A stretch of 64,000 nt of DNA from Brevinematales bacterium (GTDB taxonomy: Bacteria > Spirochaetota > Brevinematia > Brevinematales > Thermospiraceae), in assembly GCA_026417555.1 (NCBI GenBank), contig JAOADA010000004.1, forward strand, positions 1-64,000. The letters run 5' to 3'. This document shows positions 1 through 64,000 of this stretch, piece after piece (within the stretch, counting starts at the first letter, position 1; every line of letters begins with the position of its first letter). The position numbers were made by a program, and so were the translations under genes. The notes below the pieces were generated by a model. It saw only the letters and a program-made list of their open reading frames with translations. It had not been told where the DNA came from and ran no database searches.

Positions 1-35
1 AAAATCTTCACCATACATTGAGTATGGTGAGTACC
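1..35. repeat. 35-bp hairpin repeat, copy 1
   Basis: This unit is nearly identical to 678-712, in the same orientation; only the loop bases differ (attga here, gctga there). The arms TCACCATAC and GTATGGTGA form a perfect 9-bp inverted repeat around a 5-base loop. The copy starts at the first base of the window, so its left flank is not visible. What it does is unknown. A dispersed hairpin repeat or a mobile-element end are both possible. Confidence 0.7.
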
Positions 36-677
36 AACCTGATAAGGGGAACCAAGTAAAAGGTTTGATCGATTACCTCCTTTTTTGTTTTTTCTATAAA
101 TAAGAAAAGCAAGATTATTTTTTGTGTTTTTTTTCCCTGTTTTGAAAATTTTTTTGTGGGTGGTAAAAAGTGTTTTGGGAGAAGTGTGGTTTTATATTTC
201 AATATATGCATGTGTTTTTTTAAAAATGTGTGCTTTTTGAAGGTGTGCAGGGAGTTTTCCTGAGAGAATTCGTAGGATATGATGATATCCTCGTAGTGAA
301 TGTGGGTGGAAAAGCATCCTTGGTAAGAGGCAGAGAAGGAGAGTTTTTCACTGTGTGTTATGATGGTTGTTGTAGTAGGAGAGGAGAATATGGATACAGT
401 TTGTTTTTGTAAAAGGACTACGAAGGCTACTGTGGAAAAGGCGATATTTTTTTCTTGGATGTATATCACTATGAGAATGAAAGAAATGTTGATGGAAGAA
501 GTATGAGAAGAGAAGAGGGATGAGTGGACAGTCGAGAAGGAAAAGCGAAGTGTGGCAAAAGAAAATATGTTGAAAGTATTCATAATTTTCTCCTCTGTTG
601 TTTTTTTGTGAGGCTTTTCATATGATCCTCCTTCAGAGTATTTTTTTGGACTCGAGAGGGAGTCCGGACAACACCTG
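36..677. other. Gene-free T/G-rich stretch between the hairpin repeats
   Basis: No convincing gene is seen. The plus strand has many T runs and is strongly T/G-skewed. The open frames on both strands give low-complexity products rich in S, T, K and F. Two further small hairpins are visible: AGGATAT-gatg-ATATCCT (274-291) and GGACTC-gagagg-GAGTCC (648-665). On the minus strand, Shine-Dalgarno-like GGAGGA precedes ATG at two places (near 731 and 634), but the frames they open do not look like proteins. Confidence 0.5.
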
Positions 678-712
678 AAAATCTTCACCATACGCTGAGT
701 ATGGTGAGTACC
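678..712. repeat. 35-bp hairpin repeat, copy 2
   Basis: Second copy of the unit at 1-35, in direct orientation, starting 677 bp downstream. It has the same 9-bp arms around a changed loop. The loop changes while both arms stay intact, which suggests that the hairpin itself is what is kept. No transposase gene lies between the copies. Confidence 0.7.
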
Positions 713-1257
713 TATGAGTCTTTTCATGAAGTCCTCCTATGCTTTCTCTTTTCTTTTAAATAAAGGTGTTTATTTTTTATATGTTAGCTTTTGTATATCT
801 TAGCTTTTTGTTTTTTGTGTTTGGCATCATCCCCACCGTGCCATACGGGTTTGTTTTTTTGGTCTCTCGTTTTTTGAGAAGGGAGGTGGTTTTCCTTCTG
901 GTTTCTCTCATGGGTAGACAAAGGGTGTTTTTGTTTGAGGGCATATTCTTCTCCTTTTTTGGGTATATACATATATTTTTTTAAGATTATTTTTGGGGTC
1001 TTTTTGCGTATGAAAAGATATCTAACTTTTTGTCTTGTATAGAGAAAAAATTTTTTTACGTTTTTTTCTGATTTTTTTTGTTTTGCGTGGTTTTGGGGTG
1101 GAAGGATCGTTTTTCCCGTCATGTTTTGTGGGAGAGAGGAAAAAGTATGAGTGTAAAAAAAGGGAGAGATGGAATTTTTATTGTTTTTTGAGGATCAGGG
1201 GTGCTGCGTGTGGTGAAAGATTTTGAAAAAATTTTTTTAAAAAAATGGGAGAAACGC
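713..1257. other. Gene-free AT-rich stretch upstream of the sugar operon
   Basis: Long T runs dominate the plus strand and no frame yields a recognisable protein. I see no RNA gene. Together with 36-677 this makes about 1.2 kb without a supported gene, unusual for this otherwise tightly packed window. Confidence 0.45.
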
Positions 1258-1285
1258 TTGACAAAAATTTTTTTTGTGGTATACT
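1258..1285 (+). promoter_or_regulatory. Sigma-70-type promoter of the sugar/glucan operon
   Basis: TTGACA at 1258-1263, a 16-bp spacer, and TATACT at 1280-1285. The start of transcription is expected near 1291, at the edge of the palindrome at 1291-1304. A strong ribosome binding site (aggaggt, 1313-1319) follows before the ATG at 1327. Confidence 0.8.
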
Positions 1286-1290
1286 AAAAA

Positions 1291-1304
1291 TGTAAGCGCT
1301 TACA
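1291..1304. promoter_or_regulatory. cre-like / LacI-family operator
   Basis: TGTAAGCGCTTACA is a perfect 14-bp palindrome with the central CG typical of LacI/GalR-family operators, and it fits the Bacillus cre consensus TGWAARCGYTWNCW. It sits at the expected transcription start, where a bound repressor would block initiation. The likely partner is the LacI-type regulator encoded at 10657-11634, but this is inferred from proximity and motif only. Confidence 0.75.
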
Positions 1305-1326
1305 AAAACAAAAGGAGGTAAAAGGT

Positions 1327-2580
1327 ATGAAGAGGAGTTGGTTGGTTTTGGTAGGTGTAGTTCTGGTTGTTGGTTTGGGGTTTAGCCAGACGACGGTGAG
1401 GATTATGGGTTTTGGTGGGATTGATCAGAATATTGTAGAAGAGCTTATTGCCAAGTTTGTCACACCAAAACTCAAAGGTATCAAGGTAGTGTATGAGCCT
1501 GTTCAGGGAGATTATCAGCAGGTGCTTCTTAATTCTCTGTCAGCGGGTACTGTGGCTGATCTTTTTTACATGGATATCTTCTGGGCGCAGAATGTTATCA
1601 AGAGTGGAAGAGTAGAGCCACTGGATAGTTATTTGGCCAACTCAAAGATTCTGAAAAAGGGTGATATTATTCCTTCTCTTATCAATGCCTTTACGGTGGA
1701 TGGTAAGGTATATGGGATTCCCAAGGATTTTAATACCTTGGCTCTTTTCTACAACAAGGATATTTTTGATGAGGCTGGGGTGGCATATCCCAATGAGAAT
1801 GACACATGGGATACTCTTGAGGCCAAGCTGAAACAGGTCAAGGCTAAAGTGAAGGGCGTAGAGGGTATGGCTTTGGCTCCTGATTTTGCTCGCATGGGGG
1901 CTTTTGCTTATGCGAATGGATGGGATCCGATTGTGAATGATGCTTCTAATCTTGAGGATGCTCGTTTTGTAGAGGCCTTTAAATGGTATACGGGACTGAA
2001 GCAAAAAGGTCTTGGGGTAATGCCTGGTGATATTGGCCAGGGATGGGGTGGTGGAGCTTTTGCGACGGAGAAGGTGGCCGTCTGTCTTGAGGGTGCGTGG
2101 ATTCTTGGCTTTTTGAAGGACAATGCGCCTAATTTGAAGTATGGGGCAACCCTTCTTCCAAAGAGTCCTAAGACCAAAGAAAGAGGCAATTTTATCTTTA
2201 CGGTGGCGTGGGGTATATCGGCGAATTCTAAGGTAAAGAAAGAGGCTTTCCAGGTTCTTGAATTGCTTACTTCTCCAGAAGCCCAACAGTTTGTTTTGGA
2301 GAGGGGTTTGGCTCTGCCGAGTCGCAAGGCTCTTGTGGACAATCCTTACTTTAAGAAAAATGAACCCGCTGCTCAGGCAAACTATGTTGTTTTCCGTGGG
2401 GCAAGCGACAAGTATGTGAAACCTTTCTTCTTTGATATTTATGGTGGTGAATGGATGGGTCCTATCAATACAGCGATGACTGAGGTTATGAGTGGTCAGA
2501 AGGCAGCTGATAAGGCTATCAAGGATGCCAATGCGCAACTTGCTATTAAGATGAAAGAGCTCCGCCAGAAGAGTCGATAA
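1327..2580 (+). CDS. ABC transporter extracellular solute-binding protein (family 1, sugar)
   Basis: A 417-residue protein with a cleavable signal peptide (about residues 1-20, hydrophobic core ending in GFSQ), so it is exported. The remainder has the two-lobed family 1 sugar-binding pattern, including FYNKDIFDEAG and the GAWI(L)GFL region. It would capture a sugar or oligosaccharide and hand it to the permeases encoded next. The gene opens the operon, right behind a TTGACA/TATACT promoter and a cre-like operator, with a strong ribosome binding site 8 bases before the ATG. The substrate cannot be read from sequence. The downstream amylosucrase makes sucrose, or a maltooligosaccharide, a reasonable guess. 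Confidence 0.9.
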   Translation: MKRSWLVLVGVVLVVGLGFSQTTVRIMGFGGIDQNIVEELIAKFVTPKLKGIKVVYEPVQGDYQQVLLNSLSAGTVADLFYMDIFWAQNVIKSGRVEPLDSYLANSKILKKGDIIPSLINAFTVDGKVYGIPKDFNTLALFYNKDIFDEAGVAYPNENDTWDTLEAKLKQVKAKVKGVEGMALAPDFARMGAFAYANGWDPIVNDASNLEDARFVEAFKWYTGLKQKGLGVMPGDIGQGWGGGAFATEKVAVCLEGAWILGFLKDNAPNLKYGATLLPKSPKTKERGNFIFTVAWGISANSKVKKEAFQVLELLTSPEAQQFVLERGLALPSRKALVDNPYFKKNEPAAQANYVVFRGASDKYVKPFFFDIYGGEWMGPINTAMTEVMSGQKAADKAIKDANAQLAIKMKELRQKSR

Positions 2581-2587
2581 GACCTCC

Positions 2588-2616
2588 AAGGTGGGGTGCA
2601 GGCAGCGCCCCACCTT
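2588..2616 (+). promoter_or_regulatory. Intra-operon mRNA hairpin after the binding-protein gene
   Basis: AAGGTGGGGtgc and gcgCCCCACCTT form a 12-bp stem (one G-T pair) around a 5-base loop, 8 bases after the stop codon. No T-run follows at once, so it is more likely a 3'-end stabiliser or partial terminator that raises binding protein over permease. That arrangement is common in mal-type operons. Confidence 0.6.
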
Positions 2617-2676
2617 CCTCTAAAAAGGGAGATTTTTTGAGGTGTTGGTGGGTTAGGAAAGGTAAGGAGGAGAGGT

Positions 2677-3801
2677 ATGTTTTTTAGGAAGATGAAGGGG
2701 TGGAAATGGGAAGACTACAAGAGTTATTTTATAGAAAAGACAGCGCCGTATGTTCTTCTTTCTCCATTTCTGTTCACGTTGGTGGTTTTTTTCGGTTATG
2801 CTGCCGTACGGACGTTCTACTATAGTTTCACAGATTATAATCTTTTTGATAAACCGTCTTTTATTGGGCTTCAAAATTATATTATGATTTTCAAACAGTC
2901 GAATTTTCTTTTGGCTCTTCGAAATTCAATTGTTTTTTCAGTGATTGTCACTTTTGTTCAGACAGCGGGGGCGCTTTTTTTAGCGCTTTTGATGAATCAG
3001 AAGATACGCGGAATCCGTGTTTTTCGTACGTTGTACTATATGCCGAGTGTGACGTCTAGTGTAGTGATTACGCTTATTTTTCTTTGGATGTTTCAAAGAC
3101 AGGGGGTGATTAACTATCTTTTGACGTTTTTCAAGACGTATAGCTATTATCTTCTTCTTTTTCTTGGGATTTTTGTGGTAGTGTATTTTGCTTTTTATCT
3201 TTTTCTTCAGTTTTCCGAAGAGAAAACGCCAAGTTATGGGGATTCGAGGTTGTTCGTGGTGGGGTTTTTTGTTTCTTTGGTAGTCACGGTGGGTGCTGGT
3301 TTCTTGAGGCTTTTGCCGCTTGTAGAAACAGCTCCGGTGGATACTATATGGATCAATACAAGAGAGCTTTTGCTCGGCTTTATTCCGAGGCCACTTTTTG
3401 CGGTGATGTGTCTTAATATTTGGACGACGATTCCCACGATGAGTCTTCTCTATCTTGCTGGGCTTCAGGATATTCCACAGGAACTGTATGAGGCAGCAGA
3501 GGTAGATGGCGCGACAGGTGTTCAGAAGTTCTGGTACATAACACTACCGCAACTCTCGAGGGTGACGTTTCTGGTGATGACGTTAGGGTTTATTGGTACG
3601 CTTCAGATGTTTGATCAGGTGGCTGTGATAGGGAACGCCGCGCCGCTAGAGTCGATTATCACGCTTGCCTATTATGTCTATACGAATGTCTTCTCCTCTT
3701 CCGGGGTGGCCAATGTAGGGTTAGCAGCGGCAGCGGCGTTTATTCTTGGTTTTTTGACCCTTATTGTGGTGTTTATTCAGAGACGGTTTTATAGAGATTA
3801 G
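2677..3801 (+). CDS. ABC sugar permease, MalF-like, with an extra two-helix insertion
   Basis: Inner-membrane permease of 374 residues. The EAA loop that docks the ATPase is clear at about 272-291 (EAAEVDGATG then ITLP). Most MalF-type permeases of this size class are near 290-300 residues. Here a segment at about 153-215 adds two hydrophobic helices (YYLLLFLGIFVVVY and LFVVGFFVSLVVTV) joined by a charged loop, between the third core helix and the EAA half. It pairs with the permease at 3811. No ATPase gene is in the operon, so a shared MsmK/UgpC-type ATPase elsewhere is likely. A good ribosome binding site (aaggagg) lies 6 bases upstream. Confidence 0.88.
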   Translation: MFFRKMKGWKWEDYKSYFIEKTAPYVLLSPFLFTLVVFFGYAAVRTFYYSFTDYNLFDKPSFIGLQNYIMIFKQSNFLLALRNSIVFSVIVTFVQTAGALFLALLMNQKIRGIRVFRTLYYMPSVTSSVVITLIFLWMFQRQGVINYLLTFFKTYSYYLLLFLGIFVVVYFAFYLFLQFSEEKTPSYGDSRLFVVGFFVSLVVTVGAGFLRLLPLVETAPVDTIWINTRELLLGFIPRPLFAVMCLNIWTTIPTMSLLYLAGLQDIPQELYEAAEVDGATGVQKFWYITLPQLSRVTFLVMTLGFIGTLQMFDQVAVIGNAAPLESIITLAYYVYTNVFSSSGVANVGLAAAAAFILGFLTLIVVFIQRRFYRD

Positions 3802-3810
3802 GGGGATGGT

Positions 3811-5163
3811 ATGAAGCGGAAAGAATGGAAGAAAGGAAGACTTGTGGTTTTGATGAGTTTTTACTTTGTTCTTCTTTTGGTGTCGATCTTTTTTATGGGG
3901 CCATTTGTGTTTGGTTTTGTGTCAAGTTTCAAAGACAATCCGACGGAGTGGCCTCCTCGTTTTTCAACAGAGCAGCTCAAGTGGAGAAATTGGAAAGGAG
4001 CCTATTTTTTGGCTCGTCAAGTAGGAAAAAGTGGGCTGTGGGGAAGTTTTGATCCTGGGAAAGTACTTCGAATGAAGGTAGTGTATTTTGCTCAGGAAGA
4101 GACAGCTATTACCCTTCCTCAGGGTGAGGTGCCAAAGAGGCAACGGTTTGCCGGAGGGCAAATGCTTCGAGACGAGCGCCTGGCAGGGGATTATGTGAAG
4201 GTTGAGATCAGGGAGGTGGAAAGAAGGCAGGTGCGAGAGGGTTGGGAGGTGGTTTTTGAGGTGATACTTACGAATGCGAGTGAGTTTGTGTTTGAGAGGG
4301 TGCCTTTGGATATGACGGTGGAAAGTGGAATGAGGTTTGTGAAAGCTGACCTTGCTCCTAACCGTATAGAGAGGCGAGGAAAGGTCCAGGGGTGGAATAA
4401 TATTTCGTCGGGTGTCATACCATATATCTTCCATCAGTATAACCGTGTATTTGGGGAGAATTATAGTCGTATTGACGGGAAACCACTTTTTTACAAATGG
4501 ATTTTTAATTCTTTTTTGTATGCTTTTCTCAAGGTGGTGACCACTGTGCTTTTTGCGTCAATGGCAGGATATGCTTTGGCAAGGCTGAACTTTTTTGGGA
4601 AGAACGTTCTTTTTGGGCTTATGCTTTTTTCGATGATGGTTCCTGGGCAGGTGACATTTATTTCGAATTATCTTGTTCTGCGGGATGGATTGTGGGGACT
4701 GTCGAAACTGTTTGGTGTTGATACGCTTCTCAATACCTATACAGGCCTTGTTGTGCAGGGGTTAGTGGCGGCTTCATCGGTGTTTATTTTCAAGCAATTT
4801 TTTGAGAGTTTGCCAGCTTCGTATGAAGAATCGGCACGGATTGATGGGGCATCGACATATCAGATATTTTTTAGGATTGCCTTGCCGTTGGCAAAGCCGG
4901 CGATGGGAGCGGTGGCTATTCTTTCGTTTCAAGGGGCGTGGAATGATTTTTTTGCTCCTCTTGTGATTATTACCAGTCCAGCGGATAAATTTCCTCTCAC
5001 TGTGGGGCTCAATAGTTTTCAGAAGACATATGCGGCTGGGGCCTATGATTGGGGACCGCTTCTTGCCGGGGCATTTGTGTCGGCAGTACCTGTACTTATT
5101 CTCTTTTTCATGTTTCAGCGGTATTTTGTTGAAGGTGTCAGTTTTAGTGGTTTGAAGGATTAA
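3811..5163 (+). CDS. ABC sugar permease, MalG-like, with a large extracytoplasmic insertion
   Basis: Second inner-membrane permease, 450 residues where about 280 is usual. The N-terminal helix (about 11-36) and the C-terminal transmembrane core (from about 229, starting WIFNSF) are standard. The EAA loop is present (EESARIDGAS then IALP). Between them, residues about 60-205 are hydrophilic and beta-rich in character, with no membrane segment, so they should lie on the outer face. This domain could contact the binding protein or the wall. The gene follows the MalF-like gene by 9 bp and precedes the glycosidase gene by 15 bp. I do not recognise the inserted domain. Confidence 0.88.
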   Translation: MKRKEWKKGRLVVLMSFYFVLLLVSIFFMGPFVFGFVSSFKDNPTEWPPRFSTEQLKWRNWKGAYFLARQVGKSGLWGSFDPGKVLRMKVVYFAQEETAITLPQGEVPKRQRFAGGQMLRDERLAGDYVKVEIREVERRQVREGWEVVFEVILTNASEFVFERVPLDMTVESGMRFVKADLAPNRIERRGKVQGWNNISSGVIPYIFHQYNRVFGENYSRIDGKPLFYKWIFNSFLYAFLKVVTTVLFASMAGYALARLNFFGKNVLFGLMLFSMMVPGQVTFISNYLVLRDGLWGLSKLFGVDTLLNTYTGLVVQGLVAASSVFIFKQFFESLPASYEESARIDGASTYQIFFRIALPLAKPAMGAVAILSFQGAWNDFFAPLVIITSPADKFPLTVGLNSFQKTYAAGAYDWGPLLAGAFVSAVPVLILFFMFQRYFVEGVSFSGLKD

Positions 5164-5178
5164 GATGAGGGAGACCAT

Positions 5179-7473
5179 ATGCAGGAATTTTTGCTTCGTG
5201 AAGGGAAGAACCAAAATATCTTTTTGGAAGAGGAGGGTATTCGGTATCATGTGGTAATTTCAGATGAGGGGAAGTTACTTGTGGCCACGCCGTCGGGAAA
5301 TAGTGGGATTCTTCTTGTCTGGCGGTTACCAGGAGGGGATGGGAGGGTAGAATATCTAGGCTGTAGTGAGTTATGGAAGCCGTTTGCTGGGGGTCATGGG
5401 GTAGCTTTTACAATAAAGGTCATGTCTTCTTCTCTTGCTCTACGAGGGGTGTGGATGGAATCTCTTCGATGGATACGGGATATGGAATCTGAAGAGGGGA
5501 GGATCTTCCGAGAAAAGATTGCTCGAGAATTTTCTGAAACCTATCCGCTGGGCGAAGGTTTTGTAGCACCATGTCGCGATATTCGTTCTGAAGGAGAGAA
5601 AAGGGTTGTAGTGTATAGGAGGATCTCTTTTGGGCAAAGACATCATTACAAAGTAGAGTTAGAGATAGAAAAGGGGGAGGTGGGAGAGGAAGGAGGGGAG
5701 GTTCGTCTTGTAGGGAAGAATTTTCCCTTTGAGGTACGGGTAAGGGTGGGGTATAGTTTTGGTTTGGAGCGCGGACGAAGAGAGGTTCTTGAACAAAAAG
5801 TACAAAGGGATATGGAGGCTTTTTCTTCGGGGTGGTATATTCCTGCGGTGAAAAGGGCAAAACAAGCCCTTCACTTTCTTTCCCTTGAGAACAAGGTTGT
5901 GGCGGGGTCCTTTCGATTTTTGACGTATTTTGGGCGAGATACCCTTTTGACCTCGCTTCTTCTTCAACCGGTTGTGGAGAAAGGGTGGTTCCGTATGGCG
6001 CTTCAGTCTGTGGTGGAAAGGCTTTCATACCGTGGAGAAGTGGCCCATGAAGAGGATATTGGGGACCAAGCAGTGTTTCGTAGGATGGAGGTGCTTGTTC
6101 GTCTTGGAGAGGTCTATGGGAAAAAAGAGGCTTGTCGGTTGCTTAAGGATATGTATCGTCCTCTTTATGACTACAAGATGGTGGATGATGATTTTCTCTT
6201 GCCTTTGGTAGTGAAAAGTTTTCTTGAAGATGAGAGATGGGATGGTGTAACCAAAAGAGATTTTCTTGAGAGTAGGACGAAGAATCCTTTTTTTTCATGT
6301 GTAGCAGAGGCATTGCTCCAAAACTTTGAGTGGTGTGTTAAACAAGCTACACCCTTTGCCCAGCGTCCTTCGTATCGTCATTTCATTCCTATCAAGGACA
6401 GCTTTGTTGGTGATTGGCGAGATTCTTCACAGGGTTTGGGTTTTGGGGTGTATTCTTTTAGTGTGAATGCAGTTTTTGTTCCTGTGGCTCTTAAGGCTAT
6501 ACGACAGATATGGCAAAGAGAAGAGTCCTCTCCTCTTCACAGGAGGGCAAAAAAGTATGCTCGGCGGTATCCTTTTCTTGTCTCTTTTCTCGAGAAGGGG
6601 GAGGAGATGGAGAGGGCATGGAGCTCTGCGAGGGGAATGTTTTTGAGTCATTTGGATGCGGGAGAAGTGTTTGAAAGGCTAGAAAGGTATAGAGCTTTTG
6701 TTGAGGGGAAGGATCAGGGCTATGAGGCTTTTCTCCAGGCGGTAGAGAAAAACCCTCGCTACCAAAAGTGGTTGAGAACAGAGAAGCCTGTTTTGCCTTC
6801 TGTTTTGGGTTTTCGGTTTTCTGATCAGAGGGGTTTGTTTCTTTATCCTCGGGAGAGACAGGGGTTTATTCAGTGGTATAATCAGCAGGTTGGGAGGAAT
6901 GATTTTCCTTTTTATGTCCTTTCTTTAGGTGAACAAGGAGAGAAAAGATGGGTGATGCATTCAGATGTGGGTATGCTTCTTGCTTTTGAGGAACTGACTG
7001 CGGAAGAGGTGGAGAATATTCTTGTGGTGCTTCAGCTTGGGTATCCCCTTGGGTTGGACACTCCAGTGGGGATAGTGGTGGCCAATCCTTCACTTTCGCA
7101 AGATGCTTTCCTTTATTATGCGCTTGACCGTCGTGCATATCATGGGACAGTGGTGTGGGGATGGCAACAAGTCCTTTTGCAGGTAGGGTTGATACGGCAA
7201 TATCAGCGTATGAAGGCAATGGGGAATGAGGGACTCGCAGAGAAGATCTCTTGGTTGTTGGCGAGGCTATGGGAACGACAGAAAACGGCTCAAAATTTCT
7301 TAACCTCTGAACTTTGGAGTTGGCGAGTGGAGGATGGAGAGATAGTACCTCTCCCGTACGGTGTAGAGCAAGAAAGCGCGACGGAATCAAATCCCTATCA
7401 ATTGTGGTCTACCTCTTTTCTTACGACGGTGTATCTTTATAAAAAGCATGGTTTGATCAAGGAGGAGGTATGA
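5179..7473 (+). CDS. Predicted (alpha/alpha)6-barrel glycosidase, amylo-1,6-glucosidase / debranching-like
   Basis: A 764-residue protein without a signal peptide, so probably cytoplasmic. It has an N-terminal beta-rich part (about 1-210) and an alpha-helical barrel. The segment YFGRDTLLTSLLL at about 249-261 resembles the GRDT motif of glycogen-debranching amylo-1,6-glucosidases. DWRDS at about 412 followed by VNAV, and a later WQQ segment, fit six-hairpin glycosidases. Expected work: trimming branches or oligosaccharides of stored or imported alpha-glucan. It sits in the sugar operon and its stop overlaps the glgC start (ATGA). The family is assigned from motifs only, so the exact activity is uncertain; another helical-barrel hydrolase is possible. 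Confidence 0.65.
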   Translation: MQEFLLREGKNQNIFLEEEGIRYHVVISDEGKLLVATPSGNSGILLVWRLPGGDGRVEYLGCSELWKPFAGGHGVAFTIKVMSSSLALRGVWMESLRWIRDMESEEGRIFREKIAREFSETYPLGEGFVAPCRDIRSEGEKRVVVYRRISFGQRHHYKVELEIEKGEVGEEGGEVRLVGKNFPFEVRVRVGYSFGLERGRREVLEQKVQRDMEAFSSGWYIPAVKRAKQALHFLSLENKVVAGSFRFLTYFGRDTLLTSLLLQPVVEKGWFRMALQSVVERLSYRGEVAHEEDIGDQAVFRRMEVLVRLGEVYGKKEACRLLKDMYRPLYDYKMVDDDFLLPLVVKSFLEDERWDGVTKRDFLESRTKNPFFSCVAEALLQNFEWCVKQATPFAQRPSYRHFIPIKDSFVGDWRDSSQGLGFGVYSFSVNAVFVPVALKAIRQIWQREESSPLHRRAKKYARRYPFLVSFLEKGEEMERAWSSARGMFLSHLDAGEVFERLERYRAFVEGKDQGYEAFLQAVEKNPRYQKWLRTEKPVLPSVLGFRFSDQRGLFLYPRERQGFIQWYNQQVGRNDFPFYVLSLGEQGEKRWVMHSDVGMLLAFEELTAEEVENILVVLQLGYPLGLDTPVGIVVANPSLSQDAFLYYALDRRAYHGTVVWGWQQVLLQVGLIRQYQRMKAMGNEGLAEKISWLLARLWERQKTAQNFLTSELWSWRVEDGEIVPLPYGVEQESATESNPYQLWSTSFLTTVYLYKKHGLIKEEV

Positions 7474-8714
7474 GAGAATGTTTTCAAAGAAGTTGCTTGG
7501 CGGTTATTCTTGGGGGAGGAAAGGGGACACGGTTGTATCCTTTGACCAAGGAAAGAAGTAAGCCGGCAGTTCCTTTTGCTGGGAATTATCGTATTGTTGA
7601 TATTCCTATCAGCAATTGTCTCAATTCAGGTATCAACAAGGTGTTTGTGATCACCCAGTACAATTCAGCTTCTCTGAACAGGCATATTGTGAATACCTAT
7701 CGGTTTGATAGTTTTCATGAAGGATTTGTGGATATTTTGGCTTCGGAACTCACCGAGGAAGGGATGATGGGGGGATTTGCTGAGGGGACGGCCGATGCTG
7801 TTCGGAAAGCCATCAAGCATCTTCGGGTATTTCGTCCGTCGCTTGTTTTAGTTCTTGCTGGGGATCAGTTGTATCGTATGGATTTTTCTGAGGTTATTGC
7901 TACTCATGTAGAAAAGAAAGCCCATATTACGGTATGTACTTTTCCTGTGTTGGCGGAGGAAGTAGGGAGATTTGGGATCCTTGCCGTGGATGAGCAAGGG
8001 GCCATTCGGGATTTTGTAGAGAAACCCTCTTCTGAGGATATACTGAAAAAAAGAGGATTTTGTTCGGAGGGAGGGAAGTATCTTGCTTCCATGGGTATTT
8101 ATCTTTTTGATGCGGAGCTTCTCTTTCGTGAACTTCTGCACAATCCCCAGATGAACGATTTTGGAAAAGAGGTGATACCCTATCTTCTTCAGAAATATCG
8201 ATGTTACAGTTATCGGTATGAGGGGTATTGGGAGGACATAGGAACAATTGTGGCGTATCATGCGGCGAGTCTCAGTCTTGCGCGTAAGGATCCTCCTTTT
8301 TCTCTGTATGATAGTATGTTTCCTTTTTTTAGTCGTCCTCGTTTTTTGCCTCCAGCCCAGGTTGTGGAAAGTCAGATTTCGGAGGTGCTTCTTTCCCCAG
8401 GAGTTCAGGTGATTTGTTCTGAGATTCGTCGAAGTGTTGTTGGGGTAAGGGCCCGTATAGCTCCGGGGTGTTCTCTTGAAGATACCGTTGTGATGGGGGC
8501 GGATTTTTATGAGGAGGAAGGGTTGAGGCCTGGTATTGGCAAGAATTGTGTGATTCGAAACGCTATTATTGACAAAAATGCTTCTATTGGTGATGGTTCT
8601 GTTCTTGTGAATGAGAAGGGAGTAGAGCATTTTCGGGGGGAAAATTATACGATTGTGGATGGGATTGTCGTTGTTCATAAAAATGCCAGGATAGAACCTG
8701 GAACAAGGATATAG
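7470..8714 (+). CDS. glgC: Glucose-1-phosphate adenylyltransferase (ADP-glucose pyrophosphorylase)
   Basis: Makes ADP-glucose from glucose-1-phosphate and ATP, the committed step of bacterial glycogen synthesis. The N-terminus carries the nucleotidyltransferase signature LGGGKGTRLYPLT, with RSKPAVPF and the IDIPISNCLNSG region following. DQLYRMD, VEKP and the left-handed beta-helix C-terminal part complete a full-length 414-residue enzyme. Its start codon overlaps the previous stop (ATGA), with gaggaggt as ribosome binding site. Placed between a debranching-type enzyme and an amylosucrase, it argues that imported sugar is routed to storage glucan. No glycogen synthase gene is in the window. 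Confidence 0.95.
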   Translation: MRECFQRSCLAVILGGGKGTRLYPLTKERSKPAVPFAGNYRIVDIPISNCLNSGINKVFVITQYNSASLNRHIVNTYRFDSFHEGFVDILASELTEEGMMGGFAEGTADAVRKAIKHLRVFRPSLVLVLAGDQLYRMDFSEVIATHVEKKAHITVCTFPVLAEEVGRFGILAVDEQGAIRDFVEKPSSEDILKKRGFCSEGGKYLASMGIYLFDAELLFRELLHNPQMNDFGKEVIPYLLQKYRCYSYRYEGYWEDIGTIVAYHAASLSLARKDPPFSLYDSMFPFFSRPRFLPPAQVVESQISEVLLSPGVQVICSEIRRSVVGVRARIAPGCSLEDTVVMGADFYEEEGLRPGIGKNCVIRNAIIDKNASIGDGSVLVNEKGVEHFRGENYTIVDGIVVVHKNARIEPGTRI

Positions 8715-8722
8715 GAGTGGGT

Positions 8723-10660
8723 ATGAAATACTCTCGTGCCTATTTTCTTGAATTTGTGGGGCGATTGCGGGAGATTTTTCACATGGAGGAAACGTGTGAG
8801 TTTTTTCTTCGTTTGGGATTAGTTTTTCAGGATCTTTTTGAGCAGTATCGTTTTCTCTATGGGGAGCGTGTGAACTGGCAAGAGCACTTATTTCGTCTGT
8901 GTTGTCTTTTAGGGGAAGCGTATCAGGGTCGGGATGAGTTTCTCAAAGGCATTGATAGGGAAAGGGAGAAAAACCCTCTGTGGTTTTTTGATCGGAATAT
9001 GGTAGGGTACGTGATATATGTTGATAGATGGGCCAAGGATGTGAAAAGTATCTTGAAACATCGGGACTATCTGCATGAAATGGGGGTCACATTTTTGCAT
9101 CTTATGCCATGTTTTGATGTTCCGGAGGGGGAGAATGATGGTGGGTATGCGGTAAGGGATTATTATACCTTGCGGGATGGATTAGGAACGTGTGACGATC
9201 TCAAAGAGGTTGCAGAAATCCTTAAAAAAGAAGGTATTTTTCTCATGGTGGATGTTGTTGTGAATCATACCTCTTCTGACCATCTTTGGGCAAAAAAGGC
9301 AAAAGAGGGGGAGAGTTTTTATGAGGATTTTTATTATTTTTTTCCGGATAGGGTTGTGCCAGATGAGTTTGAGAAAACAATGCCAGAGATTTTTCCTGAA
9401 ACTTCCCCGGGCAATTTTACCTATGTGCCAGAGGTAAAAAAGTGGGTGATGACGGTTTTTCACCGCTATCAGTGGGATTTAAATTACACCAATCCGTATG
9501 TGCTGTATGAGATGGTAAAGATTATTCTCCACCTTGCCAATGGAGGAGCTGATATTCTCAGACTTGATGCGATTCCCTATCTTTGGAAGCGTTTGGGGAC
9601 GTCGTGTCAGAATGAGCCAGAGGTGCATAGGCTTATTCAGATTTTTAAGGCGTGTGTTTCTGTAGTTGCTCCGGGAGTGTTGTTTGTTGCGGAGGCGATT
9701 GTGCAGCCAAAGGAGATTCTCAAGTATTTTGGAGAGGGGGAAAGTGTAGGAAAAGAGTGTGATCTGACTTATAATGCTTCAGGTATGGTGTGTCTTTGGG
9801 AGGCTTTGGCTACCCGTCAGGTGAGGCTTCTTACAAGGACGACGTGTAGCCAGCCTCATCTTCCTTCGATGGTGAGTTGGTTAAACTATCTTCGTTGTCA
9901 TGATGATATTGGTTTAGGTTTTGATGATGAGGATGTCATGGCGGTAGGGTATAGTCCCAGGGAACACCGACGTTTTTTGGTGGATTTCTATTTAGGGAAT
10001 TTTCCTGGGTCTTGGGCGAGAGGTCTTCCCTTCATGTCTAATCCGAAAAACGGGGACGTTAGGATCTCTGGGACACTTGCTTCACTTGCCGGGCTTGAGA
10101 AGGCCCTTGAATCTGAGAAGAGTGAAGAAGTGGAAATGGCGGTTGGTCGGATTTTGCTGCTTTTTAAGGTACTTTTTTCGTTTCGAGGAGTGCCTCTTGT
10201 ATATTATGGGGATGAGATAGGGAATCTTAATGATTACCGTTTTCGGGAACGGGAGGAAGAGGCATCAGATAGTCGTTGGGTTCATAGGCCGTGGATGGAT
10301 TGGGAAAAGGCCAAAAAAAGAAAAAATAAGAAAACCATTGAAGGAAGGATCTTTCAGGATGTTGTCTTGTTGATACACAAGCGTTCTGAGCTTCCTGTGT
10401 TGTGGCCTGTGGCTTCTCAAAACATTCTTGATTCTGGAAACGAGAGTGTGTTTGCCTATCTTCGTTCTACGGAGACGCAGGCACTTTTGGTGTTGGCCAA
10501 TTTCTCAGACAAGACACAACTCGTTTCGGAGCGTTTACTTGGCAGAATAGGGATGGAGTTTCCTCTGAGGGATGTTATCAGTGGTCGAGAGGTTGTGGTT
10601 GTGGATGGGTATATTGTTCTTGTTCCCTATGCTTGTTTATGGCTTGTAGAAGCTTGTTAG
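8723..10660 (+). CDS. Amylosucrase-type GH13 glucanotransferase
   Basis: A 645-residue GH13 enzyme whose motifs match the amylosucrase subfamily (GH13_4): YVDRWAKD, HLMPCF then EGENDGGYAV, VVNHTSSDH, QWDLNYTNP, the nucleophile region DILRLDAIPY (about residue 280), LFVAEAIV (acid/base, about 322) and RCHDDIG (about 390). Amylosucrases move glucose from sucrose onto an alpha-1,4-glucan and release fructose. Hydrolytic relatives (sucrose hydrolases) cannot be excluded. I start at ATG 8723 because ggag at 8714-8717 is well spaced for it; the GTG at 8717 is too close. It is the last gene of the operon and ends 4 bp inside the convergent lacI-type gene. Confidence 0.85.
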   Translation: MKYSRAYFLEFVGRLREIFHMEETCEFFLRLGLVFQDLFEQYRFLYGERVNWQEHLFRLCCLLGEAYQGRDEFLKGIDREREKNPLWFFDRNMVGYVIYVDRWAKDVKSILKHRDYLHEMGVTFLHLMPCFDVPEGENDGGYAVRDYYTLRDGLGTCDDLKEVAEILKKEGIFLMVDVVVNHTSSDHLWAKKAKEGESFYEDFYYFFPDRVVPDEFEKTMPEIFPETSPGNFTYVPEVKKWVMTVFHRYQWDLNYTNPYVLYEMVKIILHLANGGADILRLDAIPYLWKRLGTSCQNEPEVHRLIQIFKACVSVVAPGVLFVAEAIVQPKEILKYFGEGESVGKECDLTYNASGMVCLWEALATRQVRLLTRTTCSQPHLPSMVSWLNYLRCHDDIGLGFDDEDVMAVGYSPREHRRFLVDFYLGNFPGSWARGLPFMSNPKNGDVRISGTLASLAGLEKALESEKSEEVEMAVGRILLLFKVLFSFRGVPLVYYGDEIGNLNDYRFREREEEASDSRWVHRPWMDWEKAKKRKNKKTIEGRIFQDVVLLIHKRSELPVLWPVASQNILDSGNESVFAYLRSTETQALLVLANFSDKTQLVSERLLGRIGMEFPLRDVISGREVVVVDGYIVLVPYACLWLVEAC

Positions 10661-11634
10661 TCTCGCACGATAAGTGTGGGTTCAAGGCAAAGACGTGGTG
10701 GTGGGGTGGGGCTGGGGTTTTTTATAAGGGAAAGCATGAGTTCTGCTCCTTTTTTCCCCAGTTCATAGCCAGGTTGGTGAATAGTGGTGAGGTGGAAGGC
10801 ACTTGAGGTGGGGATGTCGTCGTAGCCAATCATGATGATTTTTTCGGGGATGTCTTTTTGGGCCTTGATGCCTCCATAGGCCAAAACGTCTGAGTAAAAG
10901 AAGAAGTGTTTCACTCCATACTGAGCATAGAGTTTTATGGTGGCTTCTCTAGCCATTTCGGTGTAGGATTCATAGGGGAAATGGGCATCAATGGTAAGGT
11001 ACTCTTCATAGAGCGGAAGGGGATGTCTTTTTTGGATATATTCTTTGAAACCAATAAATCGTTCAATTTGAGGGAAGGGGCTACCCTTTTCTCCAATGAG
11101 CCCTATGGATGAAGGATGATGGGAAAGGAGGTATTCAGCGGCGAGTTCTCCTCCTTTGTAGTTATTGATAAAAAGGGAAGGGTATCCTGGTTGGATATTT
11201 TCTAGAAAGATGAGGGGAGAGAAAAACTGACGAAAAACGTCTTGCTCTTCTGGGAGAAGAGGGAAACTGATGACGAACAATCCTTGGAGGTTTTCTTTTT
11301 GGACACGATCAAAAACGGTGGCTCGGCTTTGAGGGGTAATACTAAAGAGGAGTATGTTATTTTCTTGAAGTCGGATAGTGTCGTAAATTCCTCGGAGTAT
11401 TTCAATGAAAAAGAGGTTACTGATGTCGGGGATGAGGATGCCGAAGGTAGAGGAGGTTATTTCCTTGTTGGCGAGTCTTTGGGCAATAGCACTTGGGGTG
11501 TAGTTGAGTTCCTGCATGGCATGAAGGACTTTTGCATAGGTTTCTGGTTTGACTTTTGAACTCTTTTGGAGAACACGAGAGACCGTGGCAATACTTACTC
11601 CAGCTCTTTTGGCTATGTCATAGATGGTGGCCAT
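10657..11634 (-). CDS. LacI/GalR-family transcriptional regulator (CcpA-like candidate)
   Basis: A 325-residue regulator with the classic N-terminal helix-turn-helix (ATIYDIAKRAGVSIATVSRVL) and hinge, then a periplasmic-binding-like effector domain (IGYDDIP near the C-terminus). It lies 16 bp after hprK in the same operon and converges on the sugar operon. It should repress or activate sugar genes through sites of the TGTAANCGNTTACA type, such as 1291-1304. Because it is coupled to HPr kinase, it might act like CcpA with HPr-Ser-P as co-effector. A plain local sugar repressor is the alternative. Ribosome binding site aagga on the minus strand. Confidence 0.9.
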   Translation of the reverse strand: MATIYDIAKRAGVSIATVSRVLQKSSKVKPETYAKVLHAMQELNYTPSAIAQRLANKEITSSTFGILIPDISNLFFIEILRGIYDTIRLQENNILLFSITPQSRATVFDRVQKENLQGLFVISFPLLPEEQDVFRQFFSPLIFLENIQPGYPSLFINNYKGGELAAEYLLSHHPSSIGLIGEKGSPFPQIERFIGFKEYIQKRHPLPLYEEYLTIDAHFPYESYTEMAREATIKLYAQYGVKHFFFYSDVLAYGGIKAQKDIPEKIIMIGYDDIPTSSAFHLTTIHQPGYELGKKGAELMLSLIKNPSPTPPPRLCLEPTLIVRD

Positions 11635-11650
11635 AGGGTGTGTCCTTCTT

Positions 11651-12616
11651 TCATTTCTTCAGAAGGCCTAAAAGTTTTTGATCCAGCTCTTCGGCTGAGT
11701 TTTTTCCAAGTCGGCGCATAATTTCTCGGTAGGCGGCGATTTCGATCAGGAGAGGGATGTTGCGTCCACTGGAGACGGGGATAGTACGTTTTGGTATGTC
11801 CACTTCCAGAATGCGCTCAAAGCGATCATCGATACCAAGTCTATCGTATTGGTAACGGCTATCCCATTCATGAAGCTCTATGATCAGGCCGACGTGTTCG
11901 CTTTTTTGGATACGTCCTTCTCCGTAGTACTGAGAGAGGTTGATGATACCCACCCCTCGTATCTCAAGGTATGCCCCTAAATGCAGAGAGGGTTCTCCAA
12001 TGAGTTCGTATCCTTCTGCTTTGCTCAGCCGTCGGATTCGGACAAGATCGTCCGCAATAAACTTGTGTCCTCTATCGACAAGTCCGAGGGAAACCTCGCT
12101 TTTTCCTATGCCACTTTTTCCCACGATGAGGACCCCTATACCGTAGACGGAGACCAGGTTGCCATGAATGCTGATTGATGGGGCAAAATAATCTGTCAAG
12201 AAACTTGTGATCATAGGGATGAATTGTTTGGTAGGGAGTTTTGTTCGGAGGAGAGGGACTTGGTAACGCTGACAGATTTCTTTGAGGGAGGAGGGTGGGG
12301 TTTGTCCATGAGTGATTACGACGGCGGGAATCTTGGAGTGAAAAAGCTTTTCGAGGGTTGTAGTGTTGTTTTCTTTTTCCATTTTTTTGATGTAGGCGAC
12401 CTCTCCCTTGCCCATGATAAGGATACGGCCACCCTCGAAACACTCGAAAAATCCGGCCAGGGGGAGTCCTGGCCGGTCGATTTCTTCGTTGGTGATGGCT
12501 TGTTGGAGGGTCTCTTGAGAGGAAAGAAGTTCAAGTCCCAAGGCAAGGTTTTGCTCTTCGTTGAGGCGTAAGAGTTCAGCTACGGTAAGGACTCGAGCCA
12601 CCTGAGAGGTTTCCAT
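11651..12616 (-). CDS. hprK: HPr kinase/phosphorylase
   Basis: A 321-residue bifunctional enzyme that phosphorylates and dephosphorylates Ser-46 of HPr, the signal for catabolite control. The N-terminal DRTGG-like half ends near residue 140. The C-terminal kinase domain has Walker A GKSGIGKS at 166-173, the following ADD at 188-190, and the HprK signature EIRGVGIINL. It starts 6 bases after hpf ends and precedes the LacI-type regulator by 16 bp. No ptsH or ptsI lies in the window. In spirochaetes with an incomplete PTS, HprK is thought to be purely regulatory. Confidence 0.95.
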   Translation of the reverse strand: METSQVARVLTVAELLRLNEEQNLALGLELLSSQETLQQAITNEEIDRPGLPLAGFFECFEGGRILIMGKGEVAYIKKMEKENNTTTLEKLFHSKIPAVVITHGQTPPSSLKEICQRYQVPLLRTKLPTKQFIPMITSFLTDYFAPSISIHGNLVSVYGIGVLIVGKSGIGKSEVSLGLVDRGHKFIADDLVRIRRLSKAEGYELIGEPSLHLGAYLEIRGVGIINLSQYYGEGRIQKSEHVGLIIELHEWDSRYQYDRLGIDDRFERILEVDIPKRTIPVSSGRNIPLLIEIAAYREIMRRLGKNSAEELDQKLLGLLKK

Positions 12617-12622
12617 GATGTT

Positions 12623-12946
12623 TTACTCTTCGGGAAGTTCTTTGTGGTTTGATTTGTGGTGTTCTTTTACTTTTTTTTCTTTGTAGCGTTTGATTTCTTT
12701 CTCGATCTTGTCGGTAACGCTATCACAGGCAGCTTCCCATGTAGGTTGAGTATCGGAGGCGAAGAAGCTGTCATGGTTAGCCATGACCTTGATTTCTAAA
12801 GAAATCCGCCCCCTGGATTCTTCAGCAATAACCTTGATATTTAAGATGTGATCATAGAAAAATTTGAATTTTTGCATCCGTTTTTCTAAGTACTGTTTCT
12901 GTTCGTCGGTAAGTTCAAGCCCCTTAAGGGTATAGGCAACAACCAT
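12623..12946 (-). CDS. hpf: Ribosome hibernation promoting factor, short form
   Basis: A 107-residue HPF/RaiA-family protein: KGLELTDEQKQYLEKRM at the N-terminus, an alternating beta-alpha pattern, and a highly charged tail (EIKRYKEKKVKEHHK). It binds the 30S decoding groove and silences ribosomes in stationary phase or starvation. The length fits the short form without the dimerising C-terminal domain. It lies 30 bp after the sigma-28 gene and 6 bp before hprK, with a strong aaaggagg site. The coupling links translation shutdown with carbon signalling. Confidence 0.92.
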   Translation of the reverse strand: MVVAYTLKGLELTDEQKQYLEKRMQKFKFFYDHILNIKVIAEESRGRISLEIKVMANHDSFFASDTQPTWEAACDSVTDKIEKEIKRYKEKKVKEHHKSNHKELPEE

Positions 12947-12976
12947 ATGTGTCCTCCTTTGGTGTTTTGTGTGGTT

Positions 12977-13777
12977 TTATTTTGAGAAACCTTCTTTGAT
13001 CTGAGCAAGTTTACTTCGCAGGATATGGATGGCTTTGGTATGAAGTTGGGAGACGCGAGATTCAGTGACATTGAGGATAGTACCAATCTCTTTGAGGGTG
13101 AGACTCTCATAGTAATACAGGATGAGTACCTGCTGTTCTCTTTCTGGGAGTTCCATGAGAGCTTTGGCAATCATTTTTTTGATCTCTTGTTTTTCGGCAA
13201 CCACGTCAGGGTTGTAGGCGTCGGAACTCTCGAGGGTTTCTTCGATGGAGGTGGGGGTGTTGTCTGAACCATCGTTGATGTACCAACTCTCATCCATGGA
13301 GACAAGGTTATTGCCACTGACACGGAGTAAGAGGGCGTGAAAATCCTCAAGGCTGAGTTCCATGGCTTCGGCAATTTCTTCATCAGAGGGGGGACGACCA
13401 AGTTTTCCCTCGAGTTCGGCGATGGTGCGTTCAATTTCCTTGGATTTTTGGCGGACGGAGCGAGGGAGCCAATCTATGGCACGAAGTTGGTCAAAGATAG
13501 CCCCTCGGATTCTGGTGACAGCATAGGTTTTGAATTTGGTTTCTCGGTGGGGATCGAATTTGTCTATTGCGTCGATCAGTCCGAGGATTCCATAACTCAC
13601 AAGGTCATTGTATTCTACAGAACTTGGAACATTCATAGCGACACGGCCGGCAACGTACTTCACCAAGGGGGCATACTTTTCGATAAAGTAATTTCGGATT
13701 TGTTCGTCTCGTGTTTGAAGGTATTGTTCCCAGAGTTCTTCTTCGGAGAGGTTTTCAAACTTTTCGTATCCCTTCAT
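12977..13777 (-). CDS. fliA: RNA polymerase sigma-28 factor (FliA/WhiG family)
   Basis: A 266-residue sigma factor of the motility/sporulation FliA-WhiG class. Region 2 (YAPLVKYVAGRVAM, DLVSYGILGLIDAIDKFDP, FKTYAVTRIRGAIFDQLR) and the diagnostic DWLPRSVRQKSKEI of region 3 are intact. Region 4 ends with LTLKEIGTILNVTESRVSQLHTKAI. It directs transcription of late flagellar genes from TAAA-N15-GCCGATAA promoters. It is first in an operon with hpf, hprK and lacI, and its own promoter is TTGTAA-17-TATAAT (13829-13857), sigma-70-like. Confidence 0.94.
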   Translation of the reverse strand: MKGYEKFENLSEEELWEQYLQTRDEQIRNYFIEKYAPLVKYVAGRVAMNVPSSVEYNDLVSYGILGLIDAIDKFDPHRETKFKTYAVTRIRGAIFDQLRAIDWLPRSVRQKSKEIERTIAELEGKLGRPPSDEEIAEAMELSLEDFHALLLRVSGNNLVSMDESWYINDGSDNTPTSIEETLESSDAYNPDVVAEKQEIKKMIAKALMELPEREQQVLILYYYESLTLKEIGTILNVTESRVSQLHTKAIHILRSKLAQIKEGFSK

Positions 13778-13828
13778 TGATGAAATGATCCTCTTTTCTT
13801 CAAATTTTGCCGGGCTTTCCTGGATTTA

Positions 13829-13857
13829 ATTATAAAGGCTTTCGTTCTTTTTTACAA
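13829..13857 (-). promoter_or_regulatory. Promoter of the fliA-hpf-hprK-lacI operon
   Basis: Read on the minus strand: TTGTAA (13852-13857), a 17-bp spacer, and a perfect TATAAT (13829-13834). It points at the sigma-28 gene, about 50 bp away. The rest of 13778-14172 holds this promoter and the oppositely oriented one at 14080-14108; I see nothing else there. Confidence 0.75.
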
Positions 13858-14079
13858 GTATTTTTTTGAAAAAATGCAATTTTTCTTATGCGTGAGGGTT
13901 TTCTCTGGGAGATGATTTTTCTAAAAAGAATCGCTTTTCCTAAGGAGGAACATGAGAAAAGAGGCTTTTTTGGGGCGGACATGAGAGGCACGGGGTGGGT
14001 TACTCTTGGAGGGCATTTTTTCTCTTGGAAAAAAGGGGGGAGATTTTGGTTAAGAGAAAATACAAAATCTCGATTTTGC

Positions 14080-14108
14080 TTGACAGAAATATTTTTTTAG
14101 GGTATACT
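14080..14108 (+). promoter_or_regulatory. Promoter of the barrel-protein gene at 14173
   Basis: TTGACA (14080-14085), a 17-bp spacer, and TATACT (14103-14108): a near-consensus sigma-70 promoter. The leader is about 58 nt and ends in a ggagg ribosome binding site (14161-14165). Confidence 0.78.
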
Positions 14109-14172
14109 TTTCCTGCCTTTATAAGGGGGATATACAATTATATAAAATACATTTTTTTAAGGAGGCACGCGT

Positions 14173-14943
14173 ATGAAGAAGGTGTTGTGTTGTGTAATGG
14201 GATTGGTGTTGTATGGTGTGATGGGGGGAAATACTCTTCCTTATGAGGAAATTCCTATCCGTATTCCTCAGTATGCGGTTCTCCCCGAGGTAGGGATGGT
14301 GGCTCCGCTTTCTATTCGAACAGCCGTGCGGGCTTCTCTTCCTGATCTTGTGGGGATGTTCTCACTTCGGGGTGGAATAGGATGGGATTGGTCCATTTGG
14401 GATAGTTTTGGTTTATCAAGCAACTCACAAAGTGGGGGGGTGTTTTATTCTCTGCAGGCTGGTTGGATAGCGTACAAAACCTCATTTGAGAAGAAAGATA
14501 TCAAACATGAGATTTCTCGAAGGGAGAACTATGCGAGTGGGACGACAACGATTACGTACATTATCATCCCGGGAAAAGTGAACTATAGGCTTCATCTTGT
14601 GTTTGGTATTGAGTCGCTTGGTTTTGTGGGATTGGATTTGTCCACACCACGTTATCCTGTGATGTATCTGGGGGGGAATCTTGAATACTACTACGATTTT
14701 TATCAGATCACCGCAGAAGGAAAGATAGAAAGAAAGCATTATGAGGATAATCAACTTGCCTTGGCCTTTACCCCTGATATGAAGTATATGGGTATTCGCG
14801 TGATACAAAACATAGGGGGTGGAGATATCTTTAAAGGATTTGGTGTGCGATGGGGGGCGCATTGGTTGTTCCGCGTTGGGGCTTCGGATATCTTGTACAC
14901 TTCCCTCTTCGAATACAATGTCTCATTCCTCTGGTCGTTTTAA
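14173..14943 (+). CDS. Putative outer-membrane beta-barrel protein
   Basis: A 256-residue protein with an N-terminal signal sequence (about 1-19) and a beta-rich body of alternating hydrophobic and polar residues with many aromatic girdle residues. It ends in a C-terminal phenylalanine (NVSFLWSF), the usual signal for BAM-assisted outer-membrane insertion. I do not recognise a family. The gene is monocistronic between a strong promoter and a bidirectional terminator, so it may be well expressed. A distant structural analogue is the product at 24751-25539. Function unknown. Confidence 0.65.
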   Translation: MKKVLCCVMGLVLYGVMGGNTLPYEEIPIRIPQYAVLPEVGMVAPLSIRTAVRASLPDLVGMFSLRGGIGWDWSIWDSFGLSSNSQSGGVFYSLQAGWIAYKTSFEKKDIKHEISRRENYASGTTTITYIIIPGKVNYRLHLVFGIESLGFVGLDLSTPRYPVMYLGGNLEYYYDFYQITAEGKIERKHYEDNQLALAFTPDMKYMGIRVIQNIGGGDIFKGFGVRWGAHWLFRVGASDILYTSLFEYNVSFLWSF

Positions 14944-14983
14944 GAAGGGGAGTGGGGTGTGTGCGAAGGCAAAAGCGAAAAAC

Positions 14984-15015
14984 AAAGGGGTGTTTCCGAG
15001 GGAAACACCCCTTTT
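14984..15015. terminator. Bidirectional terminator
   Basis: Perfect 14-bp stem AAAGGGGTGTTTCC / GGAAACACCCCTTT with loop GAG, flanked by A-rich and T-rich runs on both sides. It serves the plus-strand gene ending at 14943 and fliY, whose stop codon lies at 15018 on the minus strand. Confidence 0.9.
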
Positions 15016-15017
15016 CT

Positions 15018-16097
15018 TTAACCATGTCGGGTTGTTGTATTCTCAAGAAGTCTTTCCATTGGGCTCACAATCTTGGTGACACGGACAGCAAAGTTTTCAT
15101 CGATGACCACTACTTCTCCCTGTGCGATCAGTTTGTCGTTAACAAGGACGTCGACAGGTTCACCCGCAAGTTTGTCGAGCTCAATGATAGATCCCTCACC
15201 AAGGCCAAGGATTTCTTTGATTGTCATTCGGGTTCGTCCAAGCTCTACCGAAACCTTCATGCTCACATCAAGGAGAAGGGCTATATTTCCTGTGCCTTCG
15301 GAAGCCACTCCAAGTTGAAGGGGTTCGAAACCCACTGGGCGCACAGGGACCCCACCCATTTGGGCTTGCGTTCCTGAACCGAATTGGGTAGCTGCTGTGG
15401 CTTTGGCAGCATTGTAGGCATTGACAATACTTCTTGCCAGGGGAACACTGAGGAACACAAAGATTTTGGCACTTCCGCGGTCATGAATGTTAAAGACATA
15501 ATTGAAACGTACCACCATCTGTCCGCCAGACACAGAAATAGCGGCAGGATCCTCTAAGAGGTCAATGTTTGGGAAGCCTGGGGTGATGGGTTTGTTCAGT
15601 TTTTCGGAGAGGACAGTTATCATTGCCCCTGTAATCTGTGTGATCACCTCACCAAAGGTGTTGGTCACAAGATCGGTGATTTCTGTGTTATTTTCTTGTC
15701 CGATAAGGATGTTCGTGATAGTGAGAACACTTTTTTCTGGGACGACATACACCCATTCTCCAGCAATACCACCGGTGATAGAAACCTTGGCCTGGATGAC
15801 TCTGCCTTTGATATCTTTTTTGAGGTTTTCAAGGGATCCTACGTCAATAAAAGGAGAACCGAAATTGGTATTGATACCTGTGAGGGCAGAGAGGGCATTT
15901 GCTTGGCTATTGCCAATCTCTCGGATGAGTTCACCCAGAACGTTTTTATCCATTTCGGAGAGGCTTTCGACGGCACCTCCCCCTGGTGTAGAAACACCAA
16001 ATGATGTGGAGGCATTTCCGAGGCTCTCCGTCATGAGTTCATCTGTGCCTTGTAAGAGCGCATCAATTTCATCTTGGGACAGGGTTCCGTCGCCCAT
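15018..16097 (-). CDS. fliY: Flagellar motor switch phosphatase FliY
   Basis: A 359-residue C-ring protein. The N-terminal LSQDEIDALL is the conserved peptide also found in FliM and used to bind CheY-P. The middle (about 60-220) is a CheC-like domain, and the C-terminal SpoA (FliN-like) domain contains VSVELGRTRMTIKEIL and DVLVNDKLIAQGEVVVID. It forms the switch with FliM and FliG and sets rotation direction. It is last in the fliL-fliM-fliY operon. The usual following fliO/P/Q/R genes are absent here; a strong terminator comes next. Confidence 0.95.
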   Translation of the reverse strand: MGDGTLSQDEIDALLQGTDELMTESLGNASTSFGVSTPGGGAVESLSEMDKNVLGELIREIGNSQANALSALTGINTNFGSPFIDVGSLENLKKDIKGRVIQAKVSITGGIAGEWVYVVPEKSVLTITNILIGQENNTEITDLVTNTFGEVITQITGAMITVLSEKLNKPITPGFPNIDLLEDPAAISVSGGQMVVRFNYVFNIHDRGSAKIFVFLSVPLARSIVNAYNAAKATAATQFGSGTQAQMGGVPVRPVGFEPLQLGVASEGTGNIALLLDVSMKVSVELGRTRMTIKEILGLGEGSIIELDKLAGEPVDVLVNDKLIAQGEVVVIDENFAVRVTKIVSPMERLLENTTTRHG

Positions 16098-16147
16098 AGA
16101 GAACCTCCTCTTGTGTTTGTAAATCTATCGGTATTTTCGTAAAAAAC

Positions 16148-17203
16148 TTAATCTTCAGCACCAAGGAGAATATCCTGGAGCACATCCTCTGTAATTGTGG
16201 TGAGGACTTCTCGTATTTGGATAGCTCGTCTGTTTCCTGAAACCCCAGGTTTGCCACGAAACTTTGGACCAGATCCAATGATGACCTCGGCATCATTTTT
16301 GATGGTTTCGTCGAGTCGGATAATGTCACCCTCTCGAATAGCTGCTATCTCGGCAAATTTAAGTTCAGTTTCCCCGAGTTTTGCAATAACCTCAACCTCA
16401 ACTTCTCCGAGTTGTTCTTTTAACAGGGAGAGATTTTCAGTGGAGACGCCTTTTCGAATACTGGAATACCAGTACTGGGCGGAGAGTTTGGAGATAATAG
16501 GTTCAATAGTGATGTAGGGGATACAGAAATTCATCATTCCTTCTACATCTCCTACCTTTGTATCAAAGGTGGTGAGCACAACCATGCTATTGGGAGGGAC
16601 TACTTGGGCAAATTGAGGGTTGGTTTCGATGTTTCCAAGTCGTGGTCTTAAGTCGATTACGTTAGCCCAGGATTCACGGAGATTGCCGAGGACCCGTACA
16701 AGAATTCCCTCGATTACTGAGAGTTCAATATCTGTGAGCTCTCGATTGGTTTTGAGGGATTCTCCCTTTCCTCCAAAGAGGCGATCGATGATGGCGAAGG
16801 TGATACTTGGATCAAGCTCCATCACCGCGTTTCCCTTGAGGGGATCCATGTTGACGATGCCCATGGTGGTAGGTGAGGGAATAGAACGGATAAATTCCTC
16901 ATAGGTGAGCTGGTCTACAGAGACCACGTGGACATGGACAAGGGTTCGGAGCTGGGCAGACAGAGAGGTGGTTGTAAGACGTGCAAAGGTTTCGTGCATC
17001 ATTTGGAGGGTGCGGATTTGATCTTTGGAAAACTTGTCAGGTCTGCGGAAGTCATACACTTTGAGGCGTTTTTTGTCACGTTTGGTTGGGGCAGCAGCTG
17101 GAGCCTGACCTCCCCCTCCACCGATTTCTGTAGGAAGAGGTTCTCCACTTGATACCGCGGTCAGAAGCGCATCAATTTCATCTTGCGAAAGAATCTCTGT
17201 CAT
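16148..17203 (-). CDS. fliM: Flagellar motor switch protein FliM
   Basis: A 351-residue switch protein. LSQDEIDALL at the N-terminus is the CheY-P binding peptide, followed by a Pro/Ala/Gly linker. The middle domain (about 45-240) begins YDFRRPDKFSKDQIR and includes VDQLTYEEFIRSIP. The C-terminal SpoA domain ends near GVSGNRRAIQI. It couples CheY-P binding to FliG and rotor direction. It lies 18 bp after fliL and 50 bp before fliY on the same strand. Confidence 0.96.
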   Translation of the reverse strand: MTEILSQDEIDALLTAVSSGEPLPTEIGGGGGQAPAAAPTKRDKKRLKVYDFRRPDKFSKDQIRTLQMMHETFARLTTTSLSAQLRTLVHVHVVSVDQLTYEEFIRSIPSPTTMGIVNMDPLKGNAVMELDPSITFAIIDRLFGGKGESLKTNRELTDIELSVIEGILVRVLGNLRESWANVIDLRPRLGNIETNPQFAQVVPPNSMVVLTTFDTKVGDVEGMMNFCIPYITIEPIISKLSAQYWYSSIRKGVSTENLSLLKEQLGEVEVEVIAKLGETELKFAEIAAIREGDIIRLDETIKNDAEVIIGSGPKFRGKPGVSGNRRAIQIREVLTTITEDVLQDILLGAED

Positions 17204-17221
17204 GCCTATCCCTCTATCTTT

Positions 17222-17767
17222 TTATGATATCACAAATTCATCAAAATAGACGTCTTCAATTTCTCCATTGATAAGGATGTTGTTGATCTCCTTTTTGATC
17301 TCCTCTTTGAGACGTTCCTTGCCCTCGACGGTATCAATATCTCGTTTTTCTTTTCGGTTGAGAATACGGAGTACCACATCGCGGATCTGTATTTTTCGTT
17401 CTACAAGCTCATTTTGGAGCTGTTTATTTCCCTGATTGTAGGCGAGGTTTATTTTTACTCGAACAAAGCGGGGCTCATCGATGTCTGCTGTATTGATACG
17501 GAAATCATCAAGCATAAAGATGGCCAGTGGGGCTGGTTTTGGAGTGATTTTCACCGTCTTGTAGACTTCTTCACTTTTCTTGGACATGATAGAATTCATG
17601 ATAAAGAATGAAACAACAACGGACAGCACAACAGCCACAATGACGGTGATCATGTTGGAAAGGATCCATTCTATCAATTTTCCGAGTGAGAAACCTCTCG
17701 CTTCTTCCGCCGCTGCTTCTGGAGACTCAGGTTCTTCTTCAAGGCGGACATCTTCGTTTTCACCCAT
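17222..17767 (-). CDS. fliL: Flagellar basal-body protein FliL
   Basis: A 181-residue inner-membrane protein with a short acidic cytoplasmic N-terminus, one transmembrane helix (about IVAVVLSVVVSFFIM) and a periplasmic FliL domain (MLDDFRINTADIDEPRFVRVKINL). It associates with the stator and flagellar base. I start at the ATG at 17767, which has GGAGGAAGA just upstream; the longer frame would add a 14-residue unlikely leader. It heads the operon and has a candidate sigma-28 promoter upstream. Confidence 0.92.
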   Translation of the reverse strand: MGENEDVRLEEEPESPEAAAEEARGFSLGKLIEWILSNMITVIVAVVLSVVVSFFIMNSIMSKKSEEVYKTVKITPKPAPLAIFMLDDFRINTADIDEPRFVRVKINLAYNQGNKQLQNELVERKIQIRDVVLRILNRKEKRDIDTVEGKERLKEEIKKEINNILINGEIEDVYFDEFVIS

Positions 17768-17812
17768 GGTCTTCCTCCTTTGTGGTATGGGGCAACATGC
17801 CGTCATCATATA

Positions 17813-17839
17813 CTATCGGCAAAAATCAAAACAGGCTAA
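17813..17839 (-). promoter_or_regulatory. Candidate sigma-28 promoter of fliL-fliM-fliY
   Basis: On the minus strand, GCCGATAG (17813-17820) matches the sigma-28 -10 element GCCGATAA at 7 of 8 bases. TTAG lies 15 bp upstream where TAAA is expected, so the -35 is weak. The position, about 45 bp before the fliL start, suits it. Confidence 0.45.
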
Positions 17840-18046
17840 ACTCTTTCCTTTATTTTACATCAAAAAGGGGGAAAAAGCAAGTGTTTTTTCTTTTCTGTCT
17901 TTGTTTCTTCTGGTTTGGGTGGAGGGAAAACATATTCTCAAAAATGGTAAAAAGCTTTCTTTTGTAGGCGGTGAGGCTTTTTCTAGGAAAGGGTGTAAGG
18001 ACACGGTAAGATGAAAGAGGCTAAAAAGAAGTTGTGCAGGAGAGCA

Positions 18047-18961
18047 TTACCACCACGGTTGGGGAGTACACACGAGAGACTCGATCATTGTCTGAATAGC
18101 AGTGTAGTCTTCGAGTGAGGTATCAATGAGCTTTTTAGAAACCTCAATTCGGAGGGCAAGAATGCCTTTTTCTCCGTAGAACCAATCAATTTCGCATCCT
18201 GGTTTAAGGTAGTTGGCACTATCCTGGAGAGCCTTGTATCCGTTTCCTATGGTTTTTGCCATCCATTTGGCCAGGTGGATGAGTTTTTGATTGGTTTGTG
18301 GGGTAAGGGTGTACCCCCAGGGATATTGAACTGTTTTTCCAGGGGAATGGAAGGAAATCACAAGGGAAAGAGGGGTCTGAGAGACAAATTTTTCCAAGGC
18401 AATGGTTTCTGGTTCACTCATGGGCCTTTCTCCACTATAGTAGGGATATGAGGGATCGTGAGAGGTTTTTTGCCAATGGTAGCCAAAATTTCGGTTGAGG
18501 TCAACCCCGGCAGTGTATATGGAAGGCCTCTTTTCGGTAGGGGGATAGTAGCGATTCTTTCGGTTACTGGCATAGAAAACGGGGATCACCCGCATATAGG
18601 CAAACCCATCAGGGTTGAAAATAGGCAAAATATAGCAAAAGACGCGAAGTTTTTCCCGATGGTGAGCCAGGTACTCAGCGAGTCGTAGGGGGATTTCTTG
18701 GGCATGCCACTCGATAGGGTGAGCACTTCCTAGTAACAAGATGGCATGGTGAGAGGGAGTGGGAGGGGAGATTTCTATCATCCAGAGGTTTCTCCCTCCT
18801 CTACTTGTGCCAAGAGAAAACACCCGCACAGCGGGAAGATTTGTGAGAGCGTGGATACGTTTTTCGTAGGCTTCAAAGTCAAAAAGTTGTCGAAGATGAG
18901 TGTAAGGGTCTGCCCACCCTAAGAGGGTGGGCAGGAAGGCAAAAAAAAGAATCTTACGCAT
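18047..18961 (-). CDS. M14-family zinc carboxypeptidase
   Basis: A 304-residue metallopeptidase with an N-terminal signal sequence (about 1-17), so probably periplasmic. The zinc ligands are H81 and E84 (HPIEW, the HxxE motif) and H205 (SFHSPG). The DLNRNF motif is at 154-159 and the catalytic Glu is E273 (LRIEVS). The family trims C-terminal residues from peptides; some relatives cut murein peptides. The gene overlaps the membrane-protein gene upstream by 8 bp and is last in its operon. About 240 bp of empty sequence separates it from the fliL promoter. Confidence 0.9.
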   Translation of the reverse strand: MRKILFFAFLPTLLGWADPYTHLRQLFDFEAYEKRIHALTNLPAVRVFSLGTSRGGRNLWMIEISPPTPSHHAILLLGSAHPIEWHAQEIPLRLAEYLAHHREKLRVFCYILPIFNPDGFAYMRVIPVFYASNRKNRYYPPTEKRPSIYTAGVDLNRNFGYHWQKTSHDPSYPYYSGERPMSEPETIALEKFVSQTPLSLVISFHSPGKTVQYPWGYTLTPQTNQKLIHLAKWMAKTIGNGYKALQDSANYLKPGCEIDWFYGEKGILALRIEVSKKLIDTSLEDYTAIQTMIESLVCTPQPWW

Positions 18962-19508
18962 CCGAACCTTTTCTCAGCAAGATGAGGATTCCCCATCCCA
19001 CGAGAGGGACAACAAACACCTGGAGAAGGGCACTGATAAGCCCAACCTGGAGGACGTTCCATGCCCATTGAAAAAACTCTCCCTGATACTTATGAAAAAC
19101 ATACGCATATCCAAAATACACAAGACGGCCGGCGACGATTGCGAGAAGCACACTTACAAAGCTATTCCACCTAGCTTTTTCCCGAAGGGTACCAGCAACA
19201 AAACCGTAGGTTCCAATCTCGAGGGTCATGACAGGGAGAAGAGGAAGGGCTGGCATGCCCGTCAGAAGATGGTTAAGAGCTGGGGAAACAATACCAGCAA
19301 GAAATCCTCCTCGTTGTCCATATACCAAGGCTGATAGCAAAATGACCCAGTGCATAGGAAGCACTGCCCGGACATTCCAGTGGAAGAGGTGTCCCAAAAG
19401 AGGAATAAGAACTGCCAGAGCCCAGAAAACTATCTCCCCCATCCAGGCTTGCCAGGTTTTAAGAGGGAGTGGAAGAGGGAGAGAAAAGGAACGAACATCT
19501 TTTTCCAT
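18954..19508 (-). CDS. ECF-transporter S-component-like membrane protein
   Basis: A 184-residue integral membrane protein with about five to six helices. The pattern (MHWVILLSALVYGQRGGFLAG, then a Pro-rich segment with PALNHLLTG, and GTYGFVAGTL) resembles the substrate-binding S-components of energy-coupling-factor vitamin transporters. The substrate is unknown and no riboswitch is visible upstream, since only 46 bp separate it from the acyltransferase gene. No EcfA or EcfT gene is in the window. It may use a shared ECF module. AGGAGG precedes the start. Confidence 0.6.
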   Translation of the reverse strand: MEKDVRSFSLPLPLPLKTWQAWMGEIVFWALAVLIPLLGHLFHWNVRAVLPMHWVILLSALVYGQRGGFLAGIVSPALNHLLTGMPALPLLPVMTLEIGTYGFVAGTLREKARWNSFVSVLLAIVAGRLVYFGYAYVFHKYQGEFFQWAWNVLQVGLISALLQVFVVPLVGWGILILLRKGSDA

Positions 19509-19554
19509 AGAAACCTCCTATTTAAAGACAACGAAGTGTTTGAGAATGATAGTT

Positions 19555-20511
19555 TTAGTATGGATCCCAATCAATATCAACAAAATCTTCGGGTTTGGTG
19601 CGTTCCCAGCGGGGGTGAAGGAGAGAGAACCACTGGTCAGGATACTTTCGGATGTATTCCTCATAACGGCTATTGATGTAGGTCATGACGTCGTGGACAT
19701 CTTTTTCAAAATCGGCTGTCTGTGGGTGAATATACGGTGGTTCAAACGTGAGTCGGTATCTTCCATCAGGTTCACGGATACTGAAGGCCATAACAAGGGG
19801 TGCCCCATACCGGAGGTGAAGTTTCGCAGGGCCATCAGCCGTAGCACTCTGTTTGCCAAAAAAAGGAACAAAGATAGGTTTAAAGTAATAGGTTTGATCT
19901 GCAAGAATCCCAATGATCCCGTTTTCTCTGAGGTGGCGGACAATTCCTTTCATATCTCCTACTTCATTGTAAAAGCACTTTATCTTTCCCCACTTTTCAC
20001 GAATAAATTTAAGCCACGCGTCTGTGAAAGGATTAAACTGCCTGTTGATCACCACGGCGAGGTTCACACCCTTTTTGGCGGGGATGCTCCCGAGATATTC
20101 CCAGTTGCCAAGGTGACAGGTTACCACGATGATTCCCTTGCCTTGGGCAAGACAGGCTTCAATATGGTGGTAGTTCTCATAGTAAGCGAACCGCTCAGCA
20201 TTTTTGGCGGTAACTTGCCAGAGTTTGAAATACTCAAATCCCCCCCGGGCAAGGTTACGGTAGGTCTGTTTTACCAGTTTGTCTGCTTCTTCTTTGGAGA
20301 GGGGATGGTCAGCGAAGATGATACGGAGGTTTTCATAGGCCCATTTTTTGTTTTTTTTGTCAAGGAAAAAGAAAATAGTGGCTATTCCATCGGCGAGGGC
20401 ATAGCCAAACCAACGAGGAAGGATGGCTATCACAAGGCTCAAGGGAATAACGATCATAGCCTCAAGAAGGTAGCCTATATACTGAACAGGAGAAATGGTA
20501 CGTTTTCCCAT
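19555..20511 (-). CDS. LpxL/HtrB-family lipid acyltransferase
   Basis: A 318-residue membrane-anchored acyltransferase. H133 and E138 form the HxxxxE/D catalytic motif (CHLGNWEYLG). The N-terminal helix (about 15-35) should anchor it to the inner membrane, and DQTYYFKPIFVPFFG is a further family block. Members add secondary acyl chains to lipid A precursors. The substrate here could be lipid A or another glycolipid, as spirochaetes differ in having LPS. It lies 3 bp after the lipoprotein gene in the same operon. Confidence 0.88.
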   Translation of the reverse strand: MGKRTISPVQYIGYLLEAMIVIPLSLVIAILPRWFGYALADGIATIFFFLDKKNKKWAYENLRIIFADHPLSKEEADKLVKQTYRNLARGGFEYFKLWQVTAKNAERFAYYENYHHIEACLAQGKGIIVVTCHLGNWEYLGSIPAKKGVNLAVVINRQFNPFTDAWLKFIREKWGKIKCFYNEVGDMKGIVRHLRENGIIGILADQTYYFKPIFVPFFGKQSATADGPAKLHLRYGAPLVMAFSIREPDGRYRLTFEPPYIHPQTADFEKDVHDVMTYINSRYEEYIRKYPDQWFSLLHPRWERTKPEDFVDIDWDPY

Positions 20512-20514
20512 ATT

Positions 20515-20901
20515 TCATCCCTGATGGGGTGAAGACGCTTTGGCGGGGATCTTTTTCAGCATCATCTCTGAAAGGATGATTACCCCGTGAGGAGCAGTAG
20601 GGGTAGAGGAAGCAGCCTCAAAGTACTCTTTGGCCTTGTCGTATTTCTTTTGGATGTAGTAGATATACCCAATTTCATATCGTGCCCATGCTACCTCTTC
20701 ATATCTTTGGGGGTGATAGTCAATGACAGCCTGATAGTACGTGAGCGCTCCCTTGTAATCATAGGTACTGTATCTCTCGGCTGCCTTGTCCATGAGGATA
20801 TTGGCAGGGAGTTTTGCGAGATCTTCTTTGACAACCGAGCGAGAAGCACATCCTGCCATGACAAGGGCGAATGTCAGAGAGAGAAGAACACATTTTTGCA
20901 T
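20515..20901 (-). CDS. TPR-like lipoprotein
   Basis: A 128-residue lipoprotein. The signal peptide ends in a lipobox LVMAGC with C18 as the lipidated residue. The mature part has one to two tetratricopeptide units (YDYKGALTYYQAVIDYHP and KKYDKAKEYFEAASS), resembling BamD/YbgF-like periplasmic scaffolds, but too short to be BamD. I start at ATG 20901, which has GGAGG a few bases upstream. It is first in the operon leading to the acyltransferase. Partner unknown. Confidence 0.8.
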   Translation of the reverse strand: MQKCVLLSLTFALVMAGCASRSVVKEDLAKLPANILMDKAAERYSTYDYKGALTYYQAVIDYHPQRYEEVAWARYEIGYIYYIQKKYDKAKEYFEAASSTPTAPHGVIILSEMMLKKIPAKASSPHQG

Positions 20902-20925
20902 GGTTTCCTCCTTTGAAGTCCTTTT

Positions 20926-20954
20926 ATTGTAAGACAAAATTATCTGGAAAGCAA
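20926..20954 (-). promoter_or_regulatory. Promoter of the lipoprotein-acyltransferase operon
   Basis: On the minus strand: TTGCTT (20949-20954), a 17-bp spacer, and TACAAT (20926-20931), about 25 bp before the lipoprotein start codon. Confidence 0.65.
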
Positions 20955-21031
20955 ATAAGAGAGGGCATAAAACGAGAGAGGATTTTTTGGAAGAAAAAGG
21001 GGGAGAAAAAGGAAGATGTCAAGGAGGAAAC

Positions 21032-21060
21032 TTGCTATTTTTGGCTTTTGATGGTATACT
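21032..21060 (+). promoter_or_regulatory. Promoter of the gene at 21092
   Basis: TTGCTA (21032-21037), a 17-bp spacer, and TATACT (21055-21060). The ribosome binding site gggagga follows at 21078-21084. Confidence 0.7.
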
Positions 21061-21091
21061 ATATCTAAAAAGGCAAAGGGAGGAATCCATT

Positions 21092-21505
21092 ATGGAAAAG
21101 AAAAACAATACAACCAAAATCCTTGTAGCGAGTGGGATTTTGGTACTCTTGGTACTGGTAGGTATATGGGTGACAAGGGTAGTAGTAGAGAACTCTGTAG
21201 ATACCTATGCCACCAGAGTGATTGCCTATTATCGAGCTCTGGTGAACTCGTCCACGAATCTCACCATGGTAGCTCCGGGTTTTGTGGATAGCACGCGAGT
21301 GCAGGTCAACAAGGGGTATGAAATCTATCTTATGGGGTCGCGTGAGATTGCGGAGAGCAATCAAATGGTGATTGAATATGCCCTTCTCAATAAAGAGGGG
21401 AAAACCAAGGTTCTTTATCTCAATGAAGCACTCTTTGTGAAATCTATGGATCCCAAGATTCAGCAGATAGGACTTGTCAAGAAGGGAAAACTCATTGAGA
21501 AGTAA
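21092..21505 (+). CDS. Unknown single-pass membrane protein
   Basis: A 137-residue protein with a short cytoplasmic start, one helix (about ILVASGILVLLVLVGIWV) and an extracytoplasmic part of about 105 residues with mixed beta character (FVDSTRVQVNKGYEIYLMG). I do not recognise it. The start at 21092 is chosen because gggagga precedes it; a longer frame from 20987 lacks a ribosome site and runs through the promoter. It is monocistronic, between its own promoter and a strong terminator. Confidence 0.7.
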   Translation: MEKKNNTTKILVASGILVLLVLVGIWVTRVVVENSVDTYATRVIAYYRALVNSSTNLTMVAPGFVDSTRVQVNKGYEIYLMGSREIAESNQMVIEYALLNKEGKTKVLYLNEALFVKSMDPKIQQIGLVKKGKLIEK

Positions 21506-21515
21506 GTCTATGCAG

Positions 21516-21548
21516 AAAAGAGGGGTGGTTTTCCACCCCTCTTTTTTT
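21516..21548 (+). terminator. Rho-independent terminator
   Basis: Stem GAGGGGTGG / CCACCCCTC around loop tttt (520-541 of this kilobase), with flanking AAAA and a run of seven T. It closes the gene ending at 21505. Confidence 0.9.
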
Positions 21549-21626
21549 ATGAAATTTTCAAAATTTTTCTTTTTTTTGGCTTTGCTTTATAATAGTATCT
21601 CTCTATTTTTCTAAAAGGAGATAGGT

Positions 21627-23576
21627 ATGAACCTCATCTATGAGGGAAAAACGGTTTCACTGTCGGTGGGTGATGGGTTTGGTATCCTGAAGTATTACAA
21701 AGAGCATCAGGATGAGGCTACGACGCTTGGGGTGTCTTCCATTCTTTCTCAGGTAGTGGCTTTGAAAGTAAACGGTGCCCTGGTTGATCTGAGTCATTCT
21801 CTTGGGGAGGATGATACCGTGGAATTGGTGGTGTTATCTTCTCCTGAAGGCCTAGAGGTGATGCGACATACCGCCTCTCATGTGATGGCTCAGGCGGTGC
21901 TTCGCCTGTATCCCAACGCTAAACTGGGGGTAGGGCCTACTATTGAGAACGGGTTTTATTATGATATTCTTTTTGAAAAACCCATTGGGGATGAGGATCT
22001 TCCTGCTATTGAAGCAGAGATGAAAAAGATTGTGGAAGAAAAACTTCCTATTGTTCGTGAAGAGATGGGGCGACAGGAGGCTCTTAGGTGGTGTGAGGAC
22101 CATAATCAACCTTTCAAAGCAGAGATTATCCGAGAGTTGGAAGGGGAGAGGTTTTCCTTTTATCGGCAAGGGGAGTTTCTTGATCTCTGTCGGGGGCCAC
22201 ATTTGCCCAATACTCGTTTTCTGAAGGCCTGGAAACTTCTCCATACAGCGGGGGCGTACTGGCGGGGTGATGAGAAAAATCCCATGCTTACCCGTCTTTA
22301 TGGGACAGCCTTTGCTACGAAGGAAGATCTTGAGAACTATCTTCACCTTCTTGAGGAAACCAAGAAACGCGATCACAGAAGGCTTGGGAGGGAATTGGGA
22401 TTGTTTAGTTTTCATGAGGAGGGGCCAGGGCTCCCTTTCTGGAAGCCAAAAGGTGTGATACTCAAGAACACTTTAATCGAATTTATGCGGGCTCATCAGA
22501 GGCGTCTTGGGTATGTTGAAGTGGAAACTCCTACTATTCTCAAGGATGATTTGTGGCGAGTCTCAGGACATATGGAAAATTTCAAAGACAATATGTTTTT
22601 TCTTGAGAAAGATGGGGAAAACTATGCCATTAAACCCATGAATTGTCCTGGAGGCATGCTGTTGTACAAGGAAGATCTCCATTCCTATAGGGATCTTCCT
22701 CTGAAGGTGGCTGAGTTTGGCAAGGTCCATCGATATGAGCGTTCTGGGGTACTTCAGGGGCTTCTTCGTGTACGTGGTTTTACGCAGGATGATGCCCACA
22801 TTTTTACCACCCCGGAGGGGCTCAAAGATGCTATTCGGGAGATTATTGAGCTTGTAGATGTTGTTTACCGGACATTTGGGTTTACCTATTCAACGGCTTT
22901 GTCTACTCGTCCTGAGAAGTCTATGGGAACAGACGAACAGTGGGAGATAGCCACTTCAAGTCTTCGGGCTGCTCTTGAAGAGAGTGGGATTCCCTACAAG
23001 ATCCAAGAAGGAGAGGGGGCTTTTTATGGGCCGAAGATTGAGTATCATTTAAAGGATGCTCTTGGGCGGACCCATCAGTGTGGTACTATCCAATTGGATA
23101 TGAATCTTCCCGAGCGTTTTGATCTCACCTATATTGGAGAGGATGGAAAACCCCATCGGGTGATCATGCTTCATCGAGCAATTCTTGGGAGTCTTGAGCG
23201 TTTTATTGCTATTCTCATCGAACATTATGGAGGCAAATTTCCCTTTTGGCTTGCCCCAACACAAGTGGCGGTACTGCCTGTTTCCGACCGTTTTGTAGGG
23301 TATGGGTATGAGGTAAAAGAAAAGCTAGAGATGGCAGGTATTCGGGTGTGTTTGGATACCTCAAACGAAAAGCTTGGGTACAAGATTCGTCAGGCTCAGA
23401 TGGAACAGGTGCCCTATATGATGGTGGTTGGTGAAAAGGAAGCCGCCAATCAGGAGGTCTCTCTTCGTCATCGGGATGAAGGGGACAAGGGGAGTCTCTC
23501 TCTTGAAGAGGTGGTGGCAAGATTGCAACAAGAAAAGAGATTTCCTGGTCTGGACAAGATAACGAAAAGAATTTGA
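21627..23576 (+). CDS. thrS: Threonyl-tRNA synthetase
   Basis: A full-length 649-residue class II synthetase that charges tRNA-Thr. Domains in order: TGS (about 1-60), the N2 editing domain (starting MRHTASHVMAQAVLRLYP; includes a HxxxH pattern), the catalytic core (PMNCPGGML with the zinc Cys, RYERSGVLQGLLRVRGFTQDDAH, HRAILGSLERF) and the anticodon-binding domain (from about 540). A TATAAT -10 lies at 21588-21593 with a poor -35, and aaaaggag precedes the ATG. It is upstream of the infC-rpmI-rplT cluster, a conserved order in many bacteria. Confidence 0.97.
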   Translation: MNLIYEGKTVSLSVGDGFGILKYYKEHQDEATTLGVSSILSQVVALKVNGALVDLSHSLGEDDTVELVVLSSPEGLEVMRHTASHVMAQAVLRLYPNAKLGVGPTIENGFYYDILFEKPIGDEDLPAIEAEMKKIVEEKLPIVREEMGRQEALRWCEDHNQPFKAEIIRELEGERFSFYRQGEFLDLCRGPHLPNTRFLKAWKLLHTAGAYWRGDEKNPMLTRLYGTAFATKEDLENYLHLLEETKKRDHRRLGRELGLFSFHEEGPGLPFWKPKGVILKNTLIEFMRAHQRRLGYVEVETPTILKDDLWRVSGHMENFKDNMFFLEKDGENYAIKPMNCPGGMLLYKEDLHSYRDLPLKVAEFGKVHRYERSGVLQGLLRVRGFTQDDAHIFTTPEGLKDAIREIIELVDVVYRTFGFTYSTALSTRPEKSMGTDEQWEIATSSLRAALEESGIPYKIQEGEGAFYGPKIEYHLKDALGRTHQCGTIQLDMNLPERFDLTYIGEDGKPHRVIMLHRAILGSLERFIAILIEHYGGKFPFWLAPTQVAVLPVSDRFVGYGYEVKEKLEMAGIRVCLDTSNEKLGYKIRQAQMEQVPYMMVVGEKEAANQEVSLRHRDEGDKGSLSLEEVVARLQQEKRFPGLDKITKRI

Positions 23577-23601
23577 TTTTTCTGTGATTTTGTGTTACAA
23601 T
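23573..23601 (+). promoter_or_regulatory. Promoter of infC-rpmI-rplT
   Basis: TTGATT (23573-23578), a 17-bp spacer, and TACAAT (23596-23601). The -35 overlaps the end of thrS. An inverted repeat follows directly (next entry). Confidence 0.65.
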
Positions 23602-23602
23602 A

Positions 23603-23628
23603 CAGACCATAGAGAAAATTATGGTCTG
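23603..23628 (+). promoter_or_regulatory. Inverted repeat at the infC transcription start
   Basis: CAGACCAT and ATGGTCTG are perfect 8-bp arms around agagaaaatt. The left arm covers the expected start of transcription (about 23608) and the right arm ends 2 bases before the ribosome binding site ggagg (23631-23635). It could be a repressor site or, if transcription starts early, an RNA hairpin. It does not mask the ribosome site. Confidence 0.5.
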
Positions 23629-23641
23629 AAGGAGGTTTTTT

Positions 23642-24166
23642 ATTAACGCAAAAGAAGAGAAGCTCCGTATCAACGATGAAATCACCGCTCAAGAGGTGAG
23701 GTTGGTATCGGGGACGGGTGAACAATTGGGGATTGTGTCGCTCAAGGAAGCGCTTGCCAAAGCTGATGAATTGGGTGTAGATTTGGTGGAGATTGCTCCC
23801 CAGGCGAATCCCCCGGTGTGTAAATTGATAGATTATGGTAAATATCTCTACCAAAAAGAGAAAAAAGCCAAAGAAGCTCAAAAGCATCAGAAGATAGTCG
23901 AAATCAAGGAGATGAAATTTAAGCCCAAGATTGCCGATCATGATTTTTCCTATCGGGCCAAGCAGATGCAGGAGTTTCTCGAAGCTGGAGACAAGGTGAA
24001 AGTAACCATCCGGTTTCGTGGGCGTGAACTTGCCCATACCGAGATAGGGTTTGATCTGGCCAACAAGATTGTGGAGGCCATGAAGGAGTGGGGGAGTCCT
24101 GACAAGCCCCCAAAACTTGAAGGAAAACAAATTGTGTTTGTGTTGAATCCCAAGGCAAAAAAATAA
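23642..24166 (+). CDS. infC: Translation initiation factor IF-3, ATT start
   Basis: IF-3 binds the 30S subunit, checks start codons and prevents premature 50S joining. The real start is ATT at 23642, six bases after ggagg; that rare start is conserved in infC because IF-3 disfavours it and so represses its own synthesis. It adds NAKEEKLRINDEITAQEV before the GTG often mistaken for a start. The 174-residue product has the N-domain (to about 80), the Lys-rich linker (KEKKAKEAQKHQ) and the C-domain. rpmI follows after 15 bp. Confidence 0.95.
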   Translation: MNAKEEKLRINDEITAQEVRLVSGTGEQLGIVSLKEALAKADELGVDLVEIAPQANPPVCKLIDYGKYLYQKEKKAKEAQKHQKIVEIKEMKFKPKIADHDFSYRAKQMQEFLEAGDKVKVTIRFRGRELAHTEIGFDLANKIVEAMKEWGSPDKPPKLEGKQIVFVLNPKAKK

Positions 24167-24181
24167 ACGGAGGACCATGGT

Positions 24182-24379
24182 ATGCCCAAGTTGAAAACAA
24201 AAAAGTCTGCGGCAAAGCGTTTTTCCAAGTCCGGGACAGGCAAGTTGTTGCGTTCCAAGGCGTATAGAAGACACCTTTTGACACACAAGTCTTCCAAACA
24301 GAAGAGAGGTTTGTGTGGCAAGGCTTTGGTCTATAAAGGTGATGTTTCTCGTATTGAAAAGATGGTTCCCTATCTGTAA
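24182..24379 (+). CDS. rpmI: 50S ribosomal protein L35
   Basis: A 65-residue, very basic protein with the L35 pattern: [13 protein letters not shown] at the start, then [11 protein letters not shown] and HKSSKQKR. It sits in the large subunit. It lies between infC and rplT, the universally conserved order, with 21 bp to rplT. In this family L35 and L20 are often under L20 autoregulation; no obvious L20 leader structure was identified here. Confidence 0.97.
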
Positions 24380-24400
24380 GGCAAGGAGTGGAGGAAGACT

Positions 24401-24754
24401 ATGAGAGTTTCAACAAGTGTGACTACTCGTAAGCGTCACAAAAAGGTTTTGAAACGAGCAAAAGGGTTTCATGGAGCCAGAAAGCTGCGTTACAAGGTGG
24501 CCAAAGAAGCGGTCATGCATGCGATGGCTTACGAGTATAGGGATCGAAAGCTCAAGAAGAGGGATTTTCGTTCTCTGTGGATTGTTCGTATTAATGCTTT
24601 TGTGAGACAGGAAGGACTGACTTACAATCGGTTTATTGAGGGTCTTCGCAAGGCGCATGTTACCCTCAATAGAAAGGCTCTTGCCAATATGGCTATTGAG
24701 AATCCTGAAGCTATGAAGCAGTTGGTAGCCTTGGCCAAAAAGCATGTAGGATGA
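24401..24754 (+). CDS. rplT: 50S ribosomal protein L20
   Basis: A 117-residue L20: basic extended N-terminus (RKRHKKVLKRAKGFHGARKLRYKVAKEAV), then the globular half with RDRKLKKRDFRSLWIVRINAF and GLTYNRFIEGL. It binds 23S rRNA early in 50S assembly and commonly represses its own operon. The stop overlaps the start of the following gene (ATGA), which puts an unrelated barrel protein under ribosomal-operon translation coupling. Confidence 0.97.
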   Translation: MRVSTSVTTRKRHKKVLKRAKGFHGARKLRYKVAKEAVMHAMAYEYRDRKLKKRDFRSLWIVRINAFVRQEGLTYNRFIEGLRKAHVTLNRKALANMAIENPEAMKQLVALAKKHVG

Positions 24755-25539
24755 AGCGAGCCACGAAAGGTGTTTTGCTTTGTGTATTGAATGTCTGGGG
24801 AGGTGTTTCTCTGTGGAGTAGCATGCTCCCCTTTTCTTCTTTTTCTCCCTATCTTGGAGAGGATAATCAGTGGTGTGTTCGATTTGAGACACAAGTGATG
24901 AATTTTTCTCCTGTGTTGTGGTTGTATGAGACCACCTTTTTGTATAGTCCGACACGGGAAGCAGGAGTAGATATTGCCATTCCCCTTTGGCATTGGAGTG
25001 GGCAAGATGTTATTCTGGGGGATGTCACGGTTGATTTTCGGGGGGTGGCTTTTCGCGATGAAGCCATACACTGGCGAGGGATGTTTCTTTTTGGATTTCG
25101 GTTGCCAACAGGGGTTTCTGCTGGGGCGGGAATGCGTCGGGTAGAGGAAAGGGTTGTGAGTTATTTTCCGTATAGTACGGGGGCTCTTGGGTGGCGAGCA
25201 GGGATGATGGTGAGTTATTTGGCATTGCCTGTGTGGTTCCATGGTACGTTTGCCTATGTGAGTGAATATACCGACGAACAGACTCTTCTTGATATGGATA
25301 TCAAAGATGATGGGCTGATGGCTCAGCTTGTTGGAGATATGCTTTTTCGGTTTTCTTCTTTTCGGTTTCTTGTGTCGGTAGGGGTGTTTTCGTGGTTTTC
25401 ATGGGGAATGTCTCCTTGGGCATCTGAGATACGAGTATGGCACAAGGGGACGATGTTTGTAGGGCAGTGGCGGCTCGGCTATGAGGGAGAATATGGCCAA
25501 AAGGGGGGAGTGGGACTCTTCCTTCAATATAATTTTTAA
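24751..25539 (+). CDS. Putative outer-membrane beta-barrel protein
   Basis: A 262-residue protein with a signal-like N-terminus (about 1-23) and many amphipathic beta strands rich in Trp, Phe and Tyr. It ends GLFLQYNF, with the C-terminal Phe expected of an outer-membrane barrel. No family is recognised. Its ATG overlaps the rplT stop, so it is probably co-transcribed with the ribosomal cluster, which is unusual for a surface protein. It is a structural analogue of the product at 14173-14943, without evident sequence identity. Confidence 0.6.
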   Translation: MKRATKGVLLCVLNVWGGVSLWSSMLPFSSFSPYLGEDNQWCVRFETQVMNFSPVLWLYETTFLYSPTREAGVDIAIPLWHWSGQDVILGDVTVDFRGVAFRDEAIHWRGMFLFGFRLPTGVSAGAGMRRVEERVVSYFPYSTGALGWRAGMMVSYLALPVWFHGTFAYVSEYTDEQTLLDMDIKDDGLMAQLVGDMLFRFSSFRFLVSVGVFSWFSWGMSPWASEIRVWHKGTMFVGQWRLGYEGEYGQKGGVGLFLQYNF

Positions 25540-25557
25540 CAAAGGAAGGCAGAAGGA

Positions 25558-25586
25558 TAAACTTTTCTCCTCCGGATTGCCGATAA
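25558..25586 (+). promoter_or_regulatory. Candidate sigma-28 promoter of the ECF sigma/FecR genes
   Basis: A perfect GCCGATAA (25579-25586) preceded by TAAACTTTT starting at 25558, close to the sigma-28 pattern TAAAGTTT-N11-GCCGATAA. The spacer is 17 rather than 15 from TAAA. It lies 21 bp before the sigma gene's ATG and just after the barrel gene. Confidence 0.45.
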
Positions 25587-25607
25587 GTCGATATGGGGAG
25601 TTGAAAC

Positions 25608-26174
25608 ATGTTTGAGAACCTGTCAGATGAAGAAGTGATGCAAAATATCCAGGAATTGCAGAGAGAAAATCCGACGGATGACAGAATACGTGGATATTTT
25701 GATGAGATATACCGTCGCTATTATCAGCGGGCGTATAATCTTGCCCGTTTTTATGGTCTTGATAGGTATGATGCAGAAGATATTGTTCAAGATGCCTTTT
25801 TAAAGCTTCTTCTTCATGGAGATCAGTTTCGTAGCCAACACAGCTTTCAGGTGTGGTTTATGCGGATCGTGTTTAACACTATTCGGGACAAATACAGGGA
25901 AAAGAAACGCCATAAGTATCAAGACATTGATGAAATGTCAGAAACCTTGGAGGGGAAAAAACAAAATTTTTTAGAAACGTTTCACTTTCGGGATGAGATC
26001 CAGCGTATAATAAATAGAATACCTGAAAAGATGCGGATGGTCATTATTTTGCGGGTGTATGGAGAGATGGAGTTTGCGGAGATTGCGGATGTGTTGCATA
26101 TTTCTGTACGTCAGGTTCACAACCGATTGAAGAAAGCCATGGAACTTCTCAAACAGTATGGGAAGGAAGGGTGA
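25608..26174 (+). CDS. ECF-type RNA polymerase sigma factor
   Basis: A 188-residue sigma-70-family factor with only regions 2 and 4. Region 2 runs about 25-95 (YYQRAYNLARFYGL, YDAEDIVQDAFLKLL, SFQVWFMRIVFNTIRD). Region 4 runs about 130-185 (RIPEKMRMVIILRVYGEMEFAEIADVLHISVRQVHNRLKKAM). It should direct transcription of a small regulon, often cell-envelope related. The following gene begins 4 bp after its stop and encodes a membrane FecR-type protein, the expected partner. A short leader and a sigma-28-like promoter precede it. Confidence 0.93.
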   Translation: MFENLSDEEVMQNIQELQRENPTDDRIRGYFDEIYRRYYQRAYNLARFYGLDRYDAEDIVQDAFLKLLLHGDQFRSQHSFQVWFMRIVFNTIRDKYREKKRHKYQDIDEMSETLEGKKQNFLETFHFRDEIQRIINRIPEKMRMVIILRVYGEMEFAEIADVLHISVRQVHNRLKKAMELLKQYGKEG

Positions 26175-26178
26175 TGAT

Positions 26179-28512
26179 ATGAGGAAGGATCAGGATTTTT
26201 CTTCTCTTGAGAAACAACTGAGAGCTGAAGCATGGTCTGACTGGCAAGGGGATCCTCGTTGGGTGTGGAATCGTTATGTGGAAATAAAAGAAGGGAAGGA
26301 GGAATATATGGCAAAATCTTCTGGAAAATGGATGGTATCTGTGGGGGTTTTGGCGCTCCTTGTGGTTGCTGGTATCTTTGGGATGGGGTGGTTTTTTCAA
26401 TACCAAAAAAATCAAAAGATTAACCAGGGAGAGGCCATTTTGGTAACCATGACAATTGGTGAGGTGGGGATACGAAAGATGGGGTCTGACACATGGCGAG
26501 AAGTCTCTGTGGATGATGTGATTGAAATGGGGGATACCTTGAGGACCGGGATGGAGTCTGCCTGTGAACTCCAGATTGTTGAGCGAGGGGTGTATCGTCT
26601 TGAAGCCAATACAGAGATATTGGTAGCAAAGCTTGTCAATGAGGGAGGGACCCATCAGGCAACCATACATCTTGACAAGGGAACGGTAGGGGCAAAGCCA
26701 AAAAAACTCAAAGAGGGTGAAGTCTTTGAGGTGGAAACCTCGACGGCAGTCGCTGCAGTCCGGGGTACTGTCTTTATGGTAGGAGTGACAGAAGATGGGG
26801 ATACAAAAGTGGCTGTAGCAGAAGGCAAAGTGAGTCTGACCCCAAAGGTGGCAAGTCTTGAAGAAGCCAAACAAAAGGCAAAGATTGATGCCAAAGCCTA
26901 TGAGGCTCTCCAGGAAGTGGTAGCTTCTCCTGTCGAGATTCAGGCGAATGAAGAAGTGACGTTAAGAAAAGAGGTGGTGGAGACAGTGAATCAAAAAGTG
27001 GCTGAGGTCATAGAGTCCACTGTTTCGGCAAAGGGTCCTCTTACCGCAGAAAACGTAGAGTCTCTCAAGCCCGCGGTAGTGGCTGAGGTGAAGAAAAGTC
27101 TTCCTGGCCAGAGTCAAACACAGGGAGATGTCTCATCACCCGTTCCTGTAATGGTCGAGAAAAAAACCCTCACAGAAGAAGCAAAGAAAATTCTTGAGAA
27201 TGTGCAGCAAAGAGAACCTGTGGGAAAGAAACGGGTAAGGGTGAGTTTCTCTGCAGACGTTCCTGGAACTGTGGTGAGGCTGAATGGTTCTCGAGGGGGC
27301 AAGCTACCGCTCTCTCTGATTTTGAATAATGATACCACCTATAATGTGGTTTTTGAAAAAGAAGGGTATGAGGTCTTGACCCAAGAGGTGAGAGTGATGA
27401 TGCCTACAAATATTGTTGTGACCCTCACCCCACGTATGAAAGAGGGAGTTGCCACCAATAGAAGTGAACAAGCTCTTGCTCCTGTGACCAATCAAGAGGA
27501 GACGCCCACATGGAAGCCAGGGGATATGGTGTGGGAAAAACCCTTCAGCGAAAGTGTTTCTCCAACGATGGTGGTTGTGGATCGTGGTGGACCAACAGAG
27601 GATAGGATTGTGTGTGGAGTTGATAACCGGATTATGATTCTTAATCTTGAGGGAGAGGTGATAAAGAGTTTTGTACTTGGAAAAGGCACCACCTATGACT
27701 TTCCTGTGGTGGCTACGGCGAAGGGTATCTTTGCTCGAGATGATGAGGGTGTGGTGTATGGATATGATTATCAGGGGAACCAGAAGTGGTCTGTGAAGTT
27801 CTCCAAGAGCCCTGCCTGGACAGGGTTAGGGGTGGCAAAACATGTTCTTTTGATGCCTGTAGTGCAAAATCGGATCTATGTTCTTAATATGGCAAACGGA
27901 GAGACAGTGATGACGATTGAGGGTGGTGCCCAGATATATGCTACCCCTGTTATGGTGGACGAGAAGCTTCTGGTGTACGCCCAGGAAAATGGGGTAGTTG
28001 TTGGGTATGATACAGAAAACCGGGCAGAACTGTGGCGAAAAGAGCTCGGGAAACGTTTTGTTCTTCCTTTGTATGGTTTCTCAGAAGGAGAAAAGAAGGT
28101 GGCTGTTCTTCCTCTTCAGGGCAAACTGATAGGTATGCATGCGCTGAGTGGGGATATCTTGTGGGAAAAGGATATGCCAGGCGCTACCTTTGCTACTAAA
28201 CCGTTTGCCATAGGGAAATTCCTCTGTGTCGTGAACAAGAATCGCTTTGAGGTGATTGATATGGTGACAGGAGATGTGAGAAGTAGGATCACCATGAATG
28301 GAGAGATCCTCTCTGCTCAGGTGCAGAAAAGAACAGTGTATCTTCTTGATGCCTCGGGCCAGATGAAGGCATGTAACCTTGAGGGGGAGACATTGTGGTC
28401 TTATAATGCAGGGAGTGGTGCTCAAGGGTTGGCTATTCACCCAGAAGGGGTATATGTCTTTAGAAAAAATAGTGTTGTGAAGCTCTTTAATGAAGCTCCA
28501 GCAAAGAGATAA
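26179..28512 (+). CDS. Membrane FecR-PEGA-PQQ-propeller protein, probable sigma-factor partner
   Basis: A 777-residue single-pass protein. Residues 1-50 are cytoplasmic, a helix spans about 51-73, a FecR domain covers about 116-220 (VAAVRGTVFMVGV), a coiled Lys/Glu-rich stretch follows, then a PEGA domain at about 352-418 (PGTVVRLNG and YNVVFEKEGYE), and a PQQ/WD-like beta-propeller from about 450 to the end with repeated GxxxWxxxL motifs. The short N-terminal part may bind the ECF sigma factor, as in FecR systems, but it lacks a zinc anti-sigma motif. I start at ATG 26179, which is better spaced from ggaagg than the upstream ATG at 26158. It ends before a strong terminator. Confidence 0.85.
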   Translation: MRKDQDFSSLEKQLRAEAWSDWQGDPRWVWNRYVEIKEGKEEYMAKSSGKWMVSVGVLALLVVAGIFGMGWFFQYQKNQKINQGEAILVTMTIGEVGIRKMGSDTWREVSVDDVIEMGDTLRTGMESACELQIVERGVYRLEANTEILVAKLVNEGGTHQATIHLDKGTVGAKPKKLKEGEVFEVETSTAVAAVRGTVFMVGVTEDGDTKVAVAEGKVSLTPKVASLEEAKQKAKIDAKAYEALQEVVASPVEIQANEEVTLRKEVVETVNQKVAEVIESTVSAKGPLTAENVESLKPAVVAEVKKSLPGQSQTQGDVSSPVPVMVEKKTLTEEAKKILENVQQREPVGKKRVRVSFSADVPGTVVRLNGSRGGKLPLSLILNNDTTYNVVFEKEGYEVLTQEVRVMMPTNIVVTLTPRMKEGVATNRSEQALAPVTNQEETPTWKPGDMVWEKPFSESVSPTMVVVDRGGPTEDRIVCGVDNRIMILNLEGEVIKSFVLGKGTTYDFPVVATAKGIFARDDEGVVYGYDYQGNQKWSVKFSKSPAWTGLGVAKHVLLMPVVQNRIYVLNMANGETVMTIEGGAQIYATPVMVDEKLLVYAQENGVVVGYDTENRAELWRKELGKRFVLPLYGFSEGEKKVAVLPLQGKLIGMHALSGDILWEKDMPGATFATKPFAIGKFLCVVNKNRFEVIDMVTGDVRSRITMNGEILSAQVQKRTVYLLDASGQMKACNLEGETLWSYNAGSGAQGLAIHPEGVYVFRKNSVVKLFNEAPAKR

Positions 28513-28532
28513 TGGTAGGGTAATACAGAGAG

Positions 28533-28564
28533 TGGCCTGTCCTATGGGGACAGGCCATTTTTTT
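28533..28564 (+). terminator. Rho-independent terminator
   Basis: Stem TGGCCTGTCC / GGACAGGCCA around a 5-base loop, then a run of seven T. It closes the ECF sigma/FecR unit. Confidence 0.92.
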
Positions 28565-28596
28565 AGCAAGAAACGTGTATGTTTCTTATGAAAAAG

Positions 28597-28625
28597 TTGC
28601 AAGAAATCTGGCAGCGTGCTATACT
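28597..28625 (+). promoter_or_regulatory. Promoter of the V-type ATPase operon
   Basis: TTGCAA (28597-28602), a 17-bp spacer, and TATACT (28620-28625). An aaaggagg site follows at 28641, before the atpK ATG at 28653. No other good promoter is seen inside the 9.6-kb operon. Confidence 0.78.
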
Positions 28626-28652
28626 CTTGATAGAAAAGAGAAAGGAGGCTAT

Positions 28653-29105
28653 ATGGCTTTTGTCTCTCTCATCATAGGAGTGGTTTTGGGGCTGTGTGTG
28701 ATAGGTGTTCGTTTCAAAGACAAAATGATGGAGATCAGAGTGGCTCGTTCTCTTTTGCACATTGTTTCGAGGGGGATTATCTTTTTGAATGTGATGGTGG
28801 TGGTAGGGTTTTTGACGACACAGACCTTTTACGCTCAAGAGCATTCACCTACTCAAGATAGCCACCTTGTTGCTGTAGAGAAAACTACCCCTGGGTATGG
28901 GATGGGGCTTCTAGCGGCAGCCATTGCTGTGGCAGTGGGCGCCCTTGGGGGAGGGATTGCAGTGGGGATGGCAGCCTCGGCTGGGATGGGAGCTCTTTCG
29001 GAGAATCCTAAGCTCTTTGGAAACATATTGATTTTTGTTGGTTTGGCAGAGGGTATTGCTATTTATGGATTAGTGGTGGCACTTTTTATCTTGCAAAAGT
29101 TGTAG
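28653..29105 (+). CDS. atpK: V-type ATPase subunit K (membrane proteolipid)
   Basis: A 150-residue proteolipid that forms the rotating membrane ring and carries the ion. The C-terminal hairpin (about 81-150) is typical: a glycine-rich helix, the loop SENPKLFG, and the ion-binding carboxylate E133 (VGLAEGIAIYG). The N-terminal half has two hydrophobic segments (about 3-20 and 38-58) but lacks the glycine pattern of a second proteolipid hairpin and carries no carboxylate. The start at 28653 follows aaaggagg; a longer frame is excluded by the promoter. It opens the ATPase operon. Confidence 0.9.
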   Translation: MAFVSLIIGVVLGLCVIGVRFKDKMMEIRVARSLLHIVSRGIIFLNVMVVVGFLTTQTFYAQEHSPTQDSHLVAVEKTTPGYGMGLLAAAIAVAVGALGGGIAVGMAASAGMGALSENPKLFGNILIFVGLAEGIAIYGLVVALFILQKL

Positions 29106-29113
29106 GTTTTTGT

Positions 29114-29431
29114 ATGACAGGAGAAGTAGTAACCCTTGGACATCGTGAGTTTGTTCAGGCGTTAGCCTTGGGGGGGCTTCGAGGGTGGGAAGTATCCTCT
29201 CCGGAAGAGGCTCTTGTAGCATGGAAAACTGTCCTCAAACAAGAGGGCGTTGCCTTGATTCTCATTCCTCTGTGGGTGGAAAAAGCCTTGGAGGAGGAGG
29301 TTTTGGCGAGAAAACTTTCCAAACACCCCCCTCTTGTTTTGTCTCTTCCCAATCCTCTGGAGGGAGAATTAGGAGAAATGGTGGCCAATCTTTCTGAGTA
29401 TATCCGTACGAGCTTGGGTGTGAAAATTTAG
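29114..29431 (+). CDS. atpF: V-type ATPase subunit F
   Basis: A 105-residue central-stalk subunit. It has the small Rossmann-like F pattern: LALGGLRGWEVSSPEEA, then EGVALILIPLWV, and a C-terminal LPNPLEGELGEMVANLSEYIRTSLGVK that matches the tail helix of V/A-type F subunits. It couples the DF shaft to the catalytic head. It starts 8 bp after atpK and ends 8 bp before the E-subunit gene. Confidence 0.85.
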   Translation: MTGEVVTLGHREFVQALALGGLRGWEVSSPEEALVAWKTVLKQEGVALILIPLWVEKALEEEVLARKLSKHPPLVLSLPNPLEGELGEMVANLSEYIRTSLGVKI

Positions 29432-29439
29432 GGGGAAAG

Positions 29440-30033
29440 ATGGCTTTGGAGGAGATGCTTTTTTCCATCAAAGAATCCTTTGAGGCAACAAAGAATCATC
29501 TTCTTTCCCAGGCTGAGTATGAGGCAGGGCAAATTCTTGCGCAGAAGAAAGCCTCTCTTGAAGAATGGAAGAAAAAAGAGGAACTCCTTTGGACTGAGAA
29601 AATCCAACGAGAAACAAAGAATGAGCACCTTCATATAGATATTATAATGGAGCAGCAGAAAAAGAAGCATCTCTACGAGGAGTGTTTGAGGCTTTTTGAG
29701 ACGACAATGGATGAGGTTTTTGCCGCTCTTCGAGAAAAAAAGGAGGCATACCTTGCCTTTCTTGGGCTATGTGTTCGAAAAGCAGCCCGTATCTGGCAAA
29801 CCAAAGAACTGGGGGTTTTTCTTTCTGAGAAGGATAGTTCTCTTTTAGAGGCACTGCAAGAAGAGACCTCTCTTCGTCTGAATGGGAGTTTTTCTCGTCG
29901 TTTTTCTGGGGGTGTAATATGTCGTTATGGAGAAGAAGAAGTGGACTATTCCTTTGAGCAGATTCGGGAGATGATGAGACCTGAGATGATTCAATGGATA
30001 TATAAACACATAGAGGGAGAGAATCATGGTTGA
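29440..30033 (+). CDS. atpE: V-type ATPase subunit E
   Basis: A 197-residue peripheral-stalk subunit: a long charged helical N-terminus (about 1-110, with many Glu/Lys heptads) and a C-terminal globular part (GGVICRYGEEEVDYSFEQIREMMRPEM) typical of E subunits. It joins the static stalk with subunit H/G and touches the A/B head. The end overlaps the next gene by 8 bp. The coiled N-terminus should pair with the product at 35023-35334. Confidence 0.85.
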   Translation: MALEEMLFSIKESFEATKNHLLSQAEYEAGQILAQKKASLEEWKKKEELLWTEKIQRETKNEHLHIDIIMEQQKKKHLYEECLRLFETTMDEVFAALREKKEAYLAFLGLCVRKAARIWQTKELGVFLSEKDSSLLEALQEETSLRLNGSFSRRFSGGVICRYGEEEVDYSFEQIREMMRPEMIQWIYKHIEGENHG

Positions 30034-30727
30034 AAGCAATCAGGCAAACCCTGGCAAGGTGCTTCGTGTTACCGTGGGGGAGAAAAGCTATGAACGTATT
30101 CCTATCAAGACCCATGTTGTGATGCCAGGTGAGAATCTTCTTGAGGTAGTGAAAACCTATGCGGGGCCGCTTCTTCAACCAGGGGATGTCTTGTTTATCA
30201 CAGAAAAGGTTGTCGCAGTGAGTCAGCGAAGGGCTTTTCCTGTGAAGGAGATTCGTCCACGTAAATTGGCGATCTTTCTCTCTCGTTTTGTTACGAAAAC
30301 CAAGCATGGAATAGGACTTGGTATTCCAGAGACAATGGAGATGGCACTTCGGGAGTGTGGGGTATGGAGAATTCTTTTGGCCGCAGCGGTGGCGGCCATC
30401 ACAAAACCCTTGGGGCGTCGAGGAGATTTTTATCGTATTGCTGGGTACAAGGCATCATCGATTGATGGTCCTACACCAAACACCCTTCCCCCTTATAATG
30501 AATACGTGGTGCTTGGTCCGGATAAACCGAATAAGGTAGCCCAAGAGGTGAGCAAACAGATAGGTGTTCCTGTCTTGATTGTGGATCTTAACGATCTGGG
30601 GGGGAGGATTCTTGGGGTGTCAGATACACGTCTTGACAAAAGACTTTTCTATACTATTTTGCGGGACAATCCGTTGGGACAATCTCGCGAACAGACACCA
30701 CTTGGAATTATCCGTCCAGGAAAATAG
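30026..30727 (+). CDS. F420-0:gamma-glutamyl ligase-like protein inside the ATPase operon
   Basis: A 233-residue protein of the CofE/F420 ligase-like family: RIPIKTHVVMPGENLLEVV, GDVLFITEKVVAVSQRR, GRRGDFYRIAGYKASSIDGPT and a C-terminal IGVPVLIVDLNDLGGRILGVSD block. True CofE adds glutamates to coenzyme F420 using GTP. No F420 biosynthesis gene is seen here and spirochaetes are not known for F420, so the substrate is probably different. It overlaps atpE by 8 bp and precedes atpA by 11 bp, so translation is coupled to ATPase subunits. Family assignment is fairly sure; function unknown. Confidence 0.75.
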   Translation: MVESNQANPGKVLRVTVGEKSYERIPIKTHVVMPGENLLEVVKTYAGPLLQPGDVLFITEKVVAVSQRRAFPVKEIRPRKLAIFLSRFVTKTKHGIGLGIPETMEMALRECGVWRILLAAAVAAITKPLGRRGDFYRIAGYKASSIDGPTPNTLPPYNEYVVLGPDKPNKVAQEVSKQIGVPVLIVDLNDLGGRILGVSDTRLDKRLFYTILRDNPLGQSREQTPLGIIRPGK

Positions 30728-30738
30728 AAGAGGAAAAT

Positions 30739-32511
30739 ATGGAACATGCCTATTGCGGAAAGGTAACACGGGTCAATGGGCCACTAGTTTCTGTACATCT
30801 GGAAACAGGCATCCAGATGATGGAAGTAGTGTATGTTTCCGATCTTCGGTTGATTGGTGAGGTACTCCATATAAAGGGTGAGGAAGCGGTAGTCCAGGTG
30901 TACGAGGATACTTCTGGCATCAAGCCTGGAGATGGGGTTTGGCATTCTGGTCTTCCCCTGTCTGTAGAATTGGGTCCGGGAATCATTGGTAATGTTTTTG
31001 ATGGTATCCAACGACCTTTGGAAGAGATAGCTAAACTGGCGGGGATTTATATTGGACGGGGTATCAATGTGCCTGCCCTTTCGAGGACAAAGAAATGGGA
31101 GTTTATCCCCAAGCTGAAGGTAGGAGAAAGGGTTTGTGGAGGGATGATCCTGGGGCATGTTCCAGAAACTCCGTTGGTAGAGCATTGGGTATTGGTACCC
31201 CCTCGCATAGAAGGTGAGATTGTATGGATAGCTGAACCAGGCAACTATACTGTTGAAGATCCTATAGCAGAAGTGAGGCTTTCTCAGGGGGGAGAGGAGA
31301 AACTTTTTCTTGCTCACCGTTGGCCCGTGAAGGTTCCCAGACCGGTGAAGAGGCGTTTGGATACAAAAGAACCCCTTCTGACAGGGCAACGGATTGTCGA
31401 TATGTTTTTTCCTCTTTCAAAAGGAGGGACAGCGGCTATTCCTGGTGGATTTGGAACAGGGAAGACGATCACCCAACATCAGCTCGCCAAGTGGGCTGAT
31501 GCGGATATTATTGTGTATATTGGGTGTGGAGAGCGTGGTAACGAGATTACGGAGGTATTGGAGGATTTCCCCACATTGATAGATCCAAAAACCAATCGGC
31601 CTTTGATGGAACGAACCATTCTGATAGCCAATACCTCGAATATGCCTGTGACGGCTCGTGAGGCCTCTATTTATACGGGGATTACCTTAGCAGAGTACTA
31701 TCGTGATATGGGATACGACGTTGCCCTGATGGCCGATTCTTCTTCTCGATGGGCTGAAGCCCTTCGAGAACTCTCTGGGAGGCTTGAGGAGATGCCCGCT
31801 GAGGAGGGTTTTCCTGCCTATCTTGGTTCGAAATTGGCGGCTTTTTATGAACGGGCTGGGAATTTTGTTGTCCTCTGTGGAAAAGAGGCTTCTCTCAGCG
31901 CTATTGGAGCTGTTTCTCCTCCGGGAGGGGATTTCTCGGAACCGGTAACTCAGAATACCAAGCGTTTTGTTCGTTGTTTCTGGGAGTTGGACAAAACGCT
32001 GGCTTCAAGTCGGCATTATCCCTCTATTAATTGGATGCGAAGCTATAGTGAGTATGCGGAGGAATGTGAGGAATGGTGGGTCAATCATGTAGACCCAGAA
32101 TATCGCACAATACGACTCGAGGCGTATGGCATCCTTCAGAAAGAGGACAAACTCCAGAAGATTGTGAAACTTATTGGTCCGGATGCTTTGCCGGATACCG
32201 AACGGTTGTATCTTGATATTGCTCGTCTTATTAAGGTAGGGTTTCTCCAACAATCTGCCTATGATCCTGTGGATACCTATTCCACACCAGAGAAACAGAT
32301 TGCGCTTCTTCGACTTATTCTTGATTTTAAGCGCAAGGCTGAGGAGTTGGTGCGGTTAGGAGTGCCACTTTTTAAGATTCGGGAGATGCAGAGTTTTAGT
32401 GATATTATGCGGGCAAAACTTACCGTTCCTAATGAAGATTTGTCTGGTCTTGATCGTTTGCGACAGGCTATGGAACAAGAGTTCGCTGAGATAGAAACCG
32501 AATATCGCTAG
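30739..32511 (+). CDS. atpA: V-type ATPase catalytic subunit A
   Basis: A 590-residue nucleotide-binding subunit. The N-terminal barrel begins [13 protein letters not shown], the non-homologous insertion lies near 130-200, and the P-loop is GGFGTGKT in [49 protein letters not shown] is the signature block. It hydrolyses or makes ATP in alternation with subunit B. All key motifs are present. It follows the F420-ligase-like gene by 11 bp and precedes atpB by 11 bp. Confidence 0.98.
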
Positions 32512-32522
32512 AGGGGCCACGT

Positions 32523-33956
32523 ATGAAGGAAGCGAGAAGGGAATATCTGGGAGTTCAAGAGATCAATGGTCCTCTCATGGTAGTTCGTGGTGTGCCTGGG
32601 GTAGGGTATGATGAACTTGTTGAAATAAAAACCCAGGATGGGAGCCTTCGTCATGGAAAGGTCCTTGAGGTTTCCCATGAGGCGATTTTAGTACAGGTGT
32701 TTGAGGGAAGTACGGGGATTGATCCTCATGGAACCAAAGTCCGTTTTGTAGGCAGGCCATTGGAGATTCCTCTCTCAGAATCTATGCTTGGTCGTGTGTT
32801 TAATGGGGTAGGAAAGCCCATCGATGGGATGGGGGATGTTCTTCCTGAGATGACAAAAAATGTGAATGGGGAACCGCTCAACCCTGTGGTGCGAGCATAT
32901 CCCAGGGAATATATCCAGACAGGGATTTCAGCTATTGATCTGATGAATACCCTTATTCGTGGGCAAAAGCTCCCAATTTTTTCAGCGGCTGGGCTTCCTC
33001 ATAATCTCCTCGCAGCGCAGATTGCTGCTCAGGCAAAGCTCCCAGGAGAGGAGAGTGGGAATTTTGTGGTTGTTTTTGCAGCGATGGGGATTAAGTATGA
33101 TGATGCCTCGTTTTTCATCAAGCGTTTTGAGGAATCGGGAGCCAAGGCCAATGTTATCCTTTTTTTGAATCTTGCCAGTGATCCCCCTATTGAGCGGATC
33201 ATTACCCCTCGTGTTGCCCTGACTGTGGCAGAATATTTAGCCTATGAAAAAGGGAAGCATGTACTTGTAGTGATGACAGATATGACAAACTATTGTGAAG
33301 CCCTCCGAGAGATTGCGAATGCCAGAGGAGAGGTTCCCGCGAGAAAGGGTTTTCCTGGTTATATGTATAGTGACCTTGCTACCTTGTATGAGAGGGCAGG
33401 ACGGGTGAAAGGCAGACCAGGATCAATCACTCAGGTGCCGCTTCTGACTATGCCCAATGACGATATTACCCATCCTGTGCCAGACCTGACAGGTTATATT
33501 ACTGAGGGTCAGATTGTTCTTAGTCGTGAACTTTTTGCCAAGGGTATCTATCCTCCTATTGATATTTTGCCATCCCTTTCTCGTCTGATGAAGGATAGTA
33601 TTGGGGAAGGGTATACTCGAGCCGATCACCCCCATCTTTTTATGCAACTTTATGCAAGTTATGCGAGGGTGAAGGAGGTTCGATCAATTGCTTTTATTGT
33701 TGGAGAGGATGAGCTCTCTCCTGTGGACAAGGCCTATCTTCGTTTTGGAGAGGTTTTCGAACGACGTTTTATTGGTCAAGGGTTTTTTGAGGAGAGAAGT
33801 ATGGAACAGAGTCTTTCTCTTGCGTGGGAGATACTTTCTCTTCTTCCACGTTCGGAGCTTACGAGTATGAAACCTGAGGAGATTCAGACCTATTACCAAC
33901 CATCTCCTGAGAATATCCAGGAAATAAAGGAAAAGGAGGGGGTAGGTGCGGTATGA
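32523..33956 (+). CDS. atpB: V-type ATPase non-catalytic subunit B
   Basis: A 477-residue regulatory head subunit. Diagnostic blocks are [48 protein letters not shown] (no P-loop, as expected), [30 protein letters not shown] and [18 protein letters not shown]. It alternates with A in the hexameric head. The stop lies within atpD, overlapping by 11 bp, which suggests tight translational coupling. Confidence 0.98.
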
Positions 33957-34575
33957 TGTAGCCCCTACCAAAACGGCCCTGTTTGAGTATAAAGAACAGC
34001 TCGCGTTCTCTCAGGAGGGACGGGCCCTTCTTGAGGAGAAACGAGAGGTTCTGGTGATGCAGCTTCTCTCCATTCTTCAGACGTACAAAGAGAAACGTCA
34101 TCGTCTGGAGGAGGTGTGGGGAAATTTTTATCAAGAATTTTTGCTTTTGAAAACCTTGTCAGGGGAGGAGAGTGTGGCTGAGATGACGTGTGTGGATATT
34201 TCTCATCCCCTTTCCAGTGTGGAAATGACAGAGAGAACCCTGATGGGGGTGGTGCTTCCTTCTTTGAAGCCCTTGCTCACGGATCATGTGGCGGTAAAGA
34301 ACTTTCTTTCGACAAATGTTTTTTATGATGATCTGTATCATCAATTTCGGGATTTGTTTTCGCTTTTGCTGGAGGTGGCTCAGCTTGAATCGGCTGTTTG
34401 GAGGCTTGCGAGTGAGATTCGTCGAACCCAGCGAAAAGTCAATGCCCTAGACAATATTTTTATCCCTGAATTCAAGGAAATCGTCAAGTTTATTGCTGAT
34501 ACTCTTGAGGAACGAGACAGAGAGACCCTCTTTCAGATGAAAAAGGTCAAAAAATCTCATGGGGGTGGGCCATGA
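33946..34575 (+). CDS. atpD: V-type ATPase subunit D (GTG start)
   Basis: A 209-residue central-shaft subunit, almost wholly helical: [36 protein letters not shown] at the N-terminus and [25 protein letters not shown] near the C-terminus, the two antiparallel shaft helices. It rotates inside the A3B3 head. The start is GTG at 33946, six bases after ggagg and 11 bp inside atpB. Its stop overlaps the next gene's ATG by 4 bp. Confidence 0.95.
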
Positions 34576-35039
34576 AACGTCTCTATATTTCGATGAATCA
34601 GACAGAAAGTCGGTTGTATCATGGTCTTCCTATTTTTGTGTTGTTTGCCCGAGAGATGGGAATGGAGATAGTAGGCGTTTTTGTTGTAGATAAGGAGTCG
34701 CTTCTCAAGCTTGAACGCTACAGGATTTTTGTCAGTGAGGAGGTTGCCCATTTCTCTGAAGGTCTGGTGAAGGAGGGAGAGAAACGTTTTGCGAAGCTGC
34801 AGCGGCTCTGTGAAGAGCAAGGGGTGGCGTTTTATTCTGTAATTGTAGAGGGGGATCCTTTGCATGATTTTCTCCGGTATGTACATGAGGACAAGTGTGA
34901 GGATAAGATTGTTGGGATAGTACGGAGGGGATGTGGGGCCATGTTTCGGGACATTTTTGATCCCCTTTCACGGCAGATTTTACTTGAGACCTCTCATCAT
35001 GTTTTTGTGGTAGGAGTAAACCATGAAGGAAGCCATTGA
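34572..35039 (+). CDS. Universal-stress-protein-like protein inside the ATPase operon
   Basis: A 155-residue protein with the alternating fold of UspA proteins: a first strand (RLYISM), MEIVGVFVVD, a long helix containing EGEKRFAKLQRLCEEQGV, then VEGDPLHDFL and the closing strand HHVFVVGV. The usual nucleotide motif G2xG9xGS/T is only partly kept (GIVRRGCG). It overlaps atpD by 4 bp and subunit H by 17 bp, so it is made with the ATPase. Binding of ATP or AMP and a regulatory role on the pump are guesses. Confidence 0.65.
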   Translation: MKRLYISMNQTESRLYHGLPIFVLFAREMGMEIVGVFVVDKESLLKLERYRIFVSEEVAHFSEGLVKEGEKRFAKLQRLCEEQGVAFYSVIVEGDPLHDFLRYVHEDKCEDKIVGIVRRGCGAMFRDIFDPLSRQILLETSHHVFVVGVNHEGSH

Positions 35040-35334
35040 GAAAATTTTAGAGCTTGAGCAAAAGTACCAACAAGATATAGAAGATGTTCGGCATCAGGCA
35101 GAGGAGCTTATTACCAAGGCAAAGAAAGAGGCTCAGGAGATGGAGGATCTCTATCGCAAGGCATGGGAAGAAAGAAAAAAGGCAGACAGAGAAAACCTTC
35201 GCCAAATTATAGAGGCTTATACCAAGAAACAACAACAAAGCGTTGAAAAAGAGGTGGAAATGTATCAGAAAAAGCTTGCGTCTCTTCGTGAGGCTTTGCG
35301 AAAAGAGATAGAAAAACGGCTTTGGGAGGAATAG
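35023..35334 (+). CDS. atpH: V-type ATPase subunit H/G (peripheral stalk coiled coil)
   Basis: A 103-residue, almost entirely coiled-coil protein with a regular pattern of Glu, Lys, Arg and small residues (AEELITKAKKEAQEM, then KKQQQSVEKEVEMYQKKLASL). It matches the G/H subunit that pairs with E to make the peripheral stalk. It starts 17 bp inside the Usp-like gene and ends just before subunit C. Names differ between groups (AhaH, NtpF). Confidence 0.8.
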   Translation: MKEAIEKILELEQKYQQDIEDVRHQAEELITKAKKEAQEMEDLYRKAWEERKKADRENLRQIIEAYTKKQQQSVEKEVEMYQKKLASLREALRKEIEKRLWEE

Positions 35335-35336
35335 AC

Positions 35337-36329
35337 GTGGCTTATCATGGGGCCACTTATCCGAAAATCTTGCGGTGGTTGTCTTTTTTTGAGGGCAAAA
35401 CATCTCTTGAAGCAAAATGGGGTTTCTCATTTGAAGAGTTTTTGCAGTCCTTTGAACTCCCCAAGGGTGGAAGGATAACTCATGAGACCATTCTTGATGT
35501 GGAAAAGGCGATCCATCAGGAGAAGATAAGACTTATCCGAAGTTTGATGCGGTATGAGTCGAAAAAAACCCAACGAGTGCTTCAGGTGTATCTTCGACGG
35601 TATGAGATCAAGAATCTTGTCAATCTTGTGCTCTCTTTGGTGTATCATCGGCCTGTAACGATGCTCTATGAACTTGGCCAGGGGTATAGGGTCCAACCCC
35701 CTTTTATCAATGAGATTAAGGATCTCAAGGAACTCCAATCATTTTTGCTCCATACACCGTATTATCGATTGGCTCAGGATGCTTTCCCTGAACTGGAAAA
35801 GACAGGGGAGAGTTTTGGTTTTGAGGTACGTCTGTATGAGCTTTTTCTTGAGGAACTGGTAATGGTTATCCGTCAGAGTGGGGAATGGGTTGCCTGGCGG
35901 GATACCCTTCTCTTTGGTCTTGAGATGGAGAGAGTCCTTTTTGTGGCACGAATGAAATTTGGGTATCATCGAACGGCAGAAGAGGTGTTGGCGTATTTTC
36001 CCCCTGTTTTTGAAAAACGGACGTATTGGCGAAGACTTCTCAATACGACGAGTCTCTCTGAGTTTGTGAGGCTTCTTCCTCATTATCTTCGGGTAGAGGA
36101 GGTGAACGATTTGCAAACCTTGGCTCGTCTTTTGCCAGAGAGGGTGGTTTCTTTGTTGTGGCGTGAGGCAAGAAAAAGTGGTTCTGCTCGTTTTTTGGGG
36201 GCGTTTCTTGTGATTCAGGAAACCATGATTCAGAACTGGCAAATAGCCCTGGAAGCCAAACGGTATAAACTTCCCTGGGAGAAGGTATCGGGGCTTATGG
36301 TGGAGGGAGGTTCTCATGCTGTTTTCTGA
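35337..36329 (+). CDS. atpC: V-type ATPase subunit C (AC39 family)
   Basis: A 330-residue mostly helical subunit of the AC39/NtpC family that connects the central shaft with the membrane ring. Family-like features are YEIKNLVNLVLSLVYHRP near residue 90 and the TLLFGLEMERVLFVARMKFGYH block near 195. I start at GTG 35337, six bases after gggagga; a TTG at 35322 would overlap that site. It begins 2 bp after subunit H ends and overlaps subunit I by 14 bp. Confidence 0.85.
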   Translation: MAYHGATYPKILRWLSFFEGKTSLEAKWGFSFEEFLQSFELPKGGRITHETILDVEKAIHQEKIRLIRSLMRYESKKTQRVLQVYLRRYEIKNLVNLVLSLVYHRPVTMLYELGQGYRVQPPFINEIKDLKELQSFLLHTPYYRLAQDAFPELEKTGESFGFEVRLYELFLEELVMVIRQSGEWVAWRDTLLFGLEMERVLFVARMKFGYHRTAEEVLAYFPPVFEKRTYWRRLLNTTSLSEFVRLLPHYLRVEEVNDLQTLARLLPERVVSLLWREARKSGSARFLGAFLVIQETMIQNWQIALEAKRYKLPWEKVSGLMVEGGSHAVF

Positions 36330-38253
36330 AAGACTCAAAAAGATTGATGTGCTGGTTCGCAAGGAGGATGTTGAGCGGGTTCTGGACTGGCTTGCTCAGT
36401 ATGGGTGTTTTGAACCTATCATGATAGATGATCAAAAAGCGAAAGAGTATCATTTGCGTCATGAAAAAAATATAGAATTGACCCAACATGTGACAGCCTT
36501 GATACGGAGAAATGATGATCTCATCATGCGTATGTGTGGTGGGGTTGTGCCTCCCCATATTGAAGTGAAGCCCGATTGGCATATGGGGATTGGAGAGATT
36601 GAGACTAAACTCACCGAGATTGAAAAACGTTATCAGAAGATTCTTGAAGAGATGGCAGAGATTCAAAGACGGAAGGTGGATATTGAGATTCGGGTGAGAA
36701 GGTTGCAGTTCTTTGCTTCGTTGGATATTCCTTGGCAGAAGTTGAAAAATACTGCACTTTTTTATGTAGGATTTGGGGCTATTGCTCAAGCCCAATATAC
36801 GGGTTTTGTTCAGGCTATGTCACAGCTTCCTGTGGAGATTCGATATGTGGATAAGATTGGTGAGGATGTGGTCGTGTTCTTCTTCTGTGAGGCAAAACAT
36901 AAAGAGAGTGTGGAAAAGGTGTTGAAGGCTGTGTTTTATAAAGAGTATGGACTTCCCCTCGAGGCAGCAGATAATCCCCGTCAAAGGCTTCTCCAGTATT
37001 CTTTTGATTTAAATGCTACCTATGATGAGGAGGAATGGCTCGACAGACAAAAAACCAAGATGGAGAATATCTTTCTTCCTGATCTGTTAGCCTTTCGGGA
37101 GGTGCTTGAGTATAGGAAGCGTCTTGTAGATATCAGGGACCAGATGGTGTCTTCACAAACAGTGAGTCTCTTTGCTGGATGGATCCCCGCGAAAGATGAG
37201 ATGAGGGTTCGTTTCCATCTGGAAAAAATAACCTCTCGACGGTGTACTATTGAAGCTAAGGATGCTTCGAGGGCATGGGCTGAAGAAGGGCTTGAGCCTC
37301 CCACTCTTTTTGATCATCCAGGAATATTGAAGCCTTTCGAAACGCTTGTGAGAACGTATGGGATGCCTCACTATAGGGAGATTGATCCAACGCTTTTTTC
37401 AGCATTTACTTACGTATTGATGTATGGGGCTATGTTTGGGGATGTGGGGCAGGGGGTGGTGCTTTTTCTGATGGGTTTTGTAGGGAGTTTTCTCAAGGTG
37501 TTTCGTAAGCTTCGAAGTCTTATGCAGATTATCATGTGGGTAGGGGTTTCTTCAGCTCTTTTTGGATTTGTGTATGGAGAGTTTTTTGGGAGGCATGATA
37601 TTATTCAGGCCTTGTGGTTCTCTCCTCGGGAGAATGTCTCGAGAATTCTCTTGGTGGCTATTGGTTTGGGGGTGATTTTGATTTCTGTGGCGATGATTTT
37701 GAATGTGGTGAACAGTTTTCTGGAAAAGGATTTTGCCAAGATGCTCTTTTCTTCGTATGGGGTGGCGGGGATGATGTTCTATTGGGGGGTCTTGGGGGCG
37801 ATAGTGATGGGCTTTTTGGGATATGCGGTGCCGTGGTATGTTTTTGTTATGGTAGGAGTGGGGCTTGGACTTATTTTTCTGGAGAGGCCTTTGGCGTATC
37901 TTTTGTTTCACCATGGGAAAAGTTTTCCCAATCCTGCTATGGGGTTTTTTGATCTTTTTGAGACAGCTATAACCTTTCTCAGTAATACGATCTCTTTTAT
38001 GCGTATTGGGGCTTTTGCCCTGAACCATACGGCATTGATGGGGGTGGTATTTCTGGTAGATAATATGATCTCTCAGCCTTTTTTGAAGTGGTTGGTGCTT
38101 CTTGTGGGCAATCTTTTTATTATCGGTTTTGAGGGGTTTGTGGTAGGGATTCAGGCTCTTCGTCTCGAGTACTATGAGCTGTATGTGAAATTTTTCCGGG
38201 GAACAGGCCAGGCGTTTGATGGTTTGTCTCTCTACAAAAACCGAGAGGAATAG
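36316..38253 (+). CDS. atpI: V-type ATPase membrane subunit I (subunit a)
   Basis: A 645-residue subunit that provides the ion half-channels. Residues 1-about 345 are cytoplasmic and helical, with MFGDVGQGVVLFLMG opening the membrane half at about 375. Some seven helices follow. The essential Arg is R563 in SFMRIGAFALNH, facing E133 of the ring. It is the last gene of the operon. No clear terminator follows: only weak repeats (ATCCC-aacaa-GGGAT, then a T-run) appear near 38286-38310. Confidence 0.95.
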   Translation: MLFSERLKKIDVLVRKEDVERVLDWLAQYGCFEPIMIDDQKAKEYHLRHEKNIELTQHVTALIRRNDDLIMRMCGGVVPPHIEVKPDWHMGIGEIETKLTEIEKRYQKILEEMAEIQRRKVDIEIRVRRLQFFASLDIPWQKLKNTALFYVGFGAIAQAQYTGFVQAMSQLPVEIRYVDKIGEDVVVFFFCEAKHKESVEKVLKAVFYKEYGLPLEAADNPRQRLLQYSFDLNATYDEEEWLDRQKTKMENIFLPDLLAFREVLEYRKRLVDIRDQMVSSQTVSLFAGWIPAKDEMRVRFHLEKITSRRCTIEAKDASRAWAEEGLEPPTLFDHPGILKPFETLVRTYGMPHYREIDPTLFSAFTYVLMYGAMFGDVGQGVVLFLMGFVGSFLKVFRKLRSLMQIIMWVGVSSALFGFVYGEFFGRHDIIQALWFSPRENVSRILLVAIGLGVILISVAMILNVVNSFLEKDFAKMLFSSYGVAGMMFYWGVLGAIVMGFLGYAVPWYVFVMVGVGLGLIFLERPLAYLLFHHGKSFPNPAMGFFDLFETAITFLSNTISFMRIGAFALNHTALMGVVFLVDNMISQPFLKWLVLLVGNLFIIGFEGFVVGIQALRLEYYELYVKFFRGTGQAFDGLSLYKNREE

Positions 38254-38387
38254 GGGAGGGGTATCCATTCAGGGGGGATTTTCTGATCCCAACAAGGGAT
38301 GAGTCTTTTTCCTCGGAAAAAACCCTGCTCAGAAGAAAAAGATGGCTTTGTATGTGTCAGGCTTTTCTCATGAGAAAGAGAGGGTGT

Positions 38388-39443
38388 TTAGGCACTTTTT
38401 TCTCTGAGAAAGCGTTTCAAGGCCTGAATCTGTGTAGTAGCGAGTTCTCTTACGTCGTCGTAGGCGAGACAACGACGGAGGAGTTCATAGGCCTGTGGGT
38501 ATTTTCTTCGTCTGAGATACACGAGGGCAAGGGTATAAATAACCTCGGGATCCCGTTTGAGCCTGAGGCTTTGTTTGAGATATTCACTTGCCTCTTTGAG
38601 GTAGCCCTTTTCAAGAGTGAGAATGGCCAGATTTTTCCATACGGTGGGGGTATCGAGTCCTCCCCCTATGGCTTTTTCGTACCAGAGACCAGCCTTGTCC
38701 CATTTTTTTTGAGAGGCGTACACATGCCCTAGGAGGTACCATACGACGTTTTTGGCAACTCCTATAGCCTCAAGTTTTTTGAGGTATCGTTCGGCAAGAG
38801 AATAGGCTTGATGTTCGAAGGCCACAAATGAGAATTCCCACAAAAGTCGGGGGTCTTTTTCAAGGTGGTGGCGTATATGCAGAGGAAACGACAAAAAGGT
38901 TTGCCATACACGTGTTTTTTCTCCGAGGAGAACGACATCAAGAATGGTTTCGTATTCTTTTCCTTTCATGGGAAGAGAAAGGGAAAGGGGATAGGTGGTG
39001 AGGGCGTTGCGGTAGAGATTGGCGCGTTTTTCTTCTTGTTCGTAGGTACATAGGCCATCAAAGATACCTTTTCTTGAAAGAAACTCTTCAATGGGTTTAT
39101 GATGATAGACAGAGAGACGGAAAAGGGCAAAGAGCCGTACAAAGAGATTTTCAGAGGCTATCATACGGTAGAGACAAGGTTCAAGCTCGAGCCATCGTTC
39201 TTTGTACCAGAGGTACCAATACCAGACATAGAGACCAATGGTCTCTCCTTGGGGGTGGGATTCATGGAGGGTTTTGTCGAGGATCTTCCATTTGCCTTGA
39301 CAGAGCCAGACAAAGAGGAGGTACTCAGAAGCAAGAGGATGTTTCTCTTTTCTTTTGGCAAGCAAAAGGGAGTGTTCGGCTTTTTCCCAGTGGGAGAGGT
39401 TCATCTCTTTGAGAGCTCGGTGAAAAAAGGAGAAATAAGGCAT
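38388..39443 (-). CDS. TPR-repeat protein
   Basis: A 351-residue cytoplasmic protein (no signal peptide) with degenerate helical repeats through the first two thirds and three clear tetratricopeptide units near the C-terminus (VVWYLLGHVYASQKKWDKAGLWYEKAI, then TPTVWKNLAILTLEKGYLKEASEYL and PEVIYTLALVYLRRRKYPQAYELL). It should be a protein-binding scaffold. The ATG at 39443 lies 2 bases after the ribD stop, so it is translated by coupling; a GTG at 39458 is the alternative start. Partner unknown. Confidence 0.8.
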   Translation of the reverse strand: MPYFSFFHRALKEMNLSHWEKAEHSLLLAKRKEKHPLASEYLLFVWLCQGKWKILDKTLHESHPQGETIGLYVWYWYLWYKERWLELEPCLYRMIASENLFVRLFALFRLSVYHHKPIEEFLSRKGIFDGLCTYEQEEKRANLYRNALTTYPLSLSLPMKGKEYETILDVVLLGEKTRVWQTFLSFPLHIRHHLEKDPRLLWEFSFVAFEHQAYSLAERYLKKLEAIGVAKNVVWYLLGHVYASQKKWDKAGLWYEKAIGGGLDTPTVWKNLAILTLEKGYLKEASEYLKQSLRLKRDPEVIYTLALVYLRRRKYPQAYELLRRCLAYDDVRELATTQIQALKRFLREKSA

Positions 39444-39445
39444 AC

Positions 39446-40537
39446 TTACACATCCCACATCTTGAGATATGCCTGAATCATGACATCCCTTCCGAGGTTT
39501 TCGGCATAGAAGCGTTGGACCACAGGGGTATCAGCCAACTTGGCTGCTCCTTTTCCATTGAAGGGGGGAATCCCCCTTCCCCCGATAATCTTTCCTCCAA
39601 TGAAGACAAGAAGTTTGTCGATGGTATCTTCTTTGAGACACCGATACAAAACCCTTCCTCCGCCCTCCACAAGGATAGAGGTGATGTGTTTTTCTTGTCC
39701 GAGTCTGGCAAACACCTCTCGCATGGGGATAGAGGGTTCTTTTCCCATCTCCCACACGCTCACGTTTTCTTCTGCAAAGTTTTTGCCAAAGCCTGGAAGG
39801 GTGATGAAAAGGGAAGGATGTCCATCGCTTCGTACATGGGCCTCGGGGGGCGTTTTGGCATAGGGATCGAGAACAATCCGAAGGGGTTGGTGGCAAGGAG
39901 AGGGGAGTCTTGCCGTCAGGCGGGGGTTATCCGCAAGGATTGTCCCAATCCCAACCATGATCGCATCAACTTGAGAGCGGAGGATATGAACCCTTGTTCT
40001 GGCTTCTTCTGAGGTTATCCAATGAGAATCTCCCTGATGGGTGGCAATCTGTCCGTCAAGGGTCATGGCATACTTTCCAATCACGTAGGGAAGACCTGTT
40101 TGAATGTATTTGGAAAAATCCTGATTGAGATCTAAGATTTCTCTGTGAAAATCGTTTGCCATCACGACTTCTATGCCTGCTTGGCGGAGTTTCTCAATCC
40201 CTTTTCCCTTTACGGCGGGGTTAGGATCAAGGGAACCAATATACACTTTTGTGACCCCCGCAGCAATCAGGGCATCGGTACAGGATGGAGTGCGTTTGCC
40301 GGCATACCACACGCACGGTTCAAGTGTCACGTATACTGTTGCCCCTCTGGCTTTTTTCCCAGCTTGTTGGAGGGCAACGATTTCTGCATGAGACTTTCCC
40401 CAAGGTTGGGTGGCTCCTTGACCGATGATATGATTGTTCTTTACAATAACGCACCCTACGGCAGGGTTTGGGGAGGTGTACCCCTTCGCACCCTGGGCAA
40501 GGGAGAGGGCAAGGGAAAAAAAGTTTTTGTCTTGCAT
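39446..40537 (-). CDS. ribD: Riboflavin biosynthesis deaminase/reductase RibD
   Basis: A 363-residue bifunctional enzyme for the second and third steps of riboflavin synthesis. The deaminase half has the zinc site in HAEIVAL and LEPCVWYAGKRTPSC; the two cysteines are separated by ten residues rather than the usual eight. The reductase half starts near YVIGKYAMTLDGQIAT and includes ILVEGGGRVL. I take the ATG at 40537, preceded by aggaa and matching the usual N-terminus; an ATG at 40576 would add 13 residues. A near-perfect promoter lies upstream. No other rib gene is in the window. Confidence 0.92.
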   Translation of the reverse strand: MQDKNFFSLALSLAQGAKGYTSPNPAVGCVIVKNNHIIGQGATQPWGKSHAEIVALQQAGKKARGATVYVTLEPCVWYAGKRTPSCTDALIAAGVTKVYIGSLDPNPAVKGKGIEKLRQAGIEVVMANDFHREILDLNQDFSKYIQTGLPYVIGKYAMTLDGQIATHQGDSHWITSEEARTRVHILRSQVDAIMVGIGTILADNPRLTARLPSPCHQPLRIVLDPYAKTPPEAHVRSDGHPSLFITLPGFGKNFAEENVSVWEMGKEPSIPMREVFARLGQEKHITSILVEGGGRVLYRCLKEDTIDKLLVFIGGKIIGGRGIPPFNGKGAAKLADTPVVQRFYAENLGRDVMIQAYLKMWDV

Positions 40538-40634
40538 AAAAATTTCCTGCGTTTTGCCGATGATTTCAATGCACATGTTGTGCGTTGATGTGCAAAACTC
40601 CTCCTTTTTGTGTGGAATAGGGCTACCTGTTTTT

Positions 40635-40663
40635 ATTATAAGAGATTAGGGGAAATCTTGCAA
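40635..40663 (-). promoter_or_regulatory. Promoter of ribD
   Basis: On the minus strand: TTGCAA (40658-40663), a 17-bp spacer, and a perfect TATAAT (40635-40640). The leader to the ATG at 40537 is about 90 nt. It shows no RFN (FMN) riboswitch motif that I recognise. Confidence 0.75.
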
Positions 40664-40772
40664 ACCAAAGGAGAAAGAGGGTGTGTTGTAAGCCTTGGAT
40701 CAACAAAGAGATATACAATTTTTGTAACCTCTTGAAAAAGAAAGAGTTAAACAAGGAGAGGAAAGAAATCAC

Positions 40773-40934
40773 ATGTGCACGAATATGAGAAATCTATCTC
40801 TCGGTAGGAAAAACACTTTGGAGGGACTTGAAATTGCCAAAAAGACTGGCTATAATATGGGCGTCATAGAGCAGAGGAAGCTTGTCTACGGCGTTGTGAA
40901 ACACTCTATGGACACCTCAGAGGGTGGTGTATGA
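40773..40934 (+). CDS. Possible small protein upstream of dnaA
   Basis: A 53-residue open frame (MCTNMRNLSLGRKN at the start, GVVKHSMDTSEGGV at the end) in the dnaA upstream region, with ggagagg 11 bases before its ATG. The composition is protein-like and includes a segment (EIAKKTGYNMGVIE) reminiscent of a helix-turn-helix, but it is too short to classify. A TTGAAA-17-TATAAT promoter lies inside it, so it may instead be a decayed gene whose sequence now carries the dnaA promoter. Low confidence. Confidence 0.3.
   Translation: MCTNMRNLSLGRKNTLEGLEIAKKTGYNMGVIEQRKLVYGVVKHSMDTSEGGV
40828..40856 (+). promoter_or_regulatory. Candidate dnaA promoter
   Basis: TTGAAA (40828-40833), a 17-bp spacer, and a perfect TATAAT (40851-40856). 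It would give a leader of about 270 nt before dnaA. Confidence 0.6.
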
Positions 40935-41063
40935 CTCCCCTTCTAACCTCTGCGATGAAAAAGAAGATTTCCCTTTTGTTGGAGAAGGGAAAAGAGATGC
41001 GTTGTGAGGGGAAAATTCCCTTTTTTCTCTGGTTTTTTGTCTTTTTTCAGTGACAGACCAGAG
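40863..41063 (+). promoter_or_regulatory. Structured leader upstream of dnaA
   Basis: Several inverted repeats lie between the promoter and dnaA: TTTCCCTT (40968) with AAGGGAAA (40985); AAGGGAA (40985) with TTCCCTT (41016), followed by TTTTT; and CTCTGGT (41027) with ACCAGAG (41057). The first two share one arm, so they exclude each other as in attenuators. This could regulate dnaA or mark part of an origin region. No cluster of standard DnaA boxes is visible in 40538-41135. Confidence 0.35.
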
Positions 41064-41135
41064 AAGATTGCAAAAGGCCATGAAGAAGAGAGAAAGGGTA
41101 ACTCATAATGAGGGCAAATAAGAAGGAGGCAGCCT

Positions 41136-42485
41136 ATGCAGATCTGGGATGAGATTGCCAAGGAGCTTTCCCGTTCTTTTGATAGCGATCTTAACCGAGC
41201 TATCCTTGAAAAAATCCGTTTCAAGGAGATTCAGAATGAAAAGACGCTTGTTCTGATAGCCCCAGATCCGCTTACCTCTGGATGGTTTGAGGCTAATTAT
41301 CGACAGGAGGCGGAGGCAATTGCTTTGCGTCTCACTGGCAAGTCATACAGGTTTGTAGTGGAAATAGCCCCCCATCAGGCAGTCTATAAAAAAACAACGG
41401 AACGGCTTGCCATGAATTCTGCGCCAGTGGTTCACAATCTCAACCCAAAGTATACCTTTGAGCGTTTCGTGGTAGGTCCCAATAATGATTTTGCCCATGC
41501 TGCTGCGCTTCAGGTGGCTCAGCATCCTGGGACGAATTACAATCCCCTCTTTATCTACGGGAGTGTTGCCCTTGGGAAAACCCATCTTATTCAGGCCATT
41601 GCCCATTATATTCTTGCGCATTCTCCTGAGAGGAAGGTACGATATGTGACGAGTGAGGTGTTTGCCAACGAGTTTATCGAGTCTATTGCCAAGAAAAACA
41701 CGGAACATTTTCGTTCTCGGTATCGCAATCTGGATGTACTGATTATTGATGATATCCAGTTTTTTCAAGGCAAGGAGAGTACCCTTGAGGAATTTTTTCA
41801 CACCTTCAATACCCTTCTCCATGAAAAAAAGCAAGTGGTGTTTGCCTGTGATAGGCCCCCACAGCATCTTAAGAATATTAGTGATCGTCTGATCACCCGT
41901 TTTAATTCTGGTCTCACCATCAAGATCGAGATTCCTGATATGGAAACGCGTATGGCTATTCTCAGGAGTCGCGTTGAAGAAGAGAACCTTGACATCTCTG
42001 CCGAGGTGATTCGCTATATTGCAGAGCATATTGATACCGATATCCGAAATCTCGAAGGGGCTCTGACCAAGGTGGTAGCGTATTCTCATCTTCGAAAAAA
42101 GGAGATTTCGCTTGATCTGGCAAAAGAGGTGTTGCGTGACAAGATCCAGATGGAGGTACCACGTAATCTTACGGTAACGGATATTCAGAGGGCTGTGGCC
42201 AAGTATTTTAATATCAACATTAACGATCTGAAATCGGAGAGACGCCTTGAGAATATTACGTATGCACGTCATATTGCGATGTATTTAGCCAAAGAGCACA
42301 CCAATCTTTCTCTCACGGAAATTGGGAGTCTTTTTGGCGGCAAGGCACACACGACGGTAATGCGTTCGGCGGACAAGATAGAGAAAATGATGAAAACACG
42401 CAAGAAAGTTCGTCGGGAGATTGAGGATATTATCGCCCTCTTCTACGAAGAAAAATCTACAAAAAAAGAACCCACAGCCTCCTAA
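41136..42485 (+). CDS. dnaA: Chromosomal replication initiator DnaA
   Basis: A 449-residue initiator. Domain I covers about 1-80; domain II is very short. The AAA+ domain begins near NPKYTFERFVVG, with Walker A GSVALGKT (GGVGLGKT is usual), Walker B VLIIDDIQF and the arginine-finger region SDRLITRF. Domain IV ends with the DNA-reading helix, where GGKAHTTV (401-408) replaces the usual GGRDHTTV. It opens oriC and loads DnaB. The ribosome site aaggagg precedes the ATG. Neither dnaN nor gyrB follows; mcsA is next after 240 bp. Confidence 0.96.
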   Translation: MQIWDEIAKELSRSFDSDLNRAILEKIRFKEIQNEKTLVLIAPDPLTSGWFEANYRQEAEAIALRLTGKSYRFVVEIAPHQAVYKKTTERLAMNSAPVVHNLNPKYTFERFVVGPNNDFAHAAALQVAQHPGTNYNPLFIYGSVALGKTHLIQAIAHYILAHSPERKVRYVTSEVFANEFIESIAKKNTEHFRSRYRNLDVLIIDDIQFFQGKESTLEEFFHTFNTLLHEKKQVVFACDRPPQHLKNISDRLITRFNSGLTIKIEIPDMETRMAILRSRVEEENLDISAEVIRYIAEHIDTDIRNLEGALTKVVAYSHLRKKEISLDLAKEVLRDKIQMEVPRNLTVTDIQRAVAKYFNININDLKSERRLENITYARHIAMYLAKEHTNLSLTEIGSLFGGKAHTTVMRSADKIEKMMKTRKKVRREIEDIIALFYEEKSTKKEPTAS

Positions 42486-42633
42486 CGGGTATAAAGAGCG
42501 CACCATTGCGAGGACGTGACGATTTCGTCGAGGTTTGGGGAAAGGGACCAGAAGTGAACAAGAGACGGAGAATCCTCCTCTGGCAAGGGAAATCACGGGA
42601 TGTGTTTGGAATATTCATGTGAAATCAACAAGG

Positions 42634-42662
42634 ATTTGACGATAAGCCAGAAATATGCTAAA
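42634..42662 (+). promoter_or_regulatory. Candidate promoter of mcsA-mcsB-clpC
   Basis: TTGACG (42634-42639) with an A/T-rich -10 about 17 bp downstream (TAAAAA at 42657-42662). The -10 is weak. No CtsR or CIRCE operator is visible. Confidence 0.4.
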
Positions 42663-42692
42663 ATTATAGCGTAAGCGTTTTAGATTTGCGGG

Positions 42693-42716
42693 CCTCCCTT
42701 ACGATAAATAGGGAGG
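42693..42716 (+). promoter_or_regulatory. Hairpin masking the mcsA ribosome binding site
   Basis: CCTCCCT (42693-42699) and AGGGAGG (42710-42716) form a perfect 7-bp stem around a 10-base loop. The right arm contains the Shine-Dalgarno sequence (gggagg, 42711-42716) for the ATG at 42727. Closed, it would block translation; opening by heat or by a protein would allow it. This is the layout of an RNA thermometer, and the operon is a proteotoxic-stress operon. Confidence 0.6.
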
Positions 42717-42726
42717 AGAGGTGGCT

Positions 42727-43296
42727 ATGCAGAAGAAACAATGTGATCTCTGTGGGAGACAGGACGGGGTTTTTGAGGTTCATGTGTACAGAGAAAACAA
42801 ACCTCAAAAGATGTCTCTGTGTACCCGGTGTGCCATGAAACTTTTGGAGAATAATCCAAAAGTAGGCAAGGAGATGTCGATGCTCCTGGAGAGAGGGGGA
42901 CAGGAGATCTTCCAGATGATCAGCGAGGTGCGTTCTCTGTTGGGAGAGATTGCCTCTCAGATTCATACGATTGAGACGCAGCGTGCGCAGAGTAGTGAGG
43001 TTCATTGTCGATGTGGGCTCACCTATGAGGAGTTTAAAGAAAACGGGTATCTTGGGTGTCCATGGTGTTATGAGACTTTTCGTGAGACGGTGAAAGAGAT
43101 GATTCTGGATATAGAGCGAGGTTCAGTGCATCGAGGCATGATTCCTCCGAGGTATACGTACTTTTTGGTGGTCCAGAAAGAGATTGAGTATCTCAAACGA
43201 AGATTGCGGCACTTGCTGGCCAAGGAGGCCTATGAAGAGGCAGCCAAGGTTCACAAAAAACTCAAACGCATCCTCGGCAAACACGAGTTGGGATAG
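42727..43296 (+). CDS. mcsA: McsA-like zinc protein, activator of McsB
   Basis: A 189-residue protein with four cysteine motifs: CDLC (6-9) and CTRC (32-35) at the N-terminus, then CRC and CPWC in the GYLGCPWCYETF block. A UVR domain lies near the C-terminus (AKEAYEEAAKVHKKLKRI). In Bacillus, McsA binds zinc, activates the arginine kinase McsB and joins the ClpC system. I start at ATG 42727; the GTG at 42721 is too close to the ribosome site. mcsB follows after 3 bp. Confidence 0.92.
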   Translation: MQKKQCDLCGRQDGVFEVHVYRENKPQKMSLCTRCAMKLLENNPKVGKEMSMLLERGGQEIFQMISEVRSLLGEIASQIHTIETQRAQSSEVHCRCGLTYEEFKENGYLGCPWCYETFRETVKEMILDIERGSVHRGMIPPRYTYFLVVQKEIEYLKRRLRHLLAKEAYEEAAKVHKKLKRILGKHELG

Positions 43297-43299
43297 GAT

Positions 43300-44355
43300 A
43301 TGAGGTATATTACTCTTCCTCACAGCTCTTCAGAGAAAAAACATGCGCTTGACCAGGTGGTGTGGAGTTCACGGGTGAGGTTTGCAAGAAACATAGAGGG
43401 GAGAACGTTTCCCTGGAGAATGTCAGAGCGTGAGGCATTTGAGTTAGATGAAGCGCTTACTGATCTTTTGCAAAAACTTTTTCCTGATGTGGTTTTTCTT
43501 CATACGGAGGGGCTTGATTCTGAGGAGCTTCTTCGATGGTATGCCCGGAGGGTTATCTCTCAGAATTTTGTCAAACAGGGGAGAACGTTTGGGTTTTCAC
43601 CGGATGGTTCTTGGACAGTGATGCTTCTTGAGGATGATCATATCCGTTTACAGTCTTGTGAGATGGGGTATCGAGTTCCTCAGATGATGGAGAGACTTGT
43701 TCCTTTGTTGCGTACCATGGAGAAACATATAGATTTTGCTTTTGATGAAGAAAAGGGATATCTCACAGCTTCTCTTTTGAACGTCGGGACAGGGTTGAGG
43801 CTTTCTGCTATCCTTAATCTTTGGGGGCTTGTCAGCCAGAAAAAGATCCAATCATTGATTGAATATGCCAATCAAATGAGTTATATGGTGGTCAATTTTG
43901 TTCACGAGGAGTCAGCTTCTCCTCTGTTTTATCTTTTTAACTATTATTCTCTTGGGCTTTCTGAACAGGAGATGGTTGATGAGTTTCAGCGTTTTGTCCA
44001 ACAGGTCGTAACGATGGAATTGGCAGTGCGTCAGAGGATCTTCTCGGATGAGGAAGAGAGCCGTTTGTGCTATATGGAACTCAGTGAGGTGAGAGAGTTT
44101 GATGCTCTTTCGTATGAGGATATGGTGTATTACCTTGCTCTTGTGGATGTGCTTGCCCAGCAGAATATTCTTGATCTTCCTCAGCAAGAGGAGATACGAA
44201 AACTTATTTTTGCCTATTCGGACGAGGCTATTGCGTATGAGTATCAGCTTGATCAACAAGAGGGAAACCATTTGAGGTGGCGTGAGGTGAACACTTGGCT
44301 ACGGCGGATTCACCTGAAACTGAGGTCAAAAAGAAGCTCAGGAGCTTTGGTATGA
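43300..44355 (+). CDS. mcsB: McsB-type protein-arginine kinase, divergent active site
   Basis: A 351-residue guanido-kinase-family protein. SSRVRFARN (23-31) is the ATP-binding signature. The catalytic NEEDH of the family reads LEDDH here (110-114), and the conserved Cys-Pro-Thr-Asn before VGTG reads SLLN (158-161). The second Glu loop is VHEESASP (201-208) rather than GEGSEA. Normal McsB marks proteins with phosphoarginine for ClpCP degradation. The ATP site looks intact, the guanidine site altered. Its stop overlaps the clpC start (ATGA). Confidence 0.9.
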   Translation: MRYITLPHSSSEKKHALDQVVWSSRVRFARNIEGRTFPWRMSEREAFELDEALTDLLQKLFPDVVFLHTEGLDSEELLRWYARRVISQNFVKQGRTFGFSPDGSWTVMLLEDDHIRLQSCEMGYRVPQMMERLVPLLRTMEKHIDFAFDEEKGYLTASLLNVGTGLRLSAILNLWGLVSQKKIQSLIEYANQMSYMVVNFVHEESASPLFYLFNYYSLGLSEQEMVDEFQRFVQQVVTMELAVRQRIFSDEEESRLCYMELSEVREFDALSYEDMVYYLALVDVLAQQNILDLPQQEEIRKLIFAYSDEAIAYEYQLDQQEGNHLRWREVNTWLRRIHLKLRSKRSSGALV

Positions 44356-46847
44356 ATGATTTTTCAGAATTTTCTCCGCGGGCCCAGCGTGTTATCTCCA
44401 TGTACACCCAACAGGAAGCAAGGCGTTTTTTTAGTGATCAATTGTTGCCAGAACATCTCTTCTTGGCTCTCATGCGAGATAACGAGGCAGAGTCTGTCAA
44501 GACGATTGAGGAGCTGGGGTTGGATAGAGAGGACTTGGTGCGAGAGATTTCTACCATCCTCAAGAGTAAAAGTACCAACGTTCTCACATTGGGGGGGCTT
44601 CATTTTTCTCAAAGACTGCGCAATGTCCTTGCATGGAGCAAAGAAGAGGCAAGGATTCTTGGGCACCAAACGGTAGGTACAGAACATTTGCTTCTTGCGC
44701 TTTTTTATGAGAGTGATAATCCCGAGGCTATTGTCCCTATCATCTTCGCAAATAGAGGGATTGATATTGATAGTGTTCGTCAGGCTGTGGTTCGGGTAGT
44801 TGGGTATGGTGAGGTTGTGCCTGGGGGAAAAAAGCGGAGCAAAACCCCTTTTCTTGATAAGTTTACGAGGAATCTCAATAGTCTGGCGGAACAGGGGCAG
44901 CTTGATCCGGTGATAGGTCGTGAGAAGGAGATAGAGAGGCTCATTCAAGTGCTCAATCGTCGGCAGAAAAACAACCCTCTTCTCTTAGGAGAGCCTGGTG
45001 TAGGAAAAACAGCCATTGTGGAGAGGGTGGCCCAACTTATTGTCCGACGAGAGGTTCCTCAGCGTCTTCTTGGAAAGCGTATCCTTCTTCTGGATCTTGG
45101 TCTTGTGGTGGCAGGGACAAAGTACCGTGGTGAGTTTGAAGAGCGAATGAAAAATATTGTCAAAGAAGTAGAAGAGTCGGAAAATGTTATTCTTTTTATT
45201 GATGAGATCCATACGATCCTGGGAGCAGGAAATGCAGAAGGGGCTTTGGATGCCTCGAATATGCTGAAACCAGCCCTGGCACGGGGAACCCTACGCTGTA
45301 TTGGGGCAACGACGTTTGACGAGTATCGGAAGTATATCGAGAAAGACAAGGCTTTTGCTCGTCGTTTTCAGACGTTGGTAGTGAGAGAACCGAGTGTTGA
45401 AGAGACCATAGAGATTTTGCAACACCTTAAACCACGGTATGAAGCCTTTCATGGAGTGAGGTATACAGATAGAGCCATTGAAATGGCAGCGTATCTTGCC
45501 AATCGCTACATTACAGAGCGACATCTCCCTGACAAGGCCATAGATCTTTTGGATGAAGCAGGGGCATACTGGGGGAGTAACCTTACGGAAAAACCAGAGG
45601 AGCTTTCTCGACTAGAGAAGCAGATTGCTGATCTTGAGCAAAAGAAGCAGCACTTGGTTCGTAAGCAGGTCTATGAAGAAGCTGCGGCTATTCGAGATAG
45701 CCTTCAGAAACTTAAGACTGAGTACGATCGTAAAAAATTTGAATGGCTCTCTCATCAGACAAGCCGAACTGTTCTGATTGATCAAAAAGAGATAGAGCAT
45801 ATTGTCTCTTCCATTGCTAACATTCCTATCCATCGTCTGGATGGAGAGCGGGATAGGGGACGCTTTCTCACGATGGAACATACCCTCAAAGAAGTCATCA
45901 TGGGACAAGATGAGGCTATTGAACGTATCTCCAAGACCATCAAGAAGAATATTGCCGGTATTCGGAATCCCCAGAGACCTATTGGGAGTTTTCTTTTCTT
46001 GGGTCCTACAGGGGTAGGAAAGACAGCTCTTGCCAAAGCACTGGCAGAATTTCTCTTTGGATCTGAGAATGAACTGATTCGTATAGATATGAGCGAATAC
46101 AGTGAGAAGTTCAATGTCTCTCGAATGTTGGGGGCTCCCCCAGGATATGTAGGATATGAGCAGGGGGGTACCCTCACGGAGCAAGTGAGGCGTAAACCAT
46201 ATGCTATTGTTCTCTTTGATGAAATTGAAAAAGCCCATTCGGATGTCTACAATGTGCTTCTTCAGATTTTGGACGAGGGGCATATCACGGATAGTCTTGG
46301 CCATACGGTGAGTTTCAAAAACACGGTGATCATCATTACCTCTAACCTTGGGACCCATTTTTACACTAACCAGGAGATGCTTGGGTTTGGGAGCGAAAAA
46401 AGCCGTCAACAATCCCTTCGGGACAAGGTGATGGGAGAGATCAAGCATTTCTTTAAGCCAGAGTTTCTCAATCGTATTGATGATATTGTGGTTTTCCAAC
46501 CATTGGAGGAAAAGGTTTTGACTCTCATTGCTCAGAAATTTTTGCGCCAACTTCAGCAAGAACTTCTTCTCAATACTATTACCCTTTCTGTGAGGCCTTC
46601 GGTGATTGACTTTGTGGTCAAAACGGGCTATGATCCACGGTATGGGGCACGATCCCTTGCACGGGCTATCTCTAATCTCATCGAAGAACCCCTTGCTGAA
46701 GAATTGCTTCGACAACAGTCTCATGTTCGTGGGACTGTTCCTCTTGAGGTTGTTTTGGATCTTCAGGATGGTCAGATAGTGATTCAGATGAAACCTCAGG
46801 GGGCTGTATCTCCGAGCAAGAGACGGAAACCCACCGTGAAACGTTGA
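44352..46847 (+). CDS. clpC: ATP-dependent Clp protease ATP-binding subunit ClpC
   Basis: An 831-residue Hsp100 unfoldase. Order: two N-terminal repeat domains (1-about 145), first AAA+ module with GEPGVGKT, a UVR-type middle domain ([21 protein letters not shown]), and second AAA+ module with GPTGVGKT and the VGYEQGG pore region. It unfolds tagged proteins for ClpP; in Gram-positives McsB phosphoarginine is the tag. I start at ATG 44352, overlapping the mcsB stop with aggag upstream; the longer frame from 44295 lies wholly inside mcsB. Confidence 0.97.
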
Positions 46848-46963
46848 CAGAAAGTTTCTCCCAAGAAAAAAGCAAGAGGGGGAAGCGTACGCGAGGGAGA
46901 ATCTTTTGTTGGGGAAAAAGCATACTCTCTGAAAAGTTTCGTATGTAGAGGAGGATACATTCT

Positions 46964-48457
46964 ATGCAGTTTCCAAGAAGTAGCGGTGTGCTTCTCCATA
47001 TCACATCATTGCCCAATCGCTACGGTATAGGCAGTATGGGAAAGGAAGCGTATCGGTTTGTGGATTTTCTTGTGAGTGCAAGGCAGAAACTATGGCAGGT
47101 TTTTCCTTTGGGGCCAACAGGGTTTGGAGATTCTCCGTATCAGTGTTTCTCTGCCTTTGCGGGGAATCCTCTCTTGATTGATGTAGAGCTTCTTGTAGAA
47201 CAAGGCCTCCTCTCCAAGAGGGATCTTGAGGGAGCTCCCTTGTTTCCAGAGGATAAAGTGGATTATGGAGCTGTTATTCACTTTAAATTTCCTCTTCTTC
47301 GGAAAGCCTATGAGAACTTCTTGGTGAAGGCTGAGAAACAGCCTCTTCTTCGGGAAAAATTTGAGCGTTTTTGTGAGAAGCATAAAGGCTGGTTGGATGA
47401 TTTTGCCCTCTTCATGGCCTTGAAAGAAGAGTTTGGCGGAAGATCGTGGCTTGAATGGGAAAAGGAGATTCGTTTCCGTAAACCGGAAACCCTCAAGGCG
47501 TATACCTTGAAGCTCGCTGATACCATTGCTTTCCAAAAATTTCGGCAGTATCTTTTCTTTGATCAGTGGCATGACGTGAGGGCATACGCGAATAAAAATG
47601 GCATCCAAATTATAGGGGATATCCCTATTTTTGTGGCTATGGACAGTGCTGATGTATGGGCCCATCCTGAACTTTTTTATTTTGATCCAGAACTGAAACC
47701 TACCAAGGTGGCAGGAGTGCCGCCTGATTATTTCAGTGCCACAGGGCAACTGTGGGGAAATCCACTGTATTTCTGGCCTGAGCATGAAAAAACAGGTTTT
47801 CAATGGTGGATCAATCGGATTGCCTCGATGATGGAACTCGTAGACATCATTCGTATTGACCATTTCCGAGGGTTTGCTGGGTATTGGGCTATTCCCTATG
47901 GGGAAAAAACGGCTATCAATGGTCAGTGGGAGAAGGCTCCGGGGATGCAACTCTTTACCGCTATAGAAAAGGCGTTGGGAAAACTTCCTATCATTGCTGA
48001 GGACCTGGGAGTGATCACCCCTGATGTGGTGGAACTTCGGGATCATTTTCAATTTCCTGGCATGAAAGTGCTTCAATTTGCTTTTGATTCCAATGAGGAA
48101 AATGATCACCTTCCCCATCAGATGATCCCAAATTCGGTGATATATACGGGGACACACGATAACGATACCTGTCGGGGATGGTTTGAAAAGGCCAAGCCCT
48201 CTGACCAGCAATATGCCCTTGATTATCTCAAGAGTAATGGAAAAGAGGTATGGTGGGATTTCATTCAGGCTGCCTGGGCATCAGTGGCGAGGATTGCTAT
48301 TGCTCCTATGCAGGATATTCTTGGTCTTGGCTCTGAAGCACGCATGAATTTCCCGGGGGTGGCTTCGGGGAACTGGCAATGGAGAATGAAACCCTCAGAT
48401 CTCAAACCAGGGATTGCTAAAAGGCTTGCTCATCTGACAAAAATATACGGTCGATAA
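46964..48457 (+). CDS. malQ: 4-alpha-glucanotransferase (amylomaltase)
   Basis: A 497-residue GH77 enzyme. The N-terminus has RSSGVLLHITSLPNRYGIGSMG, and conserved blocks follow: LWQVFPLGPTGFGDSPYQ, the nucleophile region IIRIDHFRGFAGYW, IIAEDLGVIT with the acid/base Glu, and GTHDNDT. It moves alpha-1,4-glucan segments between chains, recycling maltooligosaccharides. Full length. It stands apart from the sugar operon (1327-10660), 116 bp after clpC, with gaggagg before the ATG and a strong bidirectional terminator after it. Confidence 0.97.
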   Translation: MQFPRSSGVLLHITSLPNRYGIGSMGKEAYRFVDFLVSARQKLWQVFPLGPTGFGDSPYQCFSAFAGNPLLIDVELLVEQGLLSKRDLEGAPLFPEDKVDYGAVIHFKFPLLRKAYENFLVKAEKQPLLREKFERFCEKHKGWLDDFALFMALKEEFGGRSWLEWEKEIRFRKPETLKAYTLKLADTIAFQKFRQYLFFDQWHDVRAYANKNGIQIIGDIPIFVAMDSADVWAHPELFYFDPELKPTKVAGVPPDYFSATGQLWGNPLYFWPEHEKTGFQWWINRIASMMELVDIIRIDHFRGFAGYWAIPYGEKTAINGQWEKAPGMQLFTAIEKALGKLPIIAEDLGVITPDVVELRDHFQFPGMKVLQFAFDSNEENDHLPHQMIPNSVIYTGTHDNDTCRGWFEKAKPSDQQYALDYLKSNGKEVWWDFIQAAWASVARIAIAPMQDILGLGSEARMNFPGVASGNWQWRMKPSDLKPGIAKRLAHLTKIYGR

Positions 48458-48458
48458 A

Positions 48459-48489
48459 AAAAAGCCCGCCGATTGTCGGCGGGCTTTTT
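48459..48489. terminator. Bidirectional terminator
   Basis: Perfect stem AGCCCGCCGA / TCGGCGGGCT with loop ttg, flanked by eight A on the left and five T on the right. It serves malQ and, on the minus strand, the RND gene ending at 48492. Confidence 0.93.
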
Positions 48490-48491
48490 GG

Positions 48492-51400
48492 TTAGTCTTG
48501 GTGGATTTTTAAAGGGATACGCTGGCGGAGTCCAGCATACAGGGTAGGAATAACCACAAGGGTAATGACGGTAGAAAGGGTGAGTCCCCCGAGGATAGAG
48601 AGAGCCAGGGGCACGTAGAGCTCTGATCCTTCTCCAATGCCTAATGCCATAGGAATAAGTCCTAGGATGGTTGTGAGTGTAGTCATCATAATGGGGCGAA
48701 TACGACGCACACCACTTTCCCTTGCAGCTTCGTCAGGTTTTTTCCCTGCCTTCATGTCGTTATTCATGTGGTCAATGAGGATGATGCCATTGTTGACCAC
48801 AATACCTACAAGGATAACAAACCCTAAAAAGGAGATGGTATTGAGGGTTTGGCCGGTGATGAAGAGCAAAACAAGCGAACCAACAAATCCAAACGGTACC
48901 GTAAAAAGAATCACAAAGGGAGCCCACAGGGATTCAAACTGTGAAGCCATCACAGCATACACAAGGAAGATGGCCAAAAGAAGTGCCAACGTGAGTTGTG
49001 AGAAGGACTCTTGCATATCCTTGTAGGATCCTCCATAAGAGAGAGAGAATCCCTTGGGAATGAAGACCTCTTTTTTGATCCTCGTTTGGAGACGAGAGAT
49101 GACCTGGTTCAGACTTCTCCCGTAATAATCCATAGAGATAGTAACTGTCCGTCGGTTGTTTTTTCGTGCAATGGCTGTGGGACCTGTGGTTTTTGATTGG
49201 TCGAGCAGGGATGCCAAAGGCACCAATCGACCGACGGGCGAAGGAATCTGGAGACTATAGATATCGTCAACAGAGGATCTGTCTTGCTCCATGAGCTGGA
49301 CCACCACATCGATGTCCCCACTTTCACTCGCAAGTCGGGTGGCTGTTTTGCCACCGAAGGCGGTTTTGATAGTCTGGGCCAGTGTGTAGGAGTTGAATCC
49401 AAGTTTTGAGGCAGCGACTCGATTGATGCGAAGGACTACCTCTGGCAGAGCATCACTTCTGTTGGCCGAGACGTTTCGGATCTCTGGGATGTCTTCAGCG
49501 AGTTTGATGATCTTGTTGACCAGTTTCTCGCTTTGCTTGAGATCATCTCCCTGGACCTCTATCGTGAGGGCTGATCCTCCACCCATCATAAAACCACCAG
49601 TATTTTGGAATGTGATTTTTGCAGGAAAGGGTTTGAGTGTTGAGCGCGTCTCTTCAATCAGGGTCGTGATGTTTTTGGCTCGCTTTTTGGGAGACACAAG
49701 GGTAATACGAAAGGTAGCGGTATAATCGTTTGCTCCTCCAAAGGCAAGCATCCCTCCTGTTCCTATTTGGACCTGCATGGCTTTGAGATTTTTGCCGAGG
49801 GTGGAGAGGATAGCGTCTTCCATTTTGGCGGTGATAGTATCGACATACTCTCTTCGTGTTCCCACTGGGAACTGGGCGCGTATGGTGAATTGACCCTGAT
49901 CAGTTTGAGGCATGCCTTCTTTGCCGATCAGAATGAGGATCACCAGGGCGAGAGCAAGAAAGCTTCCAAAAATGGTGATCAAGGCTTTTTTCTTGTGAGC
50001 GAGTGCCCAGGTGAGCCTTTTCTCGTACCAGGAAACAAGACTATTCCAGAAACGGTTGAAAGCGTCTTCAAGTTTACACAGGTAACAATTCTCCTCAATA
50101 TGGACCATCTTGCTTCCCAGCATAGGAACAACGGTGATGGCGACCATCAAAGAAACCAAGAGAGAGATACTGACAGTTAGGGCAAGATCCCGAAAGATTT
50201 GAGCCGTAAATCCCTCAACAAATACAATGGGCAAAAATACCGCCACTGTTGTTAAGGTCGAAGCAATAATAGGAAGCATAACCTCTTCAGAGGCCATGAT
50301 CGCTGCTTTGATGCGTCCGTATCCCTTTTGTCGGTAATAAAAGATATTTTCCAGTACCACAATCGAACTATCTACCATCATTCCTACCCCAAGGGCAAGT
50401 CCGCCAAGAGACACAATATTGAGAGAAACCCCAAAGAAATACATGGTGATAAAAGTAGCAATGATAGAAGTAGGGATGGAGATAGCAATGATAAGCACCG
50501 TTCGGAAGTTCCAAAGAAACATGAGAAGGATAAGGATAGCCAAAACACCTCCTTGGAGAGCGGCATTTCGGACGTTAGCAATGGAGGCATTGATGGACTC
50601 GGCAGTATCAAGAATAGTTTCAATCTTAAGCGAAGAAGGAAGAGAAGCACTCAACTCTTCGATGGTCTTGTGAATATCTTTGGAAACCTGGACAGTATTT
50701 CTGTCGGCTTGTTTGTAGATGGTGAGACTGACAGCAGGCTTGCCGTTTACTCGTACAATCCCTTGATCGCTACTGTTGGCATAACTCACCCTTGCCACAT
50801 CCTTGACACGGATAGGGATGCCATTTTTAACATTGATAACCACATTCTCTATGTCTTCTAACGTACGAAACTCCCCTTGAGTTCGCAACAAATACTTGTA
50901 CACCCCTTCATAGGTATATCCTCCTGCTTGGTTCTGGTTTTCAAGAGCCAGAATGTTGGCAAGAGAATCTATACTGATACCATAAGCCTCAAGGCGATTC
51001 TTGGATACGTCGATGGCTACGATTTTTTTGATCCCTCCGTTGAGATTGACACTGGCTACTCCTGGGGTTTGCTCAATCTTTGGTTTGATTTGGTTTTCGG
51101 CAAGGTTATAGAGATACTCCTGGTCCTCTGATCCCACAATACTGATGATCATTGTAGGGATGAGAGAGGTGGAGAATTTGAACACAGATGGGGTCGAGGC
51201 ATCGCTTGGCAAAAGTCTCTTGGCAAAATCGAGTTTTTCCCGAACATCGCTAGCTCTGGCATCAAGATCTGTGCCCCATTTGAAACTGATGGTAACCACA
51301 GAACGCCCCTCTGAGGAGGTAGATTCAATAGAATCAATATCATTGACAGCAGACACAGCACTCTCGATGACACGGGTGATGGATTTCTCAACCTCTTGAG

Positions 51401-51566
51401 GGGATGCTTGAGAGTAGGTGGTAACGACAGAGAGGGCTGGAAACTCAAGATTTGGAGTGAGATCCACAGGAAGTTTGGAGAGGGAGACGATACCTAAGAT
51501 GATCAAGGCCAGAAGACCCATGATCATGGTAACAGGACGTTCTACCGCTATTTTTGGTAATGACAT
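48492..51566 (-). CDS. RND-family efflux transporter (AcrB/MdtC-like)
   Basis: A 1024-residue inner-membrane pump with the RND pattern of twelve helices and two large periplasmic loops. It begins SLPKIAVERPVTMIMGLLALIILGIVSLSKLPVDLTPNLEFP. In TM4 the proton-relay pair reads VDS (GMMVDSSIVVLENI), keeping one Asp where AcrB has two, common in HAE-type relatives. It exports drugs, metals or lipophilic compounds through the periplasm. It is last in the tetR operon, 12 bp after the adaptor gene. Substrate unknown. Confidence 0.95.
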   Translation of the reverse strand: MSLPKIAVERPVTMIMGLLALIILGIVSLSKLPVDLTPNLEFPALSVVTTYSQASPQEVEKSITRVIESAVSAVNDIDSIESTSSEGRSVVTISFKWGTDLDARASDVREKLDFAKRLLPSDASTPSVFKFSTSLIPTMIISIVGSEDQEYLYNLAENQIKPKIEQTPGVASVNLNGGIKKIVAIDVSKNRLEAYGISIDSLANILALENQNQAGGYTYEGVYKYLLRTQGEFRTLEDIENVVINVKNGIPIRVKDVARVSYANSSDQGIVRVNGKPAVSLTIYKQADRNTVQVSKDIHKTIEELSASLPSSLKIETILDTAESINASIANVRNAALQGGVLAILILLMFLWNFRTVLIIAISIPTSIIATFITMYFFGVSLNIVSLGGLALGVGMMVDSSIVVLENIFYYRQKGYGRIKAAIMASEEVMLPIIASTLTTVAVFLPIVFVEGFTAQIFRDLALTVSISLLVSLMVAITVVPMLGSKMVHIEENCYLCKLEDAFNRFWNSLVSWYEKRLTWALAHKKKALITIFGSFLALALVILILIGKEGMPQTDQGQFTIRAQFPVGTRREYVDTITAKMEDAILSTLGKNLKAMQVQIGTGGMLAFGGANDYTATFRITLVSPKKRAKNITTLIEETRSTLKPFPAKITFQNTGGFMMGGGSALTIEVQGDDLKQSEKLVNKIIKLAEDIPEIRNVSANRSDALPEVVLRINRVAASKLGFNSYTLAQTIKTAFGGKTATRLASESGDIDVVVQLMEQDRSSVDDIYSLQIPSPVGRLVPLASLLDQSKTTGPTAIARKNNRRTVTISMDYYGRSLNQVISRLQTRIKKEVFIPKGFSLSYGGSYKDMQESFSQLTLALLLAIFLVYAVMASQFESLWAPFVILFTVPFGFVGSLVLLFITGQTLNTISFLGFVILVGIVVNNGIILIDHMNNDMKAGKKPDEAARESGVRRIRPIMMTTLTTILGLIPMALGIGEGSELYVPLALSILGGLTLSTVITLVVIPTLYAGLRQRIPLKIHQD

Positions 51567-51578
51567 AGTGCCCTCCTT

Positions 51579-52472
51579 TTATTCTTCCTCAACGGGGTAA
51601 ATAGGAGTGCCGTCTTTGAGGAATTCCTTTCCATAAATCACCACCTCTTCACCTACATTCAGTCCCTCTTGAATGGCCACCTGATCTTTGTAGGCAAAAG
51701 CAACCTTGACAGGCCGGAGACGGGCCACATTATTTTGATGGATATAGACGGCCTGGCGATTGTTTTCAAGTTCCACAAGAGCACTGGCGGGAATAACGAT
51801 ACTCTTACTTGATTCTCGTACCAGGATGGAGACATCAGCAAACATCCCTGAGAGGAGTTTTCCGCCCGGGTTTTGGATTTGGGCTCGCACAGTCAGGGTA
51901 CGACTTGTGGGATCCACAGCAAGATCCTTGCGGTAAATGGTGGCCACAAAGCGTTCATTAGGATAAGCTGCTACTTTGATATATGTTGTTTGGCCAATCT
52001 CTACCTGTTGAACAAATCTCTCAGGGAGAGAGATGAGAACATCCATCTCTGTCAGTGAGCCGATAGAAGCCACAGGGACAGTCCCAGGGCTGATCATCTG
52101 ACCTAAAACGACTGATACGGCAGTAATATAACCACTGATAGGGGCCTTCACAGGAGCAAGGGCATATTCAGCCCCGACCTGAGCACGGTCAATGTAGGCG
52201 ATGACAGCCCCTTTTGAGACGTAGCTTCCCTCTTTCACAAGGATTTGGGCAATTTTTCCTGAAACATCGGCGTATACTTTGACTTCATTTCTTCCTGCAA
52301 TCTGGCCGTTTAAGTCTATAAACTGCTGAAAAGGTTGAACCTTGGCTTTCTGGACAAGAACAGTAATCGCTTCTTGTTCCCTGGGTTGTCTGTTTCGTCC
52401 ACATCCTGTAACCAGAGAAATACTCAGCATAATGAGGCTGATGATGAGTAGGTGATAGTGTTTTGATATCAT
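51579..52472 (-). CDS. RND efflux periplasmic adaptor lipoprotein (MFP)
   Basis: A 297-residue membrane-fusion protein. The lipobox is LVTGC with C24. The barrel-sandwich (lipoyl) halves run about 50-130 and the beta-barrel from about 150 (RTLTVRAQIQNPGGKLLSGMFADV), then the membrane-proximal domain. The helical hairpin between the lipoyl halves is almost absent, as in small adaptors. It bridges the RND pump and the TolC-like channel. An aaggagg site precedes the ATG. Confidence 0.92.
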   Translation of the reverse strand: MISKHYHLLIISLIMLSISLVTGCGRNRQPREQEAITVLVQKAKVQPFQQFIDLNGQIAGRNEVKVYADVSGKIAQILVKEGSYVSKGAVIAYIDRAQVGAEYALAPVKAPISGYITAVSVVLGQMISPGTVPVASIGSLTEMDVLISLPERFVQQVEIGQTTYIKVAAYPNERFVATIYRKDLAVDPTSRTLTVRAQIQNPGGKLLSGMFADVSILVRESSKSIVIPASALVELENNRQAVYIHQNNVARLRPVKVAFAYKDQVAIQEGLNVGEEVVIYGKEFLKDGTPIYPVEEE

Positions 52473-52489
52473 ATGATCCTCCTTGTTTT

Positions 52490-53887
52490 CTATAGTTCGT
52501 AGAGAAGCTGTTTGAGTTTGACAATACTATTCACATAGTCATAGATTGCCTGAAGGTAATTCACCTGAGCCTGACTGTAGGACGTTTCTGCATCGGTGAC
52601 ATCGAGAGAGGAAATATATCCTTTTTGGTATCTGTCATTGGCCATAGAGAGTCCTCGTTGGGCCTGTCGCATGTTGAGTGTTTGGGCATCGATGGCTTGT
52701 TTTTGGTCATTAATCTGTGAGAGAAGACTATTCACCTGGAGGCGAATTTGATCTTCAAGGGTTTTGAGGGCAAGATCTGTTTTTTCTTTTGAGAGAGCTG
52801 ATTCTCTCAAAAGGGCATTATTTTTGGAGAAGGGGAGCCACTCGTCGATGGGAATACTCACAGAAACGCCAATAGACCATGAAGATACCCATGTTCTTTC
52901 CTTGTCGCTACTGTTGGTAAGCTTGTAGTCATACTTGAGGTTGAAGAAACTCGTGACAGTAGGGAGTTTATCAGCATATTGGATACGGGTGGTGTATTCT
53001 TGGATTTCTCGTGTGGTACGGATCTGAACCAGCGAGACATGATTGGAGAGAACCGAACCGAGGATCTCTTCCTGATTGGTGGTTGTGAGGGTAAGGTTGG
53101 TAGCATCGAGGAGGTTACCTTGAGGTTCTCCATTGGTCCCAATGAGTTGCCAGAATTGCTGGAGGGCGGTGGTGTAGGTTGTTTCCAGTCTCTGGATGGT
53201 GGGGAGGGTGTTTTTGTACTGAACCTCCACTTTGAGAACGTCATAATCAGAGACAAGACCTGCTCGATAATTTGCCTGCATAGATTCATACCGTTTCCTG
53301 AGAGCATCACTCAGTTGTTTGGAAAGCCGGATGTTTTCTTTGAGAAGAAGAAGGTTGTAATACGATTGAATAACAGAGGCCTTGATGCTTTGTTCCTGGT
53401 CAAGGAGTTTTTGTTTTGCAAGGCGAAGGTTGAGTTCACGAATCTTGAGGGTGTTGGCAAGTCGAAATCCCAAAAAAAGAGGTTTGGCAACTTGAAATTG
53501 TATGCCGTAGTTGTCAGCAAATACGGTTTGGTTGGTAGTGTATCCTGTGGGTATCATAGTAGGGACAGGAACATATTCCCCTGTAGGGATGCCTCCATTG
53601 AGAACAGGAAGATTAAGGTTAGTCATGGAGTATTGGGGAACCGTCATTTTCCCTCGATTGATGGTGTCTGGGTCGAGATAGGTGAAACTCACCCCAGCTG
53701 AAACATCAGGAAGCCAGAAATCTGCCCATGCTTGCTCATATTGAGCCTGAGCCACCTGAAGATCAAGGCGAGATTGCTTGAGGGTGGGGTTGTTGGCAGA
53801 GGCAAGAGAAAGAAAATGGGAGAGATCATCTGAGAGAGCCATGCCCCATGAAAAACTCAAAAAGAGAAACCAAAGTACCTGTTTCAT
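52490..53887 (-). CDS. TolC-like outer-membrane efflux protein
   Basis: A 465-residue outer-membrane factor with a signal peptide (about 1-19) and two duplicated OEP domains with long alpha-helical coiled parts (LRLAKQKLLDQEQSIKASVIQSYYNLLLLKENIRLSKQLSD and a second set near 330-450). It forms the exit duct for the adjacent RND/MFP pair. The ATG overlaps the tetR stop, and ggagg lies upstream. The gene order tetR-tolC-mfp-rnd indicates one transcript. Confidence 0.92.
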   Translation of the reverse strand: MKQVLWFLFLSFSWGMALSDDLSHFLSLASANNPTLKQSRLDLQVAQAQYEQAWADFWLPDVSAGVSFTYLDPDTINRGKMTVPQYSMTNLNLPVLNGGIPTGEYVPVPTMIPTGYTTNQTVFADNYGIQFQVAKPLFLGFRLANTLKIRELNLRLAKQKLLDQEQSIKASVIQSYYNLLLLKENIRLSKQLSDALRKRYESMQANYRAGLVSDYDVLKVEVQYKNTLPTIQRLETTYTTALQQFWQLIGTNGEPQGNLLDATNLTLTTTNQEEILGSVLSNHVSLVQIRTTREIQEYTTRIQYADKLPTVTSFFNLKYDYKLTNSSDKERTWVSSWSIGVSVSIPIDEWLPFSKNNALLRESALSKEKTDLALKTLEDQIRLQVNSLLSQINDQKQAIDAQTLNMRQAQRGLSMANDRYQKGYISSLDVTDAETSYSQAQVNYLQAIYDYVNSIVKLKQLLYEL

Positions 53888-54543
53888 GTATTTTCCTCCT
53901 TGGAAAAGGATGATTGGTATTCAATAGCATGATAAATGAAAGAAAGCAGGTCTCGAGTGCTCTGGTTGGTGGAATTATTTTCTGGTGTTTCGTCTCGCAA
54001 ATAGCCCGTGATAAGGGCAAAGATCATGTTGGCAATTTTATGAGCATCAAGTTGACTTTTTATCAGCTGTTGTTGTTGAAGCTTAGCAATGAGACTTGCC
54101 AAAAGGGTGAGCCCTTCTGCTTTTTCTTTTTGAAAACGTTCCATGATGGTAAGGAGTTGAGGATTTGTTCCACAGTCATGCTGGAATTCTCTTCCAAATT
54201 CAAGAGGGTTTAACAGGGAGAAAAAAGGCTTGAGGGTTTTATTGAGCTGGATCAGGGTAGTGAGATAGAGATGAAAGGCTTTCTCAGGGTTTTCCATGGT
54301 TGGTATAGGAGCAAAATGGGATCTCATCTCTTGATAAGTATATATCACGACAGAAAGAAAGAGAAAAGCCTTGTTTTGGAAGTGACGGTAAATAGTCCCT
54401 TTGCCTATACCAAGAACCTGGGCAATTTGATCCACGTTGGTTCCTGCATACCCATACGTGAGGAAGGCATGACGAGCCTCTTCAATAATACGTTTATCCA
54501 GATCAGAGAGAGTGTTTTGGAGGATGTTGGTTATGACGGTCAT
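53884..54543 (-). CDS. TetR/AcrR-family regulator of the efflux operon
   Basis: A 219-residue repressor. The N-terminal helix-turn-helix is intact (EEARHAFLTYGYAGTNVDQIAQVLGIGKGTIYRHFQNKAFLF); the C-terminal ligand-binding helices are unconserved, as usual. It should sense an exported compound and release its operator at 54564-54593. It is the first gene of the operon, so it is autoregulated. The ATG at 54543 follows aaaggagt. Confidence 0.93.
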   Translation of the reverse strand: MTVITNILQNTLSDLDKRIIEEARHAFLTYGYAGTNVDQIAQVLGIGKGTIYRHFQNKAFLFLSVVIYTYQEMRSHFAPIPTMENPEKAFHLYLTTLIQLNKTLKPFFSLLNPLEFGREFQHDCGTNPQLLTIMERFQKEKAEGLTLLASLIAKLQQQQLIKSQLDAHKIANMIFALITGYLRDETPENNSTNQSTRDLLSFIYHAIEYQSSFSKEENT

Positions 54544-54563
54544 AATGACTCCTTTAGAGGAGG

Positions 54564-54593
54564 GTATACGGACGGACGAGTCCGTCCGTATAC
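54564..54593. promoter_or_regulatory. TetR operator, 30-bp palindrome
   Basis: GTATACGGACGGAC and GTCCGTCCGTATAC are perfect 14-bp arms around GA. It starts next to the -10 element of the tetR promoter and covers the expected transcription start and early leader, so a bound dimer (or pair of dimers) would block the whole efflux operon. Confidence 0.85.
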
Positions 54594-54622
54594 AGTATAC
54601 TCTTTTTGGAAGGTTTCGTCAA
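54594..54622 (-). promoter_or_regulatory. Promoter of the tetR-tolC-mfp-rnd operon
   Basis: On the minus strand: TTGACG (54617-54622), a 17-bp spacer, and TATACT (54594-54599), directly followed by the operator. Between this promoter and the CRISPR remnant (54623-54963) I see no gene. Confidence 0.8.
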
Positions 54623-54963
54623 ATTTTTTCGCTTTTATTGTGAGTTATACCCAAGAAGTTGCCTTAGCGTGAGAAGAAAGAAGGTGTGACATGGGGGGTC
54701 CATTTTATTGGAAAAATTTTTCCACAAAAACATGAGAGGATATTTTTGTCTTTGGTGATTGTGGTTTGGGAGGGTATGAGTGGGCTTTATTCCCTCTCTG
54801 TTTTCCGCAGGTGCTTTGGCAGGTGGTGAGGTGTTGTTCTTTGTGTGAGAGAGAGCCTATGGACAACTAAATGTGGCCTTTTTTGAGGGAAAAAAAGATC
54901 TTTTTCCCTTTTGTCAAGGTTTCTCTTTGTCTGGAAAAAAGTCCAAAGACATATGAAATACGG

Positions 54964-55124
54964 GTACAAAACCCTCATGAAGGAATGTGAGACCGTTATA
55001 ACCGACGGTCGGATCGGTATTGCATACAGTACAAAACCCTCATGAAGGAATGTGAGACCGTTCAGAGAATTATACAAGAAAGAAATTTTCGATGGTACAA
55101 AACCCTCATGAAGGAATGTGAGAA
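54964..55124. CRISPR. Orphan three-repeat CRISPR remnant
   Basis: Three copies of a 30-bp repeat (GTACAAAACCCTCATGAAGG followed by AATGTGAGAC) start at 54964, 55029 and 55095; the third differs at its last base. The spacers are 35 and 36 bp and unrelated to each other. The first two repeats also share CGTT just downstream, so a 34-bp repeat with 31- and 32-bp spacers is possible. The core CCCTCATGAAGG is nearly palindromic. No cas gene lies in the window. The altered last repeat suggests that the old end is on the right. Confidence 0.8.
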
Positions 55125-55189
55125 AGTTTTTTCGCAAAGAGTGAATTTCTTTTTCTCAGGTGCCGATAGATAGAAAGGTGGAGGTAGAT

Positions 55190-55480
55190 ATGTTTATCGA
55201 TAGAAGACAGTTTGAGAGAGAAATTATCGATATTCCTGGTCGCTATGAAGCGAAAGGGAAATGGCAAGAGTGTCATATTGATGATATCTCAGAGGATGGG
55301 ATTGGTCTTGAGGGCGTAAGCAAACTCCATGCAGGAGAGGTTATCAAGGTTGAATTTCGGGGGAGAACCTTTGAGGCCAAGGTGATCTATACTGAGGGAG
55401 AACATGCGGGGGTGAAACTTCTCAATCCGACGGATGAAGAGAGAAAGTGGCTTGCAGAACAAAAAAGCATCCGTGAATAG
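55190..55480 (+). CDS. PilZ-domain protein (c-di-GMP receptor)
   Basis: A 96-residue single-domain PilZ protein. RxxxR is at R6-R10 (RRQFER) and DxSxxG at D32-G37 (DISEDG), the two c-di-GMP contact motifs, both intact. The rest (VIKVEFRGRTFEAKVIYTEGEHAGVKL) is the usual beta-barrel. It may tune motility or envelope functions on c-di-GMP binding. I start at ATG 55190, which has ggagg 5 bases upstream; the GTG at 55160 is unsupported. A GCCGATAG motif at 55162-55169 could be a sigma-28 -10 element. No cyclase is nearby. Confidence 0.9.
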   Translation: MFIDRRQFEREIIDIPGRYEAKGKWQECHIDDISEDGIGLEGVSKLHAGEVIKVEFRGRTFEAKVIYTEGEHAGVKLLNPTDEERKWLAEQKSIRE

Positions 55481-55561
55481 CCTCTCGAAAACTACCAAGG
55501 CTTTTGTTAGGGTGAAGGGGGAGATTTCACGAAGTTTCTGAAACGGTTCTGTGGAAGACAA

Positions 55562-55921
55562 CTATCCAATAAGGCGTTGTACCAGCACGAGAACATCTTC
55601 TGCACGAAAGGGCTTGGAAAGCCAGCCGTCTGCCCCAATATCGTGGGTTTTTTGTTTGAGGATATCTTCATTTCTTCCGGAGATAAGGATCACACGGGGT
55701 TTGTCTTTCGTTCGACGAGTGATGATTTCGTGTCCTAACGTATACCCTGCTATCCCAGGCATAAGAAGATCAATAATCACAAGATCTGGATTTTCTTGCA
55801 TAATATCTTCTATCTTTGGGATAAACTGGAGACACAGGACATCATAATTGGCTGCTCGAAGAGTTTTTTCTAAGAGGTGAAGGACATCACGCTGATCGTC
55901 TATGATAACAATTTTCTTCAT
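55562..55921 (-). CDS. Stand-alone response-regulator receiver (CheY-like)
   Basis: A 119-residue single receiver domain. The acidic pocket is D8-D9, the phosphorylated residue is D51 (VIIDLLMPG), the switch Ser is S81 (ILISG) and the conserved Lys is K103 (LSKPF). There is no output domain, so it acts through a partner, as CheY or Spo0F do. Convergent with the PilZ gene and divergent from the pullulanase gene. No histidine kinase is in the window. Confidence 0.94.
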   Translation of the reverse strand: MKKIVIIDDQRDVLHLLEKTLRAANYDVLCLQFIPKIEDIMQENPDLVIIDLLMPGIAGYTLGHEIITRRTKDKPRVILISGRNEDILKQKTHDIGADGWLSKPFRAEDVLVLVQRLIG

Positions 55922-56026
55922 GGAGACTTTCTCCTTGTATTATTATACGATAAAATAGCAGAAGAACGCAAGTTTTTTAGAAGTCCTAAAAAAATAGATT
56001 TTTGAGGGCAAGAGAAAAAAGGGCTA

Positions 56027-56054
56027 TTGACTATTTTTTTTTCTGTGGTATAAT
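56027..56054 (+). promoter_or_regulatory. Promoter of the pullulanase gene
   Basis: TTGACT (56027-56032), a 16-bp spacer, and a perfect TATAAT (56049-56054). No cre-like palindrome is seen here, unlike the sugar operon. Confidence 0.75.
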
Positions 56055-56086
56055 ATACCCGAAGTATTTTCAGTAGGAGGAAGGTC

Positions 56087-58654
56087 ATGAAAAGAAGTGT
56101 ATTGTGGACAGTGAGTATTCTTGTTCTTGGGTTTGTTATGGGGTGTGGTGGAGGTGGAACAAAAACATCAGCCAAGGCATCCTCTCAAACCTCAGAGAGT
56201 GAGTATACCTTTACTCAGAAGGTGGCATCTGCCTATCGACAGACGGATAGCCGAATTGATGTCAAGATGAAGTATGATGATGCCAAGAGTTATGCGTATA
56301 CCCTTGAGGTATGGGACTATGAGACCAAAAATCCCGTCAAGGTGGTGGAGAAACAACCAGGTAAGAAAAAGGGAGAGTATGTTCTTACCACTGAGCCCCT
56401 TGCTGCTGAAAAAAACTATGTGGTAGCGGTGATTTCTGATACCAAAGAGGGCAAGGCCACCAATACCTTTGAGGTGCAACCAGGAGATGAGTGGTTGAAC
56501 CGTTACTTCTCAGATAAGCCCCTTGGGTGTATTCTCTCAGCGAATTCGGCTACGTTTCGACTCTTTGCTCCTCGTGCCACGAGGGTAGTGTTAGCCCTGT
56601 TTGATCAACCCTATGAAGGTCCAGCGGAAGCGGAAAAACAACCAGGTGAAAAACAGATAGAGATGAAAAAGGATGCCAATGGCGTTTGGGAGGTAACCCT
56701 TCAAGGGAATTATCTTGGGAAGTTTTATGGGTATCGTGTGTGGGGGCCTGCTGGAGACACAGAAGATTTCAATCCTAAAGTGATTGTAGCGGATCCGTAT
56801 TCGAAGGCCCTCGCTACCAAGCAGGTCTCTCCTCAGCATCATTTGACAGTGATTGTTGATCCCTCGAAGTATCGCTGGCAGTCTAAACAGGCATATATGC
56901 CCTACAAGCAGCATGAACTGATTGTGTATGAGATGCATGTTCGAGATATGACCATGCTTTCTAAAAATGTGACCAAAAAAGGGACCTATGAAGGTCTTGT
57001 GGAAGAAGGCAAAGAAGGGGGGATTGCGCATCTCAAAGAACTTGGTGTCAATGCCGTAGAGCTTTTGCCTACCCAGGAGTTTAACGAGATTGAAGCCCCC
57101 TATATGGTGAGGGAACCAGGGCTTGTTTACAACAACTGGAATACCTATGGGCGAAACCACTGGGGGTATATGACAAGCTGCTATTTTGCTCCTGAGGCTT
57201 TCTATTTTGAGGGAGAGGTTCGTCCTGGGAAATGGATTGGTACCAGTGGTGGACAGGTGTATGCCTTTAAAGCTATGGTGGACGCTTTCCATAAGAATGG
57301 GATTGCTGTCCTGATGGATGTTGTGTATAACCATGTGTCTCAATATGACAGAAATGCTCTCAAATATATTGACAAGAAGTATTACTTCTTTATGAATGAA
57401 CTTGGTGGGTATGATGCTCGCTCTGGGTGTGGGAATGATTACAAGTCAGATAGGCCAATGTCGAGTCGTCTCATTGTGGATAGCACTACCTATTGGGTTC
57501 AAGAGTATCGTGTTGATGGATATCGTTTTGACTTGGGGACAATTATTGACTGGAAAACCTATGAAGCCCTGGTACCGGCGGTGAAAAAGATCAATCCCAA
57601 TGCCTACTTTACCGCTGAGCCTTGGATGGGAGGTCGTGGAGAACCTCGTGATGGTGGTGGTTATGCCTTGAATGACAACAACAATGGTTTTGACAAACGA
57701 GGGGTAGGATGCTGGAATGACAAGTTCCGCAACCTTGTTCGTGGAGGAGCCAATGCTTCGTATGGGGCAAGTGCAGGGTTGGTGTTTGGGAATGCTCCTG
57801 TTGCTGAGATGAAAAAGGCCGTACAGGGATATCCGACACTGTTTAGCTATGTTGGCAACTCTTTTAACTATATTGAATCCCATGATAACAATACCTTTGG
57901 GGATTTCCTCCGCCTTGGGAACAAAGATATGAAAAAAGATACAGCACTGGATGTCTATACAGATGGCAAGTTTGATGTCCAGAAGTATCTTGCTCTCTGT
58001 AAGTTGACAGAAAAACAGCTTAAACAGGCCAAGTTGGGGGCACTCTTCCTTTTCACTGTGCCTGGGACCATCATGATGCATGAGGGGCAGGAGTTTGCTC
58101 GTATGAAGATAGTTGTTCCTCCCACGAAAAAAGATGTGTTCCCCGAGAATAGTGGCAACTGGGTGAAAAATGAAAAAGGCGAATGGGTGAACGCTGCAGA
58201 TGGTAACAAGAAATGGTCAACCAAACCTCGTCCCTGGGTCATTGATCATGATAGTTATGAAAAGGACAACGAAGCCAACTGGATTATCTGGGAGTTAAAG
58301 AAGGTGAATGCGGATCTTTATGCTTACTACCAGGGGCTTATCAAGATGCGTCGTACCTATCCTGCCTTTAGTGTTGGGGCTGGGAATCAGGTTCAGTTTA
58401 TTGATGCAAAATCTGAGGACGGAGCAGTGACCCTTTCCTCTGCTTTGGGATATGTGTATCCTGCTGAGGTAACAAAGGATAAATACACGTTTGTGGTGCT
58501 TGTCAATGGAAACCTTGGTAAGAAGGCTTCTTTTGTCTTGCCTGCTGGAGAATGGAACGTGATGGTAGATGGAGAGTCGGCCTCAGTGAAGGGCAAGAAG
58601 GTTAGCGGTACGGTTGTCCTTGATGAGATGAGTGGTATGGTGTTATACAAATAA
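56087..58654 (+). CDS. pulA: Pullulanase-type GH13 debranching lipoprotein
   Basis: An 855-residue exported enzyme. The signal peptide ends in GFVMGC, with C20 as the lipidated Cys, so it is anchored in a membrane. An N-terminal beta domain (about 45-135) and a CBM48-like domain (CILSANSATFRLFAPRATRVVLALFD) precede the GH13 catalytic barrel: DVVYNHVSQYD, the nucleophile region YRVDGYRFDLG, FTAEPWMGG and IESHDNN. The C-terminal beta domain closes the protein. It cleaves alpha-1,6 branches of pullulan, starch or glycogen, here probably outside the cytoplasm, feeding oligosaccharides to importers. Monocistronic with its own promoter and terminator. Confidence 0.93.
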   Translation: MKRSVLWTVSILVLGFVMGCGGGGTKTSAKASSQTSESEYTFTQKVASAYRQTDSRIDVKMKYDDAKSYAYTLEVWDYETKNPVKVVEKQPGKKKGEYVLTTEPLAAEKNYVVAVISDTKEGKATNTFEVQPGDEWLNRYFSDKPLGCILSANSATFRLFAPRATRVVLALFDQPYEGPAEAEKQPGEKQIEMKKDANGVWEVTLQGNYLGKFYGYRVWGPAGDTEDFNPKVIVADPYSKALATKQVSPQHHLTVIVDPSKYRWQSKQAYMPYKQHELIVYEMHVRDMTMLSKNVTKKGTYEGLVEEGKEGGIAHLKELGVNAVELLPTQEFNEIEAPYMVREPGLVYNNWNTYGRNHWGYMTSCYFAPEAFYFEGEVRPGKWIGTSGGQVYAFKAMVDAFHKNGIAVLMDVVYNHVSQYDRNALKYIDKKYYFFMNELGGYDARSGCGNDYKSDRPMSSRLIVDSTTYWVQEYRVDGYRFDLGTIIDWKTYEALVPAVKKINPNAYFTAEPWMGGRGEPRDGGGYALNDNNNGFDKRGVGCWNDKFRNLVRGGANASYGASAGLVFGNAPVAEMKKAVQGYPTLFSYVGNSFNYIESHDNNTFGDFLRLGNKDMKKDTALDVYTDGKFDVQKYLALCKLTEKQLKQAKLGALFLFTVPGTIMMHEGQEFARMKIVVPPTKKDVFPENSGNWVKNEKGEWVNAADGNKKWSTKPRPWVIDHDSYEKDNEANWIIWELKKVNADLYAYYQGLIKMRRTYPAFSVGAGNQVQFIDAKSEDGAVTLSSALGYVYPAEVTKDKYTFVVLVNGNLGKKASFVLPAGEWNVMVDGESASVKGKKVSGTVVLDEMSGMVLYK

Positions 58655-58671
58655 AGAGGAATATGAAGGAC

Positions 58672-58701
58672 AAAGAGGGCGCGTAAGCGCCCTCTTTTTT
58701 T
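58672..58701 (+). terminator. Rho-independent terminator of pulA
   Basis: Stem GAGGGCGC / GCGCCCTC with loop gtaa and a run of seven T. Confidence 0.92.
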
Positions 58702-58721
58702 ATTTCTTGTTTGGAAAAATA

Positions 58722-58749
58722 TTGCGTTTTTCTGGGAATGTCTTACAAT
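58722..58749 (+). promoter_or_regulatory. Promoter of the H-NOX-like gene
   Basis: TTGCGT (58722-58727), a 16-bp spacer, and TACAAT (58744-58749), about 40 bp before the ATG at 58790. Confidence 0.6.
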
Positions 58750-58789
58750 ATAAATATCAACAAAAGAGGAAAAACAGCAAGGGGGTTGT

Positions 58790-59305
58790 ATGAAGATCCT
58801 GCTTCTCAAGGCGTTGAAGAGCTGGATTCTTTCTCGCTACGGAGAAACAGCCTGGAAAAACGTGGCTACAGCGGCAGGGATTGGTGTTCAGGAGTTTAAC
58901 AATCAGGATTACCATATCAATACAGATCGGCTTCAGCGTTTTCTTGCTATCATCCATGAGATTCTGGATATTAGTGAGATAGATTTTAAAAATGGTTTTG
59001 TGACCTATTGGTTGACAGATTTTTCTCCACTTCTGTATCAGACCTATCTTCAAAAATGTCATAATTCTAAAGAGTTACTTCTTCATATTATCAATACGAA
59101 CAATATGCTTTGTGAAGTTCTTCCGAATGCGCTTATTTCTAGGATTGATGTGAGAGAAACCTCGGCTCATTCCCTGTCGCTAGTATATGCCCATGAAAAA
59201 GCCTTGGTGGATATTATTGCTATTCTCCGGAGTGCGGCCAAGGTGTATAACGATCAGTTTTCTGTGCGCAAGATAAATCAAAATAGTACTGAGATCCGTT
59301 TTTGA
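58790..59305 (+). CDS. H-NOX-like (heme-NO-binding fold) protein lacking the heme ligand
   Basis: A 171-residue protein that aligns end to end by eye with bacterial H-NOX sensors: the start MKILLLKALKSWILSRYGETAW, the middle helices, and the end LVYAHEKALVDIIAILRSAAKVY. In true H-NOX a His binds heme iron and a YxSxR motif holds the propionates. Here the His position falls in NNML (104-107; the nearest His is H99) and YxSxR reads YAHEK (133-137). It therefore probably does not bind heme in the usual way. It is one base upstream of comEC. Function unknown. Confidence 0.6.
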   Translation: MKILLLKALKSWILSRYGETAWKNVATAAGIGVQEFNNQDYHINTDRLQRFLAIIHEILDISEIDFKNGFVTYWLTDFSPLLYQTYLQKCHNSKELLLHIINTNNMLCEVLPNALISRIDVRETSAHSLSLVYAHEKALVDIIAILRSAAKVYNDQFSVRKINQNSTEIRF

Positions 59306-59306
59306 T

Positions 59307-60629
59307 ATGGCGGCGGCCTGTCTTGTTTTTGTTGCTGCTTGTCTGTGGGGGGTGTACGGAAGCGGACAGGAGTGGCTTGTTTTTCTTGTCTTGTATGGGA
59401 GTCTTCTCATTTTTTTTCGTCGTTGGGTGGTGTTAGTATGCTTGCTTGGGGGATTGGTATGGGGTATAGCAAAAGCTTCTCATGGAGAGGATTTTACCGA
59501 TGGATATACAGAACGAACCATACAGGTTACTTCTCATCCTCTTCTGACCCCTGAGGGAGAGTATCAGCATAGAGCAGGTTTTCTCATGTTTACTTCATCT
59601 ACGCCTTGGCTCCTTGGGGACACCCTCGAGGTGAGGGGAAAGATTCGGATGAAAGGGAAAACGGCTTTTCTTTCTCCGTTTGCTGTTTCGTATAAAAAAG
59701 GAATATGGTTTGGGGCATTATTGAGTCGGGTGTATCTTTTCTGGCAGGAGAGGGTGTGGCAACATATCCCTGCATCATCTTTTCGTGCGATGGTGTTCGG
59801 GCTTGTCCTTGGCAATAGGCTTCATCTGGATTATACCACACAACGGGAGTTTCAACTCAGTGGGCTTTTTCATCTTTTGGCTATTTCTGGGTTACATCTG
59901 ATGATACTCTGGGGGGCTTGTCAGGTTGTGTGTGGTTTTTTTCTTTCTCAGAGGGTGGCGGCTTTTCTCTCTTGCGGTATAGTTTCGTTGTATACCCTTG
60001 TTTTGGGAGGACCTCCTCCTATGTTGAGGGCGTCTCTTTTTTTGTGGGGGTATGTGCTTCTTTGGGATATGAGAGATCAGGTGTTTTGGTTAGATTGGGT
60101 ATGTTTCGTAGCGGCTTTGTGTTGTGCCTTTCTCCCTCTTTCTTGGTTGGGGGTGGGATTTTTTCTCAGTTTTTTGGCTGTGGGAGGTATTCTTCTTGTG
60201 GGGATGCCGTTGTCACTTGTTTTTCAAAGACTGCGACCTTTTCACACCTTGTTGGGAACGACATTTGCCGCCAATATGATGACCTTGCCTCTGCTTGCGG
60301 CAACGTTTGGCGAGATCAGTCTTTGCTCTCCGCTTGCCAATCTTTTTGTGGTTCCGTTTTTTCCTTTCTTTTTGGGCGCATGTGTGGTAGCTGGCGCATG
60401 GGCACTTGTTGGTTGTGTGCCAGCCTGGTTTGTTGCTTTTTTTGAAGGGGTGTGGCAAATCTTTGGCGGTCTTATTCATCTTTTTTCCCTTGGGGGAGTG
60501 TTGTCTTTTTCTTTGCCTTCTTCTCTTGTGGGATGGGGATATACGATAGGAGGATGGGGGCTTTTATGGAGGTTTCTTGCCCTCTCGAGGGATGAGGGAT
60601 ACGAGCGCACACAGAAAGCAGATCCATGA
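59307..60629 (+). CDS. comEC: ComEC/Rec2-type membrane protein (short form)
   Basis: A 440-residue polytopic membrane protein. Two N-terminal helices are followed by an OB-like soluble part (about 70-140) and the competence domain with its hallmark LSGLFHLLAISGLHL. About eight further helices follow. Full ComEC carries a C-terminal metallo-beta-lactamase-like domain; this protein ends after the membrane part, so that domain is missing. The family forms the inner-membrane DNA uptake channel. Whether this organism is competent is unknown. The ATG lies one base after the H-NOX-like stop. Confidence 0.88.
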   Translation: MAAACLVFVAACLWGVYGSGQEWLVFLVLYGSLLIFFRRWVVLVCLLGGLVWGIAKASHGEDFTDGYTERTIQVTSHPLLTPEGEYQHRAGFLMFTSSTPWLLGDTLEVRGKIRMKGKTAFLSPFAVSYKKGIWFGALLSRVYLFWQERVWQHIPASSFRAMVFGLVLGNRLHLDYTTQREFQLSGLFHLLAISGLHLMILWGACQVVCGFFLSQRVAAFLSCGIVSLYTLVLGGPPPMLRASLFLWGYVLLWDMRDQVFWLDWVCFVAALCCAFLPLSWLGVGFFLSFLAVGGILLVGMPLSLVFQRLRPFHTLLGTTFAANMMTLPLLAATFGEISLCSPLANLFVVPFFPFFLGACVVAGAWALVGCVPAWFVAFFEGVWQIFGGLIHLFSLGGVLSFSLPSSLVGWGYTIGGWGLLWRFLALSRDEGYERTQKADP

Positions 60630-60711
60630 AACGAGACGGGTTTTTCTCAGCGTAAGCATACTCATTTTCTGGGATAATATACTTTCCTTTTTGTATCATC
60701 CCCCTTTCTAC

Positions 60712-60740
60712 TTGTTTTTTTTCCGCTTTTTCGCTACAAT
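60712..60740 (+). promoter_or_regulatory. Promoter of pgk-tpiA
   Basis: TTGTTT (60712-60717), a 17-bp spacer, and TACAAT (60735-60740), then gaaaggagg before the pgk ATG. Confidence 0.6.
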
Positions 60741-60779
60741 AAAGTCCACTTTTTTGAAAAACAAAGAAAGGAGGATACC

Positions 60780-62048
60780 ATGGCTATTTCAAAAAAAACA
60801 GTGAGGGATATTGATCTCAAGGGCAAGCGTGTTGTTATGCGTGTAGATTTCAATGTGCCTTTGAAAGATGGAGTGATTCAGGATGATACGCGTATCCGTG
60901 CAGCTCTTCCTACCATTGAGTATGTTCTCAAGCAGGGAGCGAAAAGTCTCGTGTTGATGTCCCACTTAGGGGATCCTAAGAAGGATATGCAGAAAGCCAA
61001 AGAAAAGGCCGAGAAAGAAGGTAAACCTTTTGATGAGAAAAAGTACCTTGAGGGCAAGCACAAAATGGCTCCTGTGGCAGCGCATCTTGCCAAACTCCTA
61101 GGGAAAGAGGTGAAACTGGCACCTTCTTGCATGGGGCCTGAGGTCAAAGCTATGGTGGAGAGTTTGCCTGAGGGAGGGATTCTCATGCTTGAGAATACCC
61201 GTTTTCACCCTGAAGAAACTTCCAAGGATGCGGCAGAGAGAGAAAAGATGGCAAAAGAACTTGCCTCCTATGGAGATATCTATGTGAATGATGCCTTTGG
61301 AACAGCCCATCGTGCCCATGCTTCAACAACGGATGTGGCCAAGTTTCTTCCTGCTGTGGCTGGTTTTCTGATGGAAAAGGAGTTGGAGTTCCTTGAGGAA
61401 AAAGTGGTCAAAAATCCTGCCAAGCCCTTTGTGGCGATTGTGGGTGGAGCCAAAGTTTCTTCGAAGATTGCTGTTTTAGAGAGTCTTCTTACCAAGGTTG
61501 ACACCCTGATCATTGGTGGGGGAATGGCGTATACCTTTCTCAAGGCACAGGGAATGGAAGTAGGGGCTTCTCTTGTTGAGGATGATATGCTTGATACCGC
61601 ACGAGAGATTCTCAAAAAGGCAGAGGAAAAGAGAGTGAAGATCTTTCTTCCCCTGGATAATGTGGTAACGCAAGAGTTTTCACCAGAGGCTGCCTACAAA
61701 ATAGTAGAACGAGGGAAAATTGAGGCTGGATGGATGGGGATGGATATTGGTCCCAAGAGTATCGAGGCATTTAAAGAGGCTCTCAAAGGGGCAAAAACAG
61801 TGTTCTGGAATGGGCCTCTTGGGGTATTTGAATTTCCCAACTTTGCCAAGGGAACCATTGCAATTGCAGAGGCTTTGGCAGGTCTTTCTGACTGCGTTAC
61901 CGTGATTGGGGGTGGAGATTCTGTATCGGCCGTGAATAAAGCCGGGGTTGCTGACAAGATGTCTCATATTTCCACTGGAGGTGGTGCTTCCTTGGAGCTC
62001 GTAGAAGGCAAGGTTCTTCCTGGTGTTGCAGCCTTGATGGATAAGTAA
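60780..62048 (+). CDS. pgk: Phosphoglycerate kinase
   Basis: A 422-residue glycolytic kinase that makes ATP from 1,3-bisphosphoglycerate. [24 protein letters not shown], the later GGAKVSSKI and [11 protein letters not shown] blocks are canonical. HLGDP stands where most bacteria have HLGRP, followed by a Lys/Glu-rich insertion of about 25 residues ([20 protein letters not shown]), a pattern I associate with spirochaetal enzymes. tpiA follows after 15 bp. Full length and intact. Confidence 0.97.
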
Positions 62049-62063
62049 AAGAAGGAGAAGAGG

Positions 62064-62819
62064 ATGCGGAGAGCATTTATCGCTGGGAACTGGAAGATGT
62101 ACAAAACTCCCTCTGAGGCAAAAATCTTTGCCAGGGAGCTTAAGACAGCGCTTGCTGATGTAAAAGACAGGGATATTCTGGTTGGGGTTTCTTTTGTCAA
62201 TATTGCCGGAGTAGTAGAAGAACTCCGTGGCAGCAATATCCTGGTGGCGGCTCAAAATATGTACTATGAGAAAGAAGGCGCTTTTACAGGAGAGGTTTCT
62301 CCTGTTCAGTTGAAGGATGCAGGAGTAACTCATGTGATCCTTGGTCACTCTGAGAGGCGGCATCTTTTTGGTGAGACAGACGAGATGATCAACAAAAAAG
62401 TTCGGGCTGCCCTTGACCATGGGTTATTACCAATTCTTTGTATTGGGGAACTTTTGGAAGAGAGAGAAAAAGGACAGACAGAGAGTGTGTGCAAAAGACA
62501 GGTGATTGAGGGATACAAAGGACTTTCCAAAGAAGAGGCCCTCAGGGTTACCATTGCCTACGAACCGGTGTGGGCTATAGGAACAGGCAAGACGGCGACT
62601 CCGGAGGATGCCAATCAGGTTCATTCTTTTGTACGCAAGGTTCTCGCTGAACTGTATGACAACGAAGTGGCTGAGAAGACTCGCATTCAGTATGGAGGGT
62701 CTGTCAAGCCTGAAAACATTGATGCACTTATGGCACAGGAGCATATCGATGGGGCTCTTGTCGGTGGGGCAAGTCTGAAGCTTGATTCTTTTACAAGGAT
62801 CGTGAGGTTTGTAAGATAA
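62064..62819 (+). CDS. tpiA: Triosephosphate isomerase
   Basis: A 251-residue TIM-barrel enzyme interconverting dihydroxyacetone phosphate and glyceraldehyde-3-phosphate. AGNWKMYKT carries the catalytic Lys, HSERRHLFGE the electrophilic His, AYEPVWAIGTGKTA the catalytic Glu and the flexible loop, and IQYGGSVKPENI the phosphate-binding end. It is co-transcribed with pgk. Confidence 0.98.
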   Translation: MRRAFIAGNWKMYKTPSEAKIFARELKTALADVKDRDILVGVSFVNIAGVVEELRGSNILVAAQNMYYEKEGAFTGEVSPVQLKDAGVTHVILGHSERRHLFGETDEMINKKVRAALDHGLLPILCIGELLEEREKGQTESVCKRQVIEGYKGLSKEEALRVTIAYEPVWAIGTGKTATPEDANQVHSFVRKVLAELYDNEVAEKTRIQYGGSVKPENIDALMAQEHIDGALVGGASLKLDSFTRIVRFVR

Positions 62820-62827
62820 TTCTTTTT

Positions 62828-62852
62828 CCCGACTCTCCTTGGGAGAGTCGGG
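62828..62852 (+). terminator. Hairpin after tpiA, probable terminator
   Basis: Perfect 11-bp stem CCCGACTCTCC / GGAGAGTCGGG with a 3-base loop. No T-run follows on the plus strand, so it may act as a 3'-end stabiliser or an atypical terminator. Confidence 0.6.
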
Positions 62853-62893
62853 AGCCCATACTAACGAAAACTCTCTATTTTTTGGAGATTTTC

Positions 62894-62923
62894 TTGACAA
62901 ATGGTATGTGGTGTGTGTATTAT
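62894..62923 (+). promoter_or_regulatory. Promoter of the OmpA-type lipoprotein gene
   Basis: TTGACA (62894-62899), an 18-bp spacer, and TATTAT (62918-62923), then aaggagg before the ATG at 62971. Confidence 0.65.
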
Positions 62924-62970
62924 AAAAAGCAAAAATAATCTACGAAAAATCCGCAAAAAGGAGGCAAAGG

Positions 62971-63534
62971 ATGCGTTGGATGTCGTCTGTGATCATGGGT
63001 GTGGTGCTTTTCTTGGCAGGATGTGGAGGAAAGCCTGCAGCAAAACCTGAACCTGCCCCCGTAACTTCCCAACCGGAGCAGAAACCGGTTGTTGTTGAGC
63101 AGAAAAAGGAAGAAGTTCAGGCTCCTGTGGAAACCCCTGAACAAGTGGTAGTGCGTCTGAACCGAGAAGTTATCACGATTCCTATGGTAGGGTTTGGATA
63201 CCGTGTAACGACCCTTCAGGCACAGGCTGTCTCAAATTGGGCCAAGGGAGCTATCCCTCTGATCAAAAAGACACTTGAGGTGATGCCAGAAGGGTATGTA
63301 CTTGAGATTCGTGGGCATGCCACTCCCCCTGATCCTAAGAAAAAGGGAGAGAGAGTCTCTACCATGGAGATTTCTACAAAACGCGCTGAGTTCGTATATG
63401 ATTTTCTGCGCAAGCAGGGAATCAATATGTCTCGTGTGGTAGTACGTGGGGTGGGAGAGTCTGAACCCCTTGATCCTAACAATCCTACTGATCCCAAGAA
63501 TCGTCGGGTAACCTTCCATGTGAGGAAGAAATAA
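62971..63534 (+). CDS. OmpA-family peptidoglycan-associated lipoprotein
   Basis: A 187-residue lipoprotein. The lipobox is FLAGC with C18. A Pro/Glu/Gln/Val-rich linker (about 21-60) leads to an OmpA-C domain: VLEIRGHATPPDPKKKGERVSTMEISTKRAEFVYDFLRKQGI and the closing NRRVTFHVRKK. The domain binds the diaminopimelate or ornithine of peptidoglycan and tethers the outer membrane. It resembles Pal but has no Tol genes beside it. It has its own promoter and a terminator. Confidence 0.9.
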   Translation: MRWMSSVIMGVVLFLAGCGGKPAAKPEPAPVTSQPEQKPVVVEQKKEEVQAPVETPEQVVVRLNREVITIPMVGFGYRVTTLQAQAVSNWAKGAIPLIKKTLEVMPEGYVLEIRGHATPPDPKKKGERVSTMEISTKRAEFVYDFLRKQGINMSRVVVRGVGESEPLDPNNPTDPKNRRVTFHVRKK

Positions 63535-63548
63535 GGGATTCTTGAGGT

Positions 63549-63597
63549 GGTATTCCCTCCCTTCAAGGGAGGGAATACCCTTCTTCTTATTTTTCTG
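63549..63597 (+). terminator. Rho-independent terminator
   Basis: Stem GGTATTCCCTCCCTT / AAGGGAGGGAATACC (15 bp, nearly no loop as drawn, so the inner pairs probably stay open), followed by a pyrimidine tract ending in TTTTT. Confidence 0.85.
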
Positions 63598-63664
63598 GAG
63601 AGTGAGGGCAAAAAAGAGAGCCTTCCTTCCGGAAAGAGGCAAGGCGAAAATCTTTTTTTTTTAC

Positions 63665-63692
63665 TTGACTTTTTTTCAAAAGAGTGTATAAT
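63665..63692 (+). promoter_or_regulatory. Promoter of the gene at 63715
   Basis: TTGACT (63665-63670), a 16-bp spacer, and a perfect TATAAT (63687-63692). Confidence 0.75.
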
Positions 63693-63714
63693 ATACATAA
63701 AATAAGGAGATGTC

Positions 63715-63924
63715 ATGGGTGGAGTCATGGCAATGACAGCACGATATTTCGATCTCGAGCGTCAGGTAAGGGATGTCATCCACGAGATAGAGGTGTACAA
63801 GTGGTTAGAATCGGAAAAGCGAGGGTATGACATTGGCCTAAGTCAGGCAACCCGTGAATGGATCGAGAAACACTACAATGACTGGTTTATGTACAATGTT
63901 CAACGTTATATCCGTGATGAATGA
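63715..63924 (+). CDS. Small helical protein of unknown function
   Basis: A 69-residue, soluble, mostly helical protein rich in Tyr, Trp and charged residues (KWLESEKRGYDIGLSQATREWIEKHYNDWF). I do not recognise the family. The ATG at 63715 has aaggag six bases upstream; further in-frame ATGs follow at 63727 and 63733. It has its own strong promoter. The 76 bases after it, to the end of the window, show no feature except a partial match to the hairpin repeat at the very end. Confidence 0.65.
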   Translation: MGGVMAMTARYFDLERQVRDVIHEIEVYKWLESEKRGYDIGLSQATREWIEKHYNDWFMYNVQRYIRDE

Positions 63925-64000
63925 ATCATTGAGATGACGTCGCATTTCTGTATGCCAAGGGGGACTTCTTGAAAAGGGTTGTGCTCGCTTTGAGTATGGT

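Follow-up and report, generated by a model that had tools for sequence, protein, structure and literature searches.

The window analysed in this study is a stretch of 64,000 nucleotides from a Brevinematales genome of 2.0 Mb, assembled in 33 contigs and 98% complete. The host is probably a heat-loving spirochaete. Its growth optimum was estimated at about 63-66 °C from proteome composition (IVYWREL rule), and its tRNA G+C content is 60%. A 16S rRNA, sought as a check on the anti-Shine-Dalgarno sequence and on growth temperature, was not found in the assembly. The order includes a cultivated thermophile, the related strain BY33 (PMC9097414). The window carries the genes mcsA, mcsB and clpC, with dnaA as the upstream neighbour. 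The features of the operon and its leader are as follows:

42636-42664, plus strand: predicted promoter P1, with -35 TTGACG (42636-42641), a 17-nt spacer with TG and -10 TAAAAT (42659-42664); found by consensus scan and present in both congeners with identical spacing
42665-42684, plus strand: start-site region TATAGCGTAAGCGTTTTAGA, conserved in the alignment; an order-wide pattern search found it exactly once in each congener genome, in every case before mcsA
42693-42699, plus strand: left arm CCTCCCT (anti-SD), the same in all three congeners
42700-42709, plus strand: 10-nt loop TACGATAAAT, with one differing base (42708 is A in the window and T in both congeners)
42710-42716, plus strand: right arm AGGGAGG with GGAGG, the upstream Shine-Dalgarno (SD) sequence; also invariant in three congeners
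42717-42723, plus strand: AGAGGTG, an invariant second SD that is usable and lies beyond the 7-bp stem; it pairs only in an alternative register (42692-42696 with 42718-42722)
42727-43296, plus strand: mcsA (protein-arginine kinase activator); NCBIfam NF053706 at E 1.5e-23, under the equivalog cut-off, and the PDB McsA structure 8wtb at E 9e-15
43300-44355, plus strand: mcsB (protein-arginine kinase); Pfam PF00217 at E 6.8e-32, and NCBIfam NF053707
44352-46847, plus strand: clpC (Clp_N, two AAA domains and a UVR motif, from profile matches), overlapping mcsB by ATGA

The sequence-only reading had named these genes as a mcsA-mcsB-clpC operon. This was confirmed by the profile and structure matches and by the spacing of the genes, with a gap of 3 nt between mcsA and mcsB followed by the ATGA overlap between mcsB and clpC. 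In the congener G001, mcsB (L011, 2430) shows a frame change near codon 309, with matches to residues 1-310 and 309-351 in different frames, which is either a sequencing error or real. Elsewhere in the window, an RND-type transporter gene lies at 48492-51566. In the region 54564-54622 (minus strand), a TTGACGAAA promoter serves a TetR-type regulator gene, and its -10 is directly followed by a 30-bp palindrome, GTATACGGACGGACTCGTCCGTCCGTATAC. The palindrome core GGACGGAC/GTCCGTCC is found again in G001 (L131) and in the other congener, G002 (L142), and from its sequence the palindrome is likely an autoregulatory operator. At two further loci (L084, near 16090 on the minus strand, and L119), the leader before a thiG-like gene resembles a TPP riboswitch by eye.

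P1 is of the sigma-70 type with an extended TG, and it predicts a transcript start near 42671. Since P1 lies upstream of the hairpin and is conserved with identical spacing in the three congeners, the hairpin would be part of the mcsA transcript, within a 56-nt 5' leader of the mcsA-mcsB-clpC mRNA. In the pattern search of the order, exact copies of the start-site motif were found at mcsA only, and one-mismatch matches were no commoner than in the reversed control. Within this region (42665-42684 in the window; L011), AGCGTAAGCGTTTTAG of two congeners is replaced by AGTAGAAGTATTTTAG in G001, where both copies of a short direct repeat are altered alike, GCG to GTA. A candidate stem further upstream, over the -10 (alignment columns 5-24), was rejected; it would be untranscribed if P1 is used, and it is broken in G001.

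The hairpin is a perfect 7-bp inverted repeat at 42693-42716, followed by AGAGGTGGCT and then by the mcsA ATG at 42727. It had been proposed that this stem covers the mcsA SD, and this holds for one of two sites: the stem is perfect and GGAGG is covered, but AGAGGTG is left free. Both sites are hidden only in a competing register of the mRNA model, in which 42692-42696 pair with 42718-42722 and 42697-42699 with 42714-42716. The rarity of such a stem was examined against 280 genes drawn from 22 stretches of the same genome, namely the window and 21 others. Perfect stems of 7 bp or more that involve the SD were present in 2 of the 280 sampled genes, and 6 of the 280 had a start region folded as strongly as that of mcsA. 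When random genomic 39-mers were set before the mcsA SD, 2.7% formed such a stem. The hairpin alone, without its conservation, is therefore mildly unusual and not rare. In predicted masking of the SD, mcsA exceeds about 79% of 278 genes, and its predicted overall SD binding at 65 °C is average (52nd percentile).

The leader was compared among the window genome and its two congeners, G001 and G002, whose McsB proteins are 86% and 70% identical to that of the window. At fourfold-degenerate sites of mcsA, mcsB and clpC, identity to the window was 29-38% for G001 and 38-46% for G002, so that synonymous sites among the three congeners are nearly saturated. Against this background, both comparisons gave identity at 7/7 bases of the left arm, 9/10 of the loop and 7/7 of the right arm, and 23 of the 24 hairpin bases are identical in all three congeners. 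Only 2-3 of the six bases directly 5' of the stem match. The right arm would be conserved anyway as an SD. For the 17 bases outside the SD (left arm and loop), the chance of at least 16 identities at a neutral identity of 0.30-0.46 is 5e-8 to 4e-5 per comparison. The 24-bp motif occurs in a single copy in each genome, always at mcsA, and was not found at groEL, groES or clpB even when three mismatches were allowed. Because the arms are invariant, the three congeners offer no compensatory change in the stem to prove pairing. Leader conservation is not unique to mcsA; the groEL leader of the genus is also well conserved, with no comparable hairpin in the alignment, and mcsA came second in both rankings by whole-upstream identity, which covered 7 and 10 orthologues with a shared start. 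The other families of the order yielded no equivalent hairpin. In genus g2 (L012-L015), a different long conserved leader, TATATAAGCGGTTTTAG ... AGTTTTTTTAAAAGTAATGCGATAATT, lies about 100-180 nt before mcsA and partly resembles the start region of the window. The comparison of leaders in relatives, which had been suggested as a check on the hairpin, thus returned invariant arms and a single loop change. As judged from the alignment, it is this conservation, not the bare hairpin, that raises the element above chance. Since the arms are invariant and the loop has one change at near-saturated divergence while the preceding bases vary, these results support the hairpin as a real, selected, genus-specific cis-element.

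The sequence-only reading had seen no CtsR operator at mcsA and had taken missing operators as an argument for control by RNA melting. The first point was borne out. The tandem heptad operator GGTCAAA-NANN-GTCAAA had no match at mcsA with up to two mismatches, and the CtsR-box pattern stood at background level genome-wide (27 matches versus 22 control matches). No CtsR protein was detected in the 13 genomes of the order, the window genome included, although a control genome matched; likewise, no HrcA protein was detected in these 13 genomes, while 7 control genomes matched. The mcsA-mcsB-clpC operons of Firmicutes that are controlled by CtsR/CIRCE have identical genes in identical order. Here, however, there is no ctsR in the operon or the genome and no HrcA, so control must differ.

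The step from missing operators to RNA melting was weakened by the promoters. A promoter pattern search in the genus gave 33 matches versus 2 in the reversed control, and 30 loci were examined. Among these 30 loci, nine TTGACGAT promoters stood ahead of a called gene, and in every case this gene was groES (3), groEL (3), clpB (1) or a glutaredoxin-like gene (2), with the -10 TATATT; fifteen TTGACGAA promoters stood ahead of a called gene, in every case one outside this set, mostly with the -10 TATAAT or TATACT. These promoter-class counts are small, and the orthologues within them are not independent. Another clpB copy has TTGACGAC in place of TTGACGAT. The distance from the -10 to the groES, groEL and clpB starts is short, only about 25-35 nt. 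The putative heat-shock promoter class can be written TTGACGAT-15/16-(G/A)TATATT (L113, L115, L120, L121, L127, L133, L135, L138 and L140). In the window genome, groEL (L053, 13323, contig C28) and groES (L115, contig C22) are on separate contigs, with no groESL operon, and each has its own similar promoter. The mcsA promoter has TTGACGAT in all three congeners, yet its -10 is TAAAAT. Since mcsA has the -35 of groES, groEL and one clpB, the argument from missing operators loses force, and promoter-level control in common with these genes is a live alternative to RNA melting. If the mcsA operon is heat-induced at all, the promoter is the more likely point of action.

According to the RNA-thermometer explanation, the ribosome site is masked by the stem while cells are at growth temperature; on heat shock the stem would melt, and McsA, McsB and ClpC would be induced. 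Its appeal lies in the overlap with the SD of a proteotoxic-stress operon, in the conserved stem-loop and in an order without CtsR or HrcA. A structure in the predicted transcript does pair with the ribosome-binding site, with GGAGG paired and AGAGGTG free in the main register. The registers also exchange with temperature in the model: the 7-bp stem has a probability of 0.04-0.07 at 25 °C and of 0.8-0.9 at 80 °C, and on warming it replaces the pairing that also hides AGAGGTG. However, the predicted free energy of the isolated hairpin was -10.9, -6.5, -4.7 and -2.8 kcal/mol at 37, 60, 70 and 80 °C, with a Tm of about 95 °C; these are nearest-neighbour calculations with standard parameters at 1 M salt and are no substitute for experiment. 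Between 55 and 75 °C, positions -13 to -6 of mcsA became 3.4-fold more accessible, versus a median gain of 7.0-fold for the 280 genes. In a masking measure that weighs anti-SD pairing, mcsA changed 1.7-fold versus a median of 5.2-fold. The clpB row of the accessibility tables is not meaningful, as its 56-nt window takes in promoter. Opening of AGAGGTG in the window was nearly flat, from 0.16 to 0.18-0.20 between 55 and 80 °C, and is modest over the growth range. In the model, opening thus does not fall within the physiological range, for which the growth temperature is itself an estimate (about 66 °C).

Comparison with known thermometers points the same way. The Rfam covariance models of thermometers (ROSE and FourU) did not match at the leader; one FourU match, at 13 bits against a cut-off of 60, was on the other strand inside mcsA. 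The literature searched held no relevant report of RNA thermometers tied to mcsA. The leader is like those of zipper-type thermometers (ROSE-like, FourU, lcrF) in being short and in placing a hairpin on the SD of a stress gene. In studied thermometers, however, SD pairing is imperfect or weak, A-U/G-U-rich or mismatched (PMC3280987, PMC3669281), whereas the mcsA stem is a perfect, GC-rich 7-bp stem without mismatches or G-U pairs. Its leader also has no FourU or U(U/C)GCU motif, one SD is outside the stem and the loop is conserved. With a Tm of about 95 °C, an SD response under the gene median and one SD outside the stem, the earlier proposal of control by RNA melting found no support, and we regard a thermometer as quite unlikely. 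A variant in which a two-register leader hairpin switches between hiding both and hiding one of two overlapping SDs, on heat or on a stem-loop-binding factor, in spirochaetes without CtsR and HrcA, is a speculation to which we give slightly less credence.

The explanation that we put first, at about an even chance, is a genus-specific cis-acting leader hairpin that dampens and tunes, or regulates, mcsA translation by a means other than heat melting; it rests on sequence comparison and folding models. The stable stem would take up the upstream half of a double SD, and the folded upstream SD would give a lower, tuned rate of mcsA translation initiation. Close coupling of the genes could extend the effect to mcsB and clpC. 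The level may be set constitutively, by ribosomes on the exposed AGAGGTG, or through recognition of the stem-loop by a factor acting in trans. We favour one of these over melting because conservation extends to the loop as much as to the stem, which is too stable to open in the growth range. Conservation of the stem-loop including its loop bases (23/24 in three congeners) is also what a factor-bound leader hairpin would show. In E. coli, the leader hairpins of thrS and rpsO serve autogenous or trans control of translation via a bound factor (PMC3858243). They likewise place a stem-loop, conserved for recognition, near the ribosome site. The mcsA stem differs in its arrangement, as it overlaps one of two SDs.

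The same block could instead be a passive, non-regulatory leader, conserved because selection maintains an efficient ribosome site and a stable mRNA 5' end, with AGAGGTG as the working SD. AGAGGTG is indeed free in the main stem, overall SD binding is predicted to be average at 65 °C, and the groEL leader is well conserved without such a hairpin. This reading is nevertheless rather unlikely, for ribosome binding does not account for the left arm and loop, two segments beyond the SD that stayed conserved in spite of saturated divergence. The 24-bp dyad, with its conserved interior directly downstream of the promoter, might also be a DNA operator, where binding of a repressor to about +22 to +45 would block transcription in place of CtsR or HrcA; the order has no known heat-shock repressor. 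We consider this unlikely, since the motif occurs once per genome and is absent from groEL, groES and clpB, one arm coincides exactly with the SD, and the TTACGATAA repeat in the interior has a different centre from the outer dyad. Finally, the loop might supply the -10 of an additional promoter, TTTAGA-18-GATAAT. Related families carry proximal promoters at a similar location, for instance with the pair TTTAGT-17-GATAAT, and the promoter in the loop would be homologous to these. We rejected this candidate as very improbable: the sole loop substitution, in the window genome, destroys the key final T (GATAAA), transcription would start within the SD, and the conserved CCTCCCT spacer would be left unexplained.

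In kind, the mcsA leader hairpin is ordinary. No description of heat-shock control in this order was found in the literature searched. For an order with CtsR and HrcA missing from all 13 genomes searched, the conserved leader element and the shared promoter signature provide two concrete, separable hypotheses on how the protein-quality machinery is controlled.
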